DNA of 64,000 bases from Paludisphaera mucosa. GTDB lineage: Bacteria; Planctomycetota; Planctomycetia; Isosphaerales; Isosphaeraceae. Positions 1 through 64,000 of the stretch are shown piece by piece. The position numbers were made by a program, and so were the translations under genes. The notes below the pieces were generated by a model. That model was not told the origin of the DNA and ran no database searches. It saw only the letters and a list, made by a program, of their open reading frames with translations. The DNA lies in the NCBI RefSeq assembly GCF_029589435.1, contig NZ_JARRAG010000002.1, positions 1,364,001 to 1,428,000 of the forward strand, given 5' to 3'. Every line of letters begins with the position of its first letter. Position 1 is the stretch's first letter.

Positions 1-1391
1 CAGGAGTAGACGACGTTGGGGACGTAGCCCTCGCGCTCGTTGGCGTTGGGCTCCAAAAGGGGCTCTTCGAGGCGGCCGATGAGCCGCGAGGGGTCGTCCT
101 TGTCGAGCAGGAAGGCGCCCATGGCGTACTTGCGCATGGCGCCGACGCCGTGGGTGAGGACGAGCCAGCCGGCGTCGGTCTCGATGGGCGAGCCGCAGTT
201 GCCGAGCTGGACGAACTCCCAGGCGTAGGTCGGCTTGGCGATCGGGACCTTGGTGTACCAGAAGTGGAGCATGTCCGAGTACATCAGGAAGATGTTCTCG
301 TTGTCCTGCCGCGAGAGGGTGGCGTAGAGGCCGTTGACCTTGCGGGGGAAGATCGCCAGGCCCTTGTTGCGGACCTCCGGGCCGTTGAGGGTGCTGGCCT
401 TGAAGCGGAGGAAGTCCTTGGTCTCGAGGATCTGGGGGAGGACGACCTTGCCGTCGAACGCGGTGTAGGTGGCGTAGTAGCTGGTCGAGCCGTCGTCCTC
501 GCGGAACTCGACGAAGCGGGCGTCCTCGATGCCGTTGGTCTCGGTCGGCGACGACGGGAAGATGATCCGCTCGGAGACGTTGAGGTCGGGGTCGAAGGCG
601 ACCTCGTAGTTGGCGCGGACGAGCGTCCGCATGCCCTGCGCCAGGGGCTCCAGCTCGTGGTGCCGCGGCCGGCTCAGGTTCAGGGCGCGGTCGATGGCCG
701 CCTCGAGCTGCTCCAGCGTGAAGCGGTCGCCCAGGGTCTCGATCACCTGCTCGGCGAACGGGCCGTCGATCCGCAGCTCGACGAGCTTGCGCAGGAACAG
801 GAACTTGTCGTACAGGGTGTTGGGGACGAGGTCGGGGGCCGTGACGAACCGGGTGGGCTCGTCCATGTGGATGCGGTGGGCCGCGTCGACGAGGCCGCTG
901 CGGAAGGTGATCGAGGAGATGTGGCCCTCGCCGGTGGCCCGCAGGCTGATGATGAACCGCTTCGAGCCGTCGGGCACGCCCGACTGGTCCGGGGCCCAGA
1001 TCATCGACGGGTTGAAGAGGGCCGCCGACTCGAGCGCGTACTCCTGCGTGAAATACGCGCCGATGAGCAGCCGCCGGCCCTCGCCGATGGGCTGGTCGGT
1101 CAGGAGGAGGCGTCGGACGTTCTCGAACCGCTCCAGGAAGTACTGGCGGATCTTCTGGTGGCGGTCGCGGAACTCGCGCATGACCTCTTCGAGCTGGGCT
1201 TCGACCTGGGCCTCGGACAGGGCGCAGATCCGCCCCAGGATCCGCTCGACGCGATGGTCGTCGGCCGGCTGGAAGGGGCGGATCACGACGCGGCTGTTGT
1301 TGGGCCGCAGCACGATGCCCGTGCGTTCGACCTTCGGCGGGGTGCGGCTTCCCGAGACGTTGGGGCGGGCCGTGGTCGTAGTGACGTCCAT
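1..1391 (-). CDS. GH130 family glycoside phosphorylase (3' end beyond window)
   Basis: About 463 residues are visible before the window edge cuts off the C-terminus. GH130 enzymes phosphorolyse beta-mannosides (for example mannosyl-glucose or mannooligosaccharides); some relatives hydrolyse instead. The family call rests on a five-bladed-propeller-type sequence with the motif NGIEDARFVEF, the counterpart of the GH130 G-x-E-D-x-R signature, followed by a run of Y-x-x-Y-T-A-F-D-G and KGLAIFPRKVNG, then CGSPIETDAGWLVLTHGV. The start is the ATG at 1391, giving MDVTTTTARPNV. The gene lies 85 bases downstream of a GT4 glycosyltransferase on the same strand, so the two are probably co-transcribed and act on one oligosaccharide. 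The exact substrate cannot be read from sequence. The long N-terminal region before the propeller fits the larger GH130 subgroup often annotated simply as 'glycosidase'. Confidence 0.85.
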   Translation of the reverse strand, partial: MDVTTTTARPNVSGSRTPPKVERTGIVLRPNNSRVVIRPFQPADDHRVERILGRICALSEAQVEAQLEEVMREFRDRHQKIRQYFLERFENVRRLLLTDQPIGEGRRLLIGAYFTQEYALESAALFNPSMIWAPDQSGVPDGSKRFIISLRATGEGHISSITFRSGLVDAAHRIHMDEPTRFVTAPDLVPNTLYDKFLFLRKLVELRIDGPFAEQVIETLGDRFTLEQLEAAIDRALNLSRPRHHELEPLAQGMRTLVRANYEVAFDPDLNVSERIIFPSSPTETNGIEDARFVEFREDDGSTSYYATYTAFDGKVVLPQILETKDFLRFKASTLNGPEVRNKGLAIFPRKVNGLYATLSRQDNENIFLMYSDMLHFWYTKVPIAKPTYAWEFVQLGNCGSPIETDAGWLVLTHGVGAMRKYAMGAFLLDKDDPSRLIGRLEEPLLEPNANEREGYVPNVVYS

Positions 1392-1476
1392 GCGGGGGAG
1401 ATCCTGAAACGTGGGGATGCGTTGCGACGTCCGCGGCGACGCGGGGGTCGGAGGCTCGGGCTCCGGTCGGGTCGGG

Positions 1477-3762
1477 TCAGGTCGACTGGACCTGGCGCTG
1501 GTGCGACAGGACGCTCTCGATGAGCTTCATCTCGGCGAGGGAGAGGAGGAAGGCCAGGGTCGATTCGGCGCCCTGGTTCTGGTTGATCCGGTCCTCCTGG
1601 AGGCCGTCGCGGCAGCCGCCGGACTTGGCGTCGTAGATCTCCAGGCCGAGGTCGTTGCCCCCCAGGAACCATTCCAGCGCGCGGCGGGCCTCGGCGAGCC
1701 ACGAGGGGTCCTCGGTGGCGCGGTAGGCCTCCAGGCAGGCCGAGACCATGGCCTGGGCCTCCACCGGCTGCTGGTCGAACTGGGCGCGGATCCCGTTGCG
1801 GACGTAGAAGCCGTTGCAGCCGATGGGCCGGAAGCAGCCCGAGGGGGCCTTGTGATGCTCGACCAGCCACGAGAGCGAGTCGAGCCCGGCCTGGAGCGCC
1901 TCGGGGGGGCCGCCGTTGCGGGCGGCGGCGATCAGGCCCTGCGAGAGCCGGGCGTTGTCGTAGGTCAGGCGGTCCTCGAACCAGCGCCACTCGTCGGTGG
2001 CGACGGCCTCGTAGAGCTGCAGGAGCTTCTGGGCCAGGAGGTCGCGGGCCTGGCTGGCCGGCCTCGCCCCGGCGAGCCTCTGCAGGTAGTGGCAGACGCC
2101 CAGCAGGCCGAACGCCCAGGCGCGGGGCGACGAGGTTTCCAGCAGGCCCGGGAGCGCCTGGTCGAACAGGTGCGAGGCCCAGAACTGCAGGTCGTGGCGC
2201 TGCGAGCGGCGGACGCAGGCGCCCAGCACCCAGATCGCCCGGCCCTGGCTGTCGTCGGAGCCGACGTCCTCCAGCCAGCGGCGGTCGAAGCTCATGAAGT
2301 TGCGGAACTGCCCCCGCGCGGGGTCGAACGCGTAGTTCAGGAAGGCCGCGTAGGTCGACGCCAGCCGGGCCGTCTGCAGCGAGCCCTGGCCCAGCTGCTC
2401 CAGCATCACGGTCAGCAGGAGCGCCCGGGCGTTGTCGTCGGTGCAGTAGCCCTCGGCGAAGTTGGGGATGGTGAACGTGGCGTGCTGGAACATCCCGGCC
2501 GAGTCGCTCATGCGGACCAGGTGGTCGAGCCGCCAGCCCGGCAGGTCGAGCGGCTGCTCGGCCAGCGTCCGCACGGCCAGGGGCTTGATCGGCAGCACGT
2601 CGAGCCGGCTCCGCCGGGCGTGCTGGAACGACTCGACGAACTGGTGGGCGACGCGGCTCCAGATCATCTCGCGGCCCATCAGGTAGCCGCGCTTCCGCAT
2701 GGCGTGCCGCCGCGACTCGTCGCGCAGCAGGTCGCGGATCGCGGTCGCGAGCGCCCCCGAGTCGGCGAACGGCACGAGCACGCCGCGGCCGTCGGCCAGC
2801 AGCTCCTCGGCGTGCCAGTAGGGGGTCGAGACGACGGCCTTGCCGCAGCCGAAGGCGTAGGCCAGCGTGCCCGAGGTGATCTGCGCCGGGTTCAGGTAGG
2901 GCGTCACGTAGATGTCGGCCACGCCGATGAATTCGATCAGCTCGGGCAGGTCGACGAAGCGGTTGTAGAAGCTGACGTTCTCGCGGATCCCCAGCTTGCG
3001 GGCCAGCCGCTCCAGGCTGATCCGGTAGCGCTCGCCCTGCTCGCGGACGAGGTTCGGGTGGGTCGCCCCCAGGACGATGTAGACGAAGTTGGGGAACTCC
3101 TCGAGGATCGCCGGCATCGCCTCGAGCATGTACTCGATCCCCTTGTTCGGCGCCAGCAGGCCGAACGTCAGGGCGACGTGCTTCCCCTCGACGGAGAACT
3201 GGTCCTTGTAGAACGCCGAGTCGACGAACGGCATGTCGGGGATGCCGTGGGCGATCAGGTCGATCTTGGCCTCGGGGGCGTTCCAGACCTCGCGCAGGAA
3301 GGTCCGCGCCCGCTCCGACATCACGATCACCCGCGCGGAGAGCTCGAGGATCTCGTCCATCACCCGCCGCTGGTCCTCGTTGGGCTCCTTGAGGACGGTG
3401 TGCAGGGTGGTGACGATCGGCATCCGCAGGTTGCGCAGGAGCCGGAGGATATGGCTGCCGGCCGGGCCGCCGAAGATGCCGTACTCGTGCTGCAGGCAGA
3501 CGACGTCGGCGTTGCTGAAGTTCAGGAAGTCGGCGGCGCGGAGGTAGGAGTCGAGCTCCTGCTCCTCGATCTCGAAGCGGACCTCCGGGGGGTAGTCGTA
3601 CCCTTCGGGCAGGTCGTTGACGGGGACGACGAAGCAGTCGGCCGACGGGAACTGGGTGGCCGTCGACGTGCAGAGGTCGTGGGTGTAGGTGGCGATCCCG
3701 CACTTGCGGGGCAAGTAGTCGCCGACGAACGCGATCTTCCGGACTTCGCTGGTTCGGTTCAT
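1477..3762 (-). CDS. GT4 glycosyltransferase with C-terminal helical domain
   Basis: A 761-residue cytosolic retaining glycosyltransferase. The first ~400 residues are a GT-B fold of family GT4: the N-terminal motif VGDYLPRKCGIATYTHDL, then QHEYGIFGG, the donor-site stretch TFGLLAPNKGIEYMLEAMP, and an E-x7-E-like region around YGFGCGKAV-type sequence (AYAFGCGKAVVSTPYWHAEE). The remaining ~350 residues are rich in Trp/Leu helices (for example SDDSQGRAIWVLGACVRR and DEWRWFEDRLTYDNARL) and resemble an alpha/alpha-barrel of the kind found in sugar epimerases and glycosidases. I chose the ATG at 3762, which has AAGGTG just upstream. A longer reading from 3840 would overlap the preceding gene. With the GH130 gene downstream it forms a likely synthesis/phosphorolysis pair for one glycan, possibly a compatible solute or storage oligosaccharide; that role is inferred. 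Confidence 0.85.
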   Translation of the reverse strand: MNRTSEVRKIAFVGDYLPRKCGIATYTHDLCTSTATQFPSADCFVVPVNDLPEGYDYPPEVRFEIEEQELDSYLRAADFLNFSNADVVCLQHEYGIFGGPAGSHILRLLRNLRMPIVTTLHTVLKEPNEDQRRVMDEILELSARVIVMSERARTFLREVWNAPEAKIDLIAHGIPDMPFVDSAFYKDQFSVEGKHVALTFGLLAPNKGIEYMLEAMPAILEEFPNFVYIVLGATHPNLVREQGERYRISLERLARKLGIRENVSFYNRFVDLPELIEFIGVADIYVTPYLNPAQITSGTLAYAFGCGKAVVSTPYWHAEELLADGRGVLVPFADSGALATAIRDLLRDESRRHAMRKRGYLMGREMIWSRVAHQFVESFQHARRSRLDVLPIKPLAVRTLAEQPLDLPGWRLDHLVRMSDSAGMFQHATFTIPNFAEGYCTDDNARALLLTVMLEQLGQGSLQTARLASTYAAFLNYAFDPARGQFRNFMSFDRRWLEDVGSDDSQGRAIWVLGACVRRSQRHDLQFWASHLFDQALPGLLETSSPRAWAFGLLGVCHYLQRLAGARPASQARDLLAQKLLQLYEAVATDEWRWFEDRLTYDNARLSQGLIAAARNGGPPEALQAGLDSLSWLVEHHKAPSGCFRPIGCNGFYVRNGIRAQFDQQPVEAQAMVSACLEAYRATEDPSWLAEARRALEWFLGGNDLGLEIYDAKSGGCRDGLQEDRINQNQGAESTLAFLLSLAEMKLIESVLSHQRQVQST

Positions 3763-3823
3763 GTCACCTTGCGGGACGCGCCGGGGTGCTCGAGACGAGG
3801 CGGCCCCGGCGGCGTTCCTTGAT

Positions 3824-4216
3824 TCAACGACTGGATCCATACACGCCCGCCCGCGACGGCGTGCAGTGGTGCCGAACCTGCCCCGACCGCGCGGTCGGGT
3901 AGTAATTGCGGACCACCGGCGGCGTGATCGGCGGCGGGGCCGGCGGGGCCGCCGACGCGGGGCTCCCGGAGCCCTCGCGAGGCCGCGAGCTGTAGGGGGC
4001 GAGCGGGTCGGCCCCGAGTCGCGTGGTCCTCGCCGCGGTCCCCTCGAACGCCGAGGCCCGCCTCGCCGGGGCCCGCGTGGGCGTCGAGGCCCCCGCGTCG
4101 CCGCTGCGCGTGCGGTTGAAATGCGTCCCGGGCGCGGACTGGGCGCGCGCCTCGGCCTGCCACGTCGCGAAGAAGGCCGCGGCGACGACCAGGCAGAAGA
4201 CCTTCGAGACCCTCAT
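3824..4216 (-). CDS. small secreted protein of unknown function
   Basis: A 130-residue protein with a clear signal peptide (MRVSKVFCLVVAAAFFATWQ, cleavage probably after AEARA). The mature part is low complexity, rich in Ala, Pro, Arg and Ser, and ends in a more ordered stretch, VVRNYYPTARSGQVRHHC, followed by TPSRAGVYGSSR. That ending is the least random part and is the main reason, beside the signal peptide, for calling it real. It ends 61 bases before the start of the glycosyltransferase gene on the same strand. I do not recognise a family and assign no function. Confidence 0.6.
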   Translation of the reverse strand: MRVSKVFCLVVAAAFFATWQAEARAQSAPGTHFNRTRSGDAGASTPTRAPARRASAFEGTAARTTRLGADPLAPYSSRPREGSGSPASAAPPAPPPITPPVVRNYYPTARSGQVRHHCTPSRAGVYGSSR

Positions 4217-4363
4217 GGCGACGACCTCCCGGCGGACCCACCGACGCGCCCTCGATCGGCGAGACGCCTACCAGAGAGTACCTCGCGCCGGCTCGGTCCG
4301 CCAGGGGGCGCCCGACGACGCGCGGGCCCGCGCGTCGTCGGGGGACGGCTTCGAGAGTCGGAT

Positions 4364-5341
4364 TCAGGCCGCGCGGCGCGAGCGCGTCGCGCGGGCGGCG
4401 ACGAGGACCGACCCGCCCGCGATCGCCGCCAGGACCAGCGACGAGGGCTCCGGCACCACCGCCGCGAAGGCGACGTCGGCGATCAGCGCGTGGACCGCCG
4501 TCGTCGGGTGGACCTCATCCCAAAAGAGATAGCCCGTGCCGTCGGCCGGGTTGGTCTTGAAGATGGCCCCGTCGGTCACGTTGGTCAGCCCGAAGGCGGC
4601 GGGATCGGCGATGATCTGCTGGAACTTCGCGTTCACGTCGAAGTAGTGGATGTCGAGCCCCGGCATCGCCGCCTGGAGGCCCGCGATCTTCGCCCCGAGC
4701 GTGGCGTTGAAGGCCATGGTCAGCATGTTCAGCCCCGCCCGCTGCGCGTCCGAGATGGCCGGGGTCAGCGGGAGCATGCCCAGCAACGGCAGGTTGCCCA
4801 CCAGGAAGTGCGTGCCCCCCGCGGCGGCCAGCGTCGTGATCGCCGTGATGATGTTGTCGGCCACCTGGACGAAGTCGGTCACGCCGTTGTTCAGGAAGTC
4901 GTTGGCGCCCGCCCAGACCGAGACGAGCTGGCCGTCGTTCAACGTCCCGCCGCCCATGAGGAACCCGCCGACCTGCGTGAGCAGGTTCGGTACGCCCGGG
5001 CCCATGGGGCCCATCGGATAGCTGAAGTCGGCGCCCGACTGGGCGAACCCCCAGGCGTAGTCGGTCCCGCCCAGGAAGCTCGGCGTGGGCGCGGCGATCC
5101 CGAGCCTCGCCGCCAGGTAATCGACCCAGATCGGCCCGTCCGAATAGCGGCCGCCGACGTAAGGGGCGCCGGGGAACGTCGCCGCCGCAAACGTGTTCCC
5201 CACGTCCGACAGGCTGTCGCCGAAGACGACGAGCCCCGTGTACGACCCCGCCCGCGATTCGACGCCCAGGCCGGCGACGAGCATCAGGGCCATCGCCAGC
5301 GCCGCCCGCCGGATGCACCCGGCACGCTTCAATTCGTCCAT
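4364..5341 (-). CDS. SGNH/GDSL-family secreted hydrolase with PEP-CTERM tail
   Basis: A 325-residue exported esterase/lipase-type hydrolase. A signal peptide covers about residues 1-31. Block I is FGDSLSDVGN with the nucleophile at Ser43, block III is WAGANDF (GxND at 145-148), and block V is DEVHP with Asp275 and His278, so the catalytic set is complete. The C-terminus has VPEPSS (from residue 296), a hydrophobic helix and an Arg-rich end, which is a PEP-CTERM sorting signal handled by an exosortase/archaeosortase system. The ATG at 5341 is preceded by GAGGAGCGAGGA. Family members of this shape hydrolyse acyl esters or deacetylate polysaccharide outside the cell; the substrate is unknown. 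It shares the sorting signal with the two proteins at 22294-23662. Confidence 0.9.
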   Translation of the reverse strand: MDELKRAGCIRRAALAMALMLVAGLGVESRAGSYTGLVVFGDSLSDVGNTFAAATFPGAPYVGGRYSDGPIWVDYLAARLGIAAPTPSFLGGTDYAWGFAQSGADFSYPMGPMGPGVPNLLTQVGGFLMGGGTLNDGQLVSVWAGANDFLNNGVTDFVQVADNIITAITTLAAAGGTHFLVGNLPLLGMLPLTPAISDAQRAGLNMLTMAFNATLGAKIAGLQAAMPGLDIHYFDVNAKFQQIIADPAAFGLTNVTDGAIFKTNPADGTGYLFWDEVHPTTAVHALIADVAFAAVVPEPSSLVLAAIAGGSVLVAARATRSRRAA

Positions 5342-5667
5342 GGTCCTCGCTCCTCATGTTGCATCATGCCGACGGCGCTTCCCGGCCGTCGTGATCCTGA
5401 TCGATCGTCCATCCCGGACGCCGACCTCCCGCCATCCATCCCCCCGAGTCGAGAGCCAGGCGTGTGCGGAGGAGATAATCTATGAACGAATGGTGGATGC
5501 CGCCAGGCGACTTTTGAGGTAAACGGAATTTTTTCGGTCCTACCGGGCGTCTTTGTATTTCTTCGGTCTTGGTCCTCGATCTTGCTCTGGGCGGGCCCGA
5601 CCCCGCGGGGCTAGGATGGAAAGACGCAGCCGATTTCCCCGACCCCGGAAAGATCCCGACCACGCCG
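5342..5667. other. divergent intergenic region, SGNH gene / queE
   Basis: This 326-base gap separates two divergently transcribed genes and must hold both promoters. Its middle (about 5500-5575) is clearly AT-richer than its surroundings and contains runs such as GGAATTTTTTCGG and GTCTTTGTATTTC. I could not place a convincing -35/-10 pair. Open frames here are poor in codon bias and look like chance frames. Confidence 0.5.
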
Positions 5668-6423
5668 ATGCACGACCTCGCCTCGACCGACGACCGAGCC
5701 GCGTCGACCGCCCCCGCCGGCCTCGGCGGCGATGCGGCGGCGATCGCGCGTCGACTCAAGCCGCTGGAGGGGAAGGCCGCGGGGACGCTGCTGGTCCACG
5801 AGATCTACCGCAGCATCCAGGGCGAGAGCACGTTCGCCGGCCTGCCCTGCGTCTTCGTCCGCCTGACCGCCTGCCACCTGCGCTGCGTGTATTGCGACAC
5901 CGCGCACGCCTTCCGCCACGGGGCCGCGATGGGCCTGGACGCGGTGGTCGAGGCCGTCGAGAAGCTCGGCGGCGGGCTCGTCGAGCTGACGGGAGGCGAG
6001 CCGCTGCTCCAGGTCGAGGCTTATCCTCTCATGGAGCGGCTGGCCGACAAGGGCTGGACGGTCTTGTTGGAGACCAGCGGCGGCGTCGCCACCGACCGGG
6101 TCGACCCTCGGGTCCGGATCATCCTGGACGTCAAGACGCCGGCCTCGGGCGAGGCCGACGCCAACGTCTGGGCCAACCTCGACCGCCTCCGGCCGACCGA
6201 CGAGGTCAAGTTCGTCCTCGGCGATCGCGAGGACTTTGATTGGTCGGTCGAGGTCGTCCGCCGTCACGACCTGGCGCGGCGATGCCCGGTCCTCATGAGC
6301 GCGGTGTTCGGCCGGGTCGAGCCGACCGAGTTGGCGGCCTGGATCCTGGACGCCGGGCTGCCGATCCGCCTGCAGGTGCAGCTCCACAAGATCCTGTGGG
6401 ATCCCGGGGCGCGGGGCGTCTGA
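5668..6423 (+). CDS. queE: 7-carboxy-7-deazaguanine synthase QueE (radical SAM)
   Basis: A 251-residue radical SAM enzyme of the queuosine/7-deazaguanine pathway. QueE converts 6-carboxy-5,6,7,8-tetrahydropterin to 7-carboxy-7-deazaguanine using SAM and a [4Fe-4S] cluster. Diagnostic stretches are the substrate-proximal EIYRSIQGES, the cluster motif C-x3-C-x2-C at residues 69, 73 and 76 (CHLRCVYC), and ELTGGEPLLQ for SAM binding, then LDVKTPASGE and KFVLGDREDF. I start at the ATG at 5668. An upstream in-frame ATG at 5569 would add 33 residues with no similarity to the family. Other queuosine genes are not in the window, so the gene is isolated here. Its end faces the convergent small membrane gene 35 bases away. 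Confidence 0.92.
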   Translation: MHDLASTDDRAASTAPAGLGGDAAAIARRLKPLEGKAAGTLLVHEIYRSIQGESTFAGLPCVFVRLTACHLRCVYCDTAHAFRHGAAMGLDAVVEAVEKLGGGLVELTGGEPLLQVEAYPLMERLADKGWTVLLETSGGVATDRVDPRVRIILDVKTPASGEADANVWANLDRLRPTDEVKFVLGDREDFDWSVEVVRRHDLARRCPVLMSAVFGRVEPTELAAWILDAGLPIRLQVQLHKILWDPGARGV

Positions 6424-6458
6424 AATCGGTCGGGGCCTCGCGGCCCTCGACGTCCGTC

Positions 6459-6701
6459 TCACCAGCCGAACGTCGACCGCAGGCCGATGAAGTGCTGGAC
6501 CAGCAGCAGGCCGACGACGTAGCCGGCCACCCGCAGGAGGACGGCCGAGAAGTTGCCCGCGATCTGCACGAGGTCCCGGGGCGAAGAGACCCGTTCGACG
6601 CCGCTGCGGGTGGCGATGAACACGCCGACGAGCAGCAAGGTGAGGATCGGCGTCGCGACCAGCAAGACGGCGATGATGTGGTTCAGGTCCATCCCGATCA
6701 C
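6459..6701 (-). CDS. small two-helix membrane protein
   Basis: An 80-residue hydrophobic protein with two predicted membrane helices, about residues 9-30 (IIAVLLVATPILTLLLVGVF) and 50-68 (FSAVLLRVAGYVVGLLLV), joined by a charged loop (RSGVERVSSPRDL). Translation could start at Met1 (6701) or Met4. No family is recognised. It sits alone between queE and the TatD gene. The consistent hydrophobic pattern makes a real gene more likely than a chance frame. Confidence 0.6.
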   Translation of the reverse strand: MIGMDLNHIIAVLLVATPILTLLLVGVFIATRSGVERVSSPRDLVQIAGNFSAVLLRVAGYVVGLLLVQHFIGLRSTFGW

Positions 6702-6834
6702 GCTCCCGGCCCGCAGGCGCGGCGATATTTCGACGAGTCGTCCGCTCGATGGATCGCGCCTCGCGCATTACACGCGAAGTCGGCCGATCCGTCGAGACGA
6801 AGAATAGTAACTTCGTCTCGCCAGGAAGCAAATT

Positions 6835-7734
6835 TCAGGCCGAAGCGGGACGGCCGGGCTCGCCCCGGGCCGGCGCGAGGATGAGGTCGGCGTCGGGGAG
6901 CCGGAAGAGGGCGCGGGCGTTGGCGGTGACGATGCGGGCGAGTTCGAGGTCGGAGACGCCGTGGATCTCGGCGAGCTTGCGGGCGGTCCAGGTGACGAAG
7001 GCCGGCTCGTTGCCCCGGCCCCGCAGGGGGTGGGGGGTCAGGTAAGGGCTGTCGGTCTCCACCAGGAGGCGGTCGAGGGGGACGGCGGCGGCGGCCTCGC
7101 GGAGGGCGTCGAGATTCTTGTTCGCGAACGTGAGCATGCCCGCGAACGAGATGTGCAGGCCCAGCCCCAGGAACGCCTCGGCCTGCTCGCGGCCGCCGGT
7201 GAACGAGTGCAAGACCCCGCGGACCGGGCCGCCCATCCCGGCGAGCTGGGCGACGACGTCGGCCTCGCACTCGCGGCAATGGATCACGACGGGGAGGTCG
7301 CGCTCCCGCGCCAGGTCGAGGTGGCGCTGGAACCATTCCTGCTGGAGGCCGAACGGCGAGCGGTCCCAGTGGCGGTCGAGGCCCGTCTCGCCGAGCGCGA
7401 CGACCCGGGGGCGGGCGGCCAGCTCGACGATCCGTCCCCAGTCGCCGGCGACGGCGTCGACGACGTTGTTGGGCTGGAAGCCGACCGCGGCGAAGACGCC
7501 GGGCTGCTCGCCGGCGATGGCCGCGACGTCGGCCGAGTCGGCCGCCGTGGTGCCGATCGCGACGACCTGGACCACGCCGGCCCGCCGGGCTCGGGCCAGG
7601 ATCTCGCCCAGGTGGGGCCGCATGCGGGGGTCGTCGAGGTGGGCGTGGGTGTCGACCAGCGGCTCCAGGGGCGGGGGCGGGCCGGCCTTCTTGGTCTTCA
7701 CGGCGTCGGGGTCGGGGTTCGTGCTCATGCTCAT
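6835..7734 (-). CDS. TatD family metal-dependent deoxyribonuclease
   Basis: A 299-residue TIM-barrel metallohydrolase of the TatD family (3'-5' exonuclease / DNase activity in characterised members). Metal ligands are all present: DTHAHLDD near the N-terminus (HxH), GETGLDRHWD (Glu), PVVIHCREC and GVLHSFTGG (His), and LLVETDSPYLTPHP (Asp). The first ~23 residues are a polar/proline-rich extension absent from typical members. The start codon overlaps the stop of the upstream Fur-family gene by four bases (ATGA), so the two are translationally coupled. Pairing of a nuclease with a peroxide/metal regulator suggests a DNA-repair or stress role, which is inference. Confidence 0.93.
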   Translation of the reverse strand: MSMSTNPDPDAVKTKKAGPPPPLEPLVDTHAHLDDPRMRPHLGEILARARRAGVVQVVAIGTTAADSADVAAIAGEQPGVFAAVGFQPNNVVDAVAGDWGRIVELAARPRVVALGETGLDRHWDRSPFGLQQEWFQRHLDLARERDLPVVIHCRECEADVVAQLAGMGGPVRGVLHSFTGGREQAEAFLGLGLHISFAGMLTFANKNLDALREAAAAVPLDRLLVETDSPYLTPHPLRGRGNEPAFVTWTARKLAEIHGVSDLELARIVTANARALFRLPDADLILAPARGEPGRPASA

Positions 7735-8192
7735 GCGTCGCGGCCGTCGTCCTGGTAGCCCAGCAGTTCCAGGCGATAGCCGGTGACCTGGAAGCCCCGG
7801 CTGCGCAGGTCGTCGGCGAGGGCCGGGTCGAGGCGTTCGATCAGTTTGGGATCGTACTGCACCGGCAGGTCGTGGATCGCGCCGGTGCGGAGGCAGCGGA
7901 AGTGGTAGTGGCGGTCGCCGCGGGCGTCGTAGCGGGCTGGGCCGGCGGCCGACTCGGCCCCCAGGCGGTCGACCGCGCCGACGGCGACCAGGGCCTCGAG
8001 CGCCTTGTAGACGGTGGCCAGGCTGATCCGCGGCAGGCGGGGGCGGACGGCCCGGAAGACCTGCTCGGCCGTGGGGTGCTGGTCCATGGCCGCGAGCTGA
8101 TCGTAGACCGCCAGCCGCTGGGCCGTCGGCCGCAGCCCGGCGGCCTGCAGCGCGTCGCTCAGGGCGTCGTGATCGAGGCGGGTCGGGGTCAT
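7731..8192 (-). CDS. Fur-family transcriptional regulator
   Basis: A 153-residue DNA-binding regulator. The N-terminal winged helix is clear (LRPTAQRLAVYDQLAAMDQH, then PTAEQVFRAVRPRLPRISLA and TVYKALEAL), followed by the dimerisation domain with RHYHFRCLRTGAIHDLP. In Fur and PerR the last motif is HFxCxxC. Here the second cysteine is Thr, and there is no second CxxC near the C-terminus, so the usual structural zinc site is missing. His and Asp residues for the regulatory metal are still present. The ATG at 8192 follows an upstream palindrome at 8255-8270, which is a plausible autoregulatory operator. Co-expressed with the TatD gene. Whether it senses iron, manganese, zinc or peroxide cannot be told. 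Confidence 0.9.
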   Translation of the reverse strand: MTPTRLDHDALSDALQAAGLRPTAQRLAVYDQLAAMDQHPTAEQVFRAVRPRLPRISLATVYKALEALVAVGAVDRLGAESAAGPARYDARGDRHYHFRCLRTGAIHDLPVQYDPKLIERLDPALADDLRSRGFQVTGYRLELLGYQDDGRDA

Positions 8193-8240
8193 CGCGGTTC
8201 CAGGGCGGTCCGTGGTGCGGCGGGTCGGCCGGCGGTCCCC

Positions 8241-8284
8241 ATTGTGCGGAACGCTTGACAGAACTGTCAACATCCGGATAGGAT
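8241..8284. promoter_or_regulatory. palindromic operator with two divergent promoter candidates
   Basis: Positions 8255-8270 read TTGACAGAACTGTCAA, a perfect 7-bp inverted repeat with a 2-bp spacer. On each strand the outer hexamer is a consensus -35 (TTGACA). On the minus strand an 18-bp spacer leads to CACAAT (8246-8241, 4/6 match to TATAAT), pointing at the Fur-family gene. On the plus strand an 18-bp spacer leads to TAGGAT (8279-8284, 4/6), pointing at nusA. A protein binding the palindrome would cover both -35 boxes. The rest of the gap (8285-8586) shows no gene and would be a long nusA leader. Confidence 0.55.
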
Positions 8285-8586
8285 GCAGCAGGGCCGGGGC
8301 CTTCGGAAGACCGGTGGATTCGGCTCGGCCCATGCGGGGTGGGGTTCGTTCCTGCGCCTGCGCCCCGGTCGTGCGGCCGGCGGGGCGAGGGGAGCGGCCC
8401 AGGAGGCGCTGCCCACTCGATGGTATCGCGGCATCAACCCGAGCCCCGCCCGACACCGGGTGAGGCTCGGCTTCGTTGGGGGCGGCCTTCCCTGCCGGGA
8501 TCCGCCCGCCCGACGCGGCCGACGGTCGAAACCGCCGCCTCGCCGTCGAGTGAACTCTCTTGAATGCACGCCTCGGAGGGGAAGGT

Positions 8587-10245
8587 ATGAGCGTCGACCT
8601 GGTCCGGATCGTCGATAGCATCCATCGCGACAAGAACATCTCCAAGGAGATCTTGTTCGACGGGATCCAGTCGGCGCTCGCCACCGCGGCGCGGAAGCAC
8701 TACCCCGAGGCCGCCGACATCGAGGTCCACATCGACCGCGACAGCGGCGTGATCGAGGCGACCAAGGACGGGGTCAAGATGGACCCCGCCGAGCTGGGCC
8801 GGATCTCGGCCCAGACGGCCAAGCAGGTGATCATCCAGAAGATCCGCGAGGCCGAGCGCGACAGCCTCTTCGACGAGTTCGAGGACCAGCGCGGCGACCT
8901 GATGACGGGGACCGTCCAGCGGTTCGAGGGCGGCGCGGTCATCGTCAACCTGGGCAAGACCGACGCGATCCTGCCCCGGGGCGAGCAGATCCCCGGCGAG
9001 AGCTACCACCCCAACGAGCGGATCCGGGCGGTCATCCTCGACGTCCGCAAGGTCGGCCAGCGGGTCAAGATCATCCTCAGCCGGACCCACCCCGACTTCG
9101 TCCGCCGGCTCTTCGAGCTGGAGATCCCCGAGATCGCCGACCAGACCATCGCGATCCGGGCCCTGGCCCGCGAGGCCGGCTACCGGTCGAAGGTGGCGGT
9201 GACCTCGATCGACGCCAAGATCGACGCGGTCGGCGCCTGCGTCGGCGTGCGGGGGACGCGGATCAAGAACATCGTCGACGAGCTGGGGGGCGAGCGGATC
9301 GACATCGTCCGCTGGAACGAGTCGCTCCAGGTGCTGATCCCCAACGCCCTGCAGCCGGCCGAGATCGACGAGGTCATGCTCTGCCACCTGCTGGGCCGGG
9401 CGATCGTCCTGGTGCGCGACGACCAGCTCTCGCTGGCGATCGGCCGCCGGGGCCAGAACGTCCGCCTGGCCTCGAAGCTCGTCGGCTGGGACGTCGAGAT
9501 CATGACCGCCGAGGAGCTCGACGAGGTGATCGAGAAGGCCGTCGGGTCGTTCTCGAAGATCGAGGGGGTCGACGTCGAGCTGGCCGAGCGGCTCGTCGAG
9601 CAGGGGATCTTGAGCTACGACGACCTGTCGGTGATGGAGATCGCCGACCTGGTCGCCACGATCGACGGCCTCGACGAGGAGCTGGCGGCCTACGTCGTCG
9701 GCCGCGCCGAGGAGCTGGCGGAGGAGACCGAAGACCTCCCCCGCCGCAAGTCGGGCCGCAACGCCGCCGCCCTGGTCGAGGACCAGGGCACGCCCCCCGC
9801 CGAGGCCGCCGTCGAGGGCGGAGGCGAGGGGTTCATCGAAGGGGACGAAGCCCCGATCGAAGGGGACGAGGACGGGTCGCAGTCGGGGTCGGAGAGCGGA
9901 CTCGAGTCGGCCTTGCCCGCCGATTCTCGGGACGCGGACGAATCCGAGCCGGCCGGCGACGAGGACGACCCGGACGCCGAGCCCGAGGGGGACGAGCCGG
10001 GTGAGGACGAGGACGATGGCGAGGCCGAGGGGGGCGAAGGCCGCGACGTGGCCCTGGCCGAGGAGACCGGCCGGCGGTCCAACGGCGGCCGCGAGGTGAC
10101 GTCCCGCCCCAGCGACGCCGACCAGAACGAGACCATGCGGCTCGTCACCGACGTGGTCGAAAACGGGGAGGAGCCCCCCAGCCTCGACGCCGATCCCGGC
10201 CGCGACCCGGAGGTCGCCGAGACCGCCGACGACGAGGAGCCCTGA
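8587..10245 (+). CDS. nusA: transcription termination/antitermination factor NusA
   Basis: A 552-residue NusA, a cytosolic RNA-polymerase-bound factor for pausing, termination and antitermination. The N-terminal polymerase-binding domain spans about residues 1-100, an S1 domain follows ([20 protein letters not shown]), then two KH domains ([20 protein letters not shown] and [20 protein letters not shown]). A helix-hairpin-helix-like segment lies at about 345-385. The last ~160 residues are a strongly acidic, disordered tail ([20 protein letters not shown]), which makes the protein longer than the E. coli 495 residues despite a simpler core. The ATG at 8587 has GGAGGGGAAGG upstream. It heads the nusA-infB-rbfA cluster. 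A rimP gene, usual upstream of nusA, is not next to it. Confidence 0.95.
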
Positions 10246-10529
10246 TCCGGAGGCCCCGCCCCGGGGACCCGGACGCCGGCCGTCGCCGGCGCGAACTCCG
10301 CCCACAGGAATCGAGGATCGCCGCACCCGACCGCCGCACCCGAAACGAACCCGACCCGACACGACGCGAGTCGCGCCCCGGGCCGGCCCCCGCCCTCGGC
10401 CCCGACGGCCGACGCCCCCCGCGGCGTCGCGCCCCTCGGCGCGGGCGGGCCCGCCCCCTCGGCGTTTGGAATCCCCGAGAGGTCGCCGCCGCCCGCCGAA
10501 CGGGCTCGCCGCGCGGCCGGTCGCCTCGC

Positions 10530-10535
10530 TATAAT
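10530..10535 (+). promoter_or_regulatory. candidate -10 box upstream of infB
   Basis: A perfect TATAAT sits 75 bases before the infB start, in an intergenic gap (10246-10609) that otherwise is extremely GC-rich. No good -35 is present at 16-18 bases spacing, so it may be a weak or activator-dependent promoter, or chance. The rest of this 364-base gap has no supportable gene. It may also be read through from nusA. Confidence 0.35.
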
Positions 10536-10609
10536 CGATATCTCAGAGACATTCGTTACGGGTCGCGGCCGTCGCGGCCAGCCGGAGCCGGTTCCGGGAG
10601 GAGTTGCCT

Positions 10610-11377
10610 TTGTCCACGCGTGTTCACGAGTTGGCGAAAGAGCTGGGATTGAAGAGCCAGGATCTGCTGGATCGGATCCAGAAGTGGAATCTGGACGTGA
10701 AGGCGAACGCCCTGGCCGTGGTCGATCCCCCAACCGTGGAGCAGGTCCGGGAGCTGATGGCGCGCGAGTCGAACGGCGGGGCCGCGGCCCCGAAGCCGGC
10801 GGCCGCCGAAGAGACCGCGCGACGGCCGGCTGCGAAGCCCGTCGAAGCCCCGGCGGCCTCGACCTCCCCCGCCCCAAGGCCCCCCTGGCCCCGCCGGCCG
10901 CCGCGGCGGCCCCCCGGCCCGCGGCCCCTGCCGACGACGGAAGCCCGGCCCCCGCCGCGACCCTGCCCGCGCCCCCGGCCGCCGCCGCCGAGCCAGCCCG
11001 CCGCCCGCCGCGACCGCGACCGCCGCGTCCCGCCGCATCCACGACGGCCCTGGCCCCGCCGACCGCCGCCGCCCCGCCTCGGCCTCAACCCGACGCCGGC
11101 CCCCGGCCGCGGCGGCCCCCCCGCTGGCCCGGGCGAGCGGCCCGCTCTCCGGCCACACGCCTCACCGCACCGGCGGCGTCGTCCGCCCCGGCGACCCGAG
11201 GCCCCCTTCGCAGCAAGGCCAGGTCTCGGCCTCCCCCCCGACGTCGGGAGGCGGCTCGTCGTCGTTCCAACCCCTGAAGCGGAGCGAATACATGACTTCG
11301 GCGGGAATCCGCCCCCCGGTCCAGCGGACCGGGTCGCACCAGGCCCCCGCGGGCTCCGGCCGACGCCCCGGCGATGA
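10610..11377 (+). CDS. infB: translation initiation factor IF-2, N-terminal part (frame-broken from the main body)
   Basis: This frame encodes the IF-2 N-terminal domain: TRVHELAKELGLKSQDLLDR then IQKWNLDVKANALAVVDPPT, ending in an Ala/Pro linker. The start is TTG at 10610, with GGGAGGAG seven bases upstream (an in-frame TTG at 10604 is too close to that site). After about residue 85 (around 10860) the sensible linker continues in the next frame over (PKAPLAPPAAAAAPRPAAP), then in a third frame near 11160-11340 (HRTGGVVRPGDPRPPSQQG, FQPLKRSEYMTSAGIRPPVQ), then in the main frame from about 11350. Because infB is essential, indels from sequencing of C/G runs are the simplest explanation; the coordinates given are the first frame only. 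Confidence 0.7.
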   Translation: MSTRVHELAKELGLKSQDLLDRIQKWNLDVKANALAVVDPPTVEQVRELMARESNGGAAAPKPAAAEETARRPAAKPVEAPAASTSPAPRPPWPRRPPRRPPGPRPLPTTEARPPPRPCPRPRPPPPSQPAARRDRDRRVPPHPRRPWPRRPPPPRLGLNPTPAPGRGGPPAGPGERPALRPHASPHRRRRPPRRPEAPFAARPGLGLPPDVGRRLVVVPTPEAERIHDFGGNPPPGPADRVAPGPRGLRPTPRR

Positions 11378-13815
11378 AGCCCGGCGCCCCGACGACGCGG
11401 GCGAAGGCCCGCGCCGCGACGCCGCCGGCCCGCGCCGCCCGCTCCCCCGTGGCCCCCTCGTCGTCCCAGGGGCCCTGGCCCCAGGCGGGCGGCCCGCCGC
11501 GCCCCCAGCCGGGCTCGGCCGAGGTCAAGAGCCAGCGGCCCGAGAAGCGGATGACCCGCGACGACATGCTGGCCCTGATGCGGTCGGGCCAGATCGGCCC
11601 CAACGCCACGCCCGCCGCCCCCGGCCTGTCCCGGCGGGCCCGCGCGTCCTGGCGCCCCGCCCCCGCCCCGGCGGCGGCGGCCTGGTCGGCCGCCCGGCCC
11701 CGGCCGCCCCCCGGCCCGCCGCCCTCAGGCCCCGCCAGCGGCCCCAGCCGCGGCCCCTGTCGCCCGCGGCCCGGCCCCGGCCCGCCTGGCCACGCCCCGG
11801 CCCCGGCCCCGACGACCTCCGAGGAGGAGGACGACCGCAAGAAGGGCAAGGGCGTCGGCTCCTCCGCCGACCGCGCCGGCCGTCGCGCCCGCCGCAACGA
11901 GCGCGCCACCGAGCGTCGCGTGAGCTCGCCGATGCCCGCCGCCTCGCTCCTCAACGAGGACGACGAGGCGCGCCGCGGCCGCTCGGGGCGCCGGCCCCAC
12001 CACAAGGGCGGCGGCCGCCACGCCGCCGCCGCCCTGGCGCGGAAGTCGCACGCCGAGGTCGACGCCCCGATCAGCGTCCGCACGCTCTCCGAGGCGCTGG
12101 GCATCAAGGCCAACGACCTGCTGCGCAAGTTGATGGCCATGGGCTCGATGGCGACCATCAACGCCAACATCGACGACGAGCTGGCCGTCATGCTGGCGAT
12201 GGAATTCGGCATGACCCTCGACGTGGTGCACGAGCGCACCGCCGAGGACGACTTCATGCAGGCCTTCGCCCCCGCGGCGGAAGCCGACGCCCTGCAGCCC
12301 CGGCCGCCGGTCATCACGATCCTGGGCCACGTCGACCACGGCAAGACCTCGCTGCTCGACCGGATCCGCAAGTCCAAGGTCGTCGAGAGCGAGAGCGGCG
12401 GCATCACCCAGCACATCGGCGCCTACCAGGTCGAGTACAACGGCCACCCGATCACGTTCGTCGACACCCCGGGCCACGAGGCGTTCACCGCCATGCGGGC
12501 CCGCGGCGCCAACGTGACCGACATCGTGGTCCTGGTCGTCGCCGCCGACGACGGCGTGATGCCCCAGACCGTCGAGGCCATCGCGCACGCCAAGGCGGCC
12601 GAGGTCCCGATCGTCGTGGCGCTCAACAAGATCGACATCCCCAACGTCGACACGGCGGCCAACGTCAGCAAGATCTTCGGCGAGCTGGCCCAGCAGGGGC
12701 TCAACCCCGTCGAGTGGGGCGGCGACGTCGAGGTCGTGAAGACCTCGGCCACCACCGGCCTGGGCGTCTCCGACCTGCTCGCGACGCTCGAGACCATCGC
12801 CGAGCTGCACGAGCTGAAGGCCGACCCCGACCGCCCGGCGACCGGCACCTGCCTCGAGGCCTCGATCTCCGAGGGCCGCGGCGTCGTGGCGACCGTGCTG
12901 GTCCGCGAGGGCACCCTCCGGGTCGGCGACGTCGTCGTCTGCGGCGACGGCTACGGCCGCGTCCGCGCCCTCTTCGACGACCAGGGCCGCTCGATCGACA
13001 AGGCGGGCCCGTCGTTCCCGTGCGAGATCTCCGGCCTCGACGTGGTCCCCGACGCCGGCGAGAACTTCGCCGTCGTCGACGACGTCGGCCGCGCCCGCGA
13101 GGTCGCCGAGGCCCGCCGCCTCCGCACCCGCGACGCCGCCCAGGCCGAGCGCCAGACCGTCACGCTCGAGAACCTCTACAACCGGATGGCCGAGCGCAAG
13201 GTCAAGGCGCTCAACCTGATCGTCAAGGCCGACGTCCAGGGCTCGATCGAGGCCATCATCAAGGAGCTGGAGAAGCTCGAGAACGCCGAGGTGCCGATCC
13301 GCATCCTCCTCAAGGGGGTCGGCGGCATCTCCGAGAGCGACGTCATCCTGGCCGACGCCTCGCAGGCGATCATCATCGGCTACCGCGTCGCTCCCGAGGA
13401 CCGGGCGATCACGATGGCCGACGAGAAAGACATCGAGATCCGCCGCTACGACATCATCTACCAGGTCACCGACGACGTGAAGAAGGCCGTCGAGGGCATG
13501 CTGGTCCCCGAGATCAAGGAAGTCCACCTGGGCCGGGCCGTCGTCCGCCAGGTCTTCCGGATCTCGAAGGTCGGCGCCGTCGCCGGCTGCTTCGTCACCC
13601 AGGGCGTCATCGAACGCTCGGCCAAGGTCCGCCTGATCCGCGAGGGTCGCGAGATCTACAAGGGCGCCATCGAGGCCCTCAAGAGGTTCAAGGACGACGT
13701 CAAAGAAGTCCCCCAGAACTTCGAGTGCGGCATCAAGATCACCAACTTCGACGACGTGAAGTCCGACGACGTCATCGAGGCCTACCGGGTCGACGTGATC
13801 CGCCGCACCCTGTAA
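11374..13815 (+). CDS. infB: translation initiation factor IF-2, GTPase and C-terminal domains
   Basis: The main body of IF-2, the GTPase that places initiator tRNA on the small ribosomal subunit. Seen in order: the linker (EKRMTRDDMLALMRSGQIGP), a basic region, a second IF2_N-type domain (ISVRTLSEALGIKANDLLRK), G1 GHVDHGKTS, the switch region GGITQHIGAY, G3 DTPGHEAF, G4 NKID, G5 SATTG, domain II, and domains III-IV (KADVQGSIEAIIKELEKL to the end DVIRRTL). All GTPase motifs are intact. The ATG at 11374 is only the first start in this frame, not a proven start. Between about 11600 and 11830 another frame gives the more natural linker (PAGPRVLAPRPRPGGGGLVG), so further small indels are likely. 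A shortened IF-2 made from an internal start cannot be excluded. rbfA follows 155 bases later. Confidence 0.88.
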   Translation: MKPGAPTTRAKARAATPPARAARSPVAPSSSQGPWPQAGGPPRPQPGSAEVKSQRPEKRMTRDDMLALMRSGQIGPNATPAAPGLSRRARASWRPAPAPAAAAWSAARPRPPPGPPPSGPASGPSRGPCRPRPGPGPPGHAPAPAPTTSEEEDDRKKGKGVGSSADRAGRRARRNERATERRVSSPMPAASLLNEDDEARRGRSGRRPHHKGGGRHAAAALARKSHAEVDAPISVRTLSEALGIKANDLLRKLMAMGSMATINANIDDELAVMLAMEFGMTLDVVHERTAEDDFMQAFAPAAEADALQPRPPVITILGHVDHGKTSLLDRIRKSKVVESESGGITQHIGAYQVEYNGHPITFVDTPGHEAFTAMRARGANVTDIVVLVVAADDGVMPQTVEAIAHAKAAEVPIVVALNKIDIPNVDTAANVSKIFGELAQQGLNPVEWGGDVEVVKTSATTGLGVSDLLATLETIAELHELKADPDRPATGTCLEASISEGRGVVATVLVREGTLRVGDVVVCGDGYGRVRALFDDQGRSIDKAGPSFPCEISGLDVVPDAGENFAVVDDVGRAREVAEARRLRTRDAAQAERQTVTLENLYNRMAERKVKALNLIVKADVQGSIEAIIKELEKLENAEVPIRILLKGVGGISESDVILADASQAIIIGYRVAPEDRAITMADEKDIEIRRYDIIYQVTDDVKKAVEGMLVPEIKEVHLGRAVVRQVFRISKVGAVAGCFVTQGVIERSAKVRLIREGREIYKGAIEALKRFKDDVKEVPQNFECGIKITNFDDVKSDDVIEAYRVDVIRRTL

Positions 13816-13970
13816 CCGCCCCTCGGGCCCCGCACGCCCCCACCGCGACCCGGGCCGCGCCGGCGCCAAGCCGGCCCGGACCGGGTCGTCGTCGCGGGGG
13901 CCGCGGCCCCGCCCCGCCCGCTCGTCCCGGGCCCCGCACGACCGATCGACCGACCGAGGAAAGCCCCCCG

Positions 13971-14423
13971 ATGCCCTTCCACCGCAGCCTCCGCATCGCC
14001 GAAGCCATTCGCGAGGTGGTCGCCTCGGCCGTCCTGTTCGAAGTCGCCGACCCGCGGATCCAGGGCGTCACCGTCCTCCGCGTCGAGGTCGGGCAGGACC
14101 TCCGCACGGCGACCGTCTTCGTCACGGTGATGGGCTCGGACGGCGAGCAGGCCACCGCCATGAAGGGTCTCCGCAGCGCCTGCGGCTTCATCCAGTCGCG
14201 GGTCGCCGCCCGGCTCCAGATCCGCTACACCCCGATCCTGACGTTCAAGTTCGACGACAGCGTCAAGAAGTCCGTCGAGATCGGCCGCCTGATCGACGAG
14301 GCCGTCGCGGCCGACAAGAAGGCGGGCGCCGAGCCCGACGACGACGAGGACCCAGCCGACGACGAGCCCGAGGCGGCCCCCGGCGGGCCCGAATCCCCGA
14401 ACGACGACCCCGAGGACGCCTGA
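13971..14423 (+). CDS. rbfA: 30S ribosome-binding factor RbfA
   Basis: A 150-residue KH-fold protein that binds the small subunit during late 16S rRNA processing. Diagnostic stretches are RSLRIAEAIREVVASAVLFE, VADPRIQGVTVLRVEVGQDL, ATVFVTVMGSDGEQATAMKG and RLQIRYTPILTFKFDDSVKK. The last ~40 residues form an acidic, Pro-rich tail (EPDDDEDPADDEPEAAPGG), matching the acidic tail of NusA in this locus. The ATG at 13971 follows GAGGAAAG. Position downstream of infB is the standard bacterial order. Confidence 0.93.
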   Translation: MPFHRSLRIAEAIREVVASAVLFEVADPRIQGVTVLRVEVGQDLRTATVFVTVMGSDGEQATAMKGLRSACGFIQSRVAARLQIRYTPILTFKFDDSVKKSVEIGRLIDEAVAADKKAGAEPDDDEDPADDEPEAAPGGPESPNDDPEDA

Positions 14424-14500
14424 GCGGCCCCGGCCCGCCCCCAGGCGGCCCGGACCCGGAACCGGGCCCGGACGAAGCGAATTCAACCCCCGACAGGTTC

Positions 14501-15346
14501 ATGGCGACTCAAAGCAAAACCCAATATCTCGCCGATCTCCAGGCCTACCTGAAGCGCCGCTACAAGCCTAAGCCCGGCCCCGCCGCCGCCCGGCTGCCGG
14601 TGATCGACGCCGTGGTCTACGGGATCTGCCACGAGGACACGACCCGCGAGCAGGCCAACCAGGCCCTCTCGCGGTTCAAGGACCAGTTCTTCGACTGGAA
14701 CGAGGTCCGCGTCAGCCCCCTGGAGGAGGTCGAGGAGACCCTCGCCGACGTCCCCGAGCCGGCCGCCCGCGCCCAGCGGATCCGCCGCTTCCTCCGCCAG
14801 CTCTTCGAGCGGACGTACAGCTTCACCGCGCTCGAGCAGCTCGTGAAGAAGCCCCTCAAAGAGGCCCTCAAGAGCCTCCACGGGTTCGAGGCGTTCACCT
14901 CCGACTACGTCACCGCGACCGTCATCCAGCAGGCCCTGGGCGGCCACGCCATCCCCATCGACGAGGCCTCCCGCAAGGCGCTCGAGAAGCTCGGCCTCCA
15001 CGAGCCCGACGTCGCCTCGCTCCGCGGCCTGATCGAGCGCGCCATCCCCAAGAACCGCGGCGCCGAGTTCCTCGACCTCCTCGAAGACATGGCCCACGAC
15101 CCAGCCATCGAGACCGACTCCAAGGTCCCCCGCTGGGCCCACCAGGGCAAGCCCGGCAAGCCTTCCAAGGAGGTCCCCGAGGCCCCCGCCCGGTCGACGA
15201 AGGCCCCGGACAAGGGGAAGGCGAAGGCCGCGCCCGCGCCGGAGCCCGAGCCCGCCCCCGCCCCCCCCAAGGCCAAGAAGCCCGCGCCCAAAGAGCCGCC
15301 CCCCGCCCCCCCCAAGAAGGGCGGCAAGGGGAAGCCGGGCGAATAA
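14501..15346 (+). CDS. endonuclease III-like (HhH-GPD fold) protein, probably altered active site
   Basis: A 281-residue protein. Residues ~30-190 resemble the HhH-GPD DNA glycosylase fold: RLPVIDAVVYGICHEDTTRE, QANQALSRFKDQFFDWNEVR, then LKSLHGFEAFTSDYVTATVI in the position of the helix-hairpin-helix and HAIPIDEASRKALEKLGL where the catalytic Asp lies. The LPGVGRKTA lysine of bifunctional Nth enzymes is replaced (LHGFEAFTS), while the Asp (IDEAS) is kept. The four iron-sulfur cysteines of Nth are absent; the protein has a single Cys. The final ~75 residues are a Lys/Pro/Ala tail likely to bind nucleic acid. Whether it is an active glycosylase is uncertain. It sits 77 bases after rbfA and probably shares its transcript. 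Confidence 0.65.
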   Translation: MATQSKTQYLADLQAYLKRRYKPKPGPAAARLPVIDAVVYGICHEDTTREQANQALSRFKDQFFDWNEVRVSPLEEVEETLADVPEPAARAQRIRRFLRQLFERTYSFTALEQLVKKPLKEALKSLHGFEAFTSDYVTATVIQQALGGHAIPIDEASRKALEKLGLHEPDVASLRGLIERAIPKNRGAEFLDLLEDMAHDPAIETDSKVPRWAHQGKPGKPSKEVPEAPARSTKAPDKGKAKAAPAPEPEPAPAPPKAKKPAPKEPPPAPPKKGGKGKPGE

Positions 15347-15408
15347 CGAGCCCGCCCCGCGCCGAGCGGGGAGCGAGACGGGGGTCGGCGAGCCGCGGCG
15401 CGGCCGCC

Positions 15409-15651
15409 TCAGTCTTGGGTCGGCGCGGGCTTGGTCGCGCCGGGGGCCTTCTTCTTCTTGCCGGGGAGCACGGGCGTGCCCCGCTCCTCGGCCTCGATCC
15501 GGGCGTCCTCGGCCTGGATCTTCTTCACGTCTTCGGCCGCCAGCGGCGGGAGCTCGTCGGCGGCGACCGGGGGGTGGGTTCCCGCGTCGTCGCAGGCCGC
15601 CGGGACGACGGCGGCCAGCAGGAAGAGGGTGGCATGGATCCGGGAGCGCAT
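15409..15651 (-). CDS. small lipoprotein
   Basis: An 80-residue lipoprotein. The signal ends in the lipobox LAAVVPAAC (Cys at residue 20). The mature part is short, charged and helical (ELPPLAAEDVKKIQAEDARI) and ends in a Lys/Pro tail. It lies 31 bases downstream of the DUF1559 gene on the same strand. A small lipoprotein after a DUF1559 gene is a recurring planctomycete arrangement. Function unknown. Confidence 0.75.
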   Translation of the reverse strand: MRSRIHATLFLLAAVVPAACDDAGTHPPVAADELPPLAAEDVKKIQAEDARIEAEERGTPVLPGKKKKAPGATKPAPTQD

Positions 15652-15682
15652 CGGGGTCCTCCTCGCGGTTCGTGACGTCGGC

Positions 15683-16810
15683 TCAGTAGGCGTCGGAGCT
15701 GATCGGCTCGCCGTCGTCCACCACGGCCAACTTGCGGAACGTCCCCGGGTCGACGGTGAACTTGAAGAACCGAACCGAGCCGTCGCACAGCAGCATGTTG
15801 GCGCCGCCGGGGTGGGAGCTGCCGAAGGTCCGCCGCCAGATGCTGGCGCCGCCGGGGGTCGGCGGGGTCGCGCACGCGCCGGTGCCGTTGGGGGCCTGCC
15901 GGTCGGGCTGGGGCACGAAGTGCCAGCGGATCACGTCTTCATCCCAGCCGGCGTTGTTCCAGCGCTCGTTGTCGCCCCCCTCGCCGGCGTGGCGGTCCGG
16001 GGGCAGGCCCTTCTCGCCGATCAGGATCGAGTTGCTCGTGCCGTCGGAGATGTCGGCGAGCTTCCGCTTCACGCCCCGGCCGGACCAGGCGATCGCGCCC
16101 TTGCGGCCGCCCGTGTTGGCCTGGTTGATCGTCGACCGCTCGTCGCTGTTGGGCGTCGCGCCGTTGGGCGCCGGCGGGATGAACCGGCCGGGGTCAGCGA
16201 CGCCGAAGTCGCAGTCGATGAACTGCCCGGTGAAGAACCCGGCGCAGCCCGCGTAGTCGTTCTTGGAGATGGCGGTCAGCGGGTCGGTCCCGTAACGCTG
16301 GGGCGCCCGTCGGGTCGGGCAGGAATGGTAGGGGATCGCCACCCGCGAGACGTCGAGGTCGCCGTTGACGTTCTGACCGCCGTTGTAGGGGAGGACCGAG
16401 AAGTTGGCGAGGTTGTAGACCGCCTGCTGCTCGGCGTAGGGGAGGATCTTGAAGAACTGGTTCCAGCCGTCGGGATGCCAGGCGTTGCAGCAGGTCGTGC
16501 CGCCGTAGGCCGGCGAGACCTCGTCGTAATTGAAGCCGTTGGGATCCGGGGCCCCCGAGCTGGTCACGGCCTGGGGGTGGCCGTCGTGCGGGCCCTGGGG
16601 GAAGTAGCCGTTGGCGCTCTCGAAGTTGAAGCAGCCGAGGCCCAGCTGCTTCAGGTTGTTGGTGCACTGGGTGCGGCGGGCGGCCTCGCGGGCGGATTGC
16701 ACGGCGGGGAGCAGCAGGGCGATGAGCACGGCGATGATCGCGATCACCACCAGCAGCTCGATGAGCGTGAAGGCGTGGCGGGTCGGACGAATCGGACGAA
16801 TCTGCGACAC
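15683..16810 (-). CDS. DUF1559 domain-containing prepilin-like protein
   Basis: A 375-residue pseudopilin-type protein. The N-terminus has the class III/type IV prepilin motif [20 protein letters not shown], with likely cleavage before Phe and a membrane helix behind it. It continues with the family hallmarks [20 protein letters not shown] and [20 protein letters not shown]. It ends with the DUF1559 H-x9-DG element, [20 protein letters not shown] chose the GTG at 16810, which has GAGGTGA upstream; longer frames run back into non-coding DNA. These proteins occur in many paralogues per planctomycete genome and are thought to be exported or assembled by the pilus-like system; the locus at 52465-63952 could supply it, which is inference. 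Confidence 0.92.
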
Positions 16811-17068
16811 GGTCTGGTCACCTCGCGCTGAGAGAAAGGATGGATCGAGTGAGGACGTCGAAGCCCTCGCGACCGATCCTAGCCACGAATCGGGAAGGTC
16901 TTGCGCGAGGTCCGGGAAAGTCGCACGGTTAAGCCGGGAAGTTCCCGAGAACATCGGCCCGAGGCGGTCGATTGCGATGGCGGAAGGCTTAGCTGATGAA
17001 TAGTTTAAGGACGTTCGACGGCCCGGACGTCGGGCCTTGCAGCGATTCATTTTGTGCGGAGAGACGCC

Positions 17069-17632
17069 ATGCATAGACTCATCATGCTCGCCGTCCTTGC
17101 CATCATCGCCGGAGCGTCGCGGGGCTCGGCCGAGGAGGTCGAGAACCCGATCTACACGAGCTGGGCGCGCTGTCGGCCGGGGACGACGGTGGTCGTCCGA
17201 GAGGTGACCGAGCGTGAGGGCGGGGGCGGCGAACGGCTCGTCGTCACCAAGCGCCGGGTCCTCAAGACGTTGGCCGCCGGGAAGGCGGTCGTCGAGGAGG
17301 TGATCGAGACCGAATCGTCGGCCGGCGTGACCAAGTCCGAGCCCCAGGAGTACACCCACCGGCGGACTTTCGCCCTGCCGGCCGGCGTCGACAAGGCCCG
17401 CCTCGGCCGGCCCCAGAAGGCCGACGACGAGGGGAAGGAGGACGTCGAGGCCGCGGGCCGGACGTATCACGCCGAATGGTTCGACACCAAGGGCCAGACC
17501 GAGGCGGGGCCGTCGGTCGTCCGCGCCTGGTACGCCGACGACGTCCCCGGCCTGCTGGTCAAGTCGGTGACCCGGGTCCCGGGCGCCAGGAAGAACACCA
17601 CCATGACCCTGGTCGAGGTCAAGACCCCCTGA
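17069..17632 (+). CDS. secreted protein of unknown function
   Basis: A 187-residue exported protein: signal peptide at about residues 1-22 ([20 protein letters not shown]). The mature protein is beta-rich and polar, with [20 protein letters not shown], a central charged stretch and the ending [11 protein letters not shown]. The ATG at 17069 has GGAGAG six bases upstream, better than the GTG at 17054. It is transcribed divergently from the DUF1559 gene; the 258-base gap between them is AT-richer near 16985-17050. No family recognised. Confidence 0.7.
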
Positions 17633-17645
17633 CGAACCCGCCGGA

Positions 17646-17675
17646 CGCCCGCGCCGCCCCGGGGCGGCGCGGGCG
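17646..17675. terminator. perfect 30-bp GC palindrome after the secreted-protein gene
   Basis: Two 15-base arms, 17646-17660 and 17661-17675, are exact reverse complements with no spacer, made only of G and C. It starts 13 bases after the stop at 17632. There is no T-run, so if it terminates transcription it is not a classic intrinsic terminator; it could also protect the 3' end of the mRNA. Confidence 0.5.
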
Positions 17676-17802
17676 CGAGGACGTCTTGGCAGGCTCGTGC
17701 GTCCGCTGATAGGATTGGGACGATACTCTCGGCGGAGATCGCGCCGGGATGGGATGAGGACGAGGGACCGTCATCCCGACGAGGACGCATCGAGGACGGG
17801 GG

Positions 17803-20265
17803 GTGGACATGGTCGGGCCGAACCGAAGCTCTGCGGCGTTCCGGGCGGGCTGGACGGCGATCGTGCTGTCGGGCGGGGCGCTCGTCGCGGGCGCGACGGC
17901 GGGCCGGGCGCGGGCCCAGGCCCCGGTCGAGCCGGCGCCGGCCCCCAAGGCCGAGGCCCCGCCGGCCCCCGCGCAGCCCAAGCCCGACCTCGGAGAGCTG
18001 TTCGACCGCCCCGGGACCGAGCCGCCCAGGCCGTTCGTCCCGCTCAACGCCCAGTCGGTCGAGGACCGCAAGCGGGTGGAGGCCGTCCGGCTCTACAGCG
18101 CCGCGCGGGCCCTGGAAGACCGCCGGGCGTACGCCGACGCGGTCGACGTGCTCCAGCAGGCGTTCAAGCTCGACCCCGATTCGGTCGCGATCGCCCGCCG
18201 GCTGAGCCGGCTCTACGTCGGCCCCCTGGCCCGGCCCGACCTCGCCGTCGAGTTCGGCAAGCGCGCCCTGGCCGCCGACCCCAGCGACACCGAGACCCTG
18301 GAGCGGCTCTTCCAGTTCCACCTCCAGCGCAACGAGCTGAAGGAGTGCGAGTCGCTGCTCCAGGAAGTCCTCGCCAACCCCAAGCTGGAGCCCCACGCGC
18401 CGGGGCGGATCGTCGCCTGGTTCGAACTGGGCCGGCTCTACTCGACCGGCCTGAACGACCCCGAGAAGGCGGCCGACGCCTACGCCAAGGTCGTCGCCGA
18501 GCTCGACGACAAGGAGTCGAACAAGCTCAAGCCCGCCGAGATCGCGCGGATCCTCGGCAACGAGCCGGCGGTCGCGTACCTCGGCTTCGGGCTCGTCTTC
18601 CTCGCCGCCAAGCGCGACGACCTGGCCGTCAAGGCGTTCGAGCGGGGCCTGGTCTACGACGAGACCAACCCCCAGATCCCCCTGCTCCTGGCCGAGACCT
18701 ACCTGAAGTCGAACCAGGGGGACAGGGCCCTGGCGCTCGTCGACCGCTTCGTCAAGCGGCAGCCCCAGGGGATCGAGGCCTACGAGCTGCTCGCCCGCGT
18801 CCTCAAGGCGCTGAACCGGGAAGACCAGATCACGCCCCGGCTCGAGGAGGCCGCCCAGCGCGATTCCAAGAACGTGCCGCTGCAGTACGTCCTGGCCGAC
18901 CGCTACCGCGAGACCGGCCAGGTCGAGAAGGCCGAGGCGCTTTACAAGACCCTGCTGGCGAGCCAGCCGACGCCCCAGACCTACCGGGCCCTGGCCGCCT
19001 CGCTGGTGAAGCGCAAGAAGGCCGGCGACCTGTTGAAGGTGCTCTGCGAGGCCGTCGCCCGGCCCCAGGGGGCCGAGGCCGTCGGCGGCCAGCTCCAGGC
19101 GATCGCGTCCGACGACGCGCTGGCCGAGGAGATGCTCGACGAGGGCTTCAAGCAACTCGCCGCCGACCCCCCGGGCCTGCCGCAGGCGGCCGCCTTCCGG
19201 ATCCTGGGCCTGATCGCCCTGCCCGACCGCCGCGACCCCAAGCCCGCCCGGCTGGAGCGGCTGTTGAAGCTCCAGCGGCTCCTGCTCGACAAGTCCCCCA
19301 ACCCCACCCTCTATCTCGAAGTCATCGACACCGAGCAGCGCCTGACGCACTACGCCGAGGCCGCCGCGATGCTCGAGAAGATGCTGGCCGAATATCCCGG
19401 CGAGCGCAAGCCGCGCTTCCTGGCCTTCCTGGCGAGCTTCTATCACAAGGCCGGACGCGACGACAAGGCGCTCGAGAACGTCCGCGAGGCGATCAAGCTC
19501 GGCCCTAACGAGGCCGAGGAGCGGAGGCAGGCGGCCGACCTGCTGGCCGAGCTGGGCCGGGTCGACGAGGCCGTGCCGATCTACGAGAAGCTCATCAAGG
19601 ATGAGCCCGGCAACCCGACCTACGAGTTCCTGCTCGGCGGCCTGCTCACCAAATACGGCCGCCACGACGAGGCCGTGAAGCACTTCCGCGAGATGCTCAC
19701 GCGCAACGCCGGCAACCTGGAACTCGCCAAGCTGATCCATTCGAACCTGTCGATCGTCTACGTCAACCAGGGCGACTACGCCAAGGGCGAGGCCGAGCTC
19801 GAGGCCGCCCTCGAACGCTTCCCCGAGGACCCGGGCGTCAACAACGACCTGGGATACCTCTACGCCGACCAGGGCAAGAACCTCGACAAGGCCGAGGCCA
19901 TGATCCGCAAGGCCCTCAAGGAGGACCCGGACAATTACGCCTACCTCGACAGCCTGGGCTGGGCCCTCTTCAAGCAGGGCAAGCTCAAGGAGGCCGTCGA
20001 GCCGCTGCAGAAGGCCGTCGAGCTGCACCGGGAGGCCGAGAAGCGCGGGCTCGCCTCGCCCGACGCCACCCTGCCCGACCACCTCGGCGACGTCTTCCTG
20101 CAGCTCCAGGAGGTCGAGAAGGCCCGGACCTGGTGGCGCGAGGCCGAGCAGGCCGCCGCCCGCAGCGAGCCCCACGACAAGCGTCTGGACGAGATCCGCA
20201 AGAAGCTGACCTCGCTGGACGCCCTGGAGAAGGCCCCCAAGGCCTCCACCGGCCTGAACCCCTGA
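17803..20265 (+). CDS. large secreted TPR-repeat protein
   Basis: An 820-residue protein with an N-terminal signal (AGWTAIVLSGGALVAGATAG, Ala-rich end near ARAQA), a Pro/Ala linker and then many tetratricopeptide repeats through to the C-terminus. Clear repeats include AYADAVDVLQQAFKLDPDSV, VDEAVPIYEKLIKDEPGNPT, YAKGEAELEAALERFPEDPG and YLDSLGWALFKQGKLKEAVE. TPR arrays are protein-protein scaffolds; periplasmic ones often serve in envelope assembly or export. The GTG at 17803 has GAGGA six bases upstream; an ATG at 17809 is equally possible and changes only two residues. It precedes the YebC gene by 192 bases. Confidence 0.88.
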   Translation: MDMVGPNRSSAAFRAGWTAIVLSGGALVAGATAGRARAQAPVEPAPAPKAEAPPAPAQPKPDLGELFDRPGTEPPRPFVPLNAQSVEDRKRVEAVRLYSAARALEDRRAYADAVDVLQQAFKLDPDSVAIARRLSRLYVGPLARPDLAVEFGKRALAADPSDTETLERLFQFHLQRNELKECESLLQEVLANPKLEPHAPGRIVAWFELGRLYSTGLNDPEKAADAYAKVVAELDDKESNKLKPAEIARILGNEPAVAYLGFGLVFLAAKRDDLAVKAFERGLVYDETNPQIPLLLAETYLKSNQGDRALALVDRFVKRQPQGIEAYELLARVLKALNREDQITPRLEEAAQRDSKNVPLQYVLADRYRETGQVEKAEALYKTLLASQPTPQTYRALAASLVKRKKAGDLLKVLCEAVARPQGAEAVGGQLQAIASDDALAEEMLDEGFKQLAADPPGLPQAAAFRILGLIALPDRRDPKPARLERLLKLQRLLLDKSPNPTLYLEVIDTEQRLTHYAEAAAMLEKMLAEYPGERKPRFLAFLASFYHKAGRDDKALENVREAIKLGPNEAEERRQAADLLAELGRVDEAVPIYEKLIKDEPGNPTYEFLLGGLLTKYGRHDEAVKHFREMLTRNAGNLELAKLIHSNLSIVYVNQGDYAKGEAELEAALERFPEDPGVNNDLGYLYADQGKNLDKAEAMIRKALKEDPDNYAYLDSLGWALFKQGKLKEAVEPLQKAVELHREAEKRGLASPDATLPDHLGDVFLQLQEVEKARTWWREAEQAAARSEPHDKRLDEIRKKLTSLDALEKAPKASTGLNP

Positions 20266-20457
20266 CGCCGCGCGAGGCGCGTCCGGGCGACGCGACCTCC
20301 CGGCGATTCCGATCGGGCCGGCGCGATCGCAGCGTCGGCCCGTCGTCGTCGAGGCGACGACCGCAACCGACTCGCAACCCGACCCGAATGGAACCCGGCC
20401 CGGCGCGGCCGCCGACCCGCCCGATCCACCCGATCCGACCAGGAGCCGAGACCCGAG

Positions 20458-21198
20458 ATGGCAGGACATTCCCACTCCGCGAACATCGCCCACCGCAAGG
20501 GCATGGTCGACGCCAAGCGCGGGAAGCTCTTCAGCAAGCTCTGCCGGGCCATCTACGTGGCCGCGCGGAACGGCGGCGGCGACCCCGCCATGAACCTCCG
20601 CCTCCGCTACGCGATCGACAAGGCCCGATCCGTCTCCTGCCCCAAGGAGAACATCGAGCGGTCGATCAAGAAGGCCGCCGGCGAGCTGGGCGGCGAGAAC
20701 TTCGAAGAGGTCATGTACGAGGGCTACGGCCCGTCGGGCGTGGCGGTGCTCTGCGAGGTCCTGACCGACAACCGCAACCGCACCGCCGGCGACCTGCGCC
20801 GCGCGTTCGAGGCGGCCGGCGGCAACCTCGGGGCGACCGGCTGCGTCAGCTACCTCTTCGCCTACAAGGGGCTCTTCGTCGTCGACCCCAAGCACACGAC
20901 CGAGGACGCCTTGATGGAGGTCGCCCTCGAAGCCGGCGCCGACGACGTCGAGCTGGTCGAGGGCTACTTCGAGGTCACCTGCGACCCCAAGCAGGTCGAG
21001 GCCGTCCGCAAGGCCCTCGAAGACGCCAAGATCGCCGCCGAGAGCGCCGAGACGAGCTACATCCCGTCCAACTACGTCGACCTCGACGTCGACAACGGCA
21101 AGCGGATGCTCAAGCTCCGCGACCTGCTCGACGAGAACGACGACGTCCAGAACGTCTACGCCAACGACAACATCCCCGAGGAAGTCCTGGCGGGCTGA
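20458..21198 (+). CDS. yebC: YebC/PmpR family transcription/translation regulator
   Basis: A 246-residue member of the YebC/PmpR/TACO1 family. The opening MAGHSHSANIAHRKGMVDAK matches the family start, followed by KLFSKLCRAIYVAARNGGGD, CPKENIERSIKKAAGE, YEGYGPSGVAVLCEVLTDNR, the NRTAGDLRRAFEAAGGNL helix and YIPSNYVDLD near the C-terminus. Members act as DNA-binding regulators in some bacteria and as translation-relief factors for proline-rich stalling in others; the many poly-Pro proteins here would suit the second role, which is inference. Length is normal. The gene ends 38 bases before the VOC gene. Confidence 0.95.
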   Translation: MAGHSHSANIAHRKGMVDAKRGKLFSKLCRAIYVAARNGGGDPAMNLRLRYAIDKARSVSCPKENIERSIKKAAGELGGENFEEVMYEGYGPSGVAVLCEVLTDNRNRTAGDLRRAFEAAGGNLGATGCVSYLFAYKGLFVVDPKHTTEDALMEVALEAGADDVELVEGYFEVTCDPKQVEAVRKALEDAKIAAESAETSYIPSNYVDLDVDNGKRMLKLRDLLDENDDVQNVYANDNIPEEVLAG

Positions 21199-21236
21199 CC
21201 CCCCGACTTCGCCACCCCGGACGGAGCCCGAGCCCC

Positions 21237-21653
21237 ATGCCCGAGAGCGAGGCCCTGCGGCCGACCCCGGCCCGGTTCGAAGGCGTCACGCCCATCCTCC
21301 GCGTGGCGAGCCTGCCGGCGAGCCTGGCCTTCTACGAAGGCGTCCTCGGGTTCCGGCTCGACTGGCGGGCGGGCCCCATGGCCGGCGTCTCGCGCGACCG
21401 CGCCGGGCTGATGCTCTGCGAGGGCTCGCAGGGCCGCCCGGGGACCTGGGTCTGGTTCGGCGTCGAGGACGTCGAGCCCCTCTTCGGCGAGTATTCCGCG
21501 GCGGGGGCGACGATCCGGCTGGGGCCGACGAACTACCCCTGGGCCCGCGAGTTCCACGTCGAGGATCCGGACGGCCACGTCCTGCGGTTCGGCTCCGAAC
21601 CCCTGGACGACCGGCCCTTCTCCGAATGGGTCGCCTGGGATCAGGGCGGCTGA
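21237..21653 (+). CDS. VOC (glyoxalase/bleomycin-resistance) family protein
   Basis: A 138-residue vicinal-oxygen-chelate fold protein. Paired beta-alpha-beta-beta-beta modules are visible: VTPILRVASLPASLAFYEGV, LGFRLDWRAG, then FGVEDVEPLFGEYSAAGATI and the C-terminal EFHVEDPDGHVLRFGSEP. The DPDGHVLRF motif is the typical metal/substrate edge of the family. Small single-domain members include glyoxalases, dioxygenases and drug-binding proteins, so the substrate is unknown. ATG at 21237. It lies between yebC and a broken SRPBCC gene, all on the same strand. Confidence 0.85.
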   Translation: MPESEALRPTPARFEGVTPILRVASLPASLAFYEGVLGFRLDWRAGPMAGVSRDRAGLMLCEGSQGRPGTWVWFGVEDVEPLFGEYSAAGATIRLGPTNYPWAREFHVEDPDGHVLRFGSEPLDDRPFSEWVAWDQGG

Positions 21654-21677
21654 CCCGCCGCCCGCGGAGCCTCGCCC

Positions 21678-22057
21678 GTGCGCGAATTCATCCAGGCCGT
21701 CGAGATCGCCGCCCCGCGCGCGCGCGCCTGGGACGTCCTGGCCGACGTCCGACACTGGCCCGAATAACCGCCTCGATGACCCGCGTCGAGCAGCCCAGGC
21801 TGAAGACGACCGTCTTCGCCGTGTCGGCGGCGTGGGAGCCGGGCCGACGGTTCGCCTGGACGGGAAGCCACCCCGGCGCGGCCGCCTTCGCGGACCACGT
21901 GCTGGAGCCGACGCCGACCGGGTGCCGGCCGACGCTCACGCTCCGCTAAGAGGGCCTCCTCGGCGGGCTGGTCGGATGGCTCATCGGCGGGCTGAGCGAG
22001 CGCCGCATGGCGCTCGAAGCGGACGGGCTGAAGCGCCGCTGCGAACTCGGCGATTGA
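21678..22057 (+). pseudogene. SRPBCC (polyketide cyclase/START-like) family protein, broken
   Basis: The reading starts at GTG 21678 with the family-typical VEIAAPRARAWDVLADVRHW then PE, and stops at a TAA around 21765. The same protein continues one frame over (SMTRVEQPRLKTTVFAVSAA, WEPGRRFAWTGSHPG, LEPTPTGCRPTLTLR) to a TAA ending at 21949, and after that stop goes on in frame (EGLLGGLVGWLIGGLSERRM) to TGA at 22057. So one small indel (a TGG-ACC context probably became TAACC) and one nonsense change (likely Tyr TAC to TAA) interrupt a ~126-residue gene. Two independent lesions argue for a true pseudogene more than for a single sequencing error. Confidence 0.7.
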
Positions 22058-22293
22058 CCACCGTCGCGCTCCCATGAGGACGCCGTCGCTCATCCCCGCC
22101 GCGACGACGGCCGCGGGCGCGTCCCCGCACGGGCGAGGCGGAATGAGCGCCACTTCCTGAAAAAGAGCCAACCATCCCCGGGGCGGGCTGCACTCCTAAT
22201 GACGTCCGACCCACCTCCCCCATCGGGGGCGGTTCCGTTATCCGAGTGCATGGCTCAAGGCCCTCCGCATCGGAGGGCGTACCGGGAGGCGTC

Positions 22294-22920
22294 ATGAAGA
22301 GCATCGCGATCTGGGCGGCCGCGCTCTGCGTCGGATTCGGCGGGGGCGCCGCGAAGGCGGCCCTTGTGGTCGGCGCGACCATCTCGGCCCAGCAAGACGG
22401 GTCGAATTACGATTATACGATCGTCCTGACGAACTCGGCGGCCAGCACGGTGAACGTGGGCACGTTCTGGTTCGCCTGGATCCCGGGCCAGGACTACCTG
22501 AAGACGTCGCCCTCCTCAATCACGTCGCCCGCCGGCTGGTCGTCCGCGATCACCCACTTCCCCGACGCGCCGACCAACGGCTACGCGATCCAGTGGGTCG
22601 CCGGCTCCGGGGCCTCGCCCGACCCGACGAAGGCGATCACGCCCGGTTCCTCGCTGACCTTCGGCTTCACGAGCGCCGACGCGCCGTCCGAGGTCTTCGG
22701 GAACTCGACCTTTTTCAATCATCCGTCGGTCCTCACCTCGTTCGTTTACGAGGGCGCCCCATTCCGAGGCGAGAGCCTCCAGTTCACCGTCGCGGCGGTC
22801 CCCGAGCCCTCGTCTCTGGCCCTGGCGGCCTTCGGAACGCTGGGAGGGGCCGTCGCGCTCCGCCGCCGGCGTGCGAAGGCTCCGGGATCGGGCGCGAGGG
22901 TCGATTCGATAAATTCTTGA
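22294..22920 (+). CDS. PEP-CTERM sorting-domain protein (copy 1)
   Basis: A 208-residue exported protein: signal peptide MKSIAIWAAALCVGFGGGAA, a beta-rich middle (TIVLTNSAASTVNVGTFWFA, then LTFGFTSADAPSEVFGNSTF), and a C-terminal PEP-CTERM signal made of VPEPSS, a hydrophobic helix and RRRR. GGGAGG precedes the ATG at 22294. The next gene (23060-23662) is a paralogue. The conserved middle has no recognised enzyme motif and may be a matrix or surface component sorted by an exosortase. Confidence 0.85.
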   Translation: MKSIAIWAAALCVGFGGGAAKAALVVGATISAQQDGSNYDYTIVLTNSAASTVNVGTFWFAWIPGQDYLKTSPSSITSPAGWSSAITHFPDAPTNGYAIQWVAGSGASPDPTKAITPGSSLTFGFTSADAPSEVFGNSTFFNHPSVLTSFVYEGAPFRGESLQFTVAAVPEPSSLALAAFGTLGGAVALRRRRAKAPGSGARVDSINS

Positions 22921-23059
22921 AGAAAAACCCAACCGCAGCCCCGCCGACCGGCACTTCAACACCGGCCGCCTCGCCGCGCCTCGCGCGCGGCGGGTCGGCC
23001 GGGGACCTCTGGGGACCTTCGCCGGTCCTCCGGGAAGCTGCAGGAATCCGGAGGATGCC

Positions 23060-23662
23060 TTGAAGTCGATCGCCATTTTCGGGGCCGTTTTGGCCCTCAG
23101 CCTGTCGGGTGCCGAGGCCAGGGCCGCCCTCATCGCGAGCGCGGTGATCTCGGCCCAGCAGGACGGACCTCTCTACGATTATTCGATCACGTTGACGAAT
23201 TCGGCCTCCAGCACGGTGGACGTCGGGACCTTCTGGTTCGGCTGGGTGCCCTTCCGGAACTTCCTGACGACGGCCCCGACGTCGGTCACGTCGCCCGCGG
23301 GCTGGTCGTTCACGATCACCCACGTCCCGAACTCGTCGACCGACGGCTTCGGCGTCCGTTGGGTCGCGGGCTCCGCGGCCTCGCCCGACCCGACGAAGGC
23401 GCTCGCGCCGGGGTCCTCGTTGACCTTCGGCTTCACGAGCGCCGACGCGCCGACGCAGGTCTTCGGGAACTCGTCCTTCTACCCGGCCGACCTGGTCCGC
23501 ACCTCGTTCGTCTACCAGGGCGGCCCGCTGCAGGGCGAGAGCTCCCAGTTCGTCGCGACGGCGGTCCCCGAGCCCGCGTCGCTGGCCCTGGCGGCCCTCG
23601 GCGTCGCCGGCGGCGGGGCCGTCGGCCTCCGGCGCGTCGGGGGACGGCGACCGGGGCGTTGA
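23060..23662 (+). CDS. PEP-CTERM sorting-domain protein (copy 2)
   Basis: A 200-residue paralogue of the preceding protein. Shared stretches include ISAQQDG, TLTNSASSTVDVGTFWFGWV, VTSPAGWS, WVAGSAASPDPTKALAPGSS and LTFGFTSADAPTQVFGNSSF, then VPEPASLALAALG and a basic end. The start is TTG at 23060 with GGAGGA six bases upstream; it gives MKSIA, identical to copy 1, which decides the start. The pair is a tandem duplication. Divergence is strongest in loops. Confidence 0.85.
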   Translation: MKSIAIFGAVLALSLSGAEARAALIASAVISAQQDGPLYDYSITLTNSASSTVDVGTFWFGWVPFRNFLTTAPTSVTSPAGWSFTITHVPNSSTDGFGVRWVAGSAASPDPTKALAPGSSLTFGFTSADAPTQVFGNSSFYPADLVRTSFVYQGGPLQGESSQFVATAVPEPASLALAALGVAGGGAVGLRRVGGRRPGR

Positions 23663-23801
23663 TTTCGGACCACGACACTATCCCGATCTCGGCGGCGATC
23701 CTATCCTGGTCCTTGTCTCATATCCCGCCGCCGAGATCGTCCAAATGCAGGCACTCCGCCCCGGGCCGGAACCGGGGCCCCGACGTTCAGGAGACGCGCC
23801 C

Positions 23802-24776
23802 ATGTCAGCTTCGCTCGTCGGAGATCAGGCGGAATTCCCGTGGCTGTCGGGCCGGCCGGACGAGGGCTCGGTCGCGACGACGGACCGGGAGCTGCTGGAT
23901 CGCTTCCTGACCGACCGGGACGAGGCCGCCTTCGAGCGGCTCGTCGGGCGTCACGGCCCGAGGGTCCTGCGCATCTGCCGGCGATGGCTGGGGGACGGCC
24001 AGGACGCCGAGGACGCCTATCAGGCGACGTTCCTCCTGCTCGCGACCCGCGGCGACGCGATCCGGCGGCCGGGGAACGTCGGCGGCTGGCTCTCCGGGGT
24101 CGCCCGGCGGGTGGCCGGACGGGCGAAGATGAAGGCGACCCGCCGGCGACGGCTGGAAGGGACCTCGATCGACCTCCACGAGGTCGCCGACCGCCGCGGC
24201 CCGGCCCTCGGCGACGACCTGCGCGCGCTCCGCGCCGAGATCGAGCGGCTGCCCGAGAAATACCGCCGTCCCATCGAGCTTTGCTACTGGGACGGCCTGA
24301 GCAGCGAGCAGGCCGCCTCCCTGCTGCAATGCCCGACCGGCACGGTCAAGTGGCGGCTCTCGCAGGCCCGCGAGAGCCTCCGCGGCCGGCTCGGCCGCGC
24401 CGGCATTCTGCTCTCGACGCTGCTCGCCTGGCTGGGCCGCCCCCGCCGCTCCGACGCCGCCTCGGCCCTGGTGCATTCCGGTCGCGATCTCGCGTCGTCC
24501 GCCGCGTCACCGGCGGGCGGCGCGGACGCATCGCGGCGCGTCAAGGACGCCGTCGACCTGGCCCTCCTGCTCCGCGACGCCCCGTCGCTCCTCGGGGAAG
24601 CCGCGTCGCGGGGGGGCCGGTCGACGCGAAGATTCGGCGGGCTCGCACCCCTGATCGTCGTCGCGGCGGCGTTCCTGGCGGCCTCCTTCTGGTCGCTGCC
24701 GACCCTCGCCCGCGTCTCCGAGCTGCTCGTGCCGTCCCAGGCCTGGGGGACCGCCCACGCCTGCGGCGACCACTAG
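23802..24776 (+). CDS. ECF sigma factor with C-terminal membrane segment
   Basis: A 324-residue extracytoplasmic-function sigma factor. Region 2 spans about residues 33-105 (DEAAFERLVGRHGPRVLRIC, GQDAEDAYQATFLLLATRG). Region 4 spans about 145-198 (RLPEKYRRPIELCYWDGLSS, then TVKWRLSQARESLRGRL). It is ~130 residues longer than a plain ECF factor; the extra part has a hydrophobic stretch at 200-212 and a likely membrane helix at about 281-299 (LAPLIVVAAAFLAASFW). C-terminal membrane extensions of this kind are known in planctomycete ECF groups and may replace a separate anti-sigma factor. AGGAGA precedes the ATG at 23802. The stop overlaps that of the convergent GNAT gene. Confidence 0.88.
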   Translation: MSASLVGDQAEFPWLSGRPDEGSVATTDRELLDRFLTDRDEAAFERLVGRHGPRVLRICRRWLGDGQDAEDAYQATFLLLATRGDAIRRPGNVGGWLSGVARRVAGRAKMKATRRRRLEGTSIDLHEVADRRGPALGDDLRALRAEIERLPEKYRRPIELCYWDGLSSEQAASLLQCPTGTVKWRLSQARESLRGRLGRAGILLSTLLAWLGRPRRSDAASALVHSGRDLASSAASPAGGADASRRVKDAVDLALLLRDAPSLLGEAASRGGRSTRRFGGLAPLIVVAAAFLAASFWSLPTLARVSELLVPSQAWGTAHACGDH

Positions 24777-25243
24777 CCGTCCCCCGGCGGCTCGAACCGC
24801 AGCGCCATCGTGGCGTAGGAACGCTCGCGGAACCCGAGCGACTCGTAGAGCCGCCGGGCCCGCGCGTTCGACCGGCCGACCTCCAGCAGCGCGGCGACCG
24901 CGTCGAACGGCCGCTCGACGGCCAGCCGCTCCAGGAAACGTCGCCCCAGCCCGACGCCCCGGGCCGCGGGCGCGACGTACAACTCGTCGACGAAGACGAG
25001 CGGCCCGCCGAACTCGTTGCTCCAGTACGGGATCAGGAGCGCATAGCCGACGAGCGCCTCGCCGTCCAGGAAGAGGACGACCCGCCCCCGCTCGGGATGA
25101 TCGAGCACGTGCCGGATCGTCGCCGGGAACCGACCGGCGTCGACGCCCGCCGACCCGTCCTCGTCGTGCAGGCCCCACATCAGGTCGAGCACGCCTTCGG
25201 CGTATCGCTCGTCGGTCATGGTCGTGAATCCGATCTCGCCCAC
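24773..25243 (-). CDS. GNAT family N-acetyltransferase
   Basis: A 156-residue acetyl-CoA-dependent acyltransferase. The core shows VFVDELYVAPAARGVGLGRR, the acetyl-CoA pyrophosphate loop in the form R-G-V-G-L-G, and ARRLYESLGFRERSYATMAL near the end. The start GTG at 25243 is preceded by a very strong GGGGAGGGGAGGG; an ATG at 25219 is an alternative. A longer frame to 25423 has non-coding composition. It is convergent with the ECF gene: the 4-base palindrome CTAG (24773-24776) provides the TAG stop for both genes. Substrate (protein, amine or antibiotic) unknown. Confidence 0.85.
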   Translation of the reverse strand: MGEIGFTTMTDERYAEGVLDLMWGLHDEDGSAGVDAGRFPATIRHVLDHPERGRVVLFLDGEALVGYALLIPYWSNEFGGPLVFVDELYVAPAARGVGLGRRFLERLAVERPFDAVAALLEVGRSNARARRLYESLGFRERSYATMALRFEPPGDG

Positions 25244-25494
25244 GAAGCCCTCCCCTCCCCTTCCGCCGATCGTCGCGTCGCGTCTCGCCCATTTTCCCAT
25301 CCCGACCGCGGGCGAGGAAGTCGCGAGGTCGATCCACCGGAGGCGTCCGGAGGCGAGCTTTCCTTGCCGAAGGCGGAAGGATTTCGATGGTACGTTGACG
25401 ATTCGGTCCCGACCGGCGATCATCCAGGCATGTCGTCTCGAGGGTCCGCCTTCATCGGTCGGGATTCGACGCGGCCTGACGCCGGCGGGCGGGC

Positions 25495-26076
25495 GTGAAA
25501 CCCACCTCTCTCAGCCTGCTCGATCGGCTCAGGGCGGCCGATCCCGACGCGTCCGACTGGGATCGGCTGCACGACGTCTACCTCCCCCTGCTCCGACGTT
25601 GGCTCGGACGCGTGCCCGGCCTGGGCGCCGAGGCCGACGACCTGGCGCAGGAGGTGTTCGCCGTCGTGGCCCGGGAGATCCCCCGTTTCGACAGGCGTCG
25701 CGAGGGGTCGTTCCGCGCGTGGCTCCGGTGCGTCGCCGTGAACCGCGTGCGGACCTATCAGAAGCGACGCCGACGGTTTCCGATCGCGGGCCTCGATCCG
25801 TCGGCGGGCTTCCTCGAATCCCTCGCCGACCCCGACGGCGAACTCGCCCGGGAGTGGGACCGCGAGCATGACCAGTTCGTGTTCCAGAAGCTGCTGGGGA
25901 TCGTCCGCCCCGACTTCGCGGCGGCCACGTGGGAGGCCTTCCGGAGGTTCGCCCTCGAGGGCCGTCCCGCGGCGGAGGTCGCGGCGGGGCTGGGCCAGAC
26001 CGAGAACGCGGTGCTCCAGGCCAAGTCGCGGATCCTCAGGCGGTTGCGGGCGGAGGCCGGGGATTTCCTGGGCTGA
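25495..26076 (+). CDS. ECF sigma factor (kinase-linked)
   Basis: A 193-residue sigma factor. Region 2: HDVYLPLLRRWLGRV, then AEADDLAQEVFAVVAREIPR and FRAWLRCVAVNRVRTYQ. Region 4: FRRFALEGRPAAEVAAGLGQ, TENAVLQAKSRILRRLRAEA. The start is GTG at 25495. It lies 94 bases upstream of a giant transmembrane Ser/Thr kinase on the same strand. ECF groups adjacent to Ser/Thr kinases, without a classical anti-sigma factor, are known from planctomycetes and are thought to be activated by phosphorylation; that activity here is inferred from the arrangement. Confidence 0.9.
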   Translation: MKPTSLSLLDRLRAADPDASDWDRLHDVYLPLLRRWLGRVPGLGAEADDLAQEVFAVVAREIPRFDRRREGSFRAWLRCVAVNRVRTYQKRRRRFPIAGLDPSAGFLESLADPDGELAREWDREHDQFVFQKLLGIVRPDFAAATWEAFRRFALEGRPAAEVAAGLGQTENAVLQAKSRILRRLRAEAGDFLG

Positions 26077-26170
26077 ATTTCCGCTTTCGCGGCAGGTCCG
26101 GCCGCGACCCGGCCTTTCTTCCACGGCGATCCAGGGCGTCAGCTCGTCGCAGGGATCCGGAGAACGACCG

Positions 26171-29100
26171 ATGGACGTCCAGCATCCCAACGACCGCGAC
26201 CTCCGCTCATACGGCCTGGGCCGGCTCGCCGAGGCCCGCGCCGAGGCGGTCGGCTCGCACCTGGAAGTCTGTCCCCCCTGCCGTCGCCGGGCGGCCGAGG
26301 TCTCGTCCGACTCGTTCCTGGGCCGGCTCCGCGACGCCCAGGGCGGACGGATCCTCGCGTCCCCGGGAGGACGCGAGGAGGCCGCCACGTGGACGCACGG
26401 CGCGTCGGCCCCCGCGCCCCGACCTCCCCAGGCCGATTCGATCCCGCCCGGCCTCGCCGATCATCCCGACTACGCGATCCGCCGCGAGCTGGGGAGGGGA
26501 GGCATGGGGGTCGTCTATTTGGCCTACAACCGGATGATGGGCCGCGACGAAGTGCTGAAGGTGATCGGGCCCGACATCATGGGCCGTCCCGAGGTCTTCG
26601 ATCGCTTCCAGCGCGAGATCCGCTCGGTCGCCCAGCTCCGCCACCCGAACATCGTCACGGCCTACTCGGCGTTCCGGCTCGGCGGCGGGCTCGTCTTCGC
26701 GATGGAGTACGTCGACGGGATGGACCTGGCGCGGCTCATCAAGGTGAAGGGTCCGCTGCCGGTCGTGCACGCGGCCTACTTCGCCCACCAGGCGGCCCTG
26801 GGCCTCCAGCACGCCCACGAGCGGGGGTTGGTCCACCGCGACATCAAGCCCCACAACCTGATGCTGACGCACGACGGCAAGCACCGGGTGATCAAGATCC
26901 TGGACTTCGGCCTGGCCAAGGCGACCCGCGAGGGCCAGGTCGACAGCGCCCTGACGCACGAGGGCCAGACGCTCGGGACCCCCGACTACATCGCCCCCGA
27001 GCAGATCTTCAACGCCCCCGACGTCGACGTCCGGGCGGATATCTACAGCCTGGGATGCTCCCTGTACTACTTCCTGGCCGGCCGGCCGCCGTTCCAGGCG
27101 GCGTCGCTCTACGACCTCTACCAGGCCCACATCTCGCGCGACGCCGGCCTCCTCGATCGCCTCCGCGCCGACGTCCCGTCCGAGTTGGCGGCGCTCGTGG
27201 CGAAGATGATGGCCAAGGACCCGGACCGGCGGTTCCAGACGCCGGCCGAGGTCGCCCGGGCGCTGACGCCCTTCTTCAAGAAGCCGACGGCCGCCGCGCC
27301 CCGGCCGCGCCCGGACGTCACCCCTGATGTCGCCGTCTCCGAAGCGCCCCTCGACGGCCCCGCGGCGCCCCCGGCCCTCCCGCCGCCTCGGCCCCCCAAG
27401 CCCGCGCCCCCGCCCGAAGAGATGTGGAAGAGCCTGATCGACTTCCGGGACACCGTGGCGGACCGCCCCTCGCCGACGCCGGTCGCGGCCCCCGTCCCGG
27501 TCGCGGCGCTGGAGACCTCGTCGCCCTGGTCCCGCATCCCCGCCCGCCCCGCGATCGCCGTCGGGGCCTTGCTGCTGGGGCTCGGCCTCGCCTTCCTCGT
27601 TTCGGACCTCCTGATCCGGACCCGGTACGGCACGATCCGCGTCGGCGGCCTGCCGAAAGGCGCCGCGGTCGCCGTCGACGGCGAGGCGGCCACGATCGTC
27701 TGGACCGAAGGCGGAGCCGGCGAGGTCTCGGTCAAGGCCGGGCCTCACGGCCTCGAGGTGCGGCAGGGACGAGTCGTCGTCTACGGCGAGAAGATCGCCG
27801 TCGAGGCCGGGACGACGTTCACCGTCGAGCTGGACCCGTCCCGGCCGGTCCCGATCCCGACCCGCCCGGAAGTCGAGAAGCGGGAGCCCCACCCCTGGCC
27901 CCAGACGTCGACCCGACTCGGACGCGAAATGCCGACGGGTCACTGGCCGCTGGCCCTCAGCCGAGACGCCCGGCGGCTGGCTTGCCGCCGACCGGACGGC
28001 ACGATCGGGATCCTGTCGGCGCCCGACAGCGGCGTCTTCGCCGAGTCCTTGCAACTTCGGGGGTTCTTCTGGGCGGCGGCCTTCAGCCCGGACGGCTCGG
28101 TCCTGGCGACCGCGGGGAACGACAAGCTCGTGCACCTGTGGGACGTGGCGAGCGGCGAGGAGGCCCGCCAACTGCGCGGTCATGAGCAGGCGGTGCTCGC
28201 CGCGGCGTACAGCCCGGACGGGAAATGGATCGCGTCCGGGGGCATCGACAGGACGCTGCGGATCTGGGATGCGGCCACGGGCGAGAACAAGGCCGCCCTC
28301 GGCGGCCACACCGGCAGCATCTGGAGCATCGCGTTCAGCCCGGACGGGAAATGGATCGCGTCCGGCAGCGGCGACGCGTGGGAGGACCAGAAGAATGATC
28401 CTGCCGTCATGGAGCTCATGCTCTGGAATCGCGAGTCCGGCTCCTTCCGGAGGCTCGACGGCCACGCCATGCGCGTGACTTCGGTCGCGTTCAGCCCCGA
28501 CGGCCGCCGCCTCGCGTCTTGCAGCTTCGACAAGACGTTGAAGATCTGGGACGTGGAGACCCTGGAATGCCTCGCCACGCTCGGCCCGTACGACGATCAT
28601 CCGATCGATGCGGCCTTCAGCCCCGACGGCCGTCTCGTGGCCAGCGCGTCGCGGGACAACCTCGTCCGCGTGTGGGACACGCGCGACAATTCGCTCCTCG
28701 ACACCCTCACCGGCGCGACGCGGTCCCTCCTCGGGTTCGTCCAGTTCAGCCCGGCCGGGCGCTGGATCTTCACCGGCGGCGGGAGCCTGAAGTCGTGGGA
28801 GAACCCGCTGCCCGACGCGTCGGAACCGAAGCCCCCCGCCGACGCGAGGGGCGACGGCGATGCGGCGGAGGCCTCCCCGGCGACCGTCCCCGCCGAGGTC
28901 GGCGACGCGGCGGCGCCGGGCCTCGGCGCGGTCGTCGCCGAGCACGTCGGGGCCCGGAATCCCGTCTCGGAAGGCTTCACGCTCGACCCCGCGCCGAACG
29001 CCGATTGGGCCGCTTCGGAGACGGCCGACGATCTCGGAAAGCCGACCTGGTCCGTGCCCTCCGAGTCTCCGAGGCGTCCGAGCTTCTATCGCCGCGCCCT

Positions 29101-31747
29101 CTCGAATTCCCAGGAGGCCGACGCCCTCGAGCGGGGATTCGCGTTGGTCCTCGCCGCACGCGCCCTGCGGAACCGAGCGCCTGCATCGACCGAATCCGAT
29201 CGGTTCCCCATCGCAAAGGCTTACGTCCAGATAGGGCCGCAGCGTTATGAGATCGCCCTGGGGCTGACCGAGGCCGGCGATACCGTCGTCCTAGTCCCCG
29301 AGGACGTCGGGGCGGCGGGGGCGGACGCGGCGCACACGGCGTCGGGGCGGCACGTGACCCTGCCCGGGAATGCGCATCACGCCTATCGTCTCGTATACAA
29401 ACCGGAATCGAAGCTCGCCGATCTCTACATCGACGATCGTCTAGCCCTTGCAGGCTGCCCGGGGGATCGATACGGGGACCTGGGAGAGCCAAGGATCGGC
29501 TTCGGATCCGTCAATGGCGGCCAGGGGAATTTCCACCTGGTTCGACTCGCCGTCGGGCCCCCGGCCGAGGCCGCCCGGGGCGAGCCAAGTCCAGAGCCCT
29601 CGCGGCCGGCCCCCGTGGTCGTGGCGCGGCGCGACGAATTCACCCCGATGTTCAACGGCAAGGACCTCGCCGGCTGGACGAAGAACCCGACCCAGGGGGG
29701 TGACTGGCGGGTCGAGGGCGGCCTGATCGTCGGCACGGCCCCGGGGATCAGCCACCTCTACAGCGATCGAGGCGACTACAAGGACTTCCGTCTGCGAGTC
29801 AAGGCCAAGATCAACGACGGCGGCAACAGCGGCGTCTTCCTCCGCGCGGCGGGCTCGCCGGTCTGGCCCCAGAACGACCCGCGTTGGCCGGGCGGCTACG
29901 AGGCCCAGATCAACAGCACGCATCGGGATCCGATCCGCACCGGGAGCCTCTACATCAACGGCCGGTTTCCGGCCGCCGTGCGTGACACGCCGATCCGCCC
30001 GGGCCAATGGTTTACGATGGAGATGACCGCGGAGGGCGACCACATCGTCATCAAGGTCGACGATCGCGTCACCGCCGACTACATCGACTCGCAACGGTTG
30101 GCGTTCTCGGGGCACATCGCGCTCCAGGTGCACAATTCTCAGACCCGCATCGAGTTCGAGAGCATCGAGATCCATGAGCTGGGCGTCCGGCCCCCGGCGA
30201 AGCCGGCCAGGCCGGCCCTCGCGTCGAAGCCGCCGAACGACGCGGTGATCTTCGTGGCGGGCCGCTACAAGGTCTATCCCGAGCGGATAACCTGGCAGGC
30301 GGCCCGGAGACGTTGCGAGGAGATGGGCGGCCGCCTGGCCCGCGTCCCCGATGCGGCCGCGAACGACTTCCTGATCGATCTCATGAACCGGGCCAAGCTC
30401 GACGAGGCCTGGCTGGGGGCGACCGACGAGGAGGAGGAGGGCGAGTGGAGGTGGCTCGACGGCTCGCCGCTCCGCTTCAGCGCCTGGGACGTCGTCCAGC
30501 CGACCAACCGCAGCACGCGCGGCGAGCCCGAGCATTACCTGCTGCTCTCGGCCTCGCGACGGAAGTGGAACGACGTCCCGCCCCAGGGCGAGGTGAAGCT
30601 GGGGCCGCCGGGGTTCATCTGCGAATGGCCGGAGAACCCGGCTTCGACGGCCGCCGGACGCGACGGCTTCGTCCCGCTCTTCGACGGCAGGAGCCTCGAC
30701 GGTTGGAAGGTCGACCGGGGCGATCCGGCCACCTGGCGGGTGCAGGACCGCGCCCTGGTCTCGAAAGGCTCGGGCGATTATCGGGACGTGACGTACCTGC
30801 TCTCGGATCGGGAGTTTTCGGAGTTCTCGCTGCATCTCGAGTACCAGCTCGCCCCCGACTCGGACGGCGGCGTCGTGTTCCGGGCCGTGCCCGGCGAGAA
30901 TCCTTCGCCCCCCGAGATCAACCTGCGGCGGTTCGACGATCCGCCGGGCATGAACGCCCGGACGGGGGCGCTCCGGTGGCGGAACAACGGCGACGGGACC
31001 AACTATCTCGCCCCCGACCGGCCGGTGGAGCCGCGTGCGGCCGCCGCCTGGAACGCGATGGAGGTCGAAGTCCGCGAAGGCACGCTCGAGGTCGTCATCA
31101 ACGGCGTCCTCGCGAAACGCGTCGATCTCGCGCTGCTGGCCAGGGAGCCCGACGCGATGGAGGGGATCCGGCGTCGCTCGGGTCGGATCGGCTTCCAGTG
31201 CCACACGGGGACGATCCGCTACCGGAACGTCGAACTCCGGGATCTGACCGCCGCCGCGGCCGTCGCGCCGGCGGTCGCCCCCCGGCCCGCCGACGCCCGG
31301 GAGTTCCGGGGCGCGCACTACAAGCTCTTCCCCCAGAAGCTCTCCTGGCATGAAGCGGCCGCCAAGTGCCGCGAGATGGGCGGACGGCTAGCGATCGTTC
31401 GCGACGCCGACCAGAACGCGTTCCTCCTCGGGTTGCTGAAGGAGCGGAGCGTGGATGCGATTTGGCTCGGGGGGACCGACGAGCAGGTCGAGAAGGTATG
31501 GGTCTGGGTCGACGGCTCGCCCATCCCGCATCCCGACGAACCCGACATCGGCATCTATACGAACTGGAACGCCGGCCAACCGAACAATAAGGGGGACGGC
31601 GAGAACTACCTCGTCATGATCGACACATTTAACAAAGTTGATTTTAAGGGCACGTGGTCCGACCAGCCGGCCGTCTCGGTCCAGCACGCGCCGGGATTCA
31701 TCTGCGAGTGGCCCCGTCCCGTCGTCCGGCCCGCGAGGCGGCGGTGA
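26171..31747 (+). CDS. giant transmembrane Ser/Thr kinase with WD40, DUF1080 and C-type lectin domains
   Basis: A 1,858-residue receptor-like kinase. N-terminus (residues 5-37): an H-x3-C-x2-C zinc-finger-like motif (SHLEVCPPC), as in anti-sigma factors. Kinase at ~100-370: glycine loop GRGGMG, Lys130, HRD at 222-224, DFG at 245-247, APE at 275-277, all intact. After a Pro-rich linker, one membrane helix at ~458-482 (IAVGALLLGLGLAFLVSDLL). The outer part holds: WD40-type blades (~590-880, repeated FSPDG and WDV), a jelly-roll-like region (~930-1135), a DUF1080/3-keto-disaccharide hydrolase-type domain (~1155-1340, FNGKDLAGW), a C-type lectin domain (~1361-1487), a second DUF1080 (~1497-1690, FDGRSLDGW) and a second C-type lectin (~1712-1848, with QPN and WSD). 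ATG at 26171. Upstream ECF sigma factor and downstream FHA gene suggest one pathway. Confidence 0.92.
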   Translation: MDVQHPNDRDLRSYGLGRLAEARAEAVGSHLEVCPPCRRRAAEVSSDSFLGRLRDAQGGRILASPGGREEAATWTHGASAPAPRPPQADSIPPGLADHPDYAIRRELGRGGMGVVYLAYNRMMGRDEVLKVIGPDIMGRPEVFDRFQREIRSVAQLRHPNIVTAYSAFRLGGGLVFAMEYVDGMDLARLIKVKGPLPVVHAAYFAHQAALGLQHAHERGLVHRDIKPHNLMLTHDGKHRVIKILDFGLAKATREGQVDSALTHEGQTLGTPDYIAPEQIFNAPDVDVRADIYSLGCSLYYFLAGRPPFQAASLYDLYQAHISRDAGLLDRLRADVPSELAALVAKMMAKDPDRRFQTPAEVARALTPFFKKPTAAAPRPRPDVTPDVAVSEAPLDGPAAPPALPPPRPPKPAPPPEEMWKSLIDFRDTVADRPSPTPVAAPVPVAALETSSPWSRIPARPAIAVGALLLGLGLAFLVSDLLIRTRYGTIRVGGLPKGAAVAVDGEAATIVWTEGGAGEVSVKAGPHGLEVRQGRVVVYGEKIAVEAGTTFTVELDPSRPVPIPTRPEVEKREPHPWPQTSTRLGREMPTGHWPLALSRDARRLACRRPDGTIGILSAPDSGVFAESLQLRGFFWAAAFSPDGSVLATAGNDKLVHLWDVASGEEARQLRGHEQAVLAAAYSPDGKWIASGGIDRTLRIWDAATGENKAALGGHTGSIWSIAFSPDGKWIASGSGDAWEDQKNDPAVMELMLWNRESGSFRRLDGHAMRVTSVAFSPDGRRLASCSFDKTLKIWDVETLECLATLGPYDDHPIDAAFSPDGRLVASASRDNLVRVWDTRDNSLLDTLTGATRSLLGFVQFSPAGRWIFTGGGSLKSWENPLPDASEPKPPADARGDGDAAEASPATVPAEVGDAAAPGLGAVVAEHVGARNPVSEGFTLDPAPNADWAASETADDLGKPTWSVPSESPRRPSFYRRALSNSQEADALERGFALVLAARALRNRAPASTESDRFPIAKAYVQIGPQRYEIALGLTEAGDTVVLVPEDVGAAGADAAHTASGRHVTLPGNAHHAYRLVYKPESKLADLYIDDRLALAGCPGDRYGDLGEPRIGFGSVNGGQGNFHLVRLAVGPPAEAARGEPSPEPSRPAPVVVARRDEFTPMFNGKDLAGWTKNPTQGGDWRVEGGLIVGTAPGISHLYSDRGDYKDFRLRVKAKINDGGNSGVFLRAAGSPVWPQNDPRWPGGYEAQINSTHRDPIRTGSLYINGRFPAAVRDTPIRPGQWFTMEMTAEGDHIVIKVDDRVTADYIDSQRLAFSGHIALQVHNSQTRIEFESIEIHELGVRPPAKPARPALASKPPNDAVIFVAGRYKVYPERITWQAARRRCEEMGGRLARVPDAAANDFLIDLMNRAKLDEAWLGATDEEEEGEWRWLDGSPLRFSAWDVVQPTNRSTRGEPEHYLLLSASRRKWNDVPPQGEVKLGPPGFICEWPENPASTAAGRDGFVPLFDGRSLDGWKVDRGDPATWRVQDRALVSKGSGDYRDVTYLLSDREFSEFSLHLEYQLAPDSDGGVVFRAVPGENPSPPEINLRRFDDPPGMNARTGALRWRNNGDGTNYLAPDRPVEPRAAAAWNAMEVEVREGTLEVVINGVLAKRVDLALLAREPDAMEGIRRRSGRIGFQCHTGTIRYRNVELRDLTAAAAVAPAVAPRPADAREFRGAHYKLFPQKLSWHEAAAKCREMGGRLAIVRDADQNAFLLGLLKERSVDAIWLGGTDEQVEKVWVWVDGSPIPHPDEPDIGIYTNWNAGQPNNKGDGENYLVMIDTFNKVDFKGTWSDQPAVSVQHAPGFICEWPRPVVRPARRR

Positions 31748-31802
31748 GATCCCGAACGTCCCGGCCTTCGAGTTCGTCGTCGTCCGCATCGGAGGGCATG
31801 TC

Positions 31803-32534
31803 ATGGCGTCGTCGAGGGGTCGAGAACGCCCGCCGGGGATGGCGAGCACGGTGGTCGAGCTGGACGAGGACGTCCGCCGGGCCTTCGCGGCGCGAGCGAG
31901 GGAGAAAGCGGCCCGCGCCGCGACCTTCCGGCCGCTCGAACGGCCGCCGACGGCCGTCTTGACCGTGTGCGACGACGGCCGGTCCGAGGGCGAGGCGATC
32001 CGCATCCGGGGCGAGCGGTTCGTGATCGGCCGGACCGAGGGGGACCTGCGGATCGCCCACGACCCGCGGGTCTCGGCGCGACACGTCGAGATCGTCCGCA
32101 AGGGGGTCGGCGGGTCCGCCTCGTGGGCCGTCGTCGACGTGGGGAGCCGCAACGGGCTGTTCGTGCGCGTCTCCCATGCGCCCCTGGCCGACGGGGCCGA
32201 GTTCCTCGTCGGCCGGGGCCGCTACCGGTTCGACGACCCTCGGCCCGGCTCCGGACGCCCCCCCGCGCTCCGCGAGCCGATCGACGGCGGCCGCGTGGTG
32301 CTGACCGGTTCGGAATGCTGGATCGGCTCCGACCCGTCCTGCCTCGTCGCCCGGCCCGACGACCCGTTCTGCGAGCCGCGCCACGCCCGGCTCCGGCGCG
32401 GTCCGCGGGGCCGCTGGCGCGTCGAGCACGACCACACGCTCAACGGCCTCTGGCTGCGCGTGGCCCGGATCGCGGTCGACCGCACCCTCCACTTCCAGCT
32501 CGGCGAGCAGCGCTTCCGGCTCCAGGTCGGCTGA
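31803..32534 (+). CDS. FHA-domain protein (two FHA modules)
   Basis: A 243-residue cytosolic phosphothreonine-binding protein. FHA module 1 covers about residues 50-145 with the conserved set G-R (76-77), S-A-R-H (91-94) and N-G (117-118). Module 2 (about 162-243) keeps G-S (175-176), P-R-H (192-194) and N-G (214-215), so it looks weaker. A charged N-terminal helix precedes them. The ATG at 31803 follows GGAGGG and lies 55 bases after the kinase stop, suggesting one operon. FHA proteins beside Ser/Thr kinases usually read the kinase's phosphothreonine. No output domain is present. Confidence 0.88.
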   Translation: MASSRGRERPPGMASTVVELDEDVRRAFAARAREKAARAATFRPLERPPTAVLTVCDDGRSEGEAIRIRGERFVIGRTEGDLRIAHDPRVSARHVEIVRKGVGGSASWAVVDVGSRNGLFVRVSHAPLADGAEFLVGRGRYRFDDPRPGSGRPPALREPIDGGRVVLTGSECWIGSDPSCLVARPDDPFCEPRHARLRRGPRGRWRVEHDHTLNGLWLRVARIAVDRTLHFQLGEQRFRLQVG

Positions 32535-32679
32535 ACGGCTACCCGGGGAGCCCCGGACGAACTGCGGAACCTGCGCCCCGCCGCGTGGATCCGGATCCTA
32601 GGGTTCCTACGGTCGGATCCGGCGGAAGGGCGGAAGGCCGCCCCGGCCCCCGTTCCGGCGAACCCGGGAGAGTCTCAGC

Positions 32680-33495
32680 ATGCCGACAATTCTGCGGCGG
32701 CGCCGAAGCCGCCTCCAGGTCGAGCCGATGGAGGCTCGCGCCTTGCTCGCGGCGACGATCGCCGCCGAGGTCGTGCAGGCCGCGGCCCCGCGCGGGGACG
32801 GCTCGGCTTGGGTCGCCCGCATGACGGCCCACGACGCGCCCGCGGCCGGGGCGTCGCCGCAGGTCGTCGAGCTTTCGTCGGGCCTCGCGGCCCAGTCGAC
32901 GCAGCGGATGTTCCCCGACCCGTTCCGCGGCCTGCCGGTGATCGACGTGGGCTCGCTCCGGCCCGGCGACATCCTGGTCTCGACCGAGAAGAACAGCTTC
33001 GTTTCGAAGCAGATCCGCAAGCTGACGTTCTCCAACTTCAGCCACGCCTCGCTCTACGTCGGCGGCGGGAACATCATCGACGCCACGTTCCCGGTCGTCT
33101 CCCGGCGTCCGCTCGCGAAGCTGACCGACCCGGCCAGCGTGGTCGGGGTCATCCGCGTGAACGACCTGACCCCCGCCCAGGCGAAGACGGTGGTCCGCGC
33201 CGCCGAACAATCCCGGGGCAAGATCTACGGCGCGGCCGGCATCGCCGGCGGCCTGATCGCCGAGCTGACGCCGGCCTTCCGGTTCTTCCGCGCCGTCACC
33301 GGGAAACCCTGGAAGTTCACCGGCACCTCGCTGGCCCCGGGCGTCTTCTGCTCCGAGATGGTCATCGGGGCCTACCGGCGGGCCGGGGTGAAGATCGCGC
33401 CGGAAGTCGCCGACACCCCCGGCGGGATCGTCGACTACGCGATGGACGACCCGTCGAGGTTCACGTTCGTGGGCACGCTCGCGGTCAAGGGCTGA
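32680..33495 (+). CDS. exported permuted papain-like (NlpC/P60 / YiiX-type) hydrolase
   Basis: A 271-residue protein. The N-terminus RRRRSRLQVEPMEARALLAA is a planctomycete N-terminal motif (basic stretch then LExRxLL) found on many exported proteins. The catalytic core from ~90 shows LRPGDILVSTEK, His122 in NFSHASLYVGGGNIIDAT and Cys224 in GVFCSEMVIGAYRRAG. The His-before-Cys order is that of permuted papain-fold enzymes such as YiiX/YaeF and some NlpC/P60 relatives, which act on peptides, amides or thioesters. Substrate unknown; peptidoglycan or lipid-linked acyl groups are possible. It is followed directly by a hairpin at 33496. Confidence 0.82.
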   Translation: MPTILRRRRSRLQVEPMEARALLAATIAAEVVQAAAPRGDGSAWVARMTAHDAPAAGASPQVVELSSGLAAQSTQRMFPDPFRGLPVIDVGSLRPGDILVSTEKNSFVSKQIRKLTFSNFSHASLYVGGGNIIDATFPVVSRRPLAKLTDPASVVGVIRVNDLTPAQAKTVVRAAEQSRGKIYGAAGIAGGLIAELTPAFRFFRAVTGKPWKFTGTSLAPGVFCSEMVIGAYRRAGVKIAPEVADTPGGIVDYAMDDPSRFTFVGTLAVKG

Positions 33496-33526
33496 GGACG
33501 CGGCGGCGGCGAGGCTCGCCGCGTCC
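33496..33526. terminator. hairpin between convergent genes
   Basis: GGACGCGGCG (33496-33505) and CGCCGCGTCC (33517-33526) form a perfect 10-bp stem with an 11-base loop, starting right after the stop of the papain-like gene and just before the stop of the convergent SHD1 gene (33530). No T-run, so termination is plausible but not proven. Confidence 0.5.
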
Positions 33527-33529
33527 GGG

Positions 33530-35533
33530 TCAACGCACCCCCGCCGTCGAGACCTGCGAGCGTCCCAGGGTGAACGAGCCGCCGGGGCTGGGGCGGGCGA
33601 GCAGGCGCGGCAGCTCGACGTGCTCGAAGAACGCGTAGTTGGGCTTCTCGAACTTCTTGACGTGGTCGGCGAGCGACTCGTTGGGGCCGAGATGGGCGAT
33701 CTCGAAGTGTGGGAGCGTGGACGAGCCCGACTCCCACGCCTGCTGGCCCTGGTAGGCGAGCTTCACCCGGCTGAGCTGGGGGCGGACCTTGAACTTGTCG
33801 GTCCGGAACCCCGCGCCCATCGTGCGGTACGAGATCTCCTCCTCCTTGCCGGCCTCGACGGCCGGGAGCACGACGAGCGGGGCGCCGGGGGCGACCTTCA
33901 CCTGCATCTCGGCGAGTTTCGCCGTCAGGGCCTCGACGACCCGCCCGCGTTGCGAGCCGTCGGCGATCCCGGACGCGTCGATCGAGACCGTCGCGCCGGG
34001 GCGGAGGATGAAGAAGTTCGGGTCGGCCAGGGCCTGCTTCAGGGCCTGCTGGACGTTCGCCTGGGGGAGCCGCGCCGGGACGAGCGCGCCGGGCTGGTTC
34101 TGGCGGGCGGCGAGCAGGAACCAGCAGACGCCGTCGCGGTCGGCGACGACGGCCTCGGGGCCCTGGTACTCCCAGAGCTTGACCTGGCTCTCGACGTCGA
34201 TCAGGAAGCGGTCGCCGACGAGGACGTGGTCGTCGTCGGACCAGGCCGGCGGCACGTTGGGGCCGACCGCGATCGGGTTGAGCTGGACGTCGCGATGGAG
34301 CGCGCCGTCGTCCGAGTTCCAGACGAACATCTTGCCGCCGGCCAGGCAGGCGAACCGCTTGCCGGTCGGGCTGAAGCCGAAGGCCGGCCAGGGGGCGTGC
34401 TGCACGGGCATCGGCTGGAGCGCGGCGACCTGGCCGGCCTCGACGTCGAGCAGGCCGACCTTGCCGTCGTGGGCGAACGCCAGGAACTTGCCGTCGGGCG
34501 AGACGGCCGGCACGCAGCCGTCGGCCACCTGCAGCGTCGTCGTGGGCCGGACCGGGTCGAGATCCCAGATCGCCAGCTTGCCGCCGCCGACGGTCGCGAA
34601 CCGCTTCGGGCCCAGGAACGCGGCCCACTTCACGTCGCGCGCCGGCCCCTGCGCGTCGCCGTGGGGGGCCATCGTCCAGACCTTCACGACCCCCTTGCCG
34701 GCGAGGTTCCACAGCTCCAGGCGGTCGGCGTTGCCGAAGCCGAACTCGTCCTTGCGCATCAGGACCTGGTCGCCGGCGTCGGAGAGGGCCAGCGGCGCCA
34801 TCAGCCCCTCCGACTTCATCGAGGCCAGGGGCTTGCCGGCCTTGAGGTCGCAGAGCACGACCCGCGTCGCGCCGGGCTTGGGGTTGTCGAGCGTGTAGCC
34901 GACCAGGGCGTGGGTCCCGGGGGCGTTCAGCACGTACCCCTTGCGGCCCTCGAAGAAGTCGGTCGTGGCGGGGATCGGCACGGCGCGCAGGCGGGGGGAG
35001 GCGCTGGCGGTCGGGGCCGCGCCGGCGGATCCCACGGCGACCTTCCACTCGCCGTCGGCGGGCAGGCCGGCGAGCTGGGCCGAGGACCAGTCGGGCTGGA
35101 TCTCGAAGGGCTCGCCGCCGGCGGGCGAGGCGGGCGCGTCCGCGGAGGCCGGCTTCGCGGTCCCCGGCTTGCGCGCCATCCCGTTGTTGTGGCCGCTGCC
35201 CGGGGTGGGCTTGGGCTGGAACGGGTCCTCGGCCGGCTTGGGCTTGAAGGGGTCTTCCTCGGCGAGCTTCTTCTGCTGTTCGGCGACGTAGTTCCGGTCC
35301 GCCGAGCAGAGGCGGTCGAGGAGCACCTGCACCTGGCTGCCGTCGGCCTTCTTGAGGTTCACGTTCTCGCCGTCGACGCCGGCGTAACGGGCCTGGATCT
35401 TGAACCGGCCGCTGACGTCCTTCCAGGTCCGCACCTCGGGCTCGTCGGCCCGCGCCGGGGGGCTGGAGGCGAAAACCAGGACGCCGAACAGCACCGCGCA
35501 ACGCAGCGCGACGGGACCGAGACTCGCTCGCAT
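33530..35533 (-). CDS. secreted SHD1 / beta-propeller protein
   Basis: A 667-residue exported protein. Signal peptide at about 1-29 (VALRCAVLFGVLVFASSPPA). Residues ~33-80 are an SLA1 homology domain 1 (VRTWKDVSGRFKIQARYAGV, VNLKKADGSQVQVLLDRLCS), a small domain very common on exported planctomycete proteins. A Pro/Lys linker follows (EDPFKPKPAEDPFQPKPTPG). From ~150 onward there are propeller-like repeats (GKFLAFAHDGKVGLLDVEAG, GKRFACLAGGKMFVWNSDDG). The end has a conserved-looking polar region and a Ser/Thr-rich tail. ATG at 35533. Probably a cell-surface or periplasmic binding protein; no enzyme motif seen. Confidence 0.82.
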   Translation of the reverse strand: MRASLGPVALRCAVLFGVLVFASSPPARADEPEVRTWKDVSGRFKIQARYAGVDGENVNLKKADGSQVQVLLDRLCSADRNYVAEQQKKLAEEDPFKPKPAEDPFQPKPTPGSGHNNGMARKPGTAKPASADAPASPAGGEPFEIQPDWSSAQLAGLPADGEWKVAVGSAGAAPTASASPRLRAVPIPATTDFFEGRKGYVLNAPGTHALVGYTLDNPKPGATRVVLCDLKAGKPLASMKSEGLMAPLALSDAGDQVLMRKDEFGFGNADRLELWNLAGKGVVKVWTMAPHGDAQGPARDVKWAAFLGPKRFATVGGGKLAIWDLDPVRPTTTLQVADGCVPAVSPDGKFLAFAHDGKVGLLDVEAGQVAALQPMPVQHAPWPAFGFSPTGKRFACLAGGKMFVWNSDDGALHRDVQLNPIAVGPNVPPAWSDDDHVLVGDRFLIDVESQVKLWEYQGPEAVVADRDGVCWFLLAARQNQPGALVPARLPQANVQQALKQALADPNFFILRPGATVSIDASGIADGSQRGRVVEALTAKLAEMQVKVAPGAPLVVLPAVEAGKEEEISYRTMGAGFRTDKFKVRPQLSRVKLAYQGQQAWESGSSTLPHFEIAHLGPNESLADHVKKFEKPNYAFFEHVELPRLLARPSPGGSFTLGRSQVSTAGVR

Positions 35534-35689
35534 GATGACGACTCCCGACGTGAGAGCCCCCGATCTCGCCTCGACCCAAGGCCGGGATTAGGGGGCGTCG
35601 ATGCGTCGAACTTACCTCCGCGGAGGCGGGTCATCAAGCGTGCAATGCGGCGGCGATTCCTTAACTCACCAAGGTCCCCGCGCCGCGGG

Positions 35690-36391
35690 TCAGGCCCCCG
35701 CTCCGCGTCGCCGCAATTCTTCGGCGATCGGCGCGAAGCGGCGGTCGCCGGGGAACTGGTCGAGCCATTCCAGCAACGTCTTGCCGTCGCGGACGGCCCT
35801 GGCGTTTCGGTCGGCCCCCGCGTCGAGGAGAATCCGAACGACGCCCAGGTGGCCGTGCCCCCCGGCGCAGAACAGCACGGACTGCCCGCGCGTGGTCATG
35901 GCGTCGACGTCCGCGCCGCGCCCCATCAGCAGCCGGACGATCTCGGCGTCGCCGTTCCGGGCCGCGTGGTGGATCGGCCGGTCGCCCCGGCCGTCGGCCG
36001 CGGCCGCCAGGTGCGGGTGCCTGTCGAGGAGCGATCGCACCCGGGCGGCGTTCGCGAGGAAGACCGCCGCGAGGAACTGACGCGACAGGTCGTCGGCGGG
36101 CCGGACGTGGGCGTCCAGCGCTCCGTACTGGATGAGCAGCGCGACGATCGACTTGTTGTCGGGGACCTCGCCGGCGTAGTGCATCGCGTCGCCGTCGTGG
36201 GCCGCCAGGTCGGCCCCGGCCTCGATGAGCAGCCGCACGACCGCCTCGCGCCGCCAGAGGCCCGCGTGGAAGATCGGCCGCCAGCCGTGCTCGTCGTCGG
36301 CGTCGACGACGCCGGGGTCGGCGGCGATCATCGCCCGCACGGCCTCGACGTCGCCCCGTCCGCACGCGTCATGGATCGATTCTTCCGCCAT
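35690..36391 (-). CDS. ankyrin-repeat protein
   Basis: A 233-residue protein made almost entirely of ankyrin repeats with no signal peptide: [80 protein letters not shown], each ending in GAD-type turns. About five to six repeats. Ankyrin stacks bind other proteins; partner unknown. ATG at 36391, 91 bases downstream of the SPFH gene on the same strand. Confidence 0.88.
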
Positions 36392-36482
36392 GGCGTTTCC
36401 CCGTCCCGTCCGATTCGGAACCTCGCGGACAGGTCATCCTCGCATCGGGCGCCCTCCCCATGCCAGGGTTTTCCGGGGTCCG

Positions 36483-37385
36483 TCAACCCTTGCCGGCGTT
36501 GACGACCGGCTGGGTGCCGCGGTCGGAGCAGAGGACGACCAGCAGGTTGCCGACCAGGGTGGCCTTCTTGTCGTTGTCCAGCTCGACGATGTTCTGGTGC
36601 GAGAGCCGTTCCAGGGCCATCTCGACCATGCCCACGGCGCCCTCGACGATCATCTGCCGGGCGGCGATCACGGCGCTGGCCTGCTGGCGCTGGAGCATGG
36701 CGTGGGCGATCTCCTGGGCGTAGGCCAGGTGGCTGATCCGCGCCTCCAGGACCTGGACGCCCGCCTGCACGAGCCGCTCCTGGATCTCGACCTTGAGGTG
36801 CTCGGCGACCTCCTGCGTGTGGCTCCGCAGCGCGATCTCGCCCTCGACGTGGGGGTCGTAGGGATAGCTCAGCGCCAGGTTCCGCAGGGCGGCCTCGCTC
36901 TGGACGTGGACGAAGTCGTTGTAGTCGTCGACGTGGAAGAGGGCCTCGGCCGTGTCGACGACTCGCCAGACGACCACGGCGGCGATCTCGATCGGGTTGC
37001 CGGCCAGGTCGTTGACCTTCAGCCGCTCGCTCTCGAAGTTCCGCACCCGCAGCGAGATGGTCCGCTTGGTGAACAGCGGGTTGATCCACCGCAGCCCCGG
37101 CTCGCGGACCGTCCCGCGGTAGTCGCCGAAGAGCTGCAACACCTTGGCGTCGTTCGGGCCCACCGTGAACAGCCCGATCAGCCCGAAGAACAGGACGAGG
37201 CCCGCCAGGATGGCCGGGAGCACCCAGATGGGGTGCTCCGTCGCGATCGCCATGACCAGCATCAGCAGCCCGAACGCCAGGGCCCCGCCGAAATAGGGCA
37301 AGACGCTCATGCCCGTCCTCGGCACGATGTGCACGTCCCGCATCTGGATCGTCGGCTTCGTTGCGCTTCCCCAATCCGCTTCCAT
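36483..37385 (-). CDS. SPFH/Band 7 domain membrane protein
   Basis: A 300-residue protein of the SPFH (stomatin/prohibitin/flotillin/HflK-C) superfamily. Two hydrophobic helices at ~28-46 and ~53-73 ([34 protein letters not shown]) are followed by the SPFH core: [60 protein letters not shown], and then the coiled-coil helix with [20 protein letters not shown] and [18 protein letters not shown]. Such proteins form membrane microdomain scaffolds and often control proteases. Divergent from the gene at 37833. ATG at 37385. Confidence 0.92.
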
Positions 37386-37832
37386 CGTCGGAATTCCTGT
37401 TCAAATCCAAGGTTGTGAGCGTCGTACCCGGACGAGTCTTCGCCGCGGCGGCCCCGGTATTGGCGACGACGGCCGGGCCGGATCGCGCTTTTCGTCGCCC
37501 AGGCTCGTGTAGCTTGAGGTTTGTCGTTCAAAACGGAACGCATCCACCGTGGGGCTAGGCGGGTTCGACCCGATCCGTACTTCGAGCCTGGCGGCCGCAC
37601 TCTGCAAGGTTCAAGAGGGTCCTGCCAAAAAATGACTGGCGTGTCTTCATTTTAACTGCTTTGGAAATGAAAACCGTTTCACAACGAAGCTTAAAGCAAT
37701 CAACGACCCGCGGAATGTTCCGAACGGGTGAAGAGTCGTGATTTTCATTGGCTGTGGAGGGGGGCCCGGACGATCTAGAAAACGTCCGCAATCCGCCCAA
37801 TCGATTTTAGGGGTTGTAGAGGAGGCTCGGCG
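37386..37832. other. AT-richer divergent intergenic region
   Basis: A 447-base gap between the SPFH gene (minus) and the 1,146-residue gene (plus). The part from about 37620 to 37800 is much AT-richer than the rest of the window (for example CATTTTAACTGC, CAACGAAGCTTAAAGCAATC). An 81-codon frame on the minus strand (37555-37800) is unlike any neighbour in composition and has no supported start, so I leave it uncalled. The plus-strand gene has GAGGAGG ahead of its ATG. Promoters for both genes must be here, but no clear boxes stand out. Confidence 0.5.
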
Positions 37833-40800
37833 ATGAGGAAGAACGTCCTTGGCGGCTTCGGCCCGGCGATAGTTCTGGCCGTTTTGATCGGGCCCACGGC
37901 CCGGGATGTCGGGGCCCAAAGCGCGCCGGGGCACTGGTTCGGGCATGATCAGGAAGTCGACTGCTCGAACATCCGCACGGTCGAGGAACTCGCCGCCCTC
38001 ATCGACAGGCTCGACAAGGAGTTGTTCCGCCACGGCAAGGTCGCGGTGAAGTCGCCCGACGTCTGGGGCCAGAACCGGATGACGAAGTATCGCTCCGAGT
38101 TCGAGAATCAAATGAAGGCCGAGGTCGACCAGTTCAGGCTGATGCTCCAGGCCTACCAGAGGCGTTCCGACGCGGCCGCGCTGACGTCGGCGACGACGAT
38201 CGCGGCGGCCGTGCAGCCCACGGCCCGCCCCGCCCGGGCCGGCGCCGCGGCGGACTCGCAGACGGTCACGAACACCATCCAGATCCCGGACACCCCCGGG
38301 ATCCCGGGCGGCCTGGTGGCCAACGCCAACACCCTGATCGGGACGTCGACCGGCCTGCTGACCGGCCCGGCCGGCTTCACGAACCTCGCCAACAACGCCG
38401 AGAACCGCGAGGGGATCGGCCTTGAGCCGACGATCGTGCTCGACCAGAAGGCCCGCTACCTGGACCACTTGTCCACCCTGCGCCGCAACAACCTGGGCGA
38501 CGACACGACCGACCTGCCGGGCTACGGCCTCTACCTTTTGCGGATGCCGGTCTCGCTGCTCCCGGGCGCGCAGTCGCAGAAGGGCAAGGGCGCCTCGGTC
38601 ACGCTCCAGGCCAAGTACGAGCCGACCGCCGACCTGCTCCCCGTCACCTTCCGCAGCGTCGTCATCCTCGACGCCTCGTTCCAGCTCAAGGACATGCTCA
38701 CGCGGGCGCTCCACGGGTCCGTCGACCTGACGCTGCCCAACCCGGCGACGACGAGCACGCCCGCTCCCAAGCCTGCTCCGAGCCGAGGATTCGCCCCGCA
38801 GGCTTTGGCCCCTCCTGCGATCGGCCAGGTCGGCAGCGGCTCCACCCCCTCTCAGGCCGCCATCTCGCCGACGGAGCTGCTCGACGTCTACGGCGGGTCG
38901 AATTTGGAGACCATCAAGAAGGAGTTGGAGCTGGATGAGAAGGACTGGTACCACCACGACCCGAGCGTCCTGAGTTGGCTGTTCGGCGAGTTCGCCACCG
39001 CCTACAACTTCTACCGCGACGGCGCCCGCCGCGGCGACCCGCTGTTCGACGCCGCCCAGGTCGACCGCCTCGGCGAGCTGGCGTTCCAGCGCCGCTACGC
39101 CGAGCTGAAGATCGAGCGGACGACGTTCCTCAAGGCCCTGATCCTCCGCCGGACGGGAACCGACCTGAACGACGTGAGCATTACCGAGGACGACGCGAAG
39201 TTCCAGGAAAAGCTCGACTCGATCGACGTGCTGACGTTCGGCCTGATGATCCAGATGTACTACCTCGACCGGCAGATCAAGTTCGACATGGAGGTGGTCT
39301 CCCGTCGCAAGGGGTGCGCCTGCGGCGAGCCCTGGGGGCTGTCGCTGTTCGAGCCCGACCCCTCCGAGGACGCCCGCAGCGCGTTCGGAGCCTACGTGGC
39401 GTGCAAGTGGCCGATCCACGTCTTCTCGCTCGACCCGGCCGTCGACCAGCAGAACGAGCTGGACCTGTTCAGCCGCCGAAGCGAGCTGCAGCTCGCCCTG
39501 GCCACGGCCGTCGCCAGCGGCCAGGTCAACTTCCAGAACGCGACGACCTACGCCCGACGGCTCGAGACCGACCTGGCGACGATCAACCTCAATCGGACGG
39601 CCGTCGGCTTCGGGGCCGGCGACACGACCTTCGGATGGCGGTTCTATCCCCGGATCCAGACGCCGCCGACGCAGAACAACGTCCAGCGCGCCGTGGGGCT
39701 GCTCTGGCGGGGCGGCCCGGACCTGAACTACGACCTGGCGAACCGCCGCATCGAGCCGGGCCCGCGCGAGTGCGTGGCCGTCGTGGTCGCCCCCAACTTC
39801 GTCCCGCAGCTCCGCCTCACCTCGGTCGCCAACTGGTTCGACCTGAACGGGCACCACATGAGCCAGACGATGGAGACCACCGACATGGTCCGCATGGGCC
39901 GGAAGCTCCAGGCCGCGCGGATGGCGATGGACCGGATCTGCGACGCCCAGACCTACCCCGCCGACCAGATGCAGATGCTGGCCGACCGCCTCGACCAGCT
40001 CGAGGCCCTGCTGCCGATGCGGACGCACCGGGTGACGCTCCCGTTCGAGGGCGACCTGACGGCCTCGGAGATCTTCTCGTCGTCGAACGCCGGGCTGGCC
40101 CCCAAGCTGCTGACCTGGTACGGCGAGCCCCAGCAGAACGGCGGGCCGTCGTCGATCTTCATCGTGGGGACCGGCTTCAGCATCCACGAGCTGAAGGCCG
40201 TCGCCGGCGGCGTGCTGGTGGGCGACGTCGAGCTGCTCAGCCGCAACGTCCTGCGGATTGCGATCCCGGCCGAGGCCCGGATGATCAAGACGAAGGCCGA
40301 CTTCGACGGCAAGCCCCGGCTGGTGATCGACGTCCACGTGGCCACGCCCAACGGCGTCTCGAACCACCTGCTCATCGAGGCGGATCCCGCGGCGTCGGCC
40401 GCCCCGGCGGCCGCCGAGCCCAAGTCGGCCTACACCGTCAGCGCCAAGACGCCCACGCTCGCCATCGACTACAACCTGATCAAGGACGGGAACGGTCGGT
40501 TCGTCGCCCGCTACGGCCGCCCGAGCCCCGGGACGCCCAACATCAAGATCAACTGGAACGCCCCGACCGGCGCCGCGCCCAAGCAGGTGCTCCTGACGCT
40601 GCTGGCGCACCACAGGGGGGGCCGCATCCAAATCCCGCTTTCCGATCCCCTCACACTGACGGCCAGCGGCGGCGCCTATGAGATCACGGAGCGGGACCGG
40701 GGCGTGATCGCCGCCGCGTACGTCGACCAGCTCGAAGGGCTCGACTACTTCGTCCCCGAGGCGAATCCCCTCCCGGCCTTGAAGATGGATCAGGTGCTGA

Positions 40801-41273
40801 TCACGCCGATTCTCCCGGGCGACACGCACGACGTGGTCCAGCTGGAGGCGGAGGGCGCCCTGACGATCAGCCCGAACCTGGTGCCGGATCTCCCGGTCGA
40901 CGCAGGGGCCACGGGCCAGGGCCAGGTCGCGCCCGCCCTCTCGCCGACGCCGGCGGGCGTCGAAGACGTGCCCCCCCCGCCCAGGCCCGAGCCCAACCCG
41001 GCCTCGGGACCGGGCGGCGGGGGGGCGGCGACCGACCTGTCGCCGATCCCGCCAGGCGCCTCCGCCGCCCCCAGGATCCCGCGGCCGATCGCGGCCGCCG
41101 CGCGACGCGACTCCTCGGTGAAGCCGACCGCCGCGCCCGCCTCCGGGTCGGCACCGGTCCGGCCCCCGGCGATCGACGCGCCCGCGCGGAAGCCGGAAGG
41201 CAAGACCACCGTCGTCGCGCCGGCCGCCGAGCGGACCTCGGTGCTCGCAAGAATCGGCCTCCGTCGGCGTTGA
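37833..41273 (+). CDS. large secreted protein of unknown function
   Basis: A 1,146-residue exported protein: signal peptide at ~1-29 (GFGPAIVLAVLIGPTARDVG). The mature N-terminal part has amphipathic helices (TVEELAALIDRLDKELF, YRSEFENQMKAEVDQFRLML), then LEPTIVLDQKARYLDHLSTL and an outer-membrane-like beta-rich stretch (GYGLYLLRMPVSLLPG). A CAC motif (RRKGCACGEPWG) follows. Around residues 765-810 is a short region like an IPT/TIG Ig-fold (SSIFIVGTGFSIHELKAVAG). The last ~130 residues are a Pro/Ala-rich tail ending in basic residues. I do not recognise a family for the whole chain. GAGGAGG precedes the ATG at 37833. Confidence 0.85.
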   Translation: MRKNVLGGFGPAIVLAVLIGPTARDVGAQSAPGHWFGHDQEVDCSNIRTVEELAALIDRLDKELFRHGKVAVKSPDVWGQNRMTKYRSEFENQMKAEVDQFRLMLQAYQRRSDAAALTSATTIAAAVQPTARPARAGAAADSQTVTNTIQIPDTPGIPGGLVANANTLIGTSTGLLTGPAGFTNLANNAENREGIGLEPTIVLDQKARYLDHLSTLRRNNLGDDTTDLPGYGLYLLRMPVSLLPGAQSQKGKGASVTLQAKYEPTADLLPVTFRSVVILDASFQLKDMLTRALHGSVDLTLPNPATTSTPAPKPAPSRGFAPQALAPPAIGQVGSGSTPSQAAISPTELLDVYGGSNLETIKKELELDEKDWYHHDPSVLSWLFGEFATAYNFYRDGARRGDPLFDAAQVDRLGELAFQRRYAELKIERTTFLKALILRRTGTDLNDVSITEDDAKFQEKLDSIDVLTFGLMIQMYYLDRQIKFDMEVVSRRKGCACGEPWGLSLFEPDPSEDARSAFGAYVACKWPIHVFSLDPAVDQQNELDLFSRRSELQLALATAVASGQVNFQNATTYARRLETDLATINLNRTAVGFGAGDTTFGWRFYPRIQTPPTQNNVQRAVGLLWRGGPDLNYDLANRRIEPGPRECVAVVVAPNFVPQLRLTSVANWFDLNGHHMSQTMETTDMVRMGRKLQAARMAMDRICDAQTYPADQMQMLADRLDQLEALLPMRTHRVTLPFEGDLTASEIFSSSNAGLAPKLLTWYGEPQQNGGPSSIFIVGTGFSIHELKAVAGGVLVGDVELLSRNVLRIAIPAEARMIKTKADFDGKPRLVIDVHVATPNGVSNHLLIEADPAASAAPAAAEPKSAYTVSAKTPTLAIDYNLIKDGNGRFVARYGRPSPGTPNIKINWNAPTGAAPKQVLLTLLAHHRGGRIQIPLSDPLTLTASGGAYEITERDRGVIAAAYVDQLEGLDYFVPEANPLPALKMDQVLITPILPGDTHDVVQLEAEGALTISPNLVPDLPVDAGATGQGQVAPALSPTPAGVEDVPPPPRPEPNPASGPGGGGAATDLSPIPPGASAAPRIPRPIAAAARRDSSVKPTAAPASGSAPVRPPAIDAPARKPEGKTTVVAPAAERTSVLARIGLRRR

Positions 41274-41595
41274 GCCGGCACGGTCCCTGAGCATCGCCCC
41301 CGCAAGCCGCCCTCGCGGCCGTCTCTCTCCGCGGTGATCGGCACGCTCTCCGCTTCAAGGCGGGGGGATCCGGTCCTCCGGGGCATCGACGGCCGCCTCG
41401 GCGGCTTGCATCGATTCAAGGCCGTGAGGAGGGACCGCCCGGAATCGACGTCGGCGGACCGCGGAGGATTTGCATGGAAGGCTTCAGGCGGTGAAAGTAG
41501 GGAGGCCGGCGGCGGCATCGAGGGATGGATCGAGCGAGACCGTCGCCAGGCCGCCGTCGCCGACATGACGCCCGGCCTGCCGGGGGAGGACTCCA
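41274..41595. other. intergenic region with no feature seen
   Basis: A 322-base gap between two plus-strand genes. Composition is GC-rich like the genes, but no frame shows coding bias, and no hairpin with a T-run or promoter pair could be supported. A Shine-Dalgarno-like GGGGGAGGAC lies just before the ATG at 41596. Confidence 0.4.
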
Positions 41596-42852
41596 ATGGG
41601 TCGATCGGTCCTCAGCACCATGATCCTGATCCCTCTCCTGGGCTGCTCGCCGGCAGGCCCCGCCGCGCGGGCCGAGGACGCCCCGGCGCGGCCGAAGATT
41701 CTCGTGCACGTCATGCCCTGGTTCGAGTCGAAGGCGGTGAGCGGGCGCTGGGGGTGGCACTGGACCATGGGGCGGTTCGATCCCGAGCGGCTCGACGCCG
41801 CGGGCCGGCGCGAGATCGCCTCGCACGTCCATCCGCTGATCGGACCCTACGACTCGGCCGACCCGGACGTGCTGGAATACCAGACGCTGCTGATGAAGGT
41901 CGCGGGGATCGACGGCGCGATCGCCGACTGGTACGGCGGCGAGGACGTCAACGACTACGCCATGATCCATCGCCGGACCGGAGCCCTGTTCGACGCGCTC
42001 GGACGACGCGGCCTGGGCTTCGCCGTCTGCTACGAGGATCGGGTGCTGAAGGCGATGGCCGAGAAGGGGGGCTGGACGCCCGCGCAGGCCGTCGAGCACG
42101 CGCGGACGCACCTCGAAACGTGCGCCGCCGACTGGTTCCGGCGGCCCGGCTACGCCACGCTCGACGGCCGGCCGCTGCTCCTGGTCTTCGGGCCCGACTA
42201 CCTGACGGTGCCGCAATGGGATGCGGCCTTCCGGGGCCTGTCGCCGGCCCCGGCCTTCTTCACGCTCCACGAGCGCAAGCCGCCCGCCCTGGGGGCGTTC
42301 GCCTGGCCGCCGATGTGGGCGTCGAAGGACGGCGTGCTGGGCGACGAGGCCCTCGACGCCTACCTCGACCGCTTCGCCAAGCAGGACGGCCCCAGGATCC
42401 CGGCCGCCTTCCCCGGCTTCCACGACATTTACGCTCAGGCCGGCGTGCAGCCTTCGCACGGATTCCTCGACGCCCGCGACGGCGCGACCTTCCGCCGCAC
42501 GCTCGACGGGGCGCTGCGTTCCGGGACCCCGTACGTCCAGCTCGTCACCTGGAACGACTACGGCGAGGGGACCGCGATCGAGCCCACGCGCGAGGCCGGA
42601 TATCGCGAGCTGGAGACGCTCCAGGGGGCCCGCCGCAAGCTCCCCGGCGAGCCCTTCGCCTACCGGCCCGCCGACCTGCGGCTCCCCGCGCGGATCTACG
42701 GGCTTCGCAAGCGACTGCCCGCCGCGGACCCGGCCCGCAAGAACCTCGACGCCGCGGCCGACGCCCTCTCGGCCGGCGACGCCGCCGGGGCCGCGCGACG
42801 GATCGCCGAGGCGGAAGCCGCCGCCGCTCACACGACCGGCCGCAGCGGGTAG
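41596..42852 (+). CDS. GH71/GH99-like glycoside hydrolase
   Basis: A 418-residue exported protein. The N-terminus has a lipobox-like LIPLLGC (Cys at ~17) so it may be a lipoprotein. The barrel shows KILVHVMPWFESKAVSGRWG, WHWTMG, GIDGAIADWYGGEDVNDYAM and the family-typical ending VQLVTWNDYGEGTAIEPT. The related GH99/GH71 families contain endo-alpha-mannosidases and alpha-1,3-glucanases; several planctomycete and Bacteroidetes relatives are uncharacterised. The Trp/Asp/Glu-rich motif supports an active enzyme, but substrate is open. ATG at 41596 with GGAGGAC upstream. The 3' end overlaps the convergent DUF2071 gene by 25 bases. Confidence 0.8.
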   Translation: MGRSVLSTMILIPLLGCSPAGPAARAEDAPARPKILVHVMPWFESKAVSGRWGWHWTMGRFDPERLDAAGRREIASHVHPLIGPYDSADPDVLEYQTLLMKVAGIDGAIADWYGGEDVNDYAMIHRRTGALFDALGRRGLGFAVCYEDRVLKAMAEKGGWTPAQAVEHARTHLETCAADWFRRPGYATLDGRPLLLVFGPDYLTVPQWDAAFRGLSPAPAFFTLHERKPPALGAFAWPPMWASKDGVLGDEALDAYLDRFAKQDGPRIPAAFPGFHDIYAQAGVQPSHGFLDARDGATFRRTLDGALRSGTPYVQLVTWNDYGEGTAIEPTREAGYRELETLQGARRKLPGEPFAYRPADLRLPARIYGLRKRLPAADPARKNLDAAADALSAGDAAGAARRIAEAEAAAAHTTGRSG

Positions 42853-43571
42853 ATGCGGACGCGGACCTCGCTCGCGTAGTGCGCGAGCGGGGCGACGTCG
42901 GCCGGGCGCGGCAGGCCCGCGGCGGCGACGAGCGACTCTTCGAGCCGCAGCACGCGCGCCGGCTGGAGCGGATAGGGCTCGTGGTGGACGCGGCCCGAGA
43001 ACAGGCGGCCGCGGTGCGTCGCATAGAGGACGTAGCGCTCGGCCAGGAAATGTTCGAGCGATCCGGGGGCCGACGCGCCGGGCGTCCCTTCGGGTCGATA
43101 GGCCAGATCGCAGCCGGCGGGGGTCGGCCCCGGCCAGAGGCGGTCGGAACGGTAGGCGATCTCGTCGGCCCCGCGCGTCAGGCTCATCCGCGCGAAGTGG
43201 TACGGCAGGCTCCAGAACCGCCGCGCGACCCGCACGGCCAGCGCGTTCGCGGCGTCGAGGCTGAAGAACCAGACGCCGGGGTCGCGGCCCTCAAGGTGGA
43301 CGTACGTGCGGACGTTGACCTCGTGGAACCGCGACGTCCCCGGGACCGCCGGGGCCCAGGAATAGCGGATGCCGGTCATCGTGAACGGCACCAGCCCGAC
43401 GTAGGCGACGCCGTCGTGGGCGTCGATCTCCAGCGCGTCGGGGATCAGCGGCCGGACCGCCTCGACCGGGACCGGCCAGTGCAGGAAGAGCAGCTCCGCC
43501 CAGCGCTGACGCATGGCCGTGCGGCCGTCGGGACGGAGCGTCGGGGCGATGCGGTCGATTTCGTGCGGCAT
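42828..43571 (-). CDS. DUF2071 (YqjF-like) protein
   Basis: A 247-residue protein of the DUF2071 family. Signature stretches: RQRWAELLFLHWPVPVEAVR, LIPDALEIDAHDGVAYVGLV, PFTMTGIRYSWAPAVPGT, FHEVNVRTYVHLEGRDPGVW, FFSLDAANALAVRVARRFWS and LPYHFARM. The family is related in fold to acetoacetate decarboxylases, with unknown substrate. I chose the ATG at 43571; a longer frame reaches into non-coding DNA. Cytosolic, no signal. Confidence 0.9.
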   Translation of the reverse strand: MPHEIDRIAPTLRPDGRTAMRQRWAELLFLHWPVPVEAVRPLIPDALEIDAHDGVAYVGLVPFTMTGIRYSWAPAVPGTSRFHEVNVRTYVHLEGRDPGVWFFSLDAANALAVRVARRFWSLPYHFARMSLTRGADEIAYRSDRLWPGPTPAGCDLAYRPEGTPGASAPGSLEHFLAERYVLYATHRGRLFSGRVHHEPYPLQPARVLRLEESLVAAAGLPRPADVAPLAHYASEVRVRIYPLRPVV

Positions 43572-43597
43572 GGGTCGACCCTTCCTACCGCCGCGGC

Positions 43598-43702
43598 GGG
43601 CGAGGCCGAGTCTATCGGGCCCTCGCGAGCGAAGGAAGGGCCTACGTCGACCAGCACGGCGTGCGGATCGCCCCGCCGGCCGCCCCCGACGCCGGCGACT
43701 GA
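43598..43702 (+). pseudogene. possible coding remnant (C-terminal fragment)
   Basis: The plus-strand frame ending at the TGA at 43700-43702 reads RVYRALASEGRAYVDQHGVR then IAPPAAPDAGD, with codon usage like the neighbouring genes, but there is no start, no ribosome site and no room for a full gene between two minus-strand genes. It could be the tail of a lost gene. The evidence is short and weak. Confidence 0.25.
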
Positions 43703-43744
43703 CGCGATCCGGAGAGGCCCCGGCGCGGTCGACCGAACCGGGGG

Positions 43745-44356
43745 TCACCGTGGTTCGATCCCGCCCGGGGAGTCGCCCCCCCGGGGGCGGGCGGCGGCGA
43801 CGTCGCGGGCCAGCTCGGCGACGCGAAGCTCGTTCTCCAGGAGGGCGACCTGGGTCTCGAGGGCGGTGCGGCGGGACCGTTCGACGATCAGGCCGCCGCC
43901 GAGGGCGATCAGGATGACGGCGGCGACGCCGAGCATCCCCATGGCCGCGCGGGGGTCGTCCAGCGACCGGGCGACCTCGAACGCCGCGAGGGCGAGGCCG
44001 CAGGTCAGGGCCGCGGCGAGCCCCTGGAAGATCCGGTCGGCGAGCCAGGTCGCGCGGCCGCGGACCAGGACGTACAGCGACCAGGCGCCGATCACCAGCA
44101 GGCCGACGACGCTCACCGCCTGGAGGGCGACGAACTCCGGGGGGTCGCCGGTCTCGCCCGCGAGCAGCCGCCGGCCGAGCGCGAAGGACAGCCCGAAGTT
44201 CAGCGGCAGCCCCATCCAGCCCAGGGCCTGCTGCATCGGCGTGAGCCGTCGCTCGCGGAGCGCGAGCTTCCCCTCCTCGAAGCGGCGTCGCAGCTCGTCG
44301 TCCTGGGGCTCGACCTGGATCAGGCGATCGCCCAGGGTCACGTCATCGGGGCTCAT
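43745..44356 (-). CDS. four-helix membrane protein, partner of the adjacent ECF sigma factor
   Basis: A 203-residue integral membrane protein. After a charged N-terminal ~40 residues (DRLIQVEPQDDELRRRFEEG) come about four membrane helices: QALGWMGLPLNFGLSFALG, LQAVSVVGLLVIGAWSLYVL, IFQGLAAALTCGLALAAF and MGMLGVAAVILIALGGGLIV. A C-terminal amphipathic coiled coil follows (ALETQVALLENELRVAELAR). The gene overlaps the 3' end of the ECF sigma gene by 14 bases, so it is translationally coupled. A cytosolic N-terminal segment plus membrane part is the layout of an anti-sigma factor; no ZAS cysteine motif is present, so the role is inferred. Confidence 0.72.
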   Translation of the reverse strand: MSPDDVTLGDRLIQVEPQDDELRRRFEEGKLALRERRLTPMQQALGWMGLPLNFGLSFALGRRLLAGETGDPPEFVALQAVSVVGLLVIGAWSLYVLVRGRATWLADRIFQGLAAALTCGLALAAFEVARSLDDPRAAMGMLGVAAVILIALGGGLIVERSRRTALETQVALLENELRVAELARDVAAARPRGGDSPGGIEPR

Positions 44357-44918
44357 GGATCCGGCCTCCTTCGGGCTCGTGGGATTCGAGGGCGCGTCGC
44401 AAGAGTCGCCGGGCGTGATGGAGCCGGGACTTGATGGTCCCGACGGGCGCCCCGACCACCTCGGCGATCTCGCGCAGGGGCATCTGTTCCAGGAAATGCA
44501 GGGCGACGACCTCGCGATGAGGCAGGCTCAGGATCGCGAGCGCGGCGTGGACGGCCTCGGCGTCGTCCGGGTCGGGCGTCCAGGACGTGTCGACCAGGTC
44601 GTCGGGGTCGACGTCCTCGACGGATCCCCGGCGGGCGGACTCGGCGCGGAGGTGGCTCGCGGCCTGGTTCCGCGCCACGCGGTAGAGCCAGGCGCGCAGG
44701 GCCTTCGGCTCCTCCAGCCGCGACAGGTCGCGGAAGGCGGCCAGCCAGGTGCGCTGGAGCGCGTCCCAGGCGTCGGCCTCCTGGGGGACCAGGCGTCGGA
44801 GGTAGTAGAGGAGCCGGGGCTCCCACCGCCGCATCAGCTCGTCGAACGCCGACGCGTCGCCGAGGCGATGCTTCAGGACCAGGATCTCGTCGCGCAGGGA
44901 TCGGGGGTCGGGCGTCAT
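44343..44918 (-). CDS. ECF RNA polymerase sigma factor
   Basis: A 191-residue sigma factor of normal ECF length. Region 2: FDELMRRWEPRLLYYLRRLV, DAWDALQRTWLAAFRDLSRL, ALRAWLYRVARNQAASHLR. Region 4: LPHREVVALHFLEQMPLREI, AEVVGAPVGTIKSRLHHARR. The start ATG at 44918 has GAGGTCACC upstream; an upstream in-frame ATG (44960) is less likely. The coupled downstream membrane protein is the candidate regulator. Confidence 0.92.
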   Translation of the reverse strand: MTPDPRSLRDEILVLKHRLGDASAFDELMRRWEPRLLYYLRRLVPQEADAWDALQRTWLAAFRDLSRLEEPKALRAWLYRVARNQAASHLRAESARRGSVEDVDPDDLVDTSWTPDPDDAEAVHAALAILSLPHREVVALHFLEQMPLREIAEVVGAPVGTIKSRLHHARRLLRRALESHEPEGGRIHEPR

Positions 44919-44984
44919 GGTGACCTCGTCGCGACGGGGTCGAAGGCCCGTCTGTATCAAGGTCGCGGCCCGGGGGCGGCGGGT

Positions 44985-45407
44985 TCAATCCGGGCCGTCG
45001 TCCTCGGGGCGGAAGAGGCGCGAGAGCCAGGCGAAGATCGGCGCGTCGTCCGCGAGCAGCCGGACGCGGCCTCGCAGGCCCAGGCGGCGATAGCGATAGG
45101 CCGCCTCGGCGGTCGCGTCGAAGTCGGCCAGGAACCGGTCGACCTGTTCGAGCGGCGTCCCGGTCGCCGCGGCGAGCAGCTCCCGCTCGGGCCAGGCGGC
45201 GCGGACCCGCGCCCGGCGCTGGCGGACGGTGAGGAACTCGCCGATCCGGTCCGCCACGACCAGGAGCTGCCGGGGATTCTCGGGCCGATCGCGGCGACGG
45301 AGTCGGGACAGCCGGCTCTGCGCAGCCCGCGGCTCGACGATCCTGCGCAGGGTGGCGCGGTACTGGTCGAACGAGAGGCCGGCGGGTTCGCGGAACGGCC
45401 AGGTCAT
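44985..45407 (-). CDS. stand-alone SRP54 M-domain-like protein
   Basis: A 140-residue basic protein, no signal. Its order of elements resembles the M domain of Ffh/SRP54: an opening helix LSFDQYRATLRRIVEP (compare the first M-domain helix), then RRARVRAAWPERELLAAATG and TPLEQVDRFLADFDATAEAA, close to the RRxRIARGSGTSVQEVNxLLKQF block of Ffh that contacts SRP RNA. The NG GTPase domain is absent and the Met-rich groove is poor. It could be a domain-only relative of unknown role or a chance resemblance. GGAG precedes the ATG at 45407. It lies 66 bases upstream of the ECF gene on the same strand. Confidence 0.5.
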   Translation of the reverse strand: MTWPFREPAGLSFDQYRATLRRIVEPRAAQSRLSRLRRRDRPENPRQLLVVADRIGEFLTVRQRRARVRAAWPERELLAAATGTPLEQVDRFLADFDATAEAAYRYRRLGLRGRVRLLADDAPIFAWLSRLFRPEDDGPD

Positions 45408-45646
45408 CGCCAGAGACTCCGCCCCCGCCGCCGCCGAATCGAAACTTCCCCCGAAACTCGTCCAGGATTCACGATCCCGACATCATCGATCCTATCGGAG
45501 AGTCGGCCCTAGGAAAGGGCCAGGCGGCGACGATCGGCGAGGACTCGGCCGGAAGTCGGCCTCGAGGTCCGGGAGTTGCACTGGAGATCGGATCGGGCCG
45601 ACGAAGACACGGTTCCCCACCCCAGCTCGAATCCGGAGCGTCCATC

Positions 45647-45838
45647 ATGAGCGAAGATCCCAAGAAACACGACCAGTTCGACGGCGACGAGGATGCGAAC
45701 AAGGGCGGCGGCGCGACCACCGACCGCGGCGGCCGCGACATCGGCCAGCCCGGCCCCGACCCGAACGCGGCCGCCCGGGAGCGCGAACACGGCCGTCGCG
45801 ACGAGCGCGGCAAGCACGAGGCTCCGAAGGAGAAATAG
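45647..45838 (+). CDS. small hydrophilic disordered protein
   Basis: A 63-residue, highly charged protein with no hydrophobic segment (MSEDPKKHDQFDGDEDANKG, RGGRDIGQPGPDPNAAARER, then REHGRRDERGKHEAPKEK). It has the look of small stress-related disordered proteins rich in Gly, Lys, Glu and Asp. Good ATG at 45647 and GGAGCGTCC-type upstream sequence. No family recognised. Short length leaves some doubt. Confidence 0.5.
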   Translation: MSEDPKKHDQFDGDEDANKGGGATTDRGGRDIGQPGPDPNAAAREREHGRRDERGKHEAPKEK

Positions 45839-45971
45839 CTTCCGAGGAGCGACCCGGACGGCCCCCCCTCCCCGCCTCGGGCGGCCGATCGCGTCGCGCC
45901 CGTGGCTCCCTCGCCTCGCTTCGGGTACGCTTCCTTCGGGAAGCCACCAGGTCAGCAGGAGGTGAGGACGC

Positions 45972-48083
45972 ATGTCACGAACGCTTCGACCCATCCGGGC
46001 GACGGCCATCGGGATCATCCTCGGCCTGGGCGTCGCGGCGACGGGGGCCGCCGACTCCGGGGTCCAGGTCGACGAGAAGGAAGGCCGGGTGCGAGTGACC
46101 TGGCCGATCTCCGGCGACGAGACCGGTTCGGCGGTCTTCAGCCTCGACCCGGCGAAGCCCCTCGTCGAATCGCTCGGGGTGATCGCCGGCGGCGCCGCGA
46201 CGCCGGTCGCGACGGGCCTGAACCCGGTGACGTACCTGACCGTGGGCAGCCGCGACCTGAAGAACCCGGCGGGTTGGGTGGCGTTCTTCGACAACCCGCC
46301 CTTGCGGCCCCACCAGACCTACCCCGTCCTGCTCGGGAAGCGCCGGGCGGTCGTGACCCGCGAAGGCGCGCGGACGACCGTGAGCGTGGCCGAGGTCTCC
46401 GCCGCGTCGTTCCGCGGGGACCTGCGCTTCACGTTCCACCGCAACAGCCCGCTGATCCATGCCGAGACGGTGGTCTCCACGCCGGAGGACGGTCGCGCGA
46501 TCGTCTACGACGCTGGCTTCGCCGGCGCGAGCCCGGGCTGGGACGCGATCGCCTGGACCGACGCGGCGGGCGCCCCGAAGAAAGCGACGTTCGATGCGAA
46601 TTCCCCGGCGACCCCCCTCGCGGTCTCGGGCCGGACCGTCGCGGCCCAGTCGCGCGCCGGGGCTCTCGCCGTGTTCCCGGAGCCGCACCGGTTCTTCTAC
46701 CCCCAGGACGAGGCGTTCAACCTGAAGTTCGTCTGGCACGGCCGCGATTACGGCGGTTCGGCCCTGGGCTACGGGATCGGCGTCCGCCAATCGCTCACCG
46801 GCGACAAGCGGTTCGTGCCCTGGTTCAACGCGCCCCCGGGCACGGAGCAGCATCTCGGCGTCTTCCTCCTGCTGACGCGGGGCGACGGTCGCCGGGCGCT
46901 CGACGCCGTCGCGAGATACACCCGCGGCGACCGCTTCAAGGCCCTGCCGGGCCACCGGACGTTCACCAGCCATTACCACGTCGAGCACACCCTCGAATAC
47001 CTCCGGCGTCAGAAGGAACAGGGGACCAAAGGCCTGCCGCGCGGGCTGGAGACGCCGGGCCTGGTCGAGACGTTCAAGGCCAGAGGGGTGGAGATCGTCC
47101 ACCTCGCGGAGTTCCACATCGGCGAGACGCCCAGGCTCGGCGACGCCGAGCGGCTCCCGCAGTTGAAGCTCCTCCATGCGGAGTGCGCCCGCCTCTCCGA
47201 GAAGGGATTGCTCGTGCTGCCGGGCGAGGAGGCGAACGTCCACCTGGGCGGGCACTGGCTCAGCTTCTTCCCGAAACCCGTCTACTGGGTGCTGAACCGC
47301 CGGCGGGACCAGCCGTTCGTCGAGGAGGTCGAGGGTTACGGGACGGTCTACCGCGTCGGCGACCCGCAGGACGTGCTCCGGTTGATGGAGCGGGAAGACG
47401 GCCTGATGTGGACGGCCCACCCCCGGATCAAGGGGTCGATCGGCTTTCCCGACAGGTACAAGGATGAAGCGTTCTTCCGCTCCGAGCATTTCCTGGGCGC
47501 CGCCTGGAAGGCGATGCAGGCGGACCTGTCGCGGCCCACGCTCGGCTGGCGCGCCCTCGACCTGCTCGACGACATGGCGAACCAGGGCGCGCGGAAGCAG
47601 CTCGTCGGCGAGGCGGACCTGTTCCGCATGGAGCCCGACTACGAGACCTACGCGCACATGAACATCAACTACCTCAAGCTCGACGCGATCCCCCGCTTCG
47701 GCGACGGCTGGAAGCCGGTGCTCGACGCCCTGCGCGGCGGGCGGTTCTTCACCACCACGGGCGAGGTCCTGATCCCGGAGTTCACCGTCGGCGGCAAGCC
47801 GTCGGGCCAGACCCTCGGCCCGATCGGCGGAGGAGATACGGTATTGGAGGCGAGCCTGGAATGGACCTTCCCGATGGCGTTCGCCGAGGTCGTCTCCGGC
47901 GACGGCCGGCGCGTCTTCCGCCACCGGATCGACCTCGCCGACGCCGAGGAGTTCGGCACGCGCCGGCTCCGCCTCCCCCTCGACCTCGCAGGCCGGACCT
48001 GGGTCCGGTTCGAGGCCTGGGACGTCGCCGGCGATGGAGCCTTCACCCAGCCCGTCTGGCTCGCCGCCGAGGGCCCGCGGTGA
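45972..48083 (+). CDS. exported PHP/CehA-McbA-type metallohydrolase
   Basis: A 703-residue exported protein: signal at ~1-27 (IRATAIGIILGLGVAATGAA). The N-terminal half is beta-rich. The C-terminal half shows PHP-type metal-binding stretches: HRTFTSHYHVEHTLEYLRRQ, GVEIVHLAEFHIGETPRLGD, LVLPGEEANVHLGGHWLSFF and DGLMWTAHPRIKGSIGFPDR, consistent with a CehA/McbA-like metal-dependent hydrolase core. The final ~100 residues are a beta-sandwich (TVLEASLEWTFPMAFAEVVS). Substrate unknown. The ATG at 45972 follows a GGAGGTGAGG ribosome site. Confidence 0.75.
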   Translation: MSRTLRPIRATAIGIILGLGVAATGAADSGVQVDEKEGRVRVTWPISGDETGSAVFSLDPAKPLVESLGVIAGGAATPVATGLNPVTYLTVGSRDLKNPAGWVAFFDNPPLRPHQTYPVLLGKRRAVVTREGARTTVSVAEVSAASFRGDLRFTFHRNSPLIHAETVVSTPEDGRAIVYDAGFAGASPGWDAIAWTDAAGAPKKATFDANSPATPLAVSGRTVAAQSRAGALAVFPEPHRFFYPQDEAFNLKFVWHGRDYGGSALGYGIGVRQSLTGDKRFVPWFNAPPGTEQHLGVFLLLTRGDGRRALDAVARYTRGDRFKALPGHRTFTSHYHVEHTLEYLRRQKEQGTKGLPRGLETPGLVETFKARGVEIVHLAEFHIGETPRLGDAERLPQLKLLHAECARLSEKGLLVLPGEEANVHLGGHWLSFFPKPVYWVLNRRRDQPFVEEVEGYGTVYRVGDPQDVLRLMEREDGLMWTAHPRIKGSIGFPDRYKDEAFFRSEHFLGAAWKAMQADLSRPTLGWRALDLLDDMANQGARKQLVGEADLFRMEPDYETYAHMNINYLKLDAIPRFGDGWKPVLDALRGGRFFTTTGEVLIPEFTVGGKPSGQTLGPIGGGDTVLEASLEWTFPMAFAEVVSGDGRRVFRHRIDLADAEEFGTRRLRLPLDLAGRTWVRFEAWDVAGDGAFTQPVWLAAEGPR

Positions 48084-48120
48084 GAGGCGGTTTTTCAAGG
48101 CTGGATGGCGACTTTTCCCT

Positions 48121-48290
48121 GCCTTCCCCCCTCGCGGGGGGAAGGTGGCCCGAAGGGCCGGATGAGGGGGAGACGAGCACGGACGCCGGCGCCTTAAGAT
48201 CCGATCTGCTTGAGAATTCCGACGGGGCCTCACGCGGGCTTCCTTCATCCGACCCCCACCGGGGTCTGCCTTCCCCGCGAGGGGGGAAGG
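48121..48290. repeat. REP-like inverted pair of palindromic GC elements
   Basis: Arm 1 (about 48121-48167) contains CCTTCCCCCCTCGCGGGGGG, AAGGTGGCCCGAAGGGCCGG and ATGAGG. Arm 2 (about 48243-48290) is its imperfect reverse complement: CTTCATCCGACCCCCACCGG, GGTCTGCCTTCCCCGCGAGG and GGGGAAGG. Each arm is itself a hairpin. The ~80-base interval is unrelated. This is the form of a REP/BIME-like dispersed repeat. It follows the stop at 48083, where such elements usually lie. Confidence 0.6.
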
Positions 48291-48717
48291 CGTCGGAGGC
48301 CCTCGCCTTACGACCTTAGAAGACAGCCCGAGGGTCGTCGCTCGACATCGCCCTCCGCTTCACGCGATTTGGATGTAGATTCTCCAGGGGGGCGTGGCGG
48401 AACTCGCCGAAAAGTCGTCAGGGTCGGGAACGCCGGGGTCGAAAAAACGAGGTCGAAAATCGCCGAATGAAGCCAATTTTCTAGGTCGCAAGTCACTTAA
48501 GAGTAAGCGTTTAACGCGATTTTATGGGAAGTGGGCGGACCCAATAGGGAAGCCAACCGAAGCCGACCTCGGCGGGCCCGGCGAGGCGGGTCGCGCGGGA
48601 GGCAGGCGAGGGCCCGCCGGGGGGCGTTTGCCCTTCTCGGTTTGCCGGGGCGCGGGTAGATTGCCGATTCCAGAGGTCCTGAGGAGGGTGGCCCGAGTAC
48701 AGGGAGGTCTCGAGCCG
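48291..48717. other. intergenic region upstream of the secreted/pilus locus
   Basis: The rest of the 634-base gap. An AT-richer stretch at about 48430-48530 (CGAAAAAACGAGG, GTTTAACGCGATTTTATGGG) probably holds the promoter for the 48718 gene, but no clean -35/-10 pair could be placed. The frame upstream of 48718 is open but lacks coding bias. Confidence 0.4.
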
Positions 48718-51700
48718 ATGGCAAGCCGGCGACGATCGCGCGTGGGGTGGCGGCTGGTCCTGGGGACGGCCCTGATCGGGCTCTCGGGCCCGGCGCTCCT
48801 CTCCCAGGAGATCAAGGACGGCGACCCGGAGGCCCCCAAGGCCGAGCCGGCCGTCCTGCACGACGGCTTCGAGGCCCCGGCCGTGGCCTGGCGTCGCGAG
48901 CACACCGACACCACGATCACCCTGCTGGGCCACGACCGCTCCGACCGGGCGGCGCACGACGGCCGGCAGTCCGAGCGGTTCCAGTTCGAGGCCGAGCCGG
49001 GCAGCCAGTTCTTCGTCAGCTACCCGATCCCGAACGTGCCCGTGAACGACGCGCTCGAGGCGGTCGTGAACGTCCGGGCGAATCGGGCGGGGATGCAGGT
49101 CTTCGTCCGGGTCGTGCTCCCCAAGGACGTCGACCCCGAGAGCCGGGCGCCGTCGTTCGTGCTGGTCCCCGGGACGGTCTTCGACCGGGTCGACCGCTGG
49201 CAGCGGCTGGAAGTGACGCACATGCCCCCCTCGGTGGAGCGCCAGGCGCGGGTGCTGCGGGCGTCGTCGAAGCGGCCGGTGAGCCTGGAAGGGGCCTACG
49301 TCGACTGCGTGGTCGTCAACCTGATGGGGGGCCAGGGGGGCGCCGAGGTCTTCCTCGACGACCTGAGCGTCGGGCCCGTCCCGGCCGAGCTGGCCGCCTC
49401 GTGGACGCCCCCCGACGCCGCGACGAAGCCCGAGGCCCCGCCGGCGGCCCCCGCCGCCGACCCGGCCCCGGCCCCGCCGACCGTGGCCGACGCGACCACC
49501 CGCGCCAGGTACGACCGGATCCGGCTCGACCGCAACCGCCTCCGCCGGCTGGGCGACGACCAGCGGCTGCACGACTGGTTCCCCACGGCCGTCGAGGCCC
49601 CCGGGGCCGACGTCACCGAGCTGCGGCGGTACGGGTTCGACGTCCTGGTCGACGGCCCCGACGCCGACGAGGCCCGCCTCAAGGAGGCCGTCGAGCGGGG
49701 CTTCACGCTCATGACCCGGCTCTCCCGGGCCAAGGCCGGCGACGGGATCGAGGACCAGCTCGGCGAGGTCCGGGACTTCCCGTTCGCGGCGGCGACCGCC
49801 TTCTGGATGGTCGGCGAGGACCTGGGGCGGAACCGCGAGCGGAAGGTCCGCGAGGAGGAGCTGGACCGCACCCGCAAGCTGATCCACGCCATCCACGCCC
49901 TGCCCCCGACCTCCTCGCGGCTGACGATCGGCCAGGTGCGCGGAGAGCTGCCCCTCTACGCGCGGGCGCCCTCGAACCTGGACACGATCGCCATCCCGAC
50001 CAACCACTGGGCCTCGGCCCAGGAGCAGAGCGAGTTCTTCCGCTTCCTGGCCCAGCGCCGGGAGCTGACGGCCAAGGCCAACGCGGGCCAGCTCTACTGG
50101 GCGATGCTGCCGGCCTCGGCCCCGCCGGCGCTCCAGCAGGCGATCTGGGGCGACGCCCCGCCGCCGGCCTGGGGCGTCCCCCGGCCCCTGCCCGAGCACC
50201 TCCGGGCGATGACCTACCTGGCGCTCGCGGCCGGCTATCGCGGCCTGATCTTCCAGGGCGACGCCGACCTCACCCGGCCCGGCGGCCGCCCCCTGCTGAT
50301 CGAGTCCGCCCTGCTCAACGAGGAGATCGACCTGGTCGAGAGGATCCTCGCCCTGAGCGCCGACCCGATCCCGGTCCACCCGGTCTTCGACCCCCCGCCG
50401 TCGGTCCTGCCGCCGCCGGGCTCGCTGCCGTCGACCCGGGTCCGGCCGGTCAAGGAGTACGACCCCAAGCCCTACCACAAGGCGGCGGCGATCTCGATCG
50501 ACCGTCGGGGGGCCCTGCTCCTGCTGTCCGACTATTACGACCACGTCCAGTACCAGCCCTACCAGATGGCCGCCCGCAACCTGGTGATCCGGGCCATCCT
50601 GCCCGAGGGGGTCGAGGCGTTCGAGATCAGCCCGGGGGGGGTCGAGGTCCTGGAGCACAAGCGGGGGCCGGGGGGGACGAACATCACGGTCGAGGAGTTC
50701 GGCGTCTCGTCGATGATCCTCTGCACGACCGACATGGCCCTCAAGGACCGGCTGGAGATGGCGATCGCGCGGGCCCGGCCGACGGCCGTCCAGCTCGCCA
50801 TCGAGCAGGCCGAGCTGATGCTCCAGCAGGTCGCCGAGATCAACGGCCGGCTCGCCGCCGACGGCGTCACCATCACCACCCAGGACGACGTCCGCCAGCG
50901 CCAGGCGCTGGGGCTGAACAAGCCGTTCGACGACGCCGCCGACCTCCTGGCGAAGGCCGAGGCCAGCGTCAAGTCGGCCCGCGACGCCCGCGACCGCGAG
51001 GACTTCGGGCTGGCCTGGAAGGAGGCGCGGCGGGCCCAGAGGCCGCTCCGCATCCTGGCCTTCGCGCACTGGGTGAACGCCTACAAGGCGCTCTCGACGG
51101 CCGCCGGCGTCGTCGACTTCGAGCCGCTCGAAGGGACGCCCCGGACGTCCGTCAAGCCGCCCGCGGCGACCGTCCTGATGAAGCCGACGAGCTGCCCGCC
51201 GCTGGTCTCGTTCGCCACCCTGCCCGAGCTGTACGTCTGGCTCGACTGGATCAGCGGAAAGGCCGGCTATCGGTTCGGCGCCAACCGCGTCCCCTCGGGG
51301 ACCTTCGACGACCCCCAGGAGATGACCGACGACGGCTGGATGAACATGAGCTACGAGGCCGAGCGGATCGACGCCAAGATGGCCGTCGTCCCGCCCGACG
51401 TCGTCGAGGCCACGGCCCCGACCGACAACCGCGCGATCCGCATGAACGCCACGCCGGTCGACCCCAAGGAGCTGGAGACCACCCTGCCGCCGTTCGTCGA
51501 CCATCCCCTGGTCGCCGTCCGCTCGCCGGCCCTGAAGGTGCAGGCCAACAACCTGCTGCGGATCTCGGTGATGGTCCGGCGGCCGATCAGCTCGGCGCCG
51601 GGCGCGGGGGGCCTGATCGTCCGCGACTCGATCGGCGGCGAGCAGCTCCAGTTCCGGAGCAGCGACTTCATCGCCAACTGGTCGCGCGTCGTCCTGTACC

Positions 51701-51993
51701 GCAAGGCCCCGGCCGACGGCGAGTTCACCGTGACCCTGGGCCTGGCCGGCTACGGCGAGGCCTGGTTCGACGACTTCCGCGTCGAGCTGGTCGAGCAGGA
51801 CCGGGGCGACCTGCCCGAGAAGCCCGACGCGGGCCTGGCCGGCGACGCCGAGGCCCCCGCCGACCCCGACGCCCCCCGCGAGGCCCGCGTCCCGCGCCTC
51901 CCCGACCCCCGCCTCCCCTCCTCCGCCTCCCCAGCCGCCTCCGCGGCCTCCGCCGCGGGGGCCCCTGAACAAACGCGCGGCCGCCGACGTTGA
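48718..51993 (+). CDS. large secreted protein of unknown function upstream of the pilus locus
   Basis: A 1,091-residue exported protein: signal peptide RVGWRLVLGTALIGLSGPAL. Residues ~30-230 are a beta-sandwich/carbohydrate-binding-like region (AVLHDGFEAPAVAWRREHTD, VSLEGAYVDCVVVNLMGGQG). A Pro/Ala linker and a helical middle follow (AQEQSEFFRFLAQRRELTAK), resembling a TIM-barrel glycoside hydrolase-like fold (WMVGEDLGRNRE, GYRGLIFQGDADLTRPGG). The C-terminal part has a second beta domain (GEFTVTLGLAGYGEAWFDDF) and an acidic, Pro/Ala-rich tail. No family recognised for the whole chain. GGGAGG precedes the ATG at 48718. It ends 471 bases before pilM. Confidence 0.8.
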   Translation: MASRRRSRVGWRLVLGTALIGLSGPALLSQEIKDGDPEAPKAEPAVLHDGFEAPAVAWRREHTDTTITLLGHDRSDRAAHDGRQSERFQFEAEPGSQFFVSYPIPNVPVNDALEAVVNVRANRAGMQVFVRVVLPKDVDPESRAPSFVLVPGTVFDRVDRWQRLEVTHMPPSVERQARVLRASSKRPVSLEGAYVDCVVVNLMGGQGGAEVFLDDLSVGPVPAELAASWTPPDAATKPEAPPAAPAADPAPAPPTVADATTRARYDRIRLDRNRLRRLGDDQRLHDWFPTAVEAPGADVTELRRYGFDVLVDGPDADEARLKEAVERGFTLMTRLSRAKAGDGIEDQLGEVRDFPFAAATAFWMVGEDLGRNRERKVREEELDRTRKLIHAIHALPPTSSRLTIGQVRGELPLYARAPSNLDTIAIPTNHWASAQEQSEFFRFLAQRRELTAKANAGQLYWAMLPASAPPALQQAIWGDAPPPAWGVPRPLPEHLRAMTYLALAAGYRGLIFQGDADLTRPGGRPLLIESALLNEEIDLVERILALSADPIPVHPVFDPPPSVLPPPGSLPSTRVRPVKEYDPKPYHKAAAISIDRRGALLLLSDYYDHVQYQPYQMAARNLVIRAILPEGVEAFEISPGGVEVLEHKRGPGGTNITVEEFGVSSMILCTTDMALKDRLEMAIARARPTAVQLAIEQAELMLQQVAEINGRLAADGVTITTQDDVRQRQALGLNKPFDDAADLLAKAEASVKSARDARDREDFGLAWKEARRAQRPLRILAFAHWVNAYKALSTAAGVVDFEPLEGTPRTSVKPPAATVLMKPTSCPPLVSFATLPELYVWLDWISGKAGYRFGANRVPSGTFDDPQEMTDDGWMNMSYEAERIDAKMAVVPPDVVEATAPTDNRAIRMNATPVDPKELETTLPPFVDHPLVAVRSPALKVQANNLLRISVMVRRPISSAPGAGGLIVRDSIGGEQLQFRSSDFIANWSRVVLYRKAPADGEFTVTLGLAGYGEAWFDDFRVELVEQDRGDLPEKPDAGLAGDAEAPADPDAPREARVPRLPDPRLPSSASPAASAASAAGAPEQTRGRRR

Positions 51994-52173
51994 AAAAGGG
52001 GGGGCCGACGTCCCCCCGCCGCAGCCCGGCCCCGGAACACGTCGCCGCGAGCCCTCGCGGCCGTCCGGGCCGGCGCGCCCGGAGGTCGCCGTCCTCCCCG
52101 ATTGACATCGGGGCCGCGAGATGCTGGACTGGCGGTCCTTGACGCCCGAAGTCGCGGCGACGTCCCGACATTG

Positions 52174-52182
52174 TGCTAGACT
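52174..52182 (+). promoter_or_regulatory. candidate extended -10 promoter for the pilus genes
   Basis: TGCTAGACT, an extended -10 (TG-n-TAGACT), lies in the 471-base gap between the secreted-protein gene and pilM (51994-52464). A consensus TTGACA sits at 52102-52107, with only a poor TGGACT 17 bases on, giving a second weak candidate. The rest of the gap is GC-rich without a supportable gene. Confidence 0.35.
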
Positions 52183-52464
52183 TGCGGGGGTTTTCCGGCC
52201 CCCGAATCGCCGGAACGTCGGAACTTTTCGCAGCCGCGCCGCATCGAAGGGATGAAGGATGGGGGCGAGGCCCGCCGTCGGGCGGCCCCGGCGGCCCGAC
52301 CTCGCCCGCCGGGGGGACGGCCCGCCGCCCCGTCCGTCGACCGAACTCGCGACCGCACAACCGAATCCAACACGCAACTCAGACGATACGGCGGGCGGCC
52401 CGGCGGGGATCCGGGCCGCCCGCCCGTCGGCACGCTCGGCTCGACCCGAGAGGAGTCTCACCTC

Positions 52465-54993
52465 ATGGCGAAGATCCAGTCCGTCTGGGCGATCGACATC
52501 GGCCAGGCCGCGCTCAAGGCGCTCAAGCTGGTCCCCGGGGCCGACGCCGAGCACGTCACCGCCGAGGCGTTCGACTTCATCGAGTACCCCAAGCTCCTCA
52601 GCCAGCCCGACGCCGAGCCCGAGGAGCTGGTCCGCGAGGCCCTGGCGACGTTCACCGACCGCAACGACCTGAAGGGGTGCCGCGTCGCCATCGCCGTCCC
52701 CGGGCAGGCGGGCCTGGTCAAGTTCATCAAGCTGCCGCCGGTCGAGAAGAAGCGGATCCCCGACATCGTCAAGTTCGAGGCCAAGCAGCAGATCCCCTTC
52801 GCCCTCGACGAGGTCGTCTGGGCCTACCAGCAGATCGGCGACGACGAGGAGGAGGGGGGCGACGACGACTTCACCATGGCCGAGGTCGGCCTCTTCGCCA
52901 TGAAGCGCGACCAGATCGCCCGCGCGATCCTGCCCCTGACCGTCGCCGGCATCGAGGTCGACGTGGTCCAGATGGCCCCGATCGCCCTCTACAACTACAT
53001 CACCTACGACCAGATCAAGGGGAGCGGGTCCAAGGACTCGGTCGTCCTGCTCGACATCGGGGCCGACAACACCGACCTGATCATCACCGACGGCGTGCGG
53101 ATCTGGCAGCGGAACGTGCCGATCGGGGGCAACCACTTCACCCGGGCGCTCACCAAGGAGATGAAGCTCACCTTCGCCAAGGCCGAGCACCTCAAGCGGA
53201 ACGCCACCAAGGCCCCCGACCCCCGCGCCATCTTCACCGCCATGCGGGGCGTGTTCAACGACTTCGCCAGCGAGATCAACCGCTCGATCGGCTTCTACTC
53301 GAGCATCAACCGGACGGCCAAGATCCGCAAGGTCGTCGGCCTGGGCAACGGCTTCAAGCTCCCCGGCCTCCAGAAGTTCCTCCAGCAGAACCTCAACCAG
53401 GAAGTCGAGAAGGTCGACGCCTTCCAGCGGCTCGAGGGCGAGGAGGTCAAGGCCGCTCCCCAGTTCCAGGACAACCTGGCGTCGTTCGCCGTCGCCTACG
53501 GCCTGGCCTTGCAGGGGGTGGGCCGCTCGGCCCTGAGGACGAACCTCCTGCCCCCCGAGATCGAGCGCGTCCGCATGATCCGGGCCAAGAAGCCCTGGGC
53601 GCTGGCGGCCTCGGCCCTGATCATGCTGGGCCTCAGCTCGCTGTTCGTCCTGGGCGACTACCGCGCCCTGGCCAAGATCTCCACGCCCCAGTTCAAGTCG
53701 GCCGTCGACCAGGCGACCGGCGTCTCCAAGAACGGGGCCTCGATCAAGAGCGGGCTCGACGCGGCCAAGTCCTCGTGGCAGGCCAAGTACGACGAGGGCA
53801 AGGCCCTGATCATCGACCCGTCCAACAAGGGGATGTGGCCGGCGTTCCTCAAGACCGTCAGCAGCTACTTCCCCGACCCGGTCTCCGAGTACAACCTCAA
53901 GGCCGACAACCCCAAGGACGAGTACCTGATCGAGAAGCTGGGCGTGCACATCGACAAGATCATGCCGGTCTGGCGCACCGACCTGGCCGTCGACTGGTTC
54001 GACGCGCTCAACCCGCTCTACAAGCGGCTGATGCACCCGTACGACGCCGCCAACCCCCCCTCGGGCGAGGGCTGGGTCGTCCAGATCGTCGGCCACCACT
54101 ACAACCCCTACCCCACCACCCCCGACCAGCAGCGGCTCGCCCAGGCCAGCCCGGACGACCCCAAGCGGGTCGACTTCGGCCCGTACGAGTTCCTCGTCCG
54201 CAAGGTCCTCCGCAAGCTCAACTCGCCGTCGCTGCGGCTCTACGGCGTCACCCACATCGCCCTGGCCTGGATGAGCTCCGACAAGACCTGGACCAGCGAG
54301 AAGGGGAGCGCCACCAACAACCTCGCCAGCCGCACCGTCCCCCTGCTCGACCGCGCCGCCCCCCCGGAAGACGCCGAGGGCGGAGGCGCGATGGGCGGCA
54401 TGATGGGCTCCAGCGCGATGGGCGGCATGATGGGCTCGGGCATGATGGGCCGCCGCGGCGGCCGCGGCGAGATGGGCGGCATGGGCCCGATGGGCGGCAT
54501 GATGGGCTCCGGCGGGATGATGGGTTCGGGCGGGATGATGGGCGGCATGGAAGGCGGCATGGGGATGCCCGGGATGATGGGACGTGGCGCCATGGGCGGC
54601 GCCATGGACGCCGACGCCAAGAAGAACATCCGCACCCTCACCCGCACCGACTTCCTGATCCAGTTCGTCTGGCAGCCCCCGACCCCCAGCGACGAGGACA
54701 AGGCCAAGACCCCCGAAGAGCTGCTGGAGGCCCGCAAGGCCCAGCTCCAGGAGGTCATCGGCAAGATGAGCGAGGCCGAGAAGGGGAATTCGGCCGTCAC
54801 GATCCCGGTCGAGGCCGACATCGAGAAGGCGTCGAGCAAGGAATCCGACGCGATCGACAGCGCCATCAACAAGGCCCTGAGCACGCCGCCCCCGGCCGCG
54901 AAGGGGGCACCGGCCGCTCCGGCCGGGAAGGAAGCCCCGGCGGCCAAGGGGGCCCCGGCCGCCAAGCCCGAGGCCGCCGCACCCAAGGCCTGA
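52465..54993 (+). CDS. pilM: PilM-like pilus assembly ATPase with membrane and Gly/Met-rich extension
   Basis: An 842-residue protein. Residues ~1-360 are a PilM/FtsA-type actin-fold ATPase: SVWAIDIGQAALKALKLVPG, GCRVAIAVPGQAGLVKFIKL, KFEAKQQIPFALDEVVWAY, VVLLDIGADNTDLIITDGVR and LGNGFKLPGLQKFLQQNLNQ. A membrane helix lies at ~377-398 (ALAASALIMLGLSSLFVLGD). Its C-terminal half, on the other side, has a beta/alpha region, a Gly/Met-rich insert (residues ~643-716, repeated MGGMM), and an Ala/Pro tail. Ordinary PilM is ~350 residues and has no membrane helix, so this looks like PilM fused to a PilN-like part. Start ATG at 52465. Part of the pilus/secretion locus. Confidence 0.85.
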   Translation: MAKIQSVWAIDIGQAALKALKLVPGADAEHVTAEAFDFIEYPKLLSQPDAEPEELVREALATFTDRNDLKGCRVAIAVPGQAGLVKFIKLPPVEKKRIPDIVKFEAKQQIPFALDEVVWAYQQIGDDEEEGGDDDFTMAEVGLFAMKRDQIARAILPLTVAGIEVDVVQMAPIALYNYITYDQIKGSGSKDSVVLLDIGADNTDLIITDGVRIWQRNVPIGGNHFTRALTKEMKLTFAKAEHLKRNATKAPDPRAIFTAMRGVFNDFASEINRSIGFYSSINRTAKIRKVVGLGNGFKLPGLQKFLQQNLNQEVEKVDAFQRLEGEEVKAAPQFQDNLASFAVAYGLALQGVGRSALRTNLLPPEIERVRMIRAKKPWALAASALIMLGLSSLFVLGDYRALAKISTPQFKSAVDQATGVSKNGASIKSGLDAAKSSWQAKYDEGKALIIDPSNKGMWPAFLKTVSSYFPDPVSEYNLKADNPKDEYLIEKLGVHIDKIMPVWRTDLAVDWFDALNPLYKRLMHPYDAANPPSGEGWVVQIVGHHYNPYPTTPDQQRLAQASPDDPKRVDFGPYEFLVRKVLRKLNSPSLRLYGVTHIALAWMSSDKTWTSEKGSATNNLASRTVPLLDRAAPPEDAEGGGAMGGMMGSSAMGGMMGSGMMGRRGGRGEMGGMGPMGGMMGSGGMMGSGGMMGGMEGGMGMPGMMGRGAMGGAMDADAKKNIRTLTRTDFLIQFVWQPPTPSDEDKAKTPEELLEARKAQLQEVIGKMSEAEKGNSAVTIPVEADIEKASSKESDAIDSAINKALSTPPPAAKGAPAAPAGKEAPAAKGAPAAKPEAAAPKA

Positions 54994-55009
54994 GCCGTCG
55001 AGGCGTCGT

Positions 55010-55046
55010 CGCCGGCCCCCGGGGCGGAGCTCCCGGGCGGCCGGCG
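55010..55046. other. intergenic hairpin between pilM and the next gene
   Basis: CGCCGGCC (55010-55017) pairs with GGCCGGCG (55039-55046), enclosing an inner CCCGGG...CCCGGG pair. It lies 16 bases after the pilM stop and 47 bases before the next start. It may stabilise the mRNA or partly terminate; no T-run. Confidence 0.4.
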
Positions 55047-55093
55047 ATCCCAACCCGTCCACTCCCATGCTCCTGCGAACGAGGTCTCCACCG

Positions 55094-56953
55094 ATGGATC
55101 AGCTCAAGCAATTCCTGTGGCAGGTCGCCCGCTATCGATTCTGGATCTCGGTCTCCATCGCGGCCCTCCTGGCGACCGGGGCCTACGTCCTGGGCTCGGG
55201 GCCGGTCCAGAAAGAGACCACCGACCAGACCGGCAAGATCACTTCGGCCTACAAGGACGTCCAGCAGTACGCCTCCAGCTCCGTCCCGACCGCCGACTTC
55301 TCGCCGATCGTCGAGGAGAAGACGGCCGTCCTGACCAAGGACGTCGACGGCGCGTGGAAGCAGCTCTACGACCGCCAGGCCCCCCTGCTGACCTGGCCCG
55401 AGACGGTCTCCGAGCGGTTCAAGAAGTGGGGCCGCAAGTGGCCCGAGGAGATCGCCCCGAGCGCCGTGCAGCTGGCGATCGTCGACTACGTCGAGGCCTA
55501 TCCCGGCTACGTCGACGAGGTCTTCAAGGTCTTCCGGCCGTTCAACTACGAGACCGGCGAGGGGGTCGTCGCCTCGGCCCCCAAGGAGATGCTCCTCCGC
55601 CAGGTCACCTTCGACCCCGTCCAGCTCCCCAAGCTCGGCGAGGTCTGGTCGGCCCAGGAGCGGCTCTGGGTCCAGCGCACGGCCCTGGAGGTCATCGCCC
55701 AGGTCAACCGCAACGCCAAGGACTGGGATTCCGCCTACGTCAAGGAGATCAAGGCCCTGGAAGTCGGCAGCGCCATCGCCCAGGACCAGCGCTCGCTCTC
55801 CAAAGGCGACGTCCTGGAAGAGGCCGAGGCCATCCGGGCCCCCAACGAGCCCGAAGAGGAAGAGGTTGACGCCGGCGGCGGGATGGGCGGCATGATGGGC
55901 TCGAGCGCCATGGGCGGCATGATGAGCTCCGGCGGCGGCATGATGGGCGGCATGATGGGGGGCGCGGCCAAGGGCGGCGCCGCCGAGAGCGTCTTCTTCC
56001 TGAAGCCCCCCAACGCCACCCAGTACAAGATCCTCCCCATCATGCTCACCGTCCTGGTCGATCAGGACCACGTCCAGGACCTGCTGGTCGAGTTCGAAAA
56101 TTCGCCGATGTCCATCGAGGTCCGCGACTTCGAGCTGCAGCGGCCGACGGCGAAGGTCACCAAGCCCGAGAAGGGCGAGGCCTTCATGGGCGGTTACGGC
56201 GGCATGATGGGCGGCATGATGTCCGGTATGATGCCCGGCGGCCGCGGCGGCAAGATGGGCTACGGCGGCATGATGTCCGGCATGATGAATCGGGGCCGCA
56301 TGGGCGGCATGGAAGGCGGCGAGATGGGCATGGGCATGCCCGGCATGATGAACTCCGCATCGATGCGCGGCATGGGCGGCATGATGGGCGGCGCGGGCAT
56401 GGCTCCGGATCGCAAGGGCGTCGACAAGCGCGGCGAGAACCGGGCCGAGAAGCGCAAAGAGACCGAGAAGGCCCTGGAAGCCGCCAAGCCCGCCGCCGAT
56501 TTCGACGCCTATTACAACATCGTCGAGGTCACCGTCTACGGCCAGGCCCGCTTCTACAACGAGCCGACCCCCGAGGCGGCCCCGGCCGAATCGCCGGGCG
56601 AGGCCGCGACCGAGCCCGCCAAGGCCGAAGAGAAGGCCGACGCCGCCAAGCCCGAAGAGGCCAAGGCCGAAGAGAAGGCCGACGAGGCCAAGCCTGAAGA
56701 GCCCAAGGCCGAGGAAGGGAAGGCCGAGGAGCCCAAGGCCGACGCCCCGCCGACCGAGGCGCCCAAGGCCGAAGGGAAGGCCGAGGAGCCCAAGGCCGAG
56801 CCGGCCAAGCCCGAGGAGCCCAAGGCCGATGCCGCCAAGCCCGAGGAGCCCAAGGTCGAGCCGACCAAGCCCGAGGAGCCGAAGGCCGACGCCGCCAAGC
56901 CCGCCGAGGCCCCGGCGCCGGCTCCGACGCCGGCGCCCGCGCCGACCCCCTGA
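55094..56953 (+). CDS. single-pass membrane protein in PilN/PilO position, Gly/Met- and KPEE-rich
   Basis: A 619-residue membrane protein. A single N-terminal helix (residues ~14-34, RFWISVSIAALLATGAYVLG) anchors it, followed by a helical periplasmic part (ATFDPVQLP-type region, EVIAQVNRNAKDWDSAYVKE). Gly/Met-rich inserts lie at ~262-296 and ~364-438. Between them is a folded part ending FENSPMSIEVRDFELQRPTA, resembling the PilO ferredoxin-like fold. The last ~120 residues are a KPEEPKAD/KAEE repeat tail. PilM, PilN and PilO normally form the inner-membrane alignment complex of type IV pili; position and fold hints support that role here. ATG at 55094. Confidence 0.72.
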   Translation: MDQLKQFLWQVARYRFWISVSIAALLATGAYVLGSGPVQKETTDQTGKITSAYKDVQQYASSSVPTADFSPIVEEKTAVLTKDVDGAWKQLYDRQAPLLTWPETVSERFKKWGRKWPEEIAPSAVQLAIVDYVEAYPGYVDEVFKVFRPFNYETGEGVVASAPKEMLLRQVTFDPVQLPKLGEVWSAQERLWVQRTALEVIAQVNRNAKDWDSAYVKEIKALEVGSAIAQDQRSLSKGDVLEEAEAIRAPNEPEEEEVDAGGGMGGMMGSSAMGGMMSSGGGMMGGMMGGAAKGGAAESVFFLKPPNATQYKILPIMLTVLVDQDHVQDLLVEFENSPMSIEVRDFELQRPTAKVTKPEKGEAFMGGYGGMMGGMMSGMMPGGRGGKMGYGGMMSGMMNRGRMGGMEGGEMGMGMPGMMNSASMRGMGGMMGGAGMAPDRKGVDKRGENRAEKRKETEKALEAAKPAADFDAYYNIVEVTVYGQARFYNEPTPEAAPAESPGEAATEPAKAEEKADAAKPEEAKAEEKADEAKPEEPKAEEGKAEEPKADAPPTEAPKAEGKAEEPKAEPAKPEEPKADAAKPEEPKVEPTKPEEPKADAAKPAEAPAPAPTPAPAPTP

Positions 56954-57050
56954 TTCGATTCGATCGATCCGTCGCGTCGCGGAGTGAGATCAACGAGAGA
57001 CCACGTCCCTCCCGGATCACGGGGGGCCTAATTCCCAGGGAGACCCTCGC

Positions 57051-59144
57051 ATGGCCAACGCCACTGCGGAAAAGCTCAAGCACTTCGGCCTGCGATTCGG
57101 GGACAAGATCGCCGTGGCGCTGGCCTCGGTCGTCTTCTTCATGTGCCTGGGCAAGGCCCTCACGCGGCCGACGATCGACGTCTCGCCCGACCAGATCAAG
57201 AAGGCGGCCGAGCAGTCCGACTCCAACCTGCGCCGCAAGGTGCCGACCGAGGAGATCGTCAACACCCTGGTCGAACAGGGCATCAAGACGTCCGACTTCG
57301 CCAAGGAGGCCGAGACGTCGTCCAACATGCTCCTGGTCGCCAACGACTTCAAGGCGCGCCGCCAATGGGTCACGCCCGAGCCCGGCGCGGGCCTGATCCG
57401 CGACCAGCCCGAGCTGATCGCGCCGACCAACGTCTACGCCTACCCCGGCCGCGGCGGCGCCCTCGTCTACGAGCTCGACGCCGACGGCAAGCGGGTCGTC
57501 GAGACCGAGCCCAAGGCGGTCCCCAAGTCCAGCACGATCCGCAGGAACCGCCGCCGTCGCGGCGGCGGCGGCATGAGCGGGTCTTCGGGCGGCGGCATGA
57601 GCAGCATGATGGGCGGCGGGATGAGCGGCATGATGGGCGGCGGCGGGCCCCCGACGCCCGAGCAGGAGAAGCAGCTCAAGGCCGAGGCCGAGCGGAAGCG
57701 GAAGGAGATCGCGTCCCGGCTCGCCGGCAAGGACGAGCCCGCCGATGAGGAGGAGAAGGAAGACCCGGCCACCAAGGCCCAGGGGCCGCCCCCCAAGGAG
57801 ATCACCAAGGGCCTGCGCTGGGTCGCCCTGACCGCGACCCTCGACCACAACCAGATGCTCGAGAACTACCGCAAGGCCCTCAAGAACCAGGCGATCGCGC
57901 ACCCCAACTACCGCCGCCTCGACGTCCAGCGCCAGACCAAGCAGAAGGACGGCTCGTGGAGCGACTGGGGCGACGTGGTCGCCGAGCGCAACCTGGAGGT
58001 CCTCGACAACCTCCCCATGAACGACGAGGAGCTGACCCCGGAGACCGTCCGGCCCGAGAACCTGAACGACCCCCTGCCGTTCCTGACCGCCGGCCTGTGG
58101 GAGAAGGTGCACATCGCCAGCCTCGTGCCCAAGGAGCTGAAGGAGGTCCCCGACCCCACCAAGACGGGCGCCGGCGGCATGGGCCCGATGGGCGGCATGA
58201 TGGGGTCCAGCGGCATGATGGGCTCCAGCTCGATGATGGAAGGCGGCATGGGCGGCATGGGCCCGATGGGCGGCATGAACTCCGGCTCCATGATGGGCTC
58301 CGGCAGCGGCGGCGGCAGCAAGATGATGGGCGGCATGGCCGGGATGTCCATGATGATGGGCGGCTCGTCCATGGGCGGCGGGATGATGGGGATGGGCGGC
58401 GGCGGCCAGGCCGAGACCCTCGCCCAATTCTGGCGGTCGGAGGAGAAGAAGGTGATGGTCCGGGCCCTGGACTTCACCGCCCAGCCCGACGAGCGCTACC
58501 GCTACCGGATGCGGGTCGTGGTCTACAACCCGAACCTGAACCGCGAGGACGTCTCGCCGGGCGTGGACGCCAAGTCCGAGGAGCTGCTGGGGCCGTGGAG
58601 CGAGGCTTCGGCCGAAGTCAACATGCCCCCCGACGTCACGGCCTACGCCCTGGGCGTGCTGCCGGCGAGCCCGAAGTCCGAGATGAAGGCGGTCTTCCAG
58701 GTCGTGAAGTTCAACCCCGAGGACGGCCAGACCGTGCCCCGGAACTTCGAGGCGGCCCCCGGCGAGATCATCGGCGACCCCCGCACGGCCGAGGTCCCGA
58801 CCTCCGACGGCACGGGGGCGAAGCCCAAGACCATCGACTTCAACAGCCGGCTGCTCGTGCTCGACGTCACCGGCGGCTTCAAGCCGCTCCCCTCGGGCTT
58901 CCTCGGCAACGTCATCTCCCAGCCCGCCGCCGCCCTGCTCCTGCGGCCCGACGGCTCCGTGGAGATGCGCGACGAGGCCGACGACCGCCCCGACGAGGTC
59001 CGCAAGGACGTCGAGGGCAATTACAAGCGCGAGATCAAGGAGTCCAACAAGATCCGCTCCAGCTCCATGGGGAGCGGCTCGGGCATGATGGGCTCCGGCA
59101 TGATGGGCGGCGGCATGATGGGCGGACGAGGCCGCAGCCGCTGA
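57051..59144 (+). CDS. single-pass membrane protein of the pilus/secretion locus, Gly/Met-rich
   Basis: A 697-residue protein with an N-terminal helix (residues ~19-37, KIAVALASVVFFMCLGKALT) and a long extracytoplasmic part. Gly/Met-rich stretches occur at ~173-200, ~375-454 and at the very C-terminus (~672-692). Between them are folded, beta-rich segments (KGLRWVALTATLDHNQMLEN, ERYRYRMRVVVYNPNLNRED, SRLLVLDVTGGFKPLPSGFL). Its place between the PilM/PilO-like genes and the secretin is that of PilP or an alignment-complex subunit, but no direct family motif is seen. ATG at 57051. Followed by an intrinsic terminator. Confidence 0.7.
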   Translation: MANATAEKLKHFGLRFGDKIAVALASVVFFMCLGKALTRPTIDVSPDQIKKAAEQSDSNLRRKVPTEEIVNTLVEQGIKTSDFAKEAETSSNMLLVANDFKARRQWVTPEPGAGLIRDQPELIAPTNVYAYPGRGGALVYELDADGKRVVETEPKAVPKSSTIRRNRRRRGGGGMSGSSGGGMSSMMGGGMSGMMGGGGPPTPEQEKQLKAEAERKRKEIASRLAGKDEPADEEEKEDPATKAQGPPPKEITKGLRWVALTATLDHNQMLENYRKALKNQAIAHPNYRRLDVQRQTKQKDGSWSDWGDVVAERNLEVLDNLPMNDEELTPETVRPENLNDPLPFLTAGLWEKVHIASLVPKELKEVPDPTKTGAGGMGPMGGMMGSSGMMGSSSMMEGGMGGMGPMGGMNSGSMMGSGSGGGSKMMGGMAGMSMMMGGSSMGGGMMGMGGGGQAETLAQFWRSEEKKVMVRALDFTAQPDERYRYRMRVVVYNPNLNREDVSPGVDAKSEELLGPWSEASAEVNMPPDVTAYALGVLPASPKSEMKAVFQVVKFNPEDGQTVPRNFEAAPGEIIGDPRTAEVPTSDGTGAKPKTIDFNSRLLVLDVTGGFKPLPSGFLGNVISQPAAALLLRPDGSVEMRDEADDRPDEVRKDVEGNYKREIKESNKIRSSSMGSGSGMMGSGMMGGGMMGGRGRSR

Positions 59145-59176
59145 GTCGTCCCGCCCGGCCGATGAGAGACCGCGAG

Positions 59177-59209
59177 ACGCCTCCCCCGAGCCGGGGGGAG
59201 GCGTTTTTT
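59177..59209 (+). terminator. intrinsic (Rho-independent) terminator
   Basis: ACGCCTCCCCC (59177-59187) and GGGGGAGGCGT (59194-59204) form an 11-bp stem with a 6-base loop, followed by six T's (59204-59209). It begins 33 bases after the stop of the 697-residue gene, so the secretin gene beyond it likely has its own promoter. Confidence 0.85.
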
Positions 59210-59268
59210 CTTGCGCGACCGACACGCGCCGCATTTTCCGGATCTTCGGTAAAAGTCGACCCCCCGTC

Positions 59269-59297
59269 TTGACCGAAACTCTCATTACAGGTACACA
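59269..59297 (+). promoter_or_regulatory. candidate promoter of the secretin gene
   Basis: TTGACC (59269-59274) and TACACA (59292-59297) are separated by 17 bases; the -35 matches 5/6 and the -10 3/6. It lies between the terminator (59177-59209) and the secretin start (59527), which makes it a sensible site for a separate promoter. The rest of the 382-base gap shows no gene; an AAAGGAGGT ribosome site lies at its end. Confidence 0.45.
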
Positions 59298-59526
59298 CAG
59301 CCCCATCTTCTCCCGCTCCCGGCGCACCACCTTGAACCAACCACCTCGATCGATCGCGATCGCCGGGAAGGGCTCGTTTCACTTGGGTTGAAGAACCCCG
59401 TCTCGGTGTTCCGGGGCGGGTTCGGGCGCAGCTGCCGCAACAAATCGTGTCTCGCCGTGAGGACTCGAACGAGGCCGCTCTCAGGGAAGTCGGCGGTCGT
59501 CCGCGTGGCGGCGAAAGGAGGTCGCG

Positions 59527-62500
59527 TTGAGAAGGCTCAGAACGCTCACTGTCATCATGATCCTCGGTGCAGGGGGGGGAGCGTCCACGGATGGTGCGAC
59601 CCTCGACGACGCGGTCGCCTCGCCGTCCCCGACGACGGGCCGCAAGCCGGCTCCGGCCCCGCCGATCAAGTATCTCGAGGCGGGCTCCCGCCTCTTCAAC
59701 AGCGGGCAATTCGACCTGGCCGCCAAGTATCTCGAGGCGGCGCAGATGTATCGCGATCAGCTCGAGCCGGACCACCAGGCCCTGCTCGACGAGTACACCC
59801 GGGAGCTGAAGAAGGTGAAGGGCGGCGACGCCGCCCCCGCGCCGGCCGCAGCCCCCGCCCCGGTCTCGGCCCCGGCCCCGGCCGCGACGCCGGAACCCGC
59901 CCTGGCCCCGACGCCGGCCGCCCCGGCGGTCGTCGAGGCCCGGCCCGTCGCCCGGACCGAGACGATCAAGGGGGACGACCCCGACCTGAAGCAGAAGGGC
60001 CGATGGCTCCTCCAGGAGGCCGGCGAGCAGATCATCAACGGCGACTACGACGCCGCCGAGAAGAAGATCGCCGAGGTCGAGTCGCTGAACATCAAGTGGG
60101 GCCTCTTCGACTCCACGCCGGCCAAGGCCCGCCAGACCCTGGCGAAGGCCCGCCCCAAGGGGGCCGCCGCGGGCAAGGCCGTCCAGGCCGCCGACCACAA
60201 GACCGCCAAGGCCAAGCTGCAGGAGGCGCGTTCCGCGCTGACGAACCGCCAGTTCGAGGTGGCCGAGTCGATCGCCCTCGAGGTGAAGGGCTGGAACCTC
60301 TCGTACGGCATGTTCGAGGACAACCCCGACAAGGTCGCCGCCGCCGCCCGCGCCCTCCGCAAGCGTGACGTGATCCGCGGCACGCCGAGGAAGGACCAGG
60401 CCAGCCCGGGCGTCTACGACGTCCTGGTCCAGGAGGCCCGCCAGCTGACGAAGATGGGCAAGCTCGCCGAGGCCGAGGCCAAGGCCCGCCAGGCCCAGCG
60501 GATGAACGTCGTGCCGGCCCTCACGGCCGACCGCGCCGAGTCCGTCCTGCACGAGGTCGCCATGGCCCGCGCCAAGGCCGCCGAGGCCCCGGTCGTCGCG
60601 TCCGCCGCGGCCGCCCCGACTTCCGCCGCCCCGGCCCCGGCCCCGGCCGAGTCCGTCAGCGACGCCGTCGAGCACGAGGCCGACGCCCTGCTCGCCAAGG
60701 GCGACCAGGCCGCCGCCGCGGCCAAGTTCGCCGAGGCCGAACGGCTCCGGGCCGCGGAGGCCGCCGTCCCGACGCTGGCGTCGGCGGCCCCGCTGCTCGA
60801 CCCCCACGTCCAGAAGAGCGGCGCCGACGAGCCCGCGCTCGACGCCCCGGCGCCCGCCCCGGGCGACGAGCCCAAGGCCGACGCCGCCCCGGCCCTCGAA
60901 CTCGCCCCGGCGGCCGCGGCCCCGGCCGCGGACAACCCCGGCGAGCGGATGATCGCCCAGGCCAAGACCCTCTACGCCGAGGGCAACTACGCCGCGGCCC
61001 GCCAGCTCGCCGAGAAGGCCAAGGCCGGCGGCTTCGGCCTCGAAGGCCAGGCCGACGAGCTGACCGCCCAGATCGGCCTCGCCGAACAGGGGGGCGCCCT
61101 CAGCCTCTACGAGTCGGCCCTCGCCCTCATGCGGAGCGGCGAGAACCAACGCGCCCGGGCCCTGCTGACCGAGGTCGCCTCGGCCGGCCCCGCCCTCGAC
61201 GAGAACCTGCAGGCCAAGGTCCAGGAGCTGCTCAAGAGCCTGACCACCGACCAGATCGGCGACCCCGCCGGCCGGGCCGTCGTCAACGACCGCATGCGGA
61301 GCGCCGACGACGGCGAGTCGATCGCCGCCCAGAAGCTCAACGCCGAGGTCGGCGCCAAGATCGCCGAGGCCCGCCGCCTCCAGGAAGTCGACCCCGAGAA
61401 GGCCCTGGGCATCTACGAGCAGACCCTCAAGGCCGTGAAGGCCTCCGACGTCGCCCCCAACCTCCAGCGGCCCATGGTCCGCCGGCTGGAAGTCGCCGTC
61501 GAGCTCGCCAAGAAGGACAAGGTCCTCTTCGACGAGAAGATGAAGGACAAGGGCGCCCGCGAGGAGATCGAGATCAAGCGGCTGCGGATCCTCGAGGCCG
61601 ACAAGGCCAAGAAGGAGCGCTACAAGGACCTGTTCGACAAGGCCCAGGCGGCCTACGGCGACGGCGACTTCTTCAAGGCCGAGTCCTACGCCAAGCAGGC
61701 CATGGAGATCGACCCCACCGAGGTCGCCGCCACGGTCATGGTCTTCAAGGCCAAGGCCGAGCGTCGCTACAAGACCGACCTCGCCAACAAGAGCGCCAAG
61801 GAGGAAGGGGCCGTCACCGCCTTCCAGGAGGTCGACCTGGCCGCCGTCGCCGACCCCGAGGTCCAGCTCCGCGACATCGCCTACCCGAAGTCGTTCGCCG
61901 ACCTGAGCAAGAGCCGCGCGGCCCTGACGAAGCGGCTGGAGCCCAAGAAGAACCCCAAGACGCTGGCCGTCGAGGCCAAGCTCCGCGAGCCGATCAGCGT
62001 CAACTTCGACAAGCAGCCGCTCGGCGAGGCCATGGCGTTCATCAGCAACTACACCGGCGTGAACATCACGCTCGACCCCAAGGCGCTCACCGACGAGGGC
62101 CTCACGTCCTCGACCCCGGTGTCGCTGAACCTGTCGAACGTCTCGCTCAAGACCGTGCTGAAGCTGATGCTCAAGCCGCTGGGCATGAACTACACGATCG
62201 AGGAAGACGTCCTCGTCATCACCGACAACCAGGCGACCAGCCAGGAGACCTTCACCCACCCCTACTACGTGGCCGACCTGGTCATGCCCAAGAGCAAGGA
62301 CGCCCGGCAGACCCCCGGCGTGGCCCTGAACGCGAACACGACGACCCAGACCGACGTCCACGGCATGCCGATCAACGGCGGCCAGGGCGTGCCGCTCGGC
62401 GTCGGCGGCTCCCCCGGCTCGGCCTCGTCGAGCCACGAGGAGCGGCCCCCGGTCGACATGACCCCGCTGATCCAGCTCATCACCACGTCGATCGCCCCGG

Positions 62501-63952
62501 GCACCTGGCAGGTGCGCGACGGCGAGAACCAGGACGTCTCCTCGGCCTACGGCCTGGGCGGCGGCTTCGGCGGCGGCGGCGCGGGCGGCGACATCGACCA
62601 GGGGCGGCCCCCCGGCTCGATCACGCCGTTCTTCCTCAGCATCAGCCTGATCATCCGCCACACGGCGGAGGTCCACGAGCAGATCGCCGACCTGCTCCGC
62701 CAGCTCCGTAGGCTCCAGGACCTGCAGGTCTCGATCGAGGTCCGGTTCATCACGGTGACCGACTCGTTCTTCGAGCAGATCGGCGTCGACTTCGACTTCG
62801 CCATCAACTCCAAGAGCGTGGGCAAGCAGAGCACCTGGGCCTACCCGAACAACACCGTCACCAACGTCATCACGGCGCCCGGCGGCGGCGGCACCGGCAC
62901 GACCGGCGGCACCACCGGCGGCACCACCGGCGGCACGACCGGCGGCACCACCGGCGGCACCACCGGCGGCGGCGGCGGCGGCACGACCAGGCGGCACCCA
63001 GGGCGGCGGCGGCGGCACCGGCGGCATCGGCGGGGCGGGCATCGGCGGCGGCGGCGCCACCACGGCCGGCGGCGGCGGCACCGGCGGGGGGACCGGCACC
63101 CAGACGCCGGCCTACCTCATCAACCCGATCCGCGACTACTCCAACTACCTGCCCGGCGGCAAGTCGCCGGTGGTGGTGGGCACCCAGGGCGGCGGCCTCT
63201 ACAACTTCTCGCCGACCTTGCAGATCCCCTTCACCAACACCCAGGGGAGCCTGATCGCCCCGTTCAACACGGTGGCCGGCGCCGGCGCCTCGCTGGGCCT
63301 GGCGTTCCTGAGCGACCTGGAAGTCTACTTCTTCCTCACGGCCGCCCAGGGCGACACCCGCAACAACATCCTCCAGGCGCCCAAGGTGACCACCTTCAAC
63401 GGGGCCGCCGCGACCATCCAGAACGGCGACGTCCAGTACTACGTGGCGTCGCTCTTCCCGATCCTCGGCCCCGGCTCGGTGGCCTTCCAGCCCAACGTCC
63501 AGCAGCTGAACAACGGCGTCATCCTGCAGGTCACGCCGGTCGTCACGGCCGACCGCCGCTACGTGCGGCTCAGCCTCTCGCCGTTCTTCCAGGTCGTCAA
63601 CGGCTTCACGACCATCACCGTCCCCGCCGCGGTCGGCGGAGCCGGCCTGGGCGGCGCCTCGGCGGCCATCAACGGCACGATCCAGCTGCCCAACACGACG
63701 GTCACCACCGTCAACACGACCGTCACCGTCCCCGACGGCGGCACCGTGCTGCTCGGCGGCGTCAAGCAGCTCCAGGAGCAGCGCCTGGAGTACGGCGTCC
63801 CGGTGCTCTCCAAGGCCCCGTGGATCGACCGCCTGTTCCGCAACGTCGGCATCGGCCGGACGACCTCCAGCCTGATGCTGATGGTCACCCCGCGGATCAT
63901 CATCCTCGAGGAAGAGGAAGAGCGGCTCGGCATCCCCTCGGTCGCCTTCTGA
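59527..63952 (+). CDS. secretin (type II/IV secretion outer-membrane channel), frameshifted in the sequence
   Basis: Starts at TTG 59527 behind a near-perfect AAAGGAGGT. The first ~800 residues are TPR-like helices and Ala/Pro linkers (FNSGQFDLAAKYLEAAQMYR, SLYESALALMRSGENQRARA). An N0/STN-like domain is at ~815-905 (ISVNFDKQPLGEAMAFISNY). The secretin region begins near residue 1055 (QDLQVSIEVRFITVTDSFFE, GVDFDFAINSK). A one-base insertion (A at about 62989), just after a Gly-Thr tandem repeat, moves the frame; the rest (TQTPAYLINPIRDYSNYLPG to ERLGIPSVAF) lies in the next frame and ends at 63952. It includes TVPDGGTVLLGGVKQLQEQR and LMLMVTPRIIILEEEEE, the classic secretin end. Total ~1,475 residues if repaired. 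Confidence 0.85.
62905..62964 (+). repeat. 12-bp tandem repeat in the secretin gene
   Basis: Five in-frame copies of GGCGGCACCACC (one copy with ACG for ACC) encode Gly-Gly-Thr-Thr, flanked by more Gly/Thr codons to 62988. The +1 base that breaks the secretin frame lies at about 62989, immediately after this block. Repeat-unit changes would keep frame, since the unit is 12 bases. Confidence 0.8.
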
Positions 63953-64000
63953 CCGAGGCCCGCGCCGAAGGCTCTGCGAACCCAGGGACCGCCGGGACGA

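Follow-up and report, generated by a model that had tools for sequence, protein, structure and literature searches.

An ECF sigma factor gene of Paludisphaera mucosa adjoins a transmembrane kinase that begins with a predicted zinc-finger anti-sigma domain

How might a planctomycete sigma factor be controlled by the Ser/Thr kinase encoded next to it? We addressed this question at a locus within a 64,000-nucleotide stretch of the Paludisphaera mucosa genome (the window; contig NZ_JARRAG010000002.1, positions 1,364,001 to 1,428,000), where an initial annotation had described an ECF sigma factor, a transmembrane Ser/Thr kinase, and an FHA protein as consecutive genes. The three genes do lie on one strand, at the coordinates it gave:

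25495..26076, + strand: ECF sigma factor of 193 aa that starts with GTG and carries EADD, an acidic sigma-2.2 motif (domain models and sequence)
26171..31747, + strand: transmembrane Ser/Thr kinase, 1858 aa (domain models; GGAGA 7 bases 5' of the ATG)
31803..32534, + strand: protein of 243 aa with two FHA domains, the first canonical and the second degenerate (FHA models and binding-loop residues)

The sigma factor matches Sigma70_r2 (E = 2e-14) and the sigma70-ECF model TIGR02937 (E = 1e-15). For the kinase, the ATG at 26171 is the best start and was preferred because of the GGAGA upstream; the start of the longest open reading frame, at 25868, falls within the sigma gene. The FHA gene starts with the ATG at 31803, preceded by GGAGGG. 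As had been proposed, the kinase has a complete catalytic set (Pfam Pkinase, 6e-50; glycine loop, VLKV, HRDIKPHN, DFGL, and APEQ) and one hydrophobic segment, and thus both the catalytic motifs and the membrane span of a Hanks-type Ser/Thr kinase. Its parts are as follows:

26171..26320, + strand: aa 1-50, domain of the zinc-finger anti-sigma (ZAS) type, with H5, H30, C34, and C37 as predicted zinc ligands, followed by D47-S48 (curated models, PDB profile, fold, and conservation)
26471..27241, + strand: aa 101-357, protein kinase domain with its catalytic motifs (Pfam and motifs)
27545..27616, + strand: single transmembrane segment, about aa 459-482 (hydropathy)
27629..27832, + strand: about aa 487-554, on the outer side next to the membrane, weakly similar to PEGA (below cut-off, E = 0.011)
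27950..28795, + strand: WD40 propeller region, about aa 594-875 (Pfam)
28838..29620, + strand: aa 890-1150, initially called a jelly-roll (matches weak or absent)
29636..30172, + strand: DUF1080 / 3keto-disac_hyd domain 1 (Pfam)
30284..30580, + strand: C-type lectin-like domain 1, aa 1372-1470 (Pfam)
30665..31240, + strand: DUF1080 / 3keto-disac_hyd domain 2 (Pfam)
31313..31717, + strand: C-type lectin-like domain 2, limits approximate (second Lectin_C stretch; sequence)

The trio recurs in other genera and families and forms a recurring module. An uninterrupted ECF, ZAS-kinase, and FHA series occurs in the window, in Planctomycetales bacterium 71-10 (G004, contig MKTT01000149.1), the source of the closest orthologue (80% identity), and in a genome of another family (G278). 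The trio genes are also present in G021, where a second kinase and one ZAS protein intervene. In a further family, three genomes (L352, L355, and L357) have an ECF, kinase, and FHA series in which the kinase is without the ZAS motif.

The first 50 residues of the kinase match ZAS domains (class I anti-sigma domains), and are, as judged from sequence, homologous to anti-sigma factors. TIGR02451 (ChrR) matches aa 4-45 with an E value of 6.4e-5, far under that model's full-length cut-off, and zf-HC2 matches the N terminus at 5e-4, just under cut-off. A PDB search with a profile of 17 sequences, the window's included, found ChrR, RslA, and DdvA at E values of 3e-7 to 5e-6; the five matches under 1e-3 were two ChrR chains, RslA (3hug), DdvA, and one CHAT-domain protein. 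The predicted fold has three helices, with blocks of aa 1-40 at pLDDT 88-96, and among 27 Foldseek matches the top 16 were anti-sigma factors (ChrR, DdvA, RslA, and RsiW); the Foldseek E values were weak, at 0.028 to 1.5, with none below 0.001. The H...H-x3-C-x2-C pattern of ZAS domains is present at H5, H30, C34, and C37, predicted to bind zinc by alignment with the zinc ligands of ChrR. As the 52 ZAS-kinases that we compared were chosen by the H-x3-C-x2-C part, invariance of these H/C/C residues among relatives is by construction; at the fourth ligand position, 27 of the 52 have His and 23 have Cys. Just after the zinc site, the positions of D47-S48 hold Asp in 37/52 and Ser/Thr in 32/52, a pattern that was noticed post hoc and is not universal. 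The ZAS domain, the most informative part, had been overlooked in the initial annotation.

ZAS-kinases are associated with one ECF clade. In the P. mucosa genome, where 110 kinase matches merged into 93 kinase loci, seven loci have the ZAS motif, all with an ECF within 600 bp; the motif is absent from 18 more kinases with an ECF within that distance and from all 68 kinases without an ECF (Fisher 5e-5, 7/93 set), counts that are not independent since the seven ZAS-linked ECFs are one clade (96/93). Among relatives, the motif is present in 19/19 kinases in reach of window-type ECFs versus 0/23 near DPSD-type ECFs, and in the named-genome set a ZAS-kinase was found at 13 of the 14 ECFs that have a neighboring kinase. 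In L154, a Gemmata sp. bin, the kinase that follows a window-type ECF with an acidic motif is without a ZAS motif, and for six of the 25 window-type ECFs that were readable, no kinase lies in reach. In G008, two window-type ECFs are each followed by a zinc-finger-type protein of 71-75 aa with no fused kinase; one of these proteins passes Pfam zf-HC2 and the other is without a Pfam match.

The sigma factor itself also bears on the question. In the ECF43 phosphoswitch, uncharged residues and a phospho-acceptor take the place of the acidic sigma-2.2 motif (PMC8999054, PMC8103513). The window ECF has the acidic EADD and does not follow this pattern. Ser/Thr is absent from the third sigma-2.2 position in all seven ZAS-linked ECFs of this genome, one of which has Arg there (DARD). 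Among 24 ECFs adjoining ZAS-less kinases in the same genome (the motif of one being unreadable), the third position is Ser in 10, resembling published phosphoswitch factors; the split between the ECF types is not clean, since this position is acidic in 7/24 and another five carry Ser at the second position. In the relatives, Ser/Thr occupies the third position in 0/25 window-type ECFs (four of which have Ala there) versus 22/28 DPSD-type ECFs; the central ECF was unreadable in 5/30 window-type and 2/30 DPSD-type loci, and the L101 line, derived from another ECF of that locus, was left out.

Each half of this arrangement has known counterparts. Like ChrR, RshA, and RslA, the kinase N terminus has a predicted helical fold and an H-x24-H-x3-C-x2-C spacing that aligns to ChrR; unlike them, it continues into a Hanks kinase, a membrane span, and a very large outer part. 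The EcfP-PknT and EcfK-PknS pairs of ECF43 likewise place an ECF beside a transmembrane Ser/Thr kinase, but they combine it with an uncharged motif, whereas here there are EADD and an anti-sigma-type domain on the kinase. A further precedent is PknB, which is reported to phosphorylate the ZAS anti-sigma factors RshA and RseA and so to release their sigma factors (PMC8999054; for RshA also PMC13147305); there, kinase and anti-sigma factor are separate proteins, while here they form one polypeptide. A review assigns several planctomycete ECF groups to control by phosphorylation, as their usual neighbor is a kinase gene and not an anti-sigma gene, and notes that most of these groups keep the acidic motif (PMC8999054). 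For the family of the window ECF, our comparison suggests that the anti-sigma factor sits inside the kinase. Our literature search, limited in its reach, found no description of a ZAS-kinase fusion; the classification papers may contain one.

Canonical Arg, Ser, His, and Asn residues in the binding loops of FHA domains bind phosphothreonine. The protein initially described as a double-FHA reader does have two FHA stretches (E = 1e-14), with the canonical set in the first domain only. All four are present in domain 1 of the window protein, and over 51 sequences Arg is kept in 51, Ser in 46, His in 51, and Asn in 35. In domain 2, Ser replaces Arg and Cys replaces Ser; the canonical Ser is found in 0/51 and the Arg in 20/51. 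Across the class, the FHA gene co-occurs weakly with the window-type ECF (11 of 39 ECF genomes versus 50 of 297 overall; one-sided Fisher 0.04).

From these observations, we consider it reasonably probable that the pathway runs through one polypeptide, in which an anti-sigma kinase of the membrane holds the neighboring ECF sigma factor inactive until a signal releases it. The cytoplasmic N terminus of the kinase would bind the sigma factor through its ZAS domain and keep it at the membrane; with its acidic sigma-2.2 motif, the sigma factor would be competent by itself. A signal, perhaps a glycan, at outer domains of the WD40, DUF1080, and C-type lectin types would alter the state of the kinase, and the sigma factor would be freed for its putative targets by cis phosphorylation of the ZAS domain or linker (D47-S48 being a candidate) or by conformational change. 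The FHA protein may act as an adaptor, with its first FHA domain recognizing a phosphothreonine that the kinase has produced either on itself or on the FHA protein. As the kinase begins with a ZAS-type piece, it probably acts by sigma release and not by switching the sigma factor on directly with phosphate. Against the model stand the ZAS-less kinase at L154, the window-type ECFs without a kinase, and the listing of ECF61 as phosphorylation-regulated in the review; the representative of that group, OJW24604.1, comes from Planctomycetales bacterium 71-10 (PMC8999054), the genome of our closest orthologue, which may itself be that representative.

That listing, with other planctomycete groups in it, is also an argument for a second reading, in which the kinase phosphorylates and thereby activates the ECF as PknT does EcfP. 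The adjoining genes fit this reading, as does the presence of Ser/Thr at T4, S5, and T145 in 9/9 aligned sigma factors. We nevertheless regard it as unlikely: the kinase carries an anti-sigma-type domain, Ser/Thr is absent from the third sigma-2.2 position in 25/25 window-type ECFs, and the review notes that outside ECF43 the groups retain a DAED-like motif and may have another mode of action (PMC8999054). The initial suggestion of sigma control by phosphorylation was not supported in its known ECF43/EcfP form. We set this route aside as the main mechanism because of the acidic motif; other residues of the sigma factor could still serve. Similarly improbable is that the ZAS domain serves for docking only, bringing the sigma factor to the kinase as substrate or holding it near the membrane without inhibiting it, while phosphorylation elsewhere on the sigma factor tunes it. 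The ZAS homology and association data would also fit docking, and L154 has a window-type ECF beside a kinase without the domain, but the stand-alone zinc-finger proteins of G008 would have no fused kinase to dock to.

Very unlikely, in our view, is that the kinase and FHA protein form the main pathway, with the FHA protein as the true output and the sigma factor as a mere neighbor. OdhI and GarA offer a likeness for an FHA protein as kinase output. As with OdhI, GarA, and FhaB, the FHA gene lies near Ser/Thr kinases, and a Thr-containing acidic N terminus recurs; unlike them, the protein here has two FHA domains, the second degenerate, and its matches to the NCBIfam OdhI and FhaB models are below cut-off. 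A kinase or ECF neighbor was found in 32 of 51 cases, of which 27 have a kinase on the same strand, either within 1 kb or fused to the FHA gene, and five have an ECF but no kinase within 1 kb, the latter counting against this reading (surroundings covered 46/50 genomes, leaving out G064, G078, G127, G262, and further copies in G091 and G247; contig ends cut contacts in at least L100 and L103). The N-terminal motif T-x-[LIV]-E, defined post hoc, is present in 20/51 relatives versus 0.25 expected by shuffling, but the window protein, with a similar TVVELDED, does not fit it strictly, and the ZAS-kinases of this genome are ECF-linked in 7/7.

Returning to the anti-sigma kinase, we tentatively raise the possibility that two sigma-kinase logics run in parallel in one planctomycete genome. 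Ser-switch sigma factors would be activated directly by kinases, and acidic sigma factors would be clamped by anti-sigma-carrying kinases and let go when these autophosphorylate beside the zinc site, an event that an FHA adaptor would read. In bacterial signaling, ECF/anti-sigma systems are classed apart from Ser/Thr kinases, and here both seem to lie within one protein. A ZAS start and the sigma-2.2 residues may offer a first, imperfect sequence guide to the mechanism of ECF-kinase pairs.

What the outer part senses is a separate matter. Pfam bore out the WD40 (six stretches), two DUF1080 (3keto-disac_hyd), and two Lectin_C assignments; lectin sequence motifs occur as WND in domain 1 and as QPN and WSD in domain 2. 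The jelly-roll assigned to aa 890-1150 had no Pfam match, no paralogue in this genome, and a best PDB sequence match of E = 0.98 (AlphaFold mean pLDDT 40, run without an alignment). Lectin-based glycan sensing was not upheld as a conserved trait, as outer domains differ between relatives: that of the closest orthologue has three DUF1080 stretches and no lectin match. None of the nine neighboring proteins scanned matched a carbohydrate-use family. The PEGA-like stretch was absent from the initial annotation. WD40 is also found in L102, L323, and L339, and DUF1080 with a C-type lectin recurs adjoining FHA in L327 and L342.

The three consecutive same-strand genes described in the initial annotation are present on the + strand of the window, with intergenic gaps of 94 bases (ECF to kinase) and 55 bases (kinase to FHA):

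25495-26076, +, ECF sigma factor, first gene of the trio
26171-31747, +, transmembrane Ser/Thr kinase of 1858 aa, second gene of the trio
31803-32534, +, double-FHA protein of 243 aa, third gene of the trio

Among named genomes, Planctomycetales bacterium 71-10 carries the sigma gene's nearest relative (80% identity). The domains assigned earlier were generally borne out; the exceptions are a degenerate second FHA domain and a jelly-roll, placed in the outer part of the kinase, that was not confirmed by Pfam, PDB sequence search, genome paralogue search, or AlphaFold. Upstream of the trio, beyond an opposite-strand GNAT gene, lies a second ECF-like sigma gene (23745-24776) with a DAED motif and a C-terminal extension. 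The neighboring proteins encoded at 22246-22920 and 23060-23662 carry PEP-CTERM motifs and are alike by eye. SHD1-domain, ankyrin-repeat, and SPFH/Band 7 proteins are encoded on the minus strand (33530-37385).

The initial annotation overlooked a zinc-finger anti-sigma (ZAS) domain at the kinase N terminus (residues 1-50, MDVQHPNDRD...GSHLEVCPPCRRRAAEVSSDSFL). The NCBIfam ChrR anti-sigma model matched residues 4-45 (E = 6.4e-5, far below the model's full-length cut-off), and Pfam zf-HC2 matched at 5e-4, slightly under cut-off. Searched with a 17-sequence profile (the window plus 16 more, chosen by an H-x2-4-C-x2-C motif), the PDB yielded two ChrR chains (3e-7), RslA (2e-6), DdvA (5e-6), and a CHAT-domain protein (9e-5), followed by RsiW at 0.09 and an unrelated row at 0.9. 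The AlphaFold model of the N terminus is confident across residues 1-40; in a Foldseek search with this model, ChrR, DdvA, RslA, and RsiW filled the first 16 of 27 rows, none with E <0.001. Among 52 distinct kinases chosen by an H-x3-C-x2-C motif, 27 carry His and 23 carry Cys 25 positions before the motif His, matching expectation for a putative fourth zinc ligand. An Asp-Ser/Thr pair directly behind the zinc site, spotted post hoc, has Asp in 37/52 and Ser or Thr in 32/52 of these kinases; at other positions of the 19 residues past the site, Ser/Thr frequencies are 0-23%.

To relate ZAS domains to ECF neighbors, we merged 110 kinase hits in the P. mucosa genome (8.2 Mb, nine contigs) into 93 loci, with flanks of 2.5-3 kb per side where the contig permitted. 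The ZAS motif was sought in the 150 residues N-terminal to the kinase domain, and ECF genes within 600 bp were counted as neighbors. All seven kinase loci with the motif had an ECF neighbor, compared to 18 of the 86 without it (68 had none; Fisher 5e-5), although these are not independent events, since the seven ZAS-linked ECFs have one origin: they form one side of a branch (support 96/93) in a tree built from the 31 ECFs that lie no more than 1 kb from a kinase. The complement of 93 kinase loci is large, and the ECFs within 600 bp of 25 of them represent several sigma-2.2 motif classes.

When we scanned 17 loci from named genomes, 13 of 14 ECF-neighboring kinases had the motif. The other loci were L144, with a stand-alone finger; L146, with a finger at the contig end; and L151, at a contig end. 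At the sole exception, L154 (3541-5004), a window-type ECF adjoins a kinase that begins without the zinc finger, possibly reflecting a switch of mechanism or loss. Genome G008 contains two window-type ECFs, and behind each is a protein of 71-75 aa consisting of scarcely more than the finger.

Sigma-kinase pairs fell into two classes. Published work describes ECF43 factors as requiring phosphorylation because uncharged residues stand in region 2.2 in place of the acidic DAED motif, and names a serine for ECF59 and for what was formerly ECF60 (PMC8999054, PMC8103513); the remaining groups are said to retain a DAED-like motif and perhaps to follow another mechanism (PMC8999054). Of 24 P. mucosa ECFs adjoining ZAS-less kinases, ten have Ser at the third position of this motif (DPSD 5, DASD 2, ELSD, EPSD, GPSD), five have Ser at the second (DSMD 2, DSLD, DSTD, DSGD), and seven have an acidic third residue (DEED 2, DPED, YEED, QVED, DADE, LADE); one is DVLD and one unreadable. 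In the seven ZAS-linked ECFs, the third residue is never Ser/Thr but acidic in six and Arg in one (DARD); two have Thr as the second residue. We compared the classes across the wider class of genomes with two ECF queries, a DPSD-type and the window's ECF, at 30 loci each. Ser/Thr occupied the third position in 22/28 readable DPSD-type ECFs vs 0/25 window-type ECFs (21 acidic, 4 Ala), and the ZAS motif was found in 0/23 vs 19/19 of the kinases in reach. Six window-type ECFs had no kinase in reach, among them L076 (G008), with a stand-alone finger, and L289, with the motif in the next frame.

On the simplest reading, the sigma factor would be retained at the membrane by the ZAS domain and set free once the kinase is activated, with the Asp-Ser/Thr pair right past the zinc site as a candidate autophosphorylation point. 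As precedent, RshA (PMC8999054, PMC13147305) and RseA (PMC8999054) let go of sigma upon phosphorylation by PknB; kinase and anti-sigma factor are separate proteins there. As for the signal, the lectin and DUF1080 domains suggest glycan sensing. DUF1080 and C-type lectin domains also occur in the FHA-linked kinases L327 and L342, and DUF1080 is named among domains joined to planctomycete kinases (PMC11032199). The outer domains vary among close orthologues, and no glycan-related target gene was identified among nine neighboring proteins scanned.

The FHA protein is accessory to a module core of ECF and ZAS-kinase, since FHA genes (matches at E 1e-12) occur in 11/39 genomes with the ECF (at 1e-46) vs 50/297 class genomes overall (one-sided Fisher 0.04). 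The proposed trio does recur: ECF, ZAS-kinase, and FHA genes occur together in the window, G004, and G278, and in G021 with two genes inserted. ECF and FHA genes also accompany a ZAS-less kinase at L352, L355, and L357. An FHA gene is present in all six genomes with an ECF at least 63% identical: it shares a stretch with the ECF in G004, G021, and G028 and is not adjacent in G009; in G019 and G130, the contig stops inside or directly after the kinase. A same-strand kinase lies within 1 kb of 26 of the 51 FHA genes in fetched stretches, against a rough, unmeasured expectation of a few per cent for a random gene (93 kinase loci, 8.2 Mb, ~6800 genes assumed). One more is fused to a kinase (L326:8179-10248, a single 690 aa reading frame), five have, within 1 kb, an ECF but no kinase, and the remaining 19 lack both.

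Across the 51 sequences, FHA1 residues are R in 51, S in 46, H in 51, and N in 35; in FHA2, no sequence keeps the Ser and 20 keep the Arg. An acidic N-terminal motif containing Thr, defined post hoc, occurs in 20/51, where shuffling predicts 0.25; the strict pattern is absent from the window protein.

Several FHA loci differ in arrangement. At L335, L337, L343, and L348 (four genomes, one family), the FHA gene immediately follows the ECF gene without an intervening kinase. FHA-neighboring kinases at L327, L341, and L344 begin, by eye, like anti-sigma helices without zinc ligands, and no ECF was detected within these stretches. L101:7482-10300 contains, by eye, an ECF, an FHA gene, and a degenerate ZAS fragment, then a transposase-like frame; no kinase was detected there. 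A possible expression lead for FHA plus ECF comes from Rhodopirellula baltica, in which the FHA-domain gene RB1789 is tabulated among the heat-, cold-, and salt-induced genes and the number-adjacent ECF gene RB1790 is induced at high salinity (PMC2754498).
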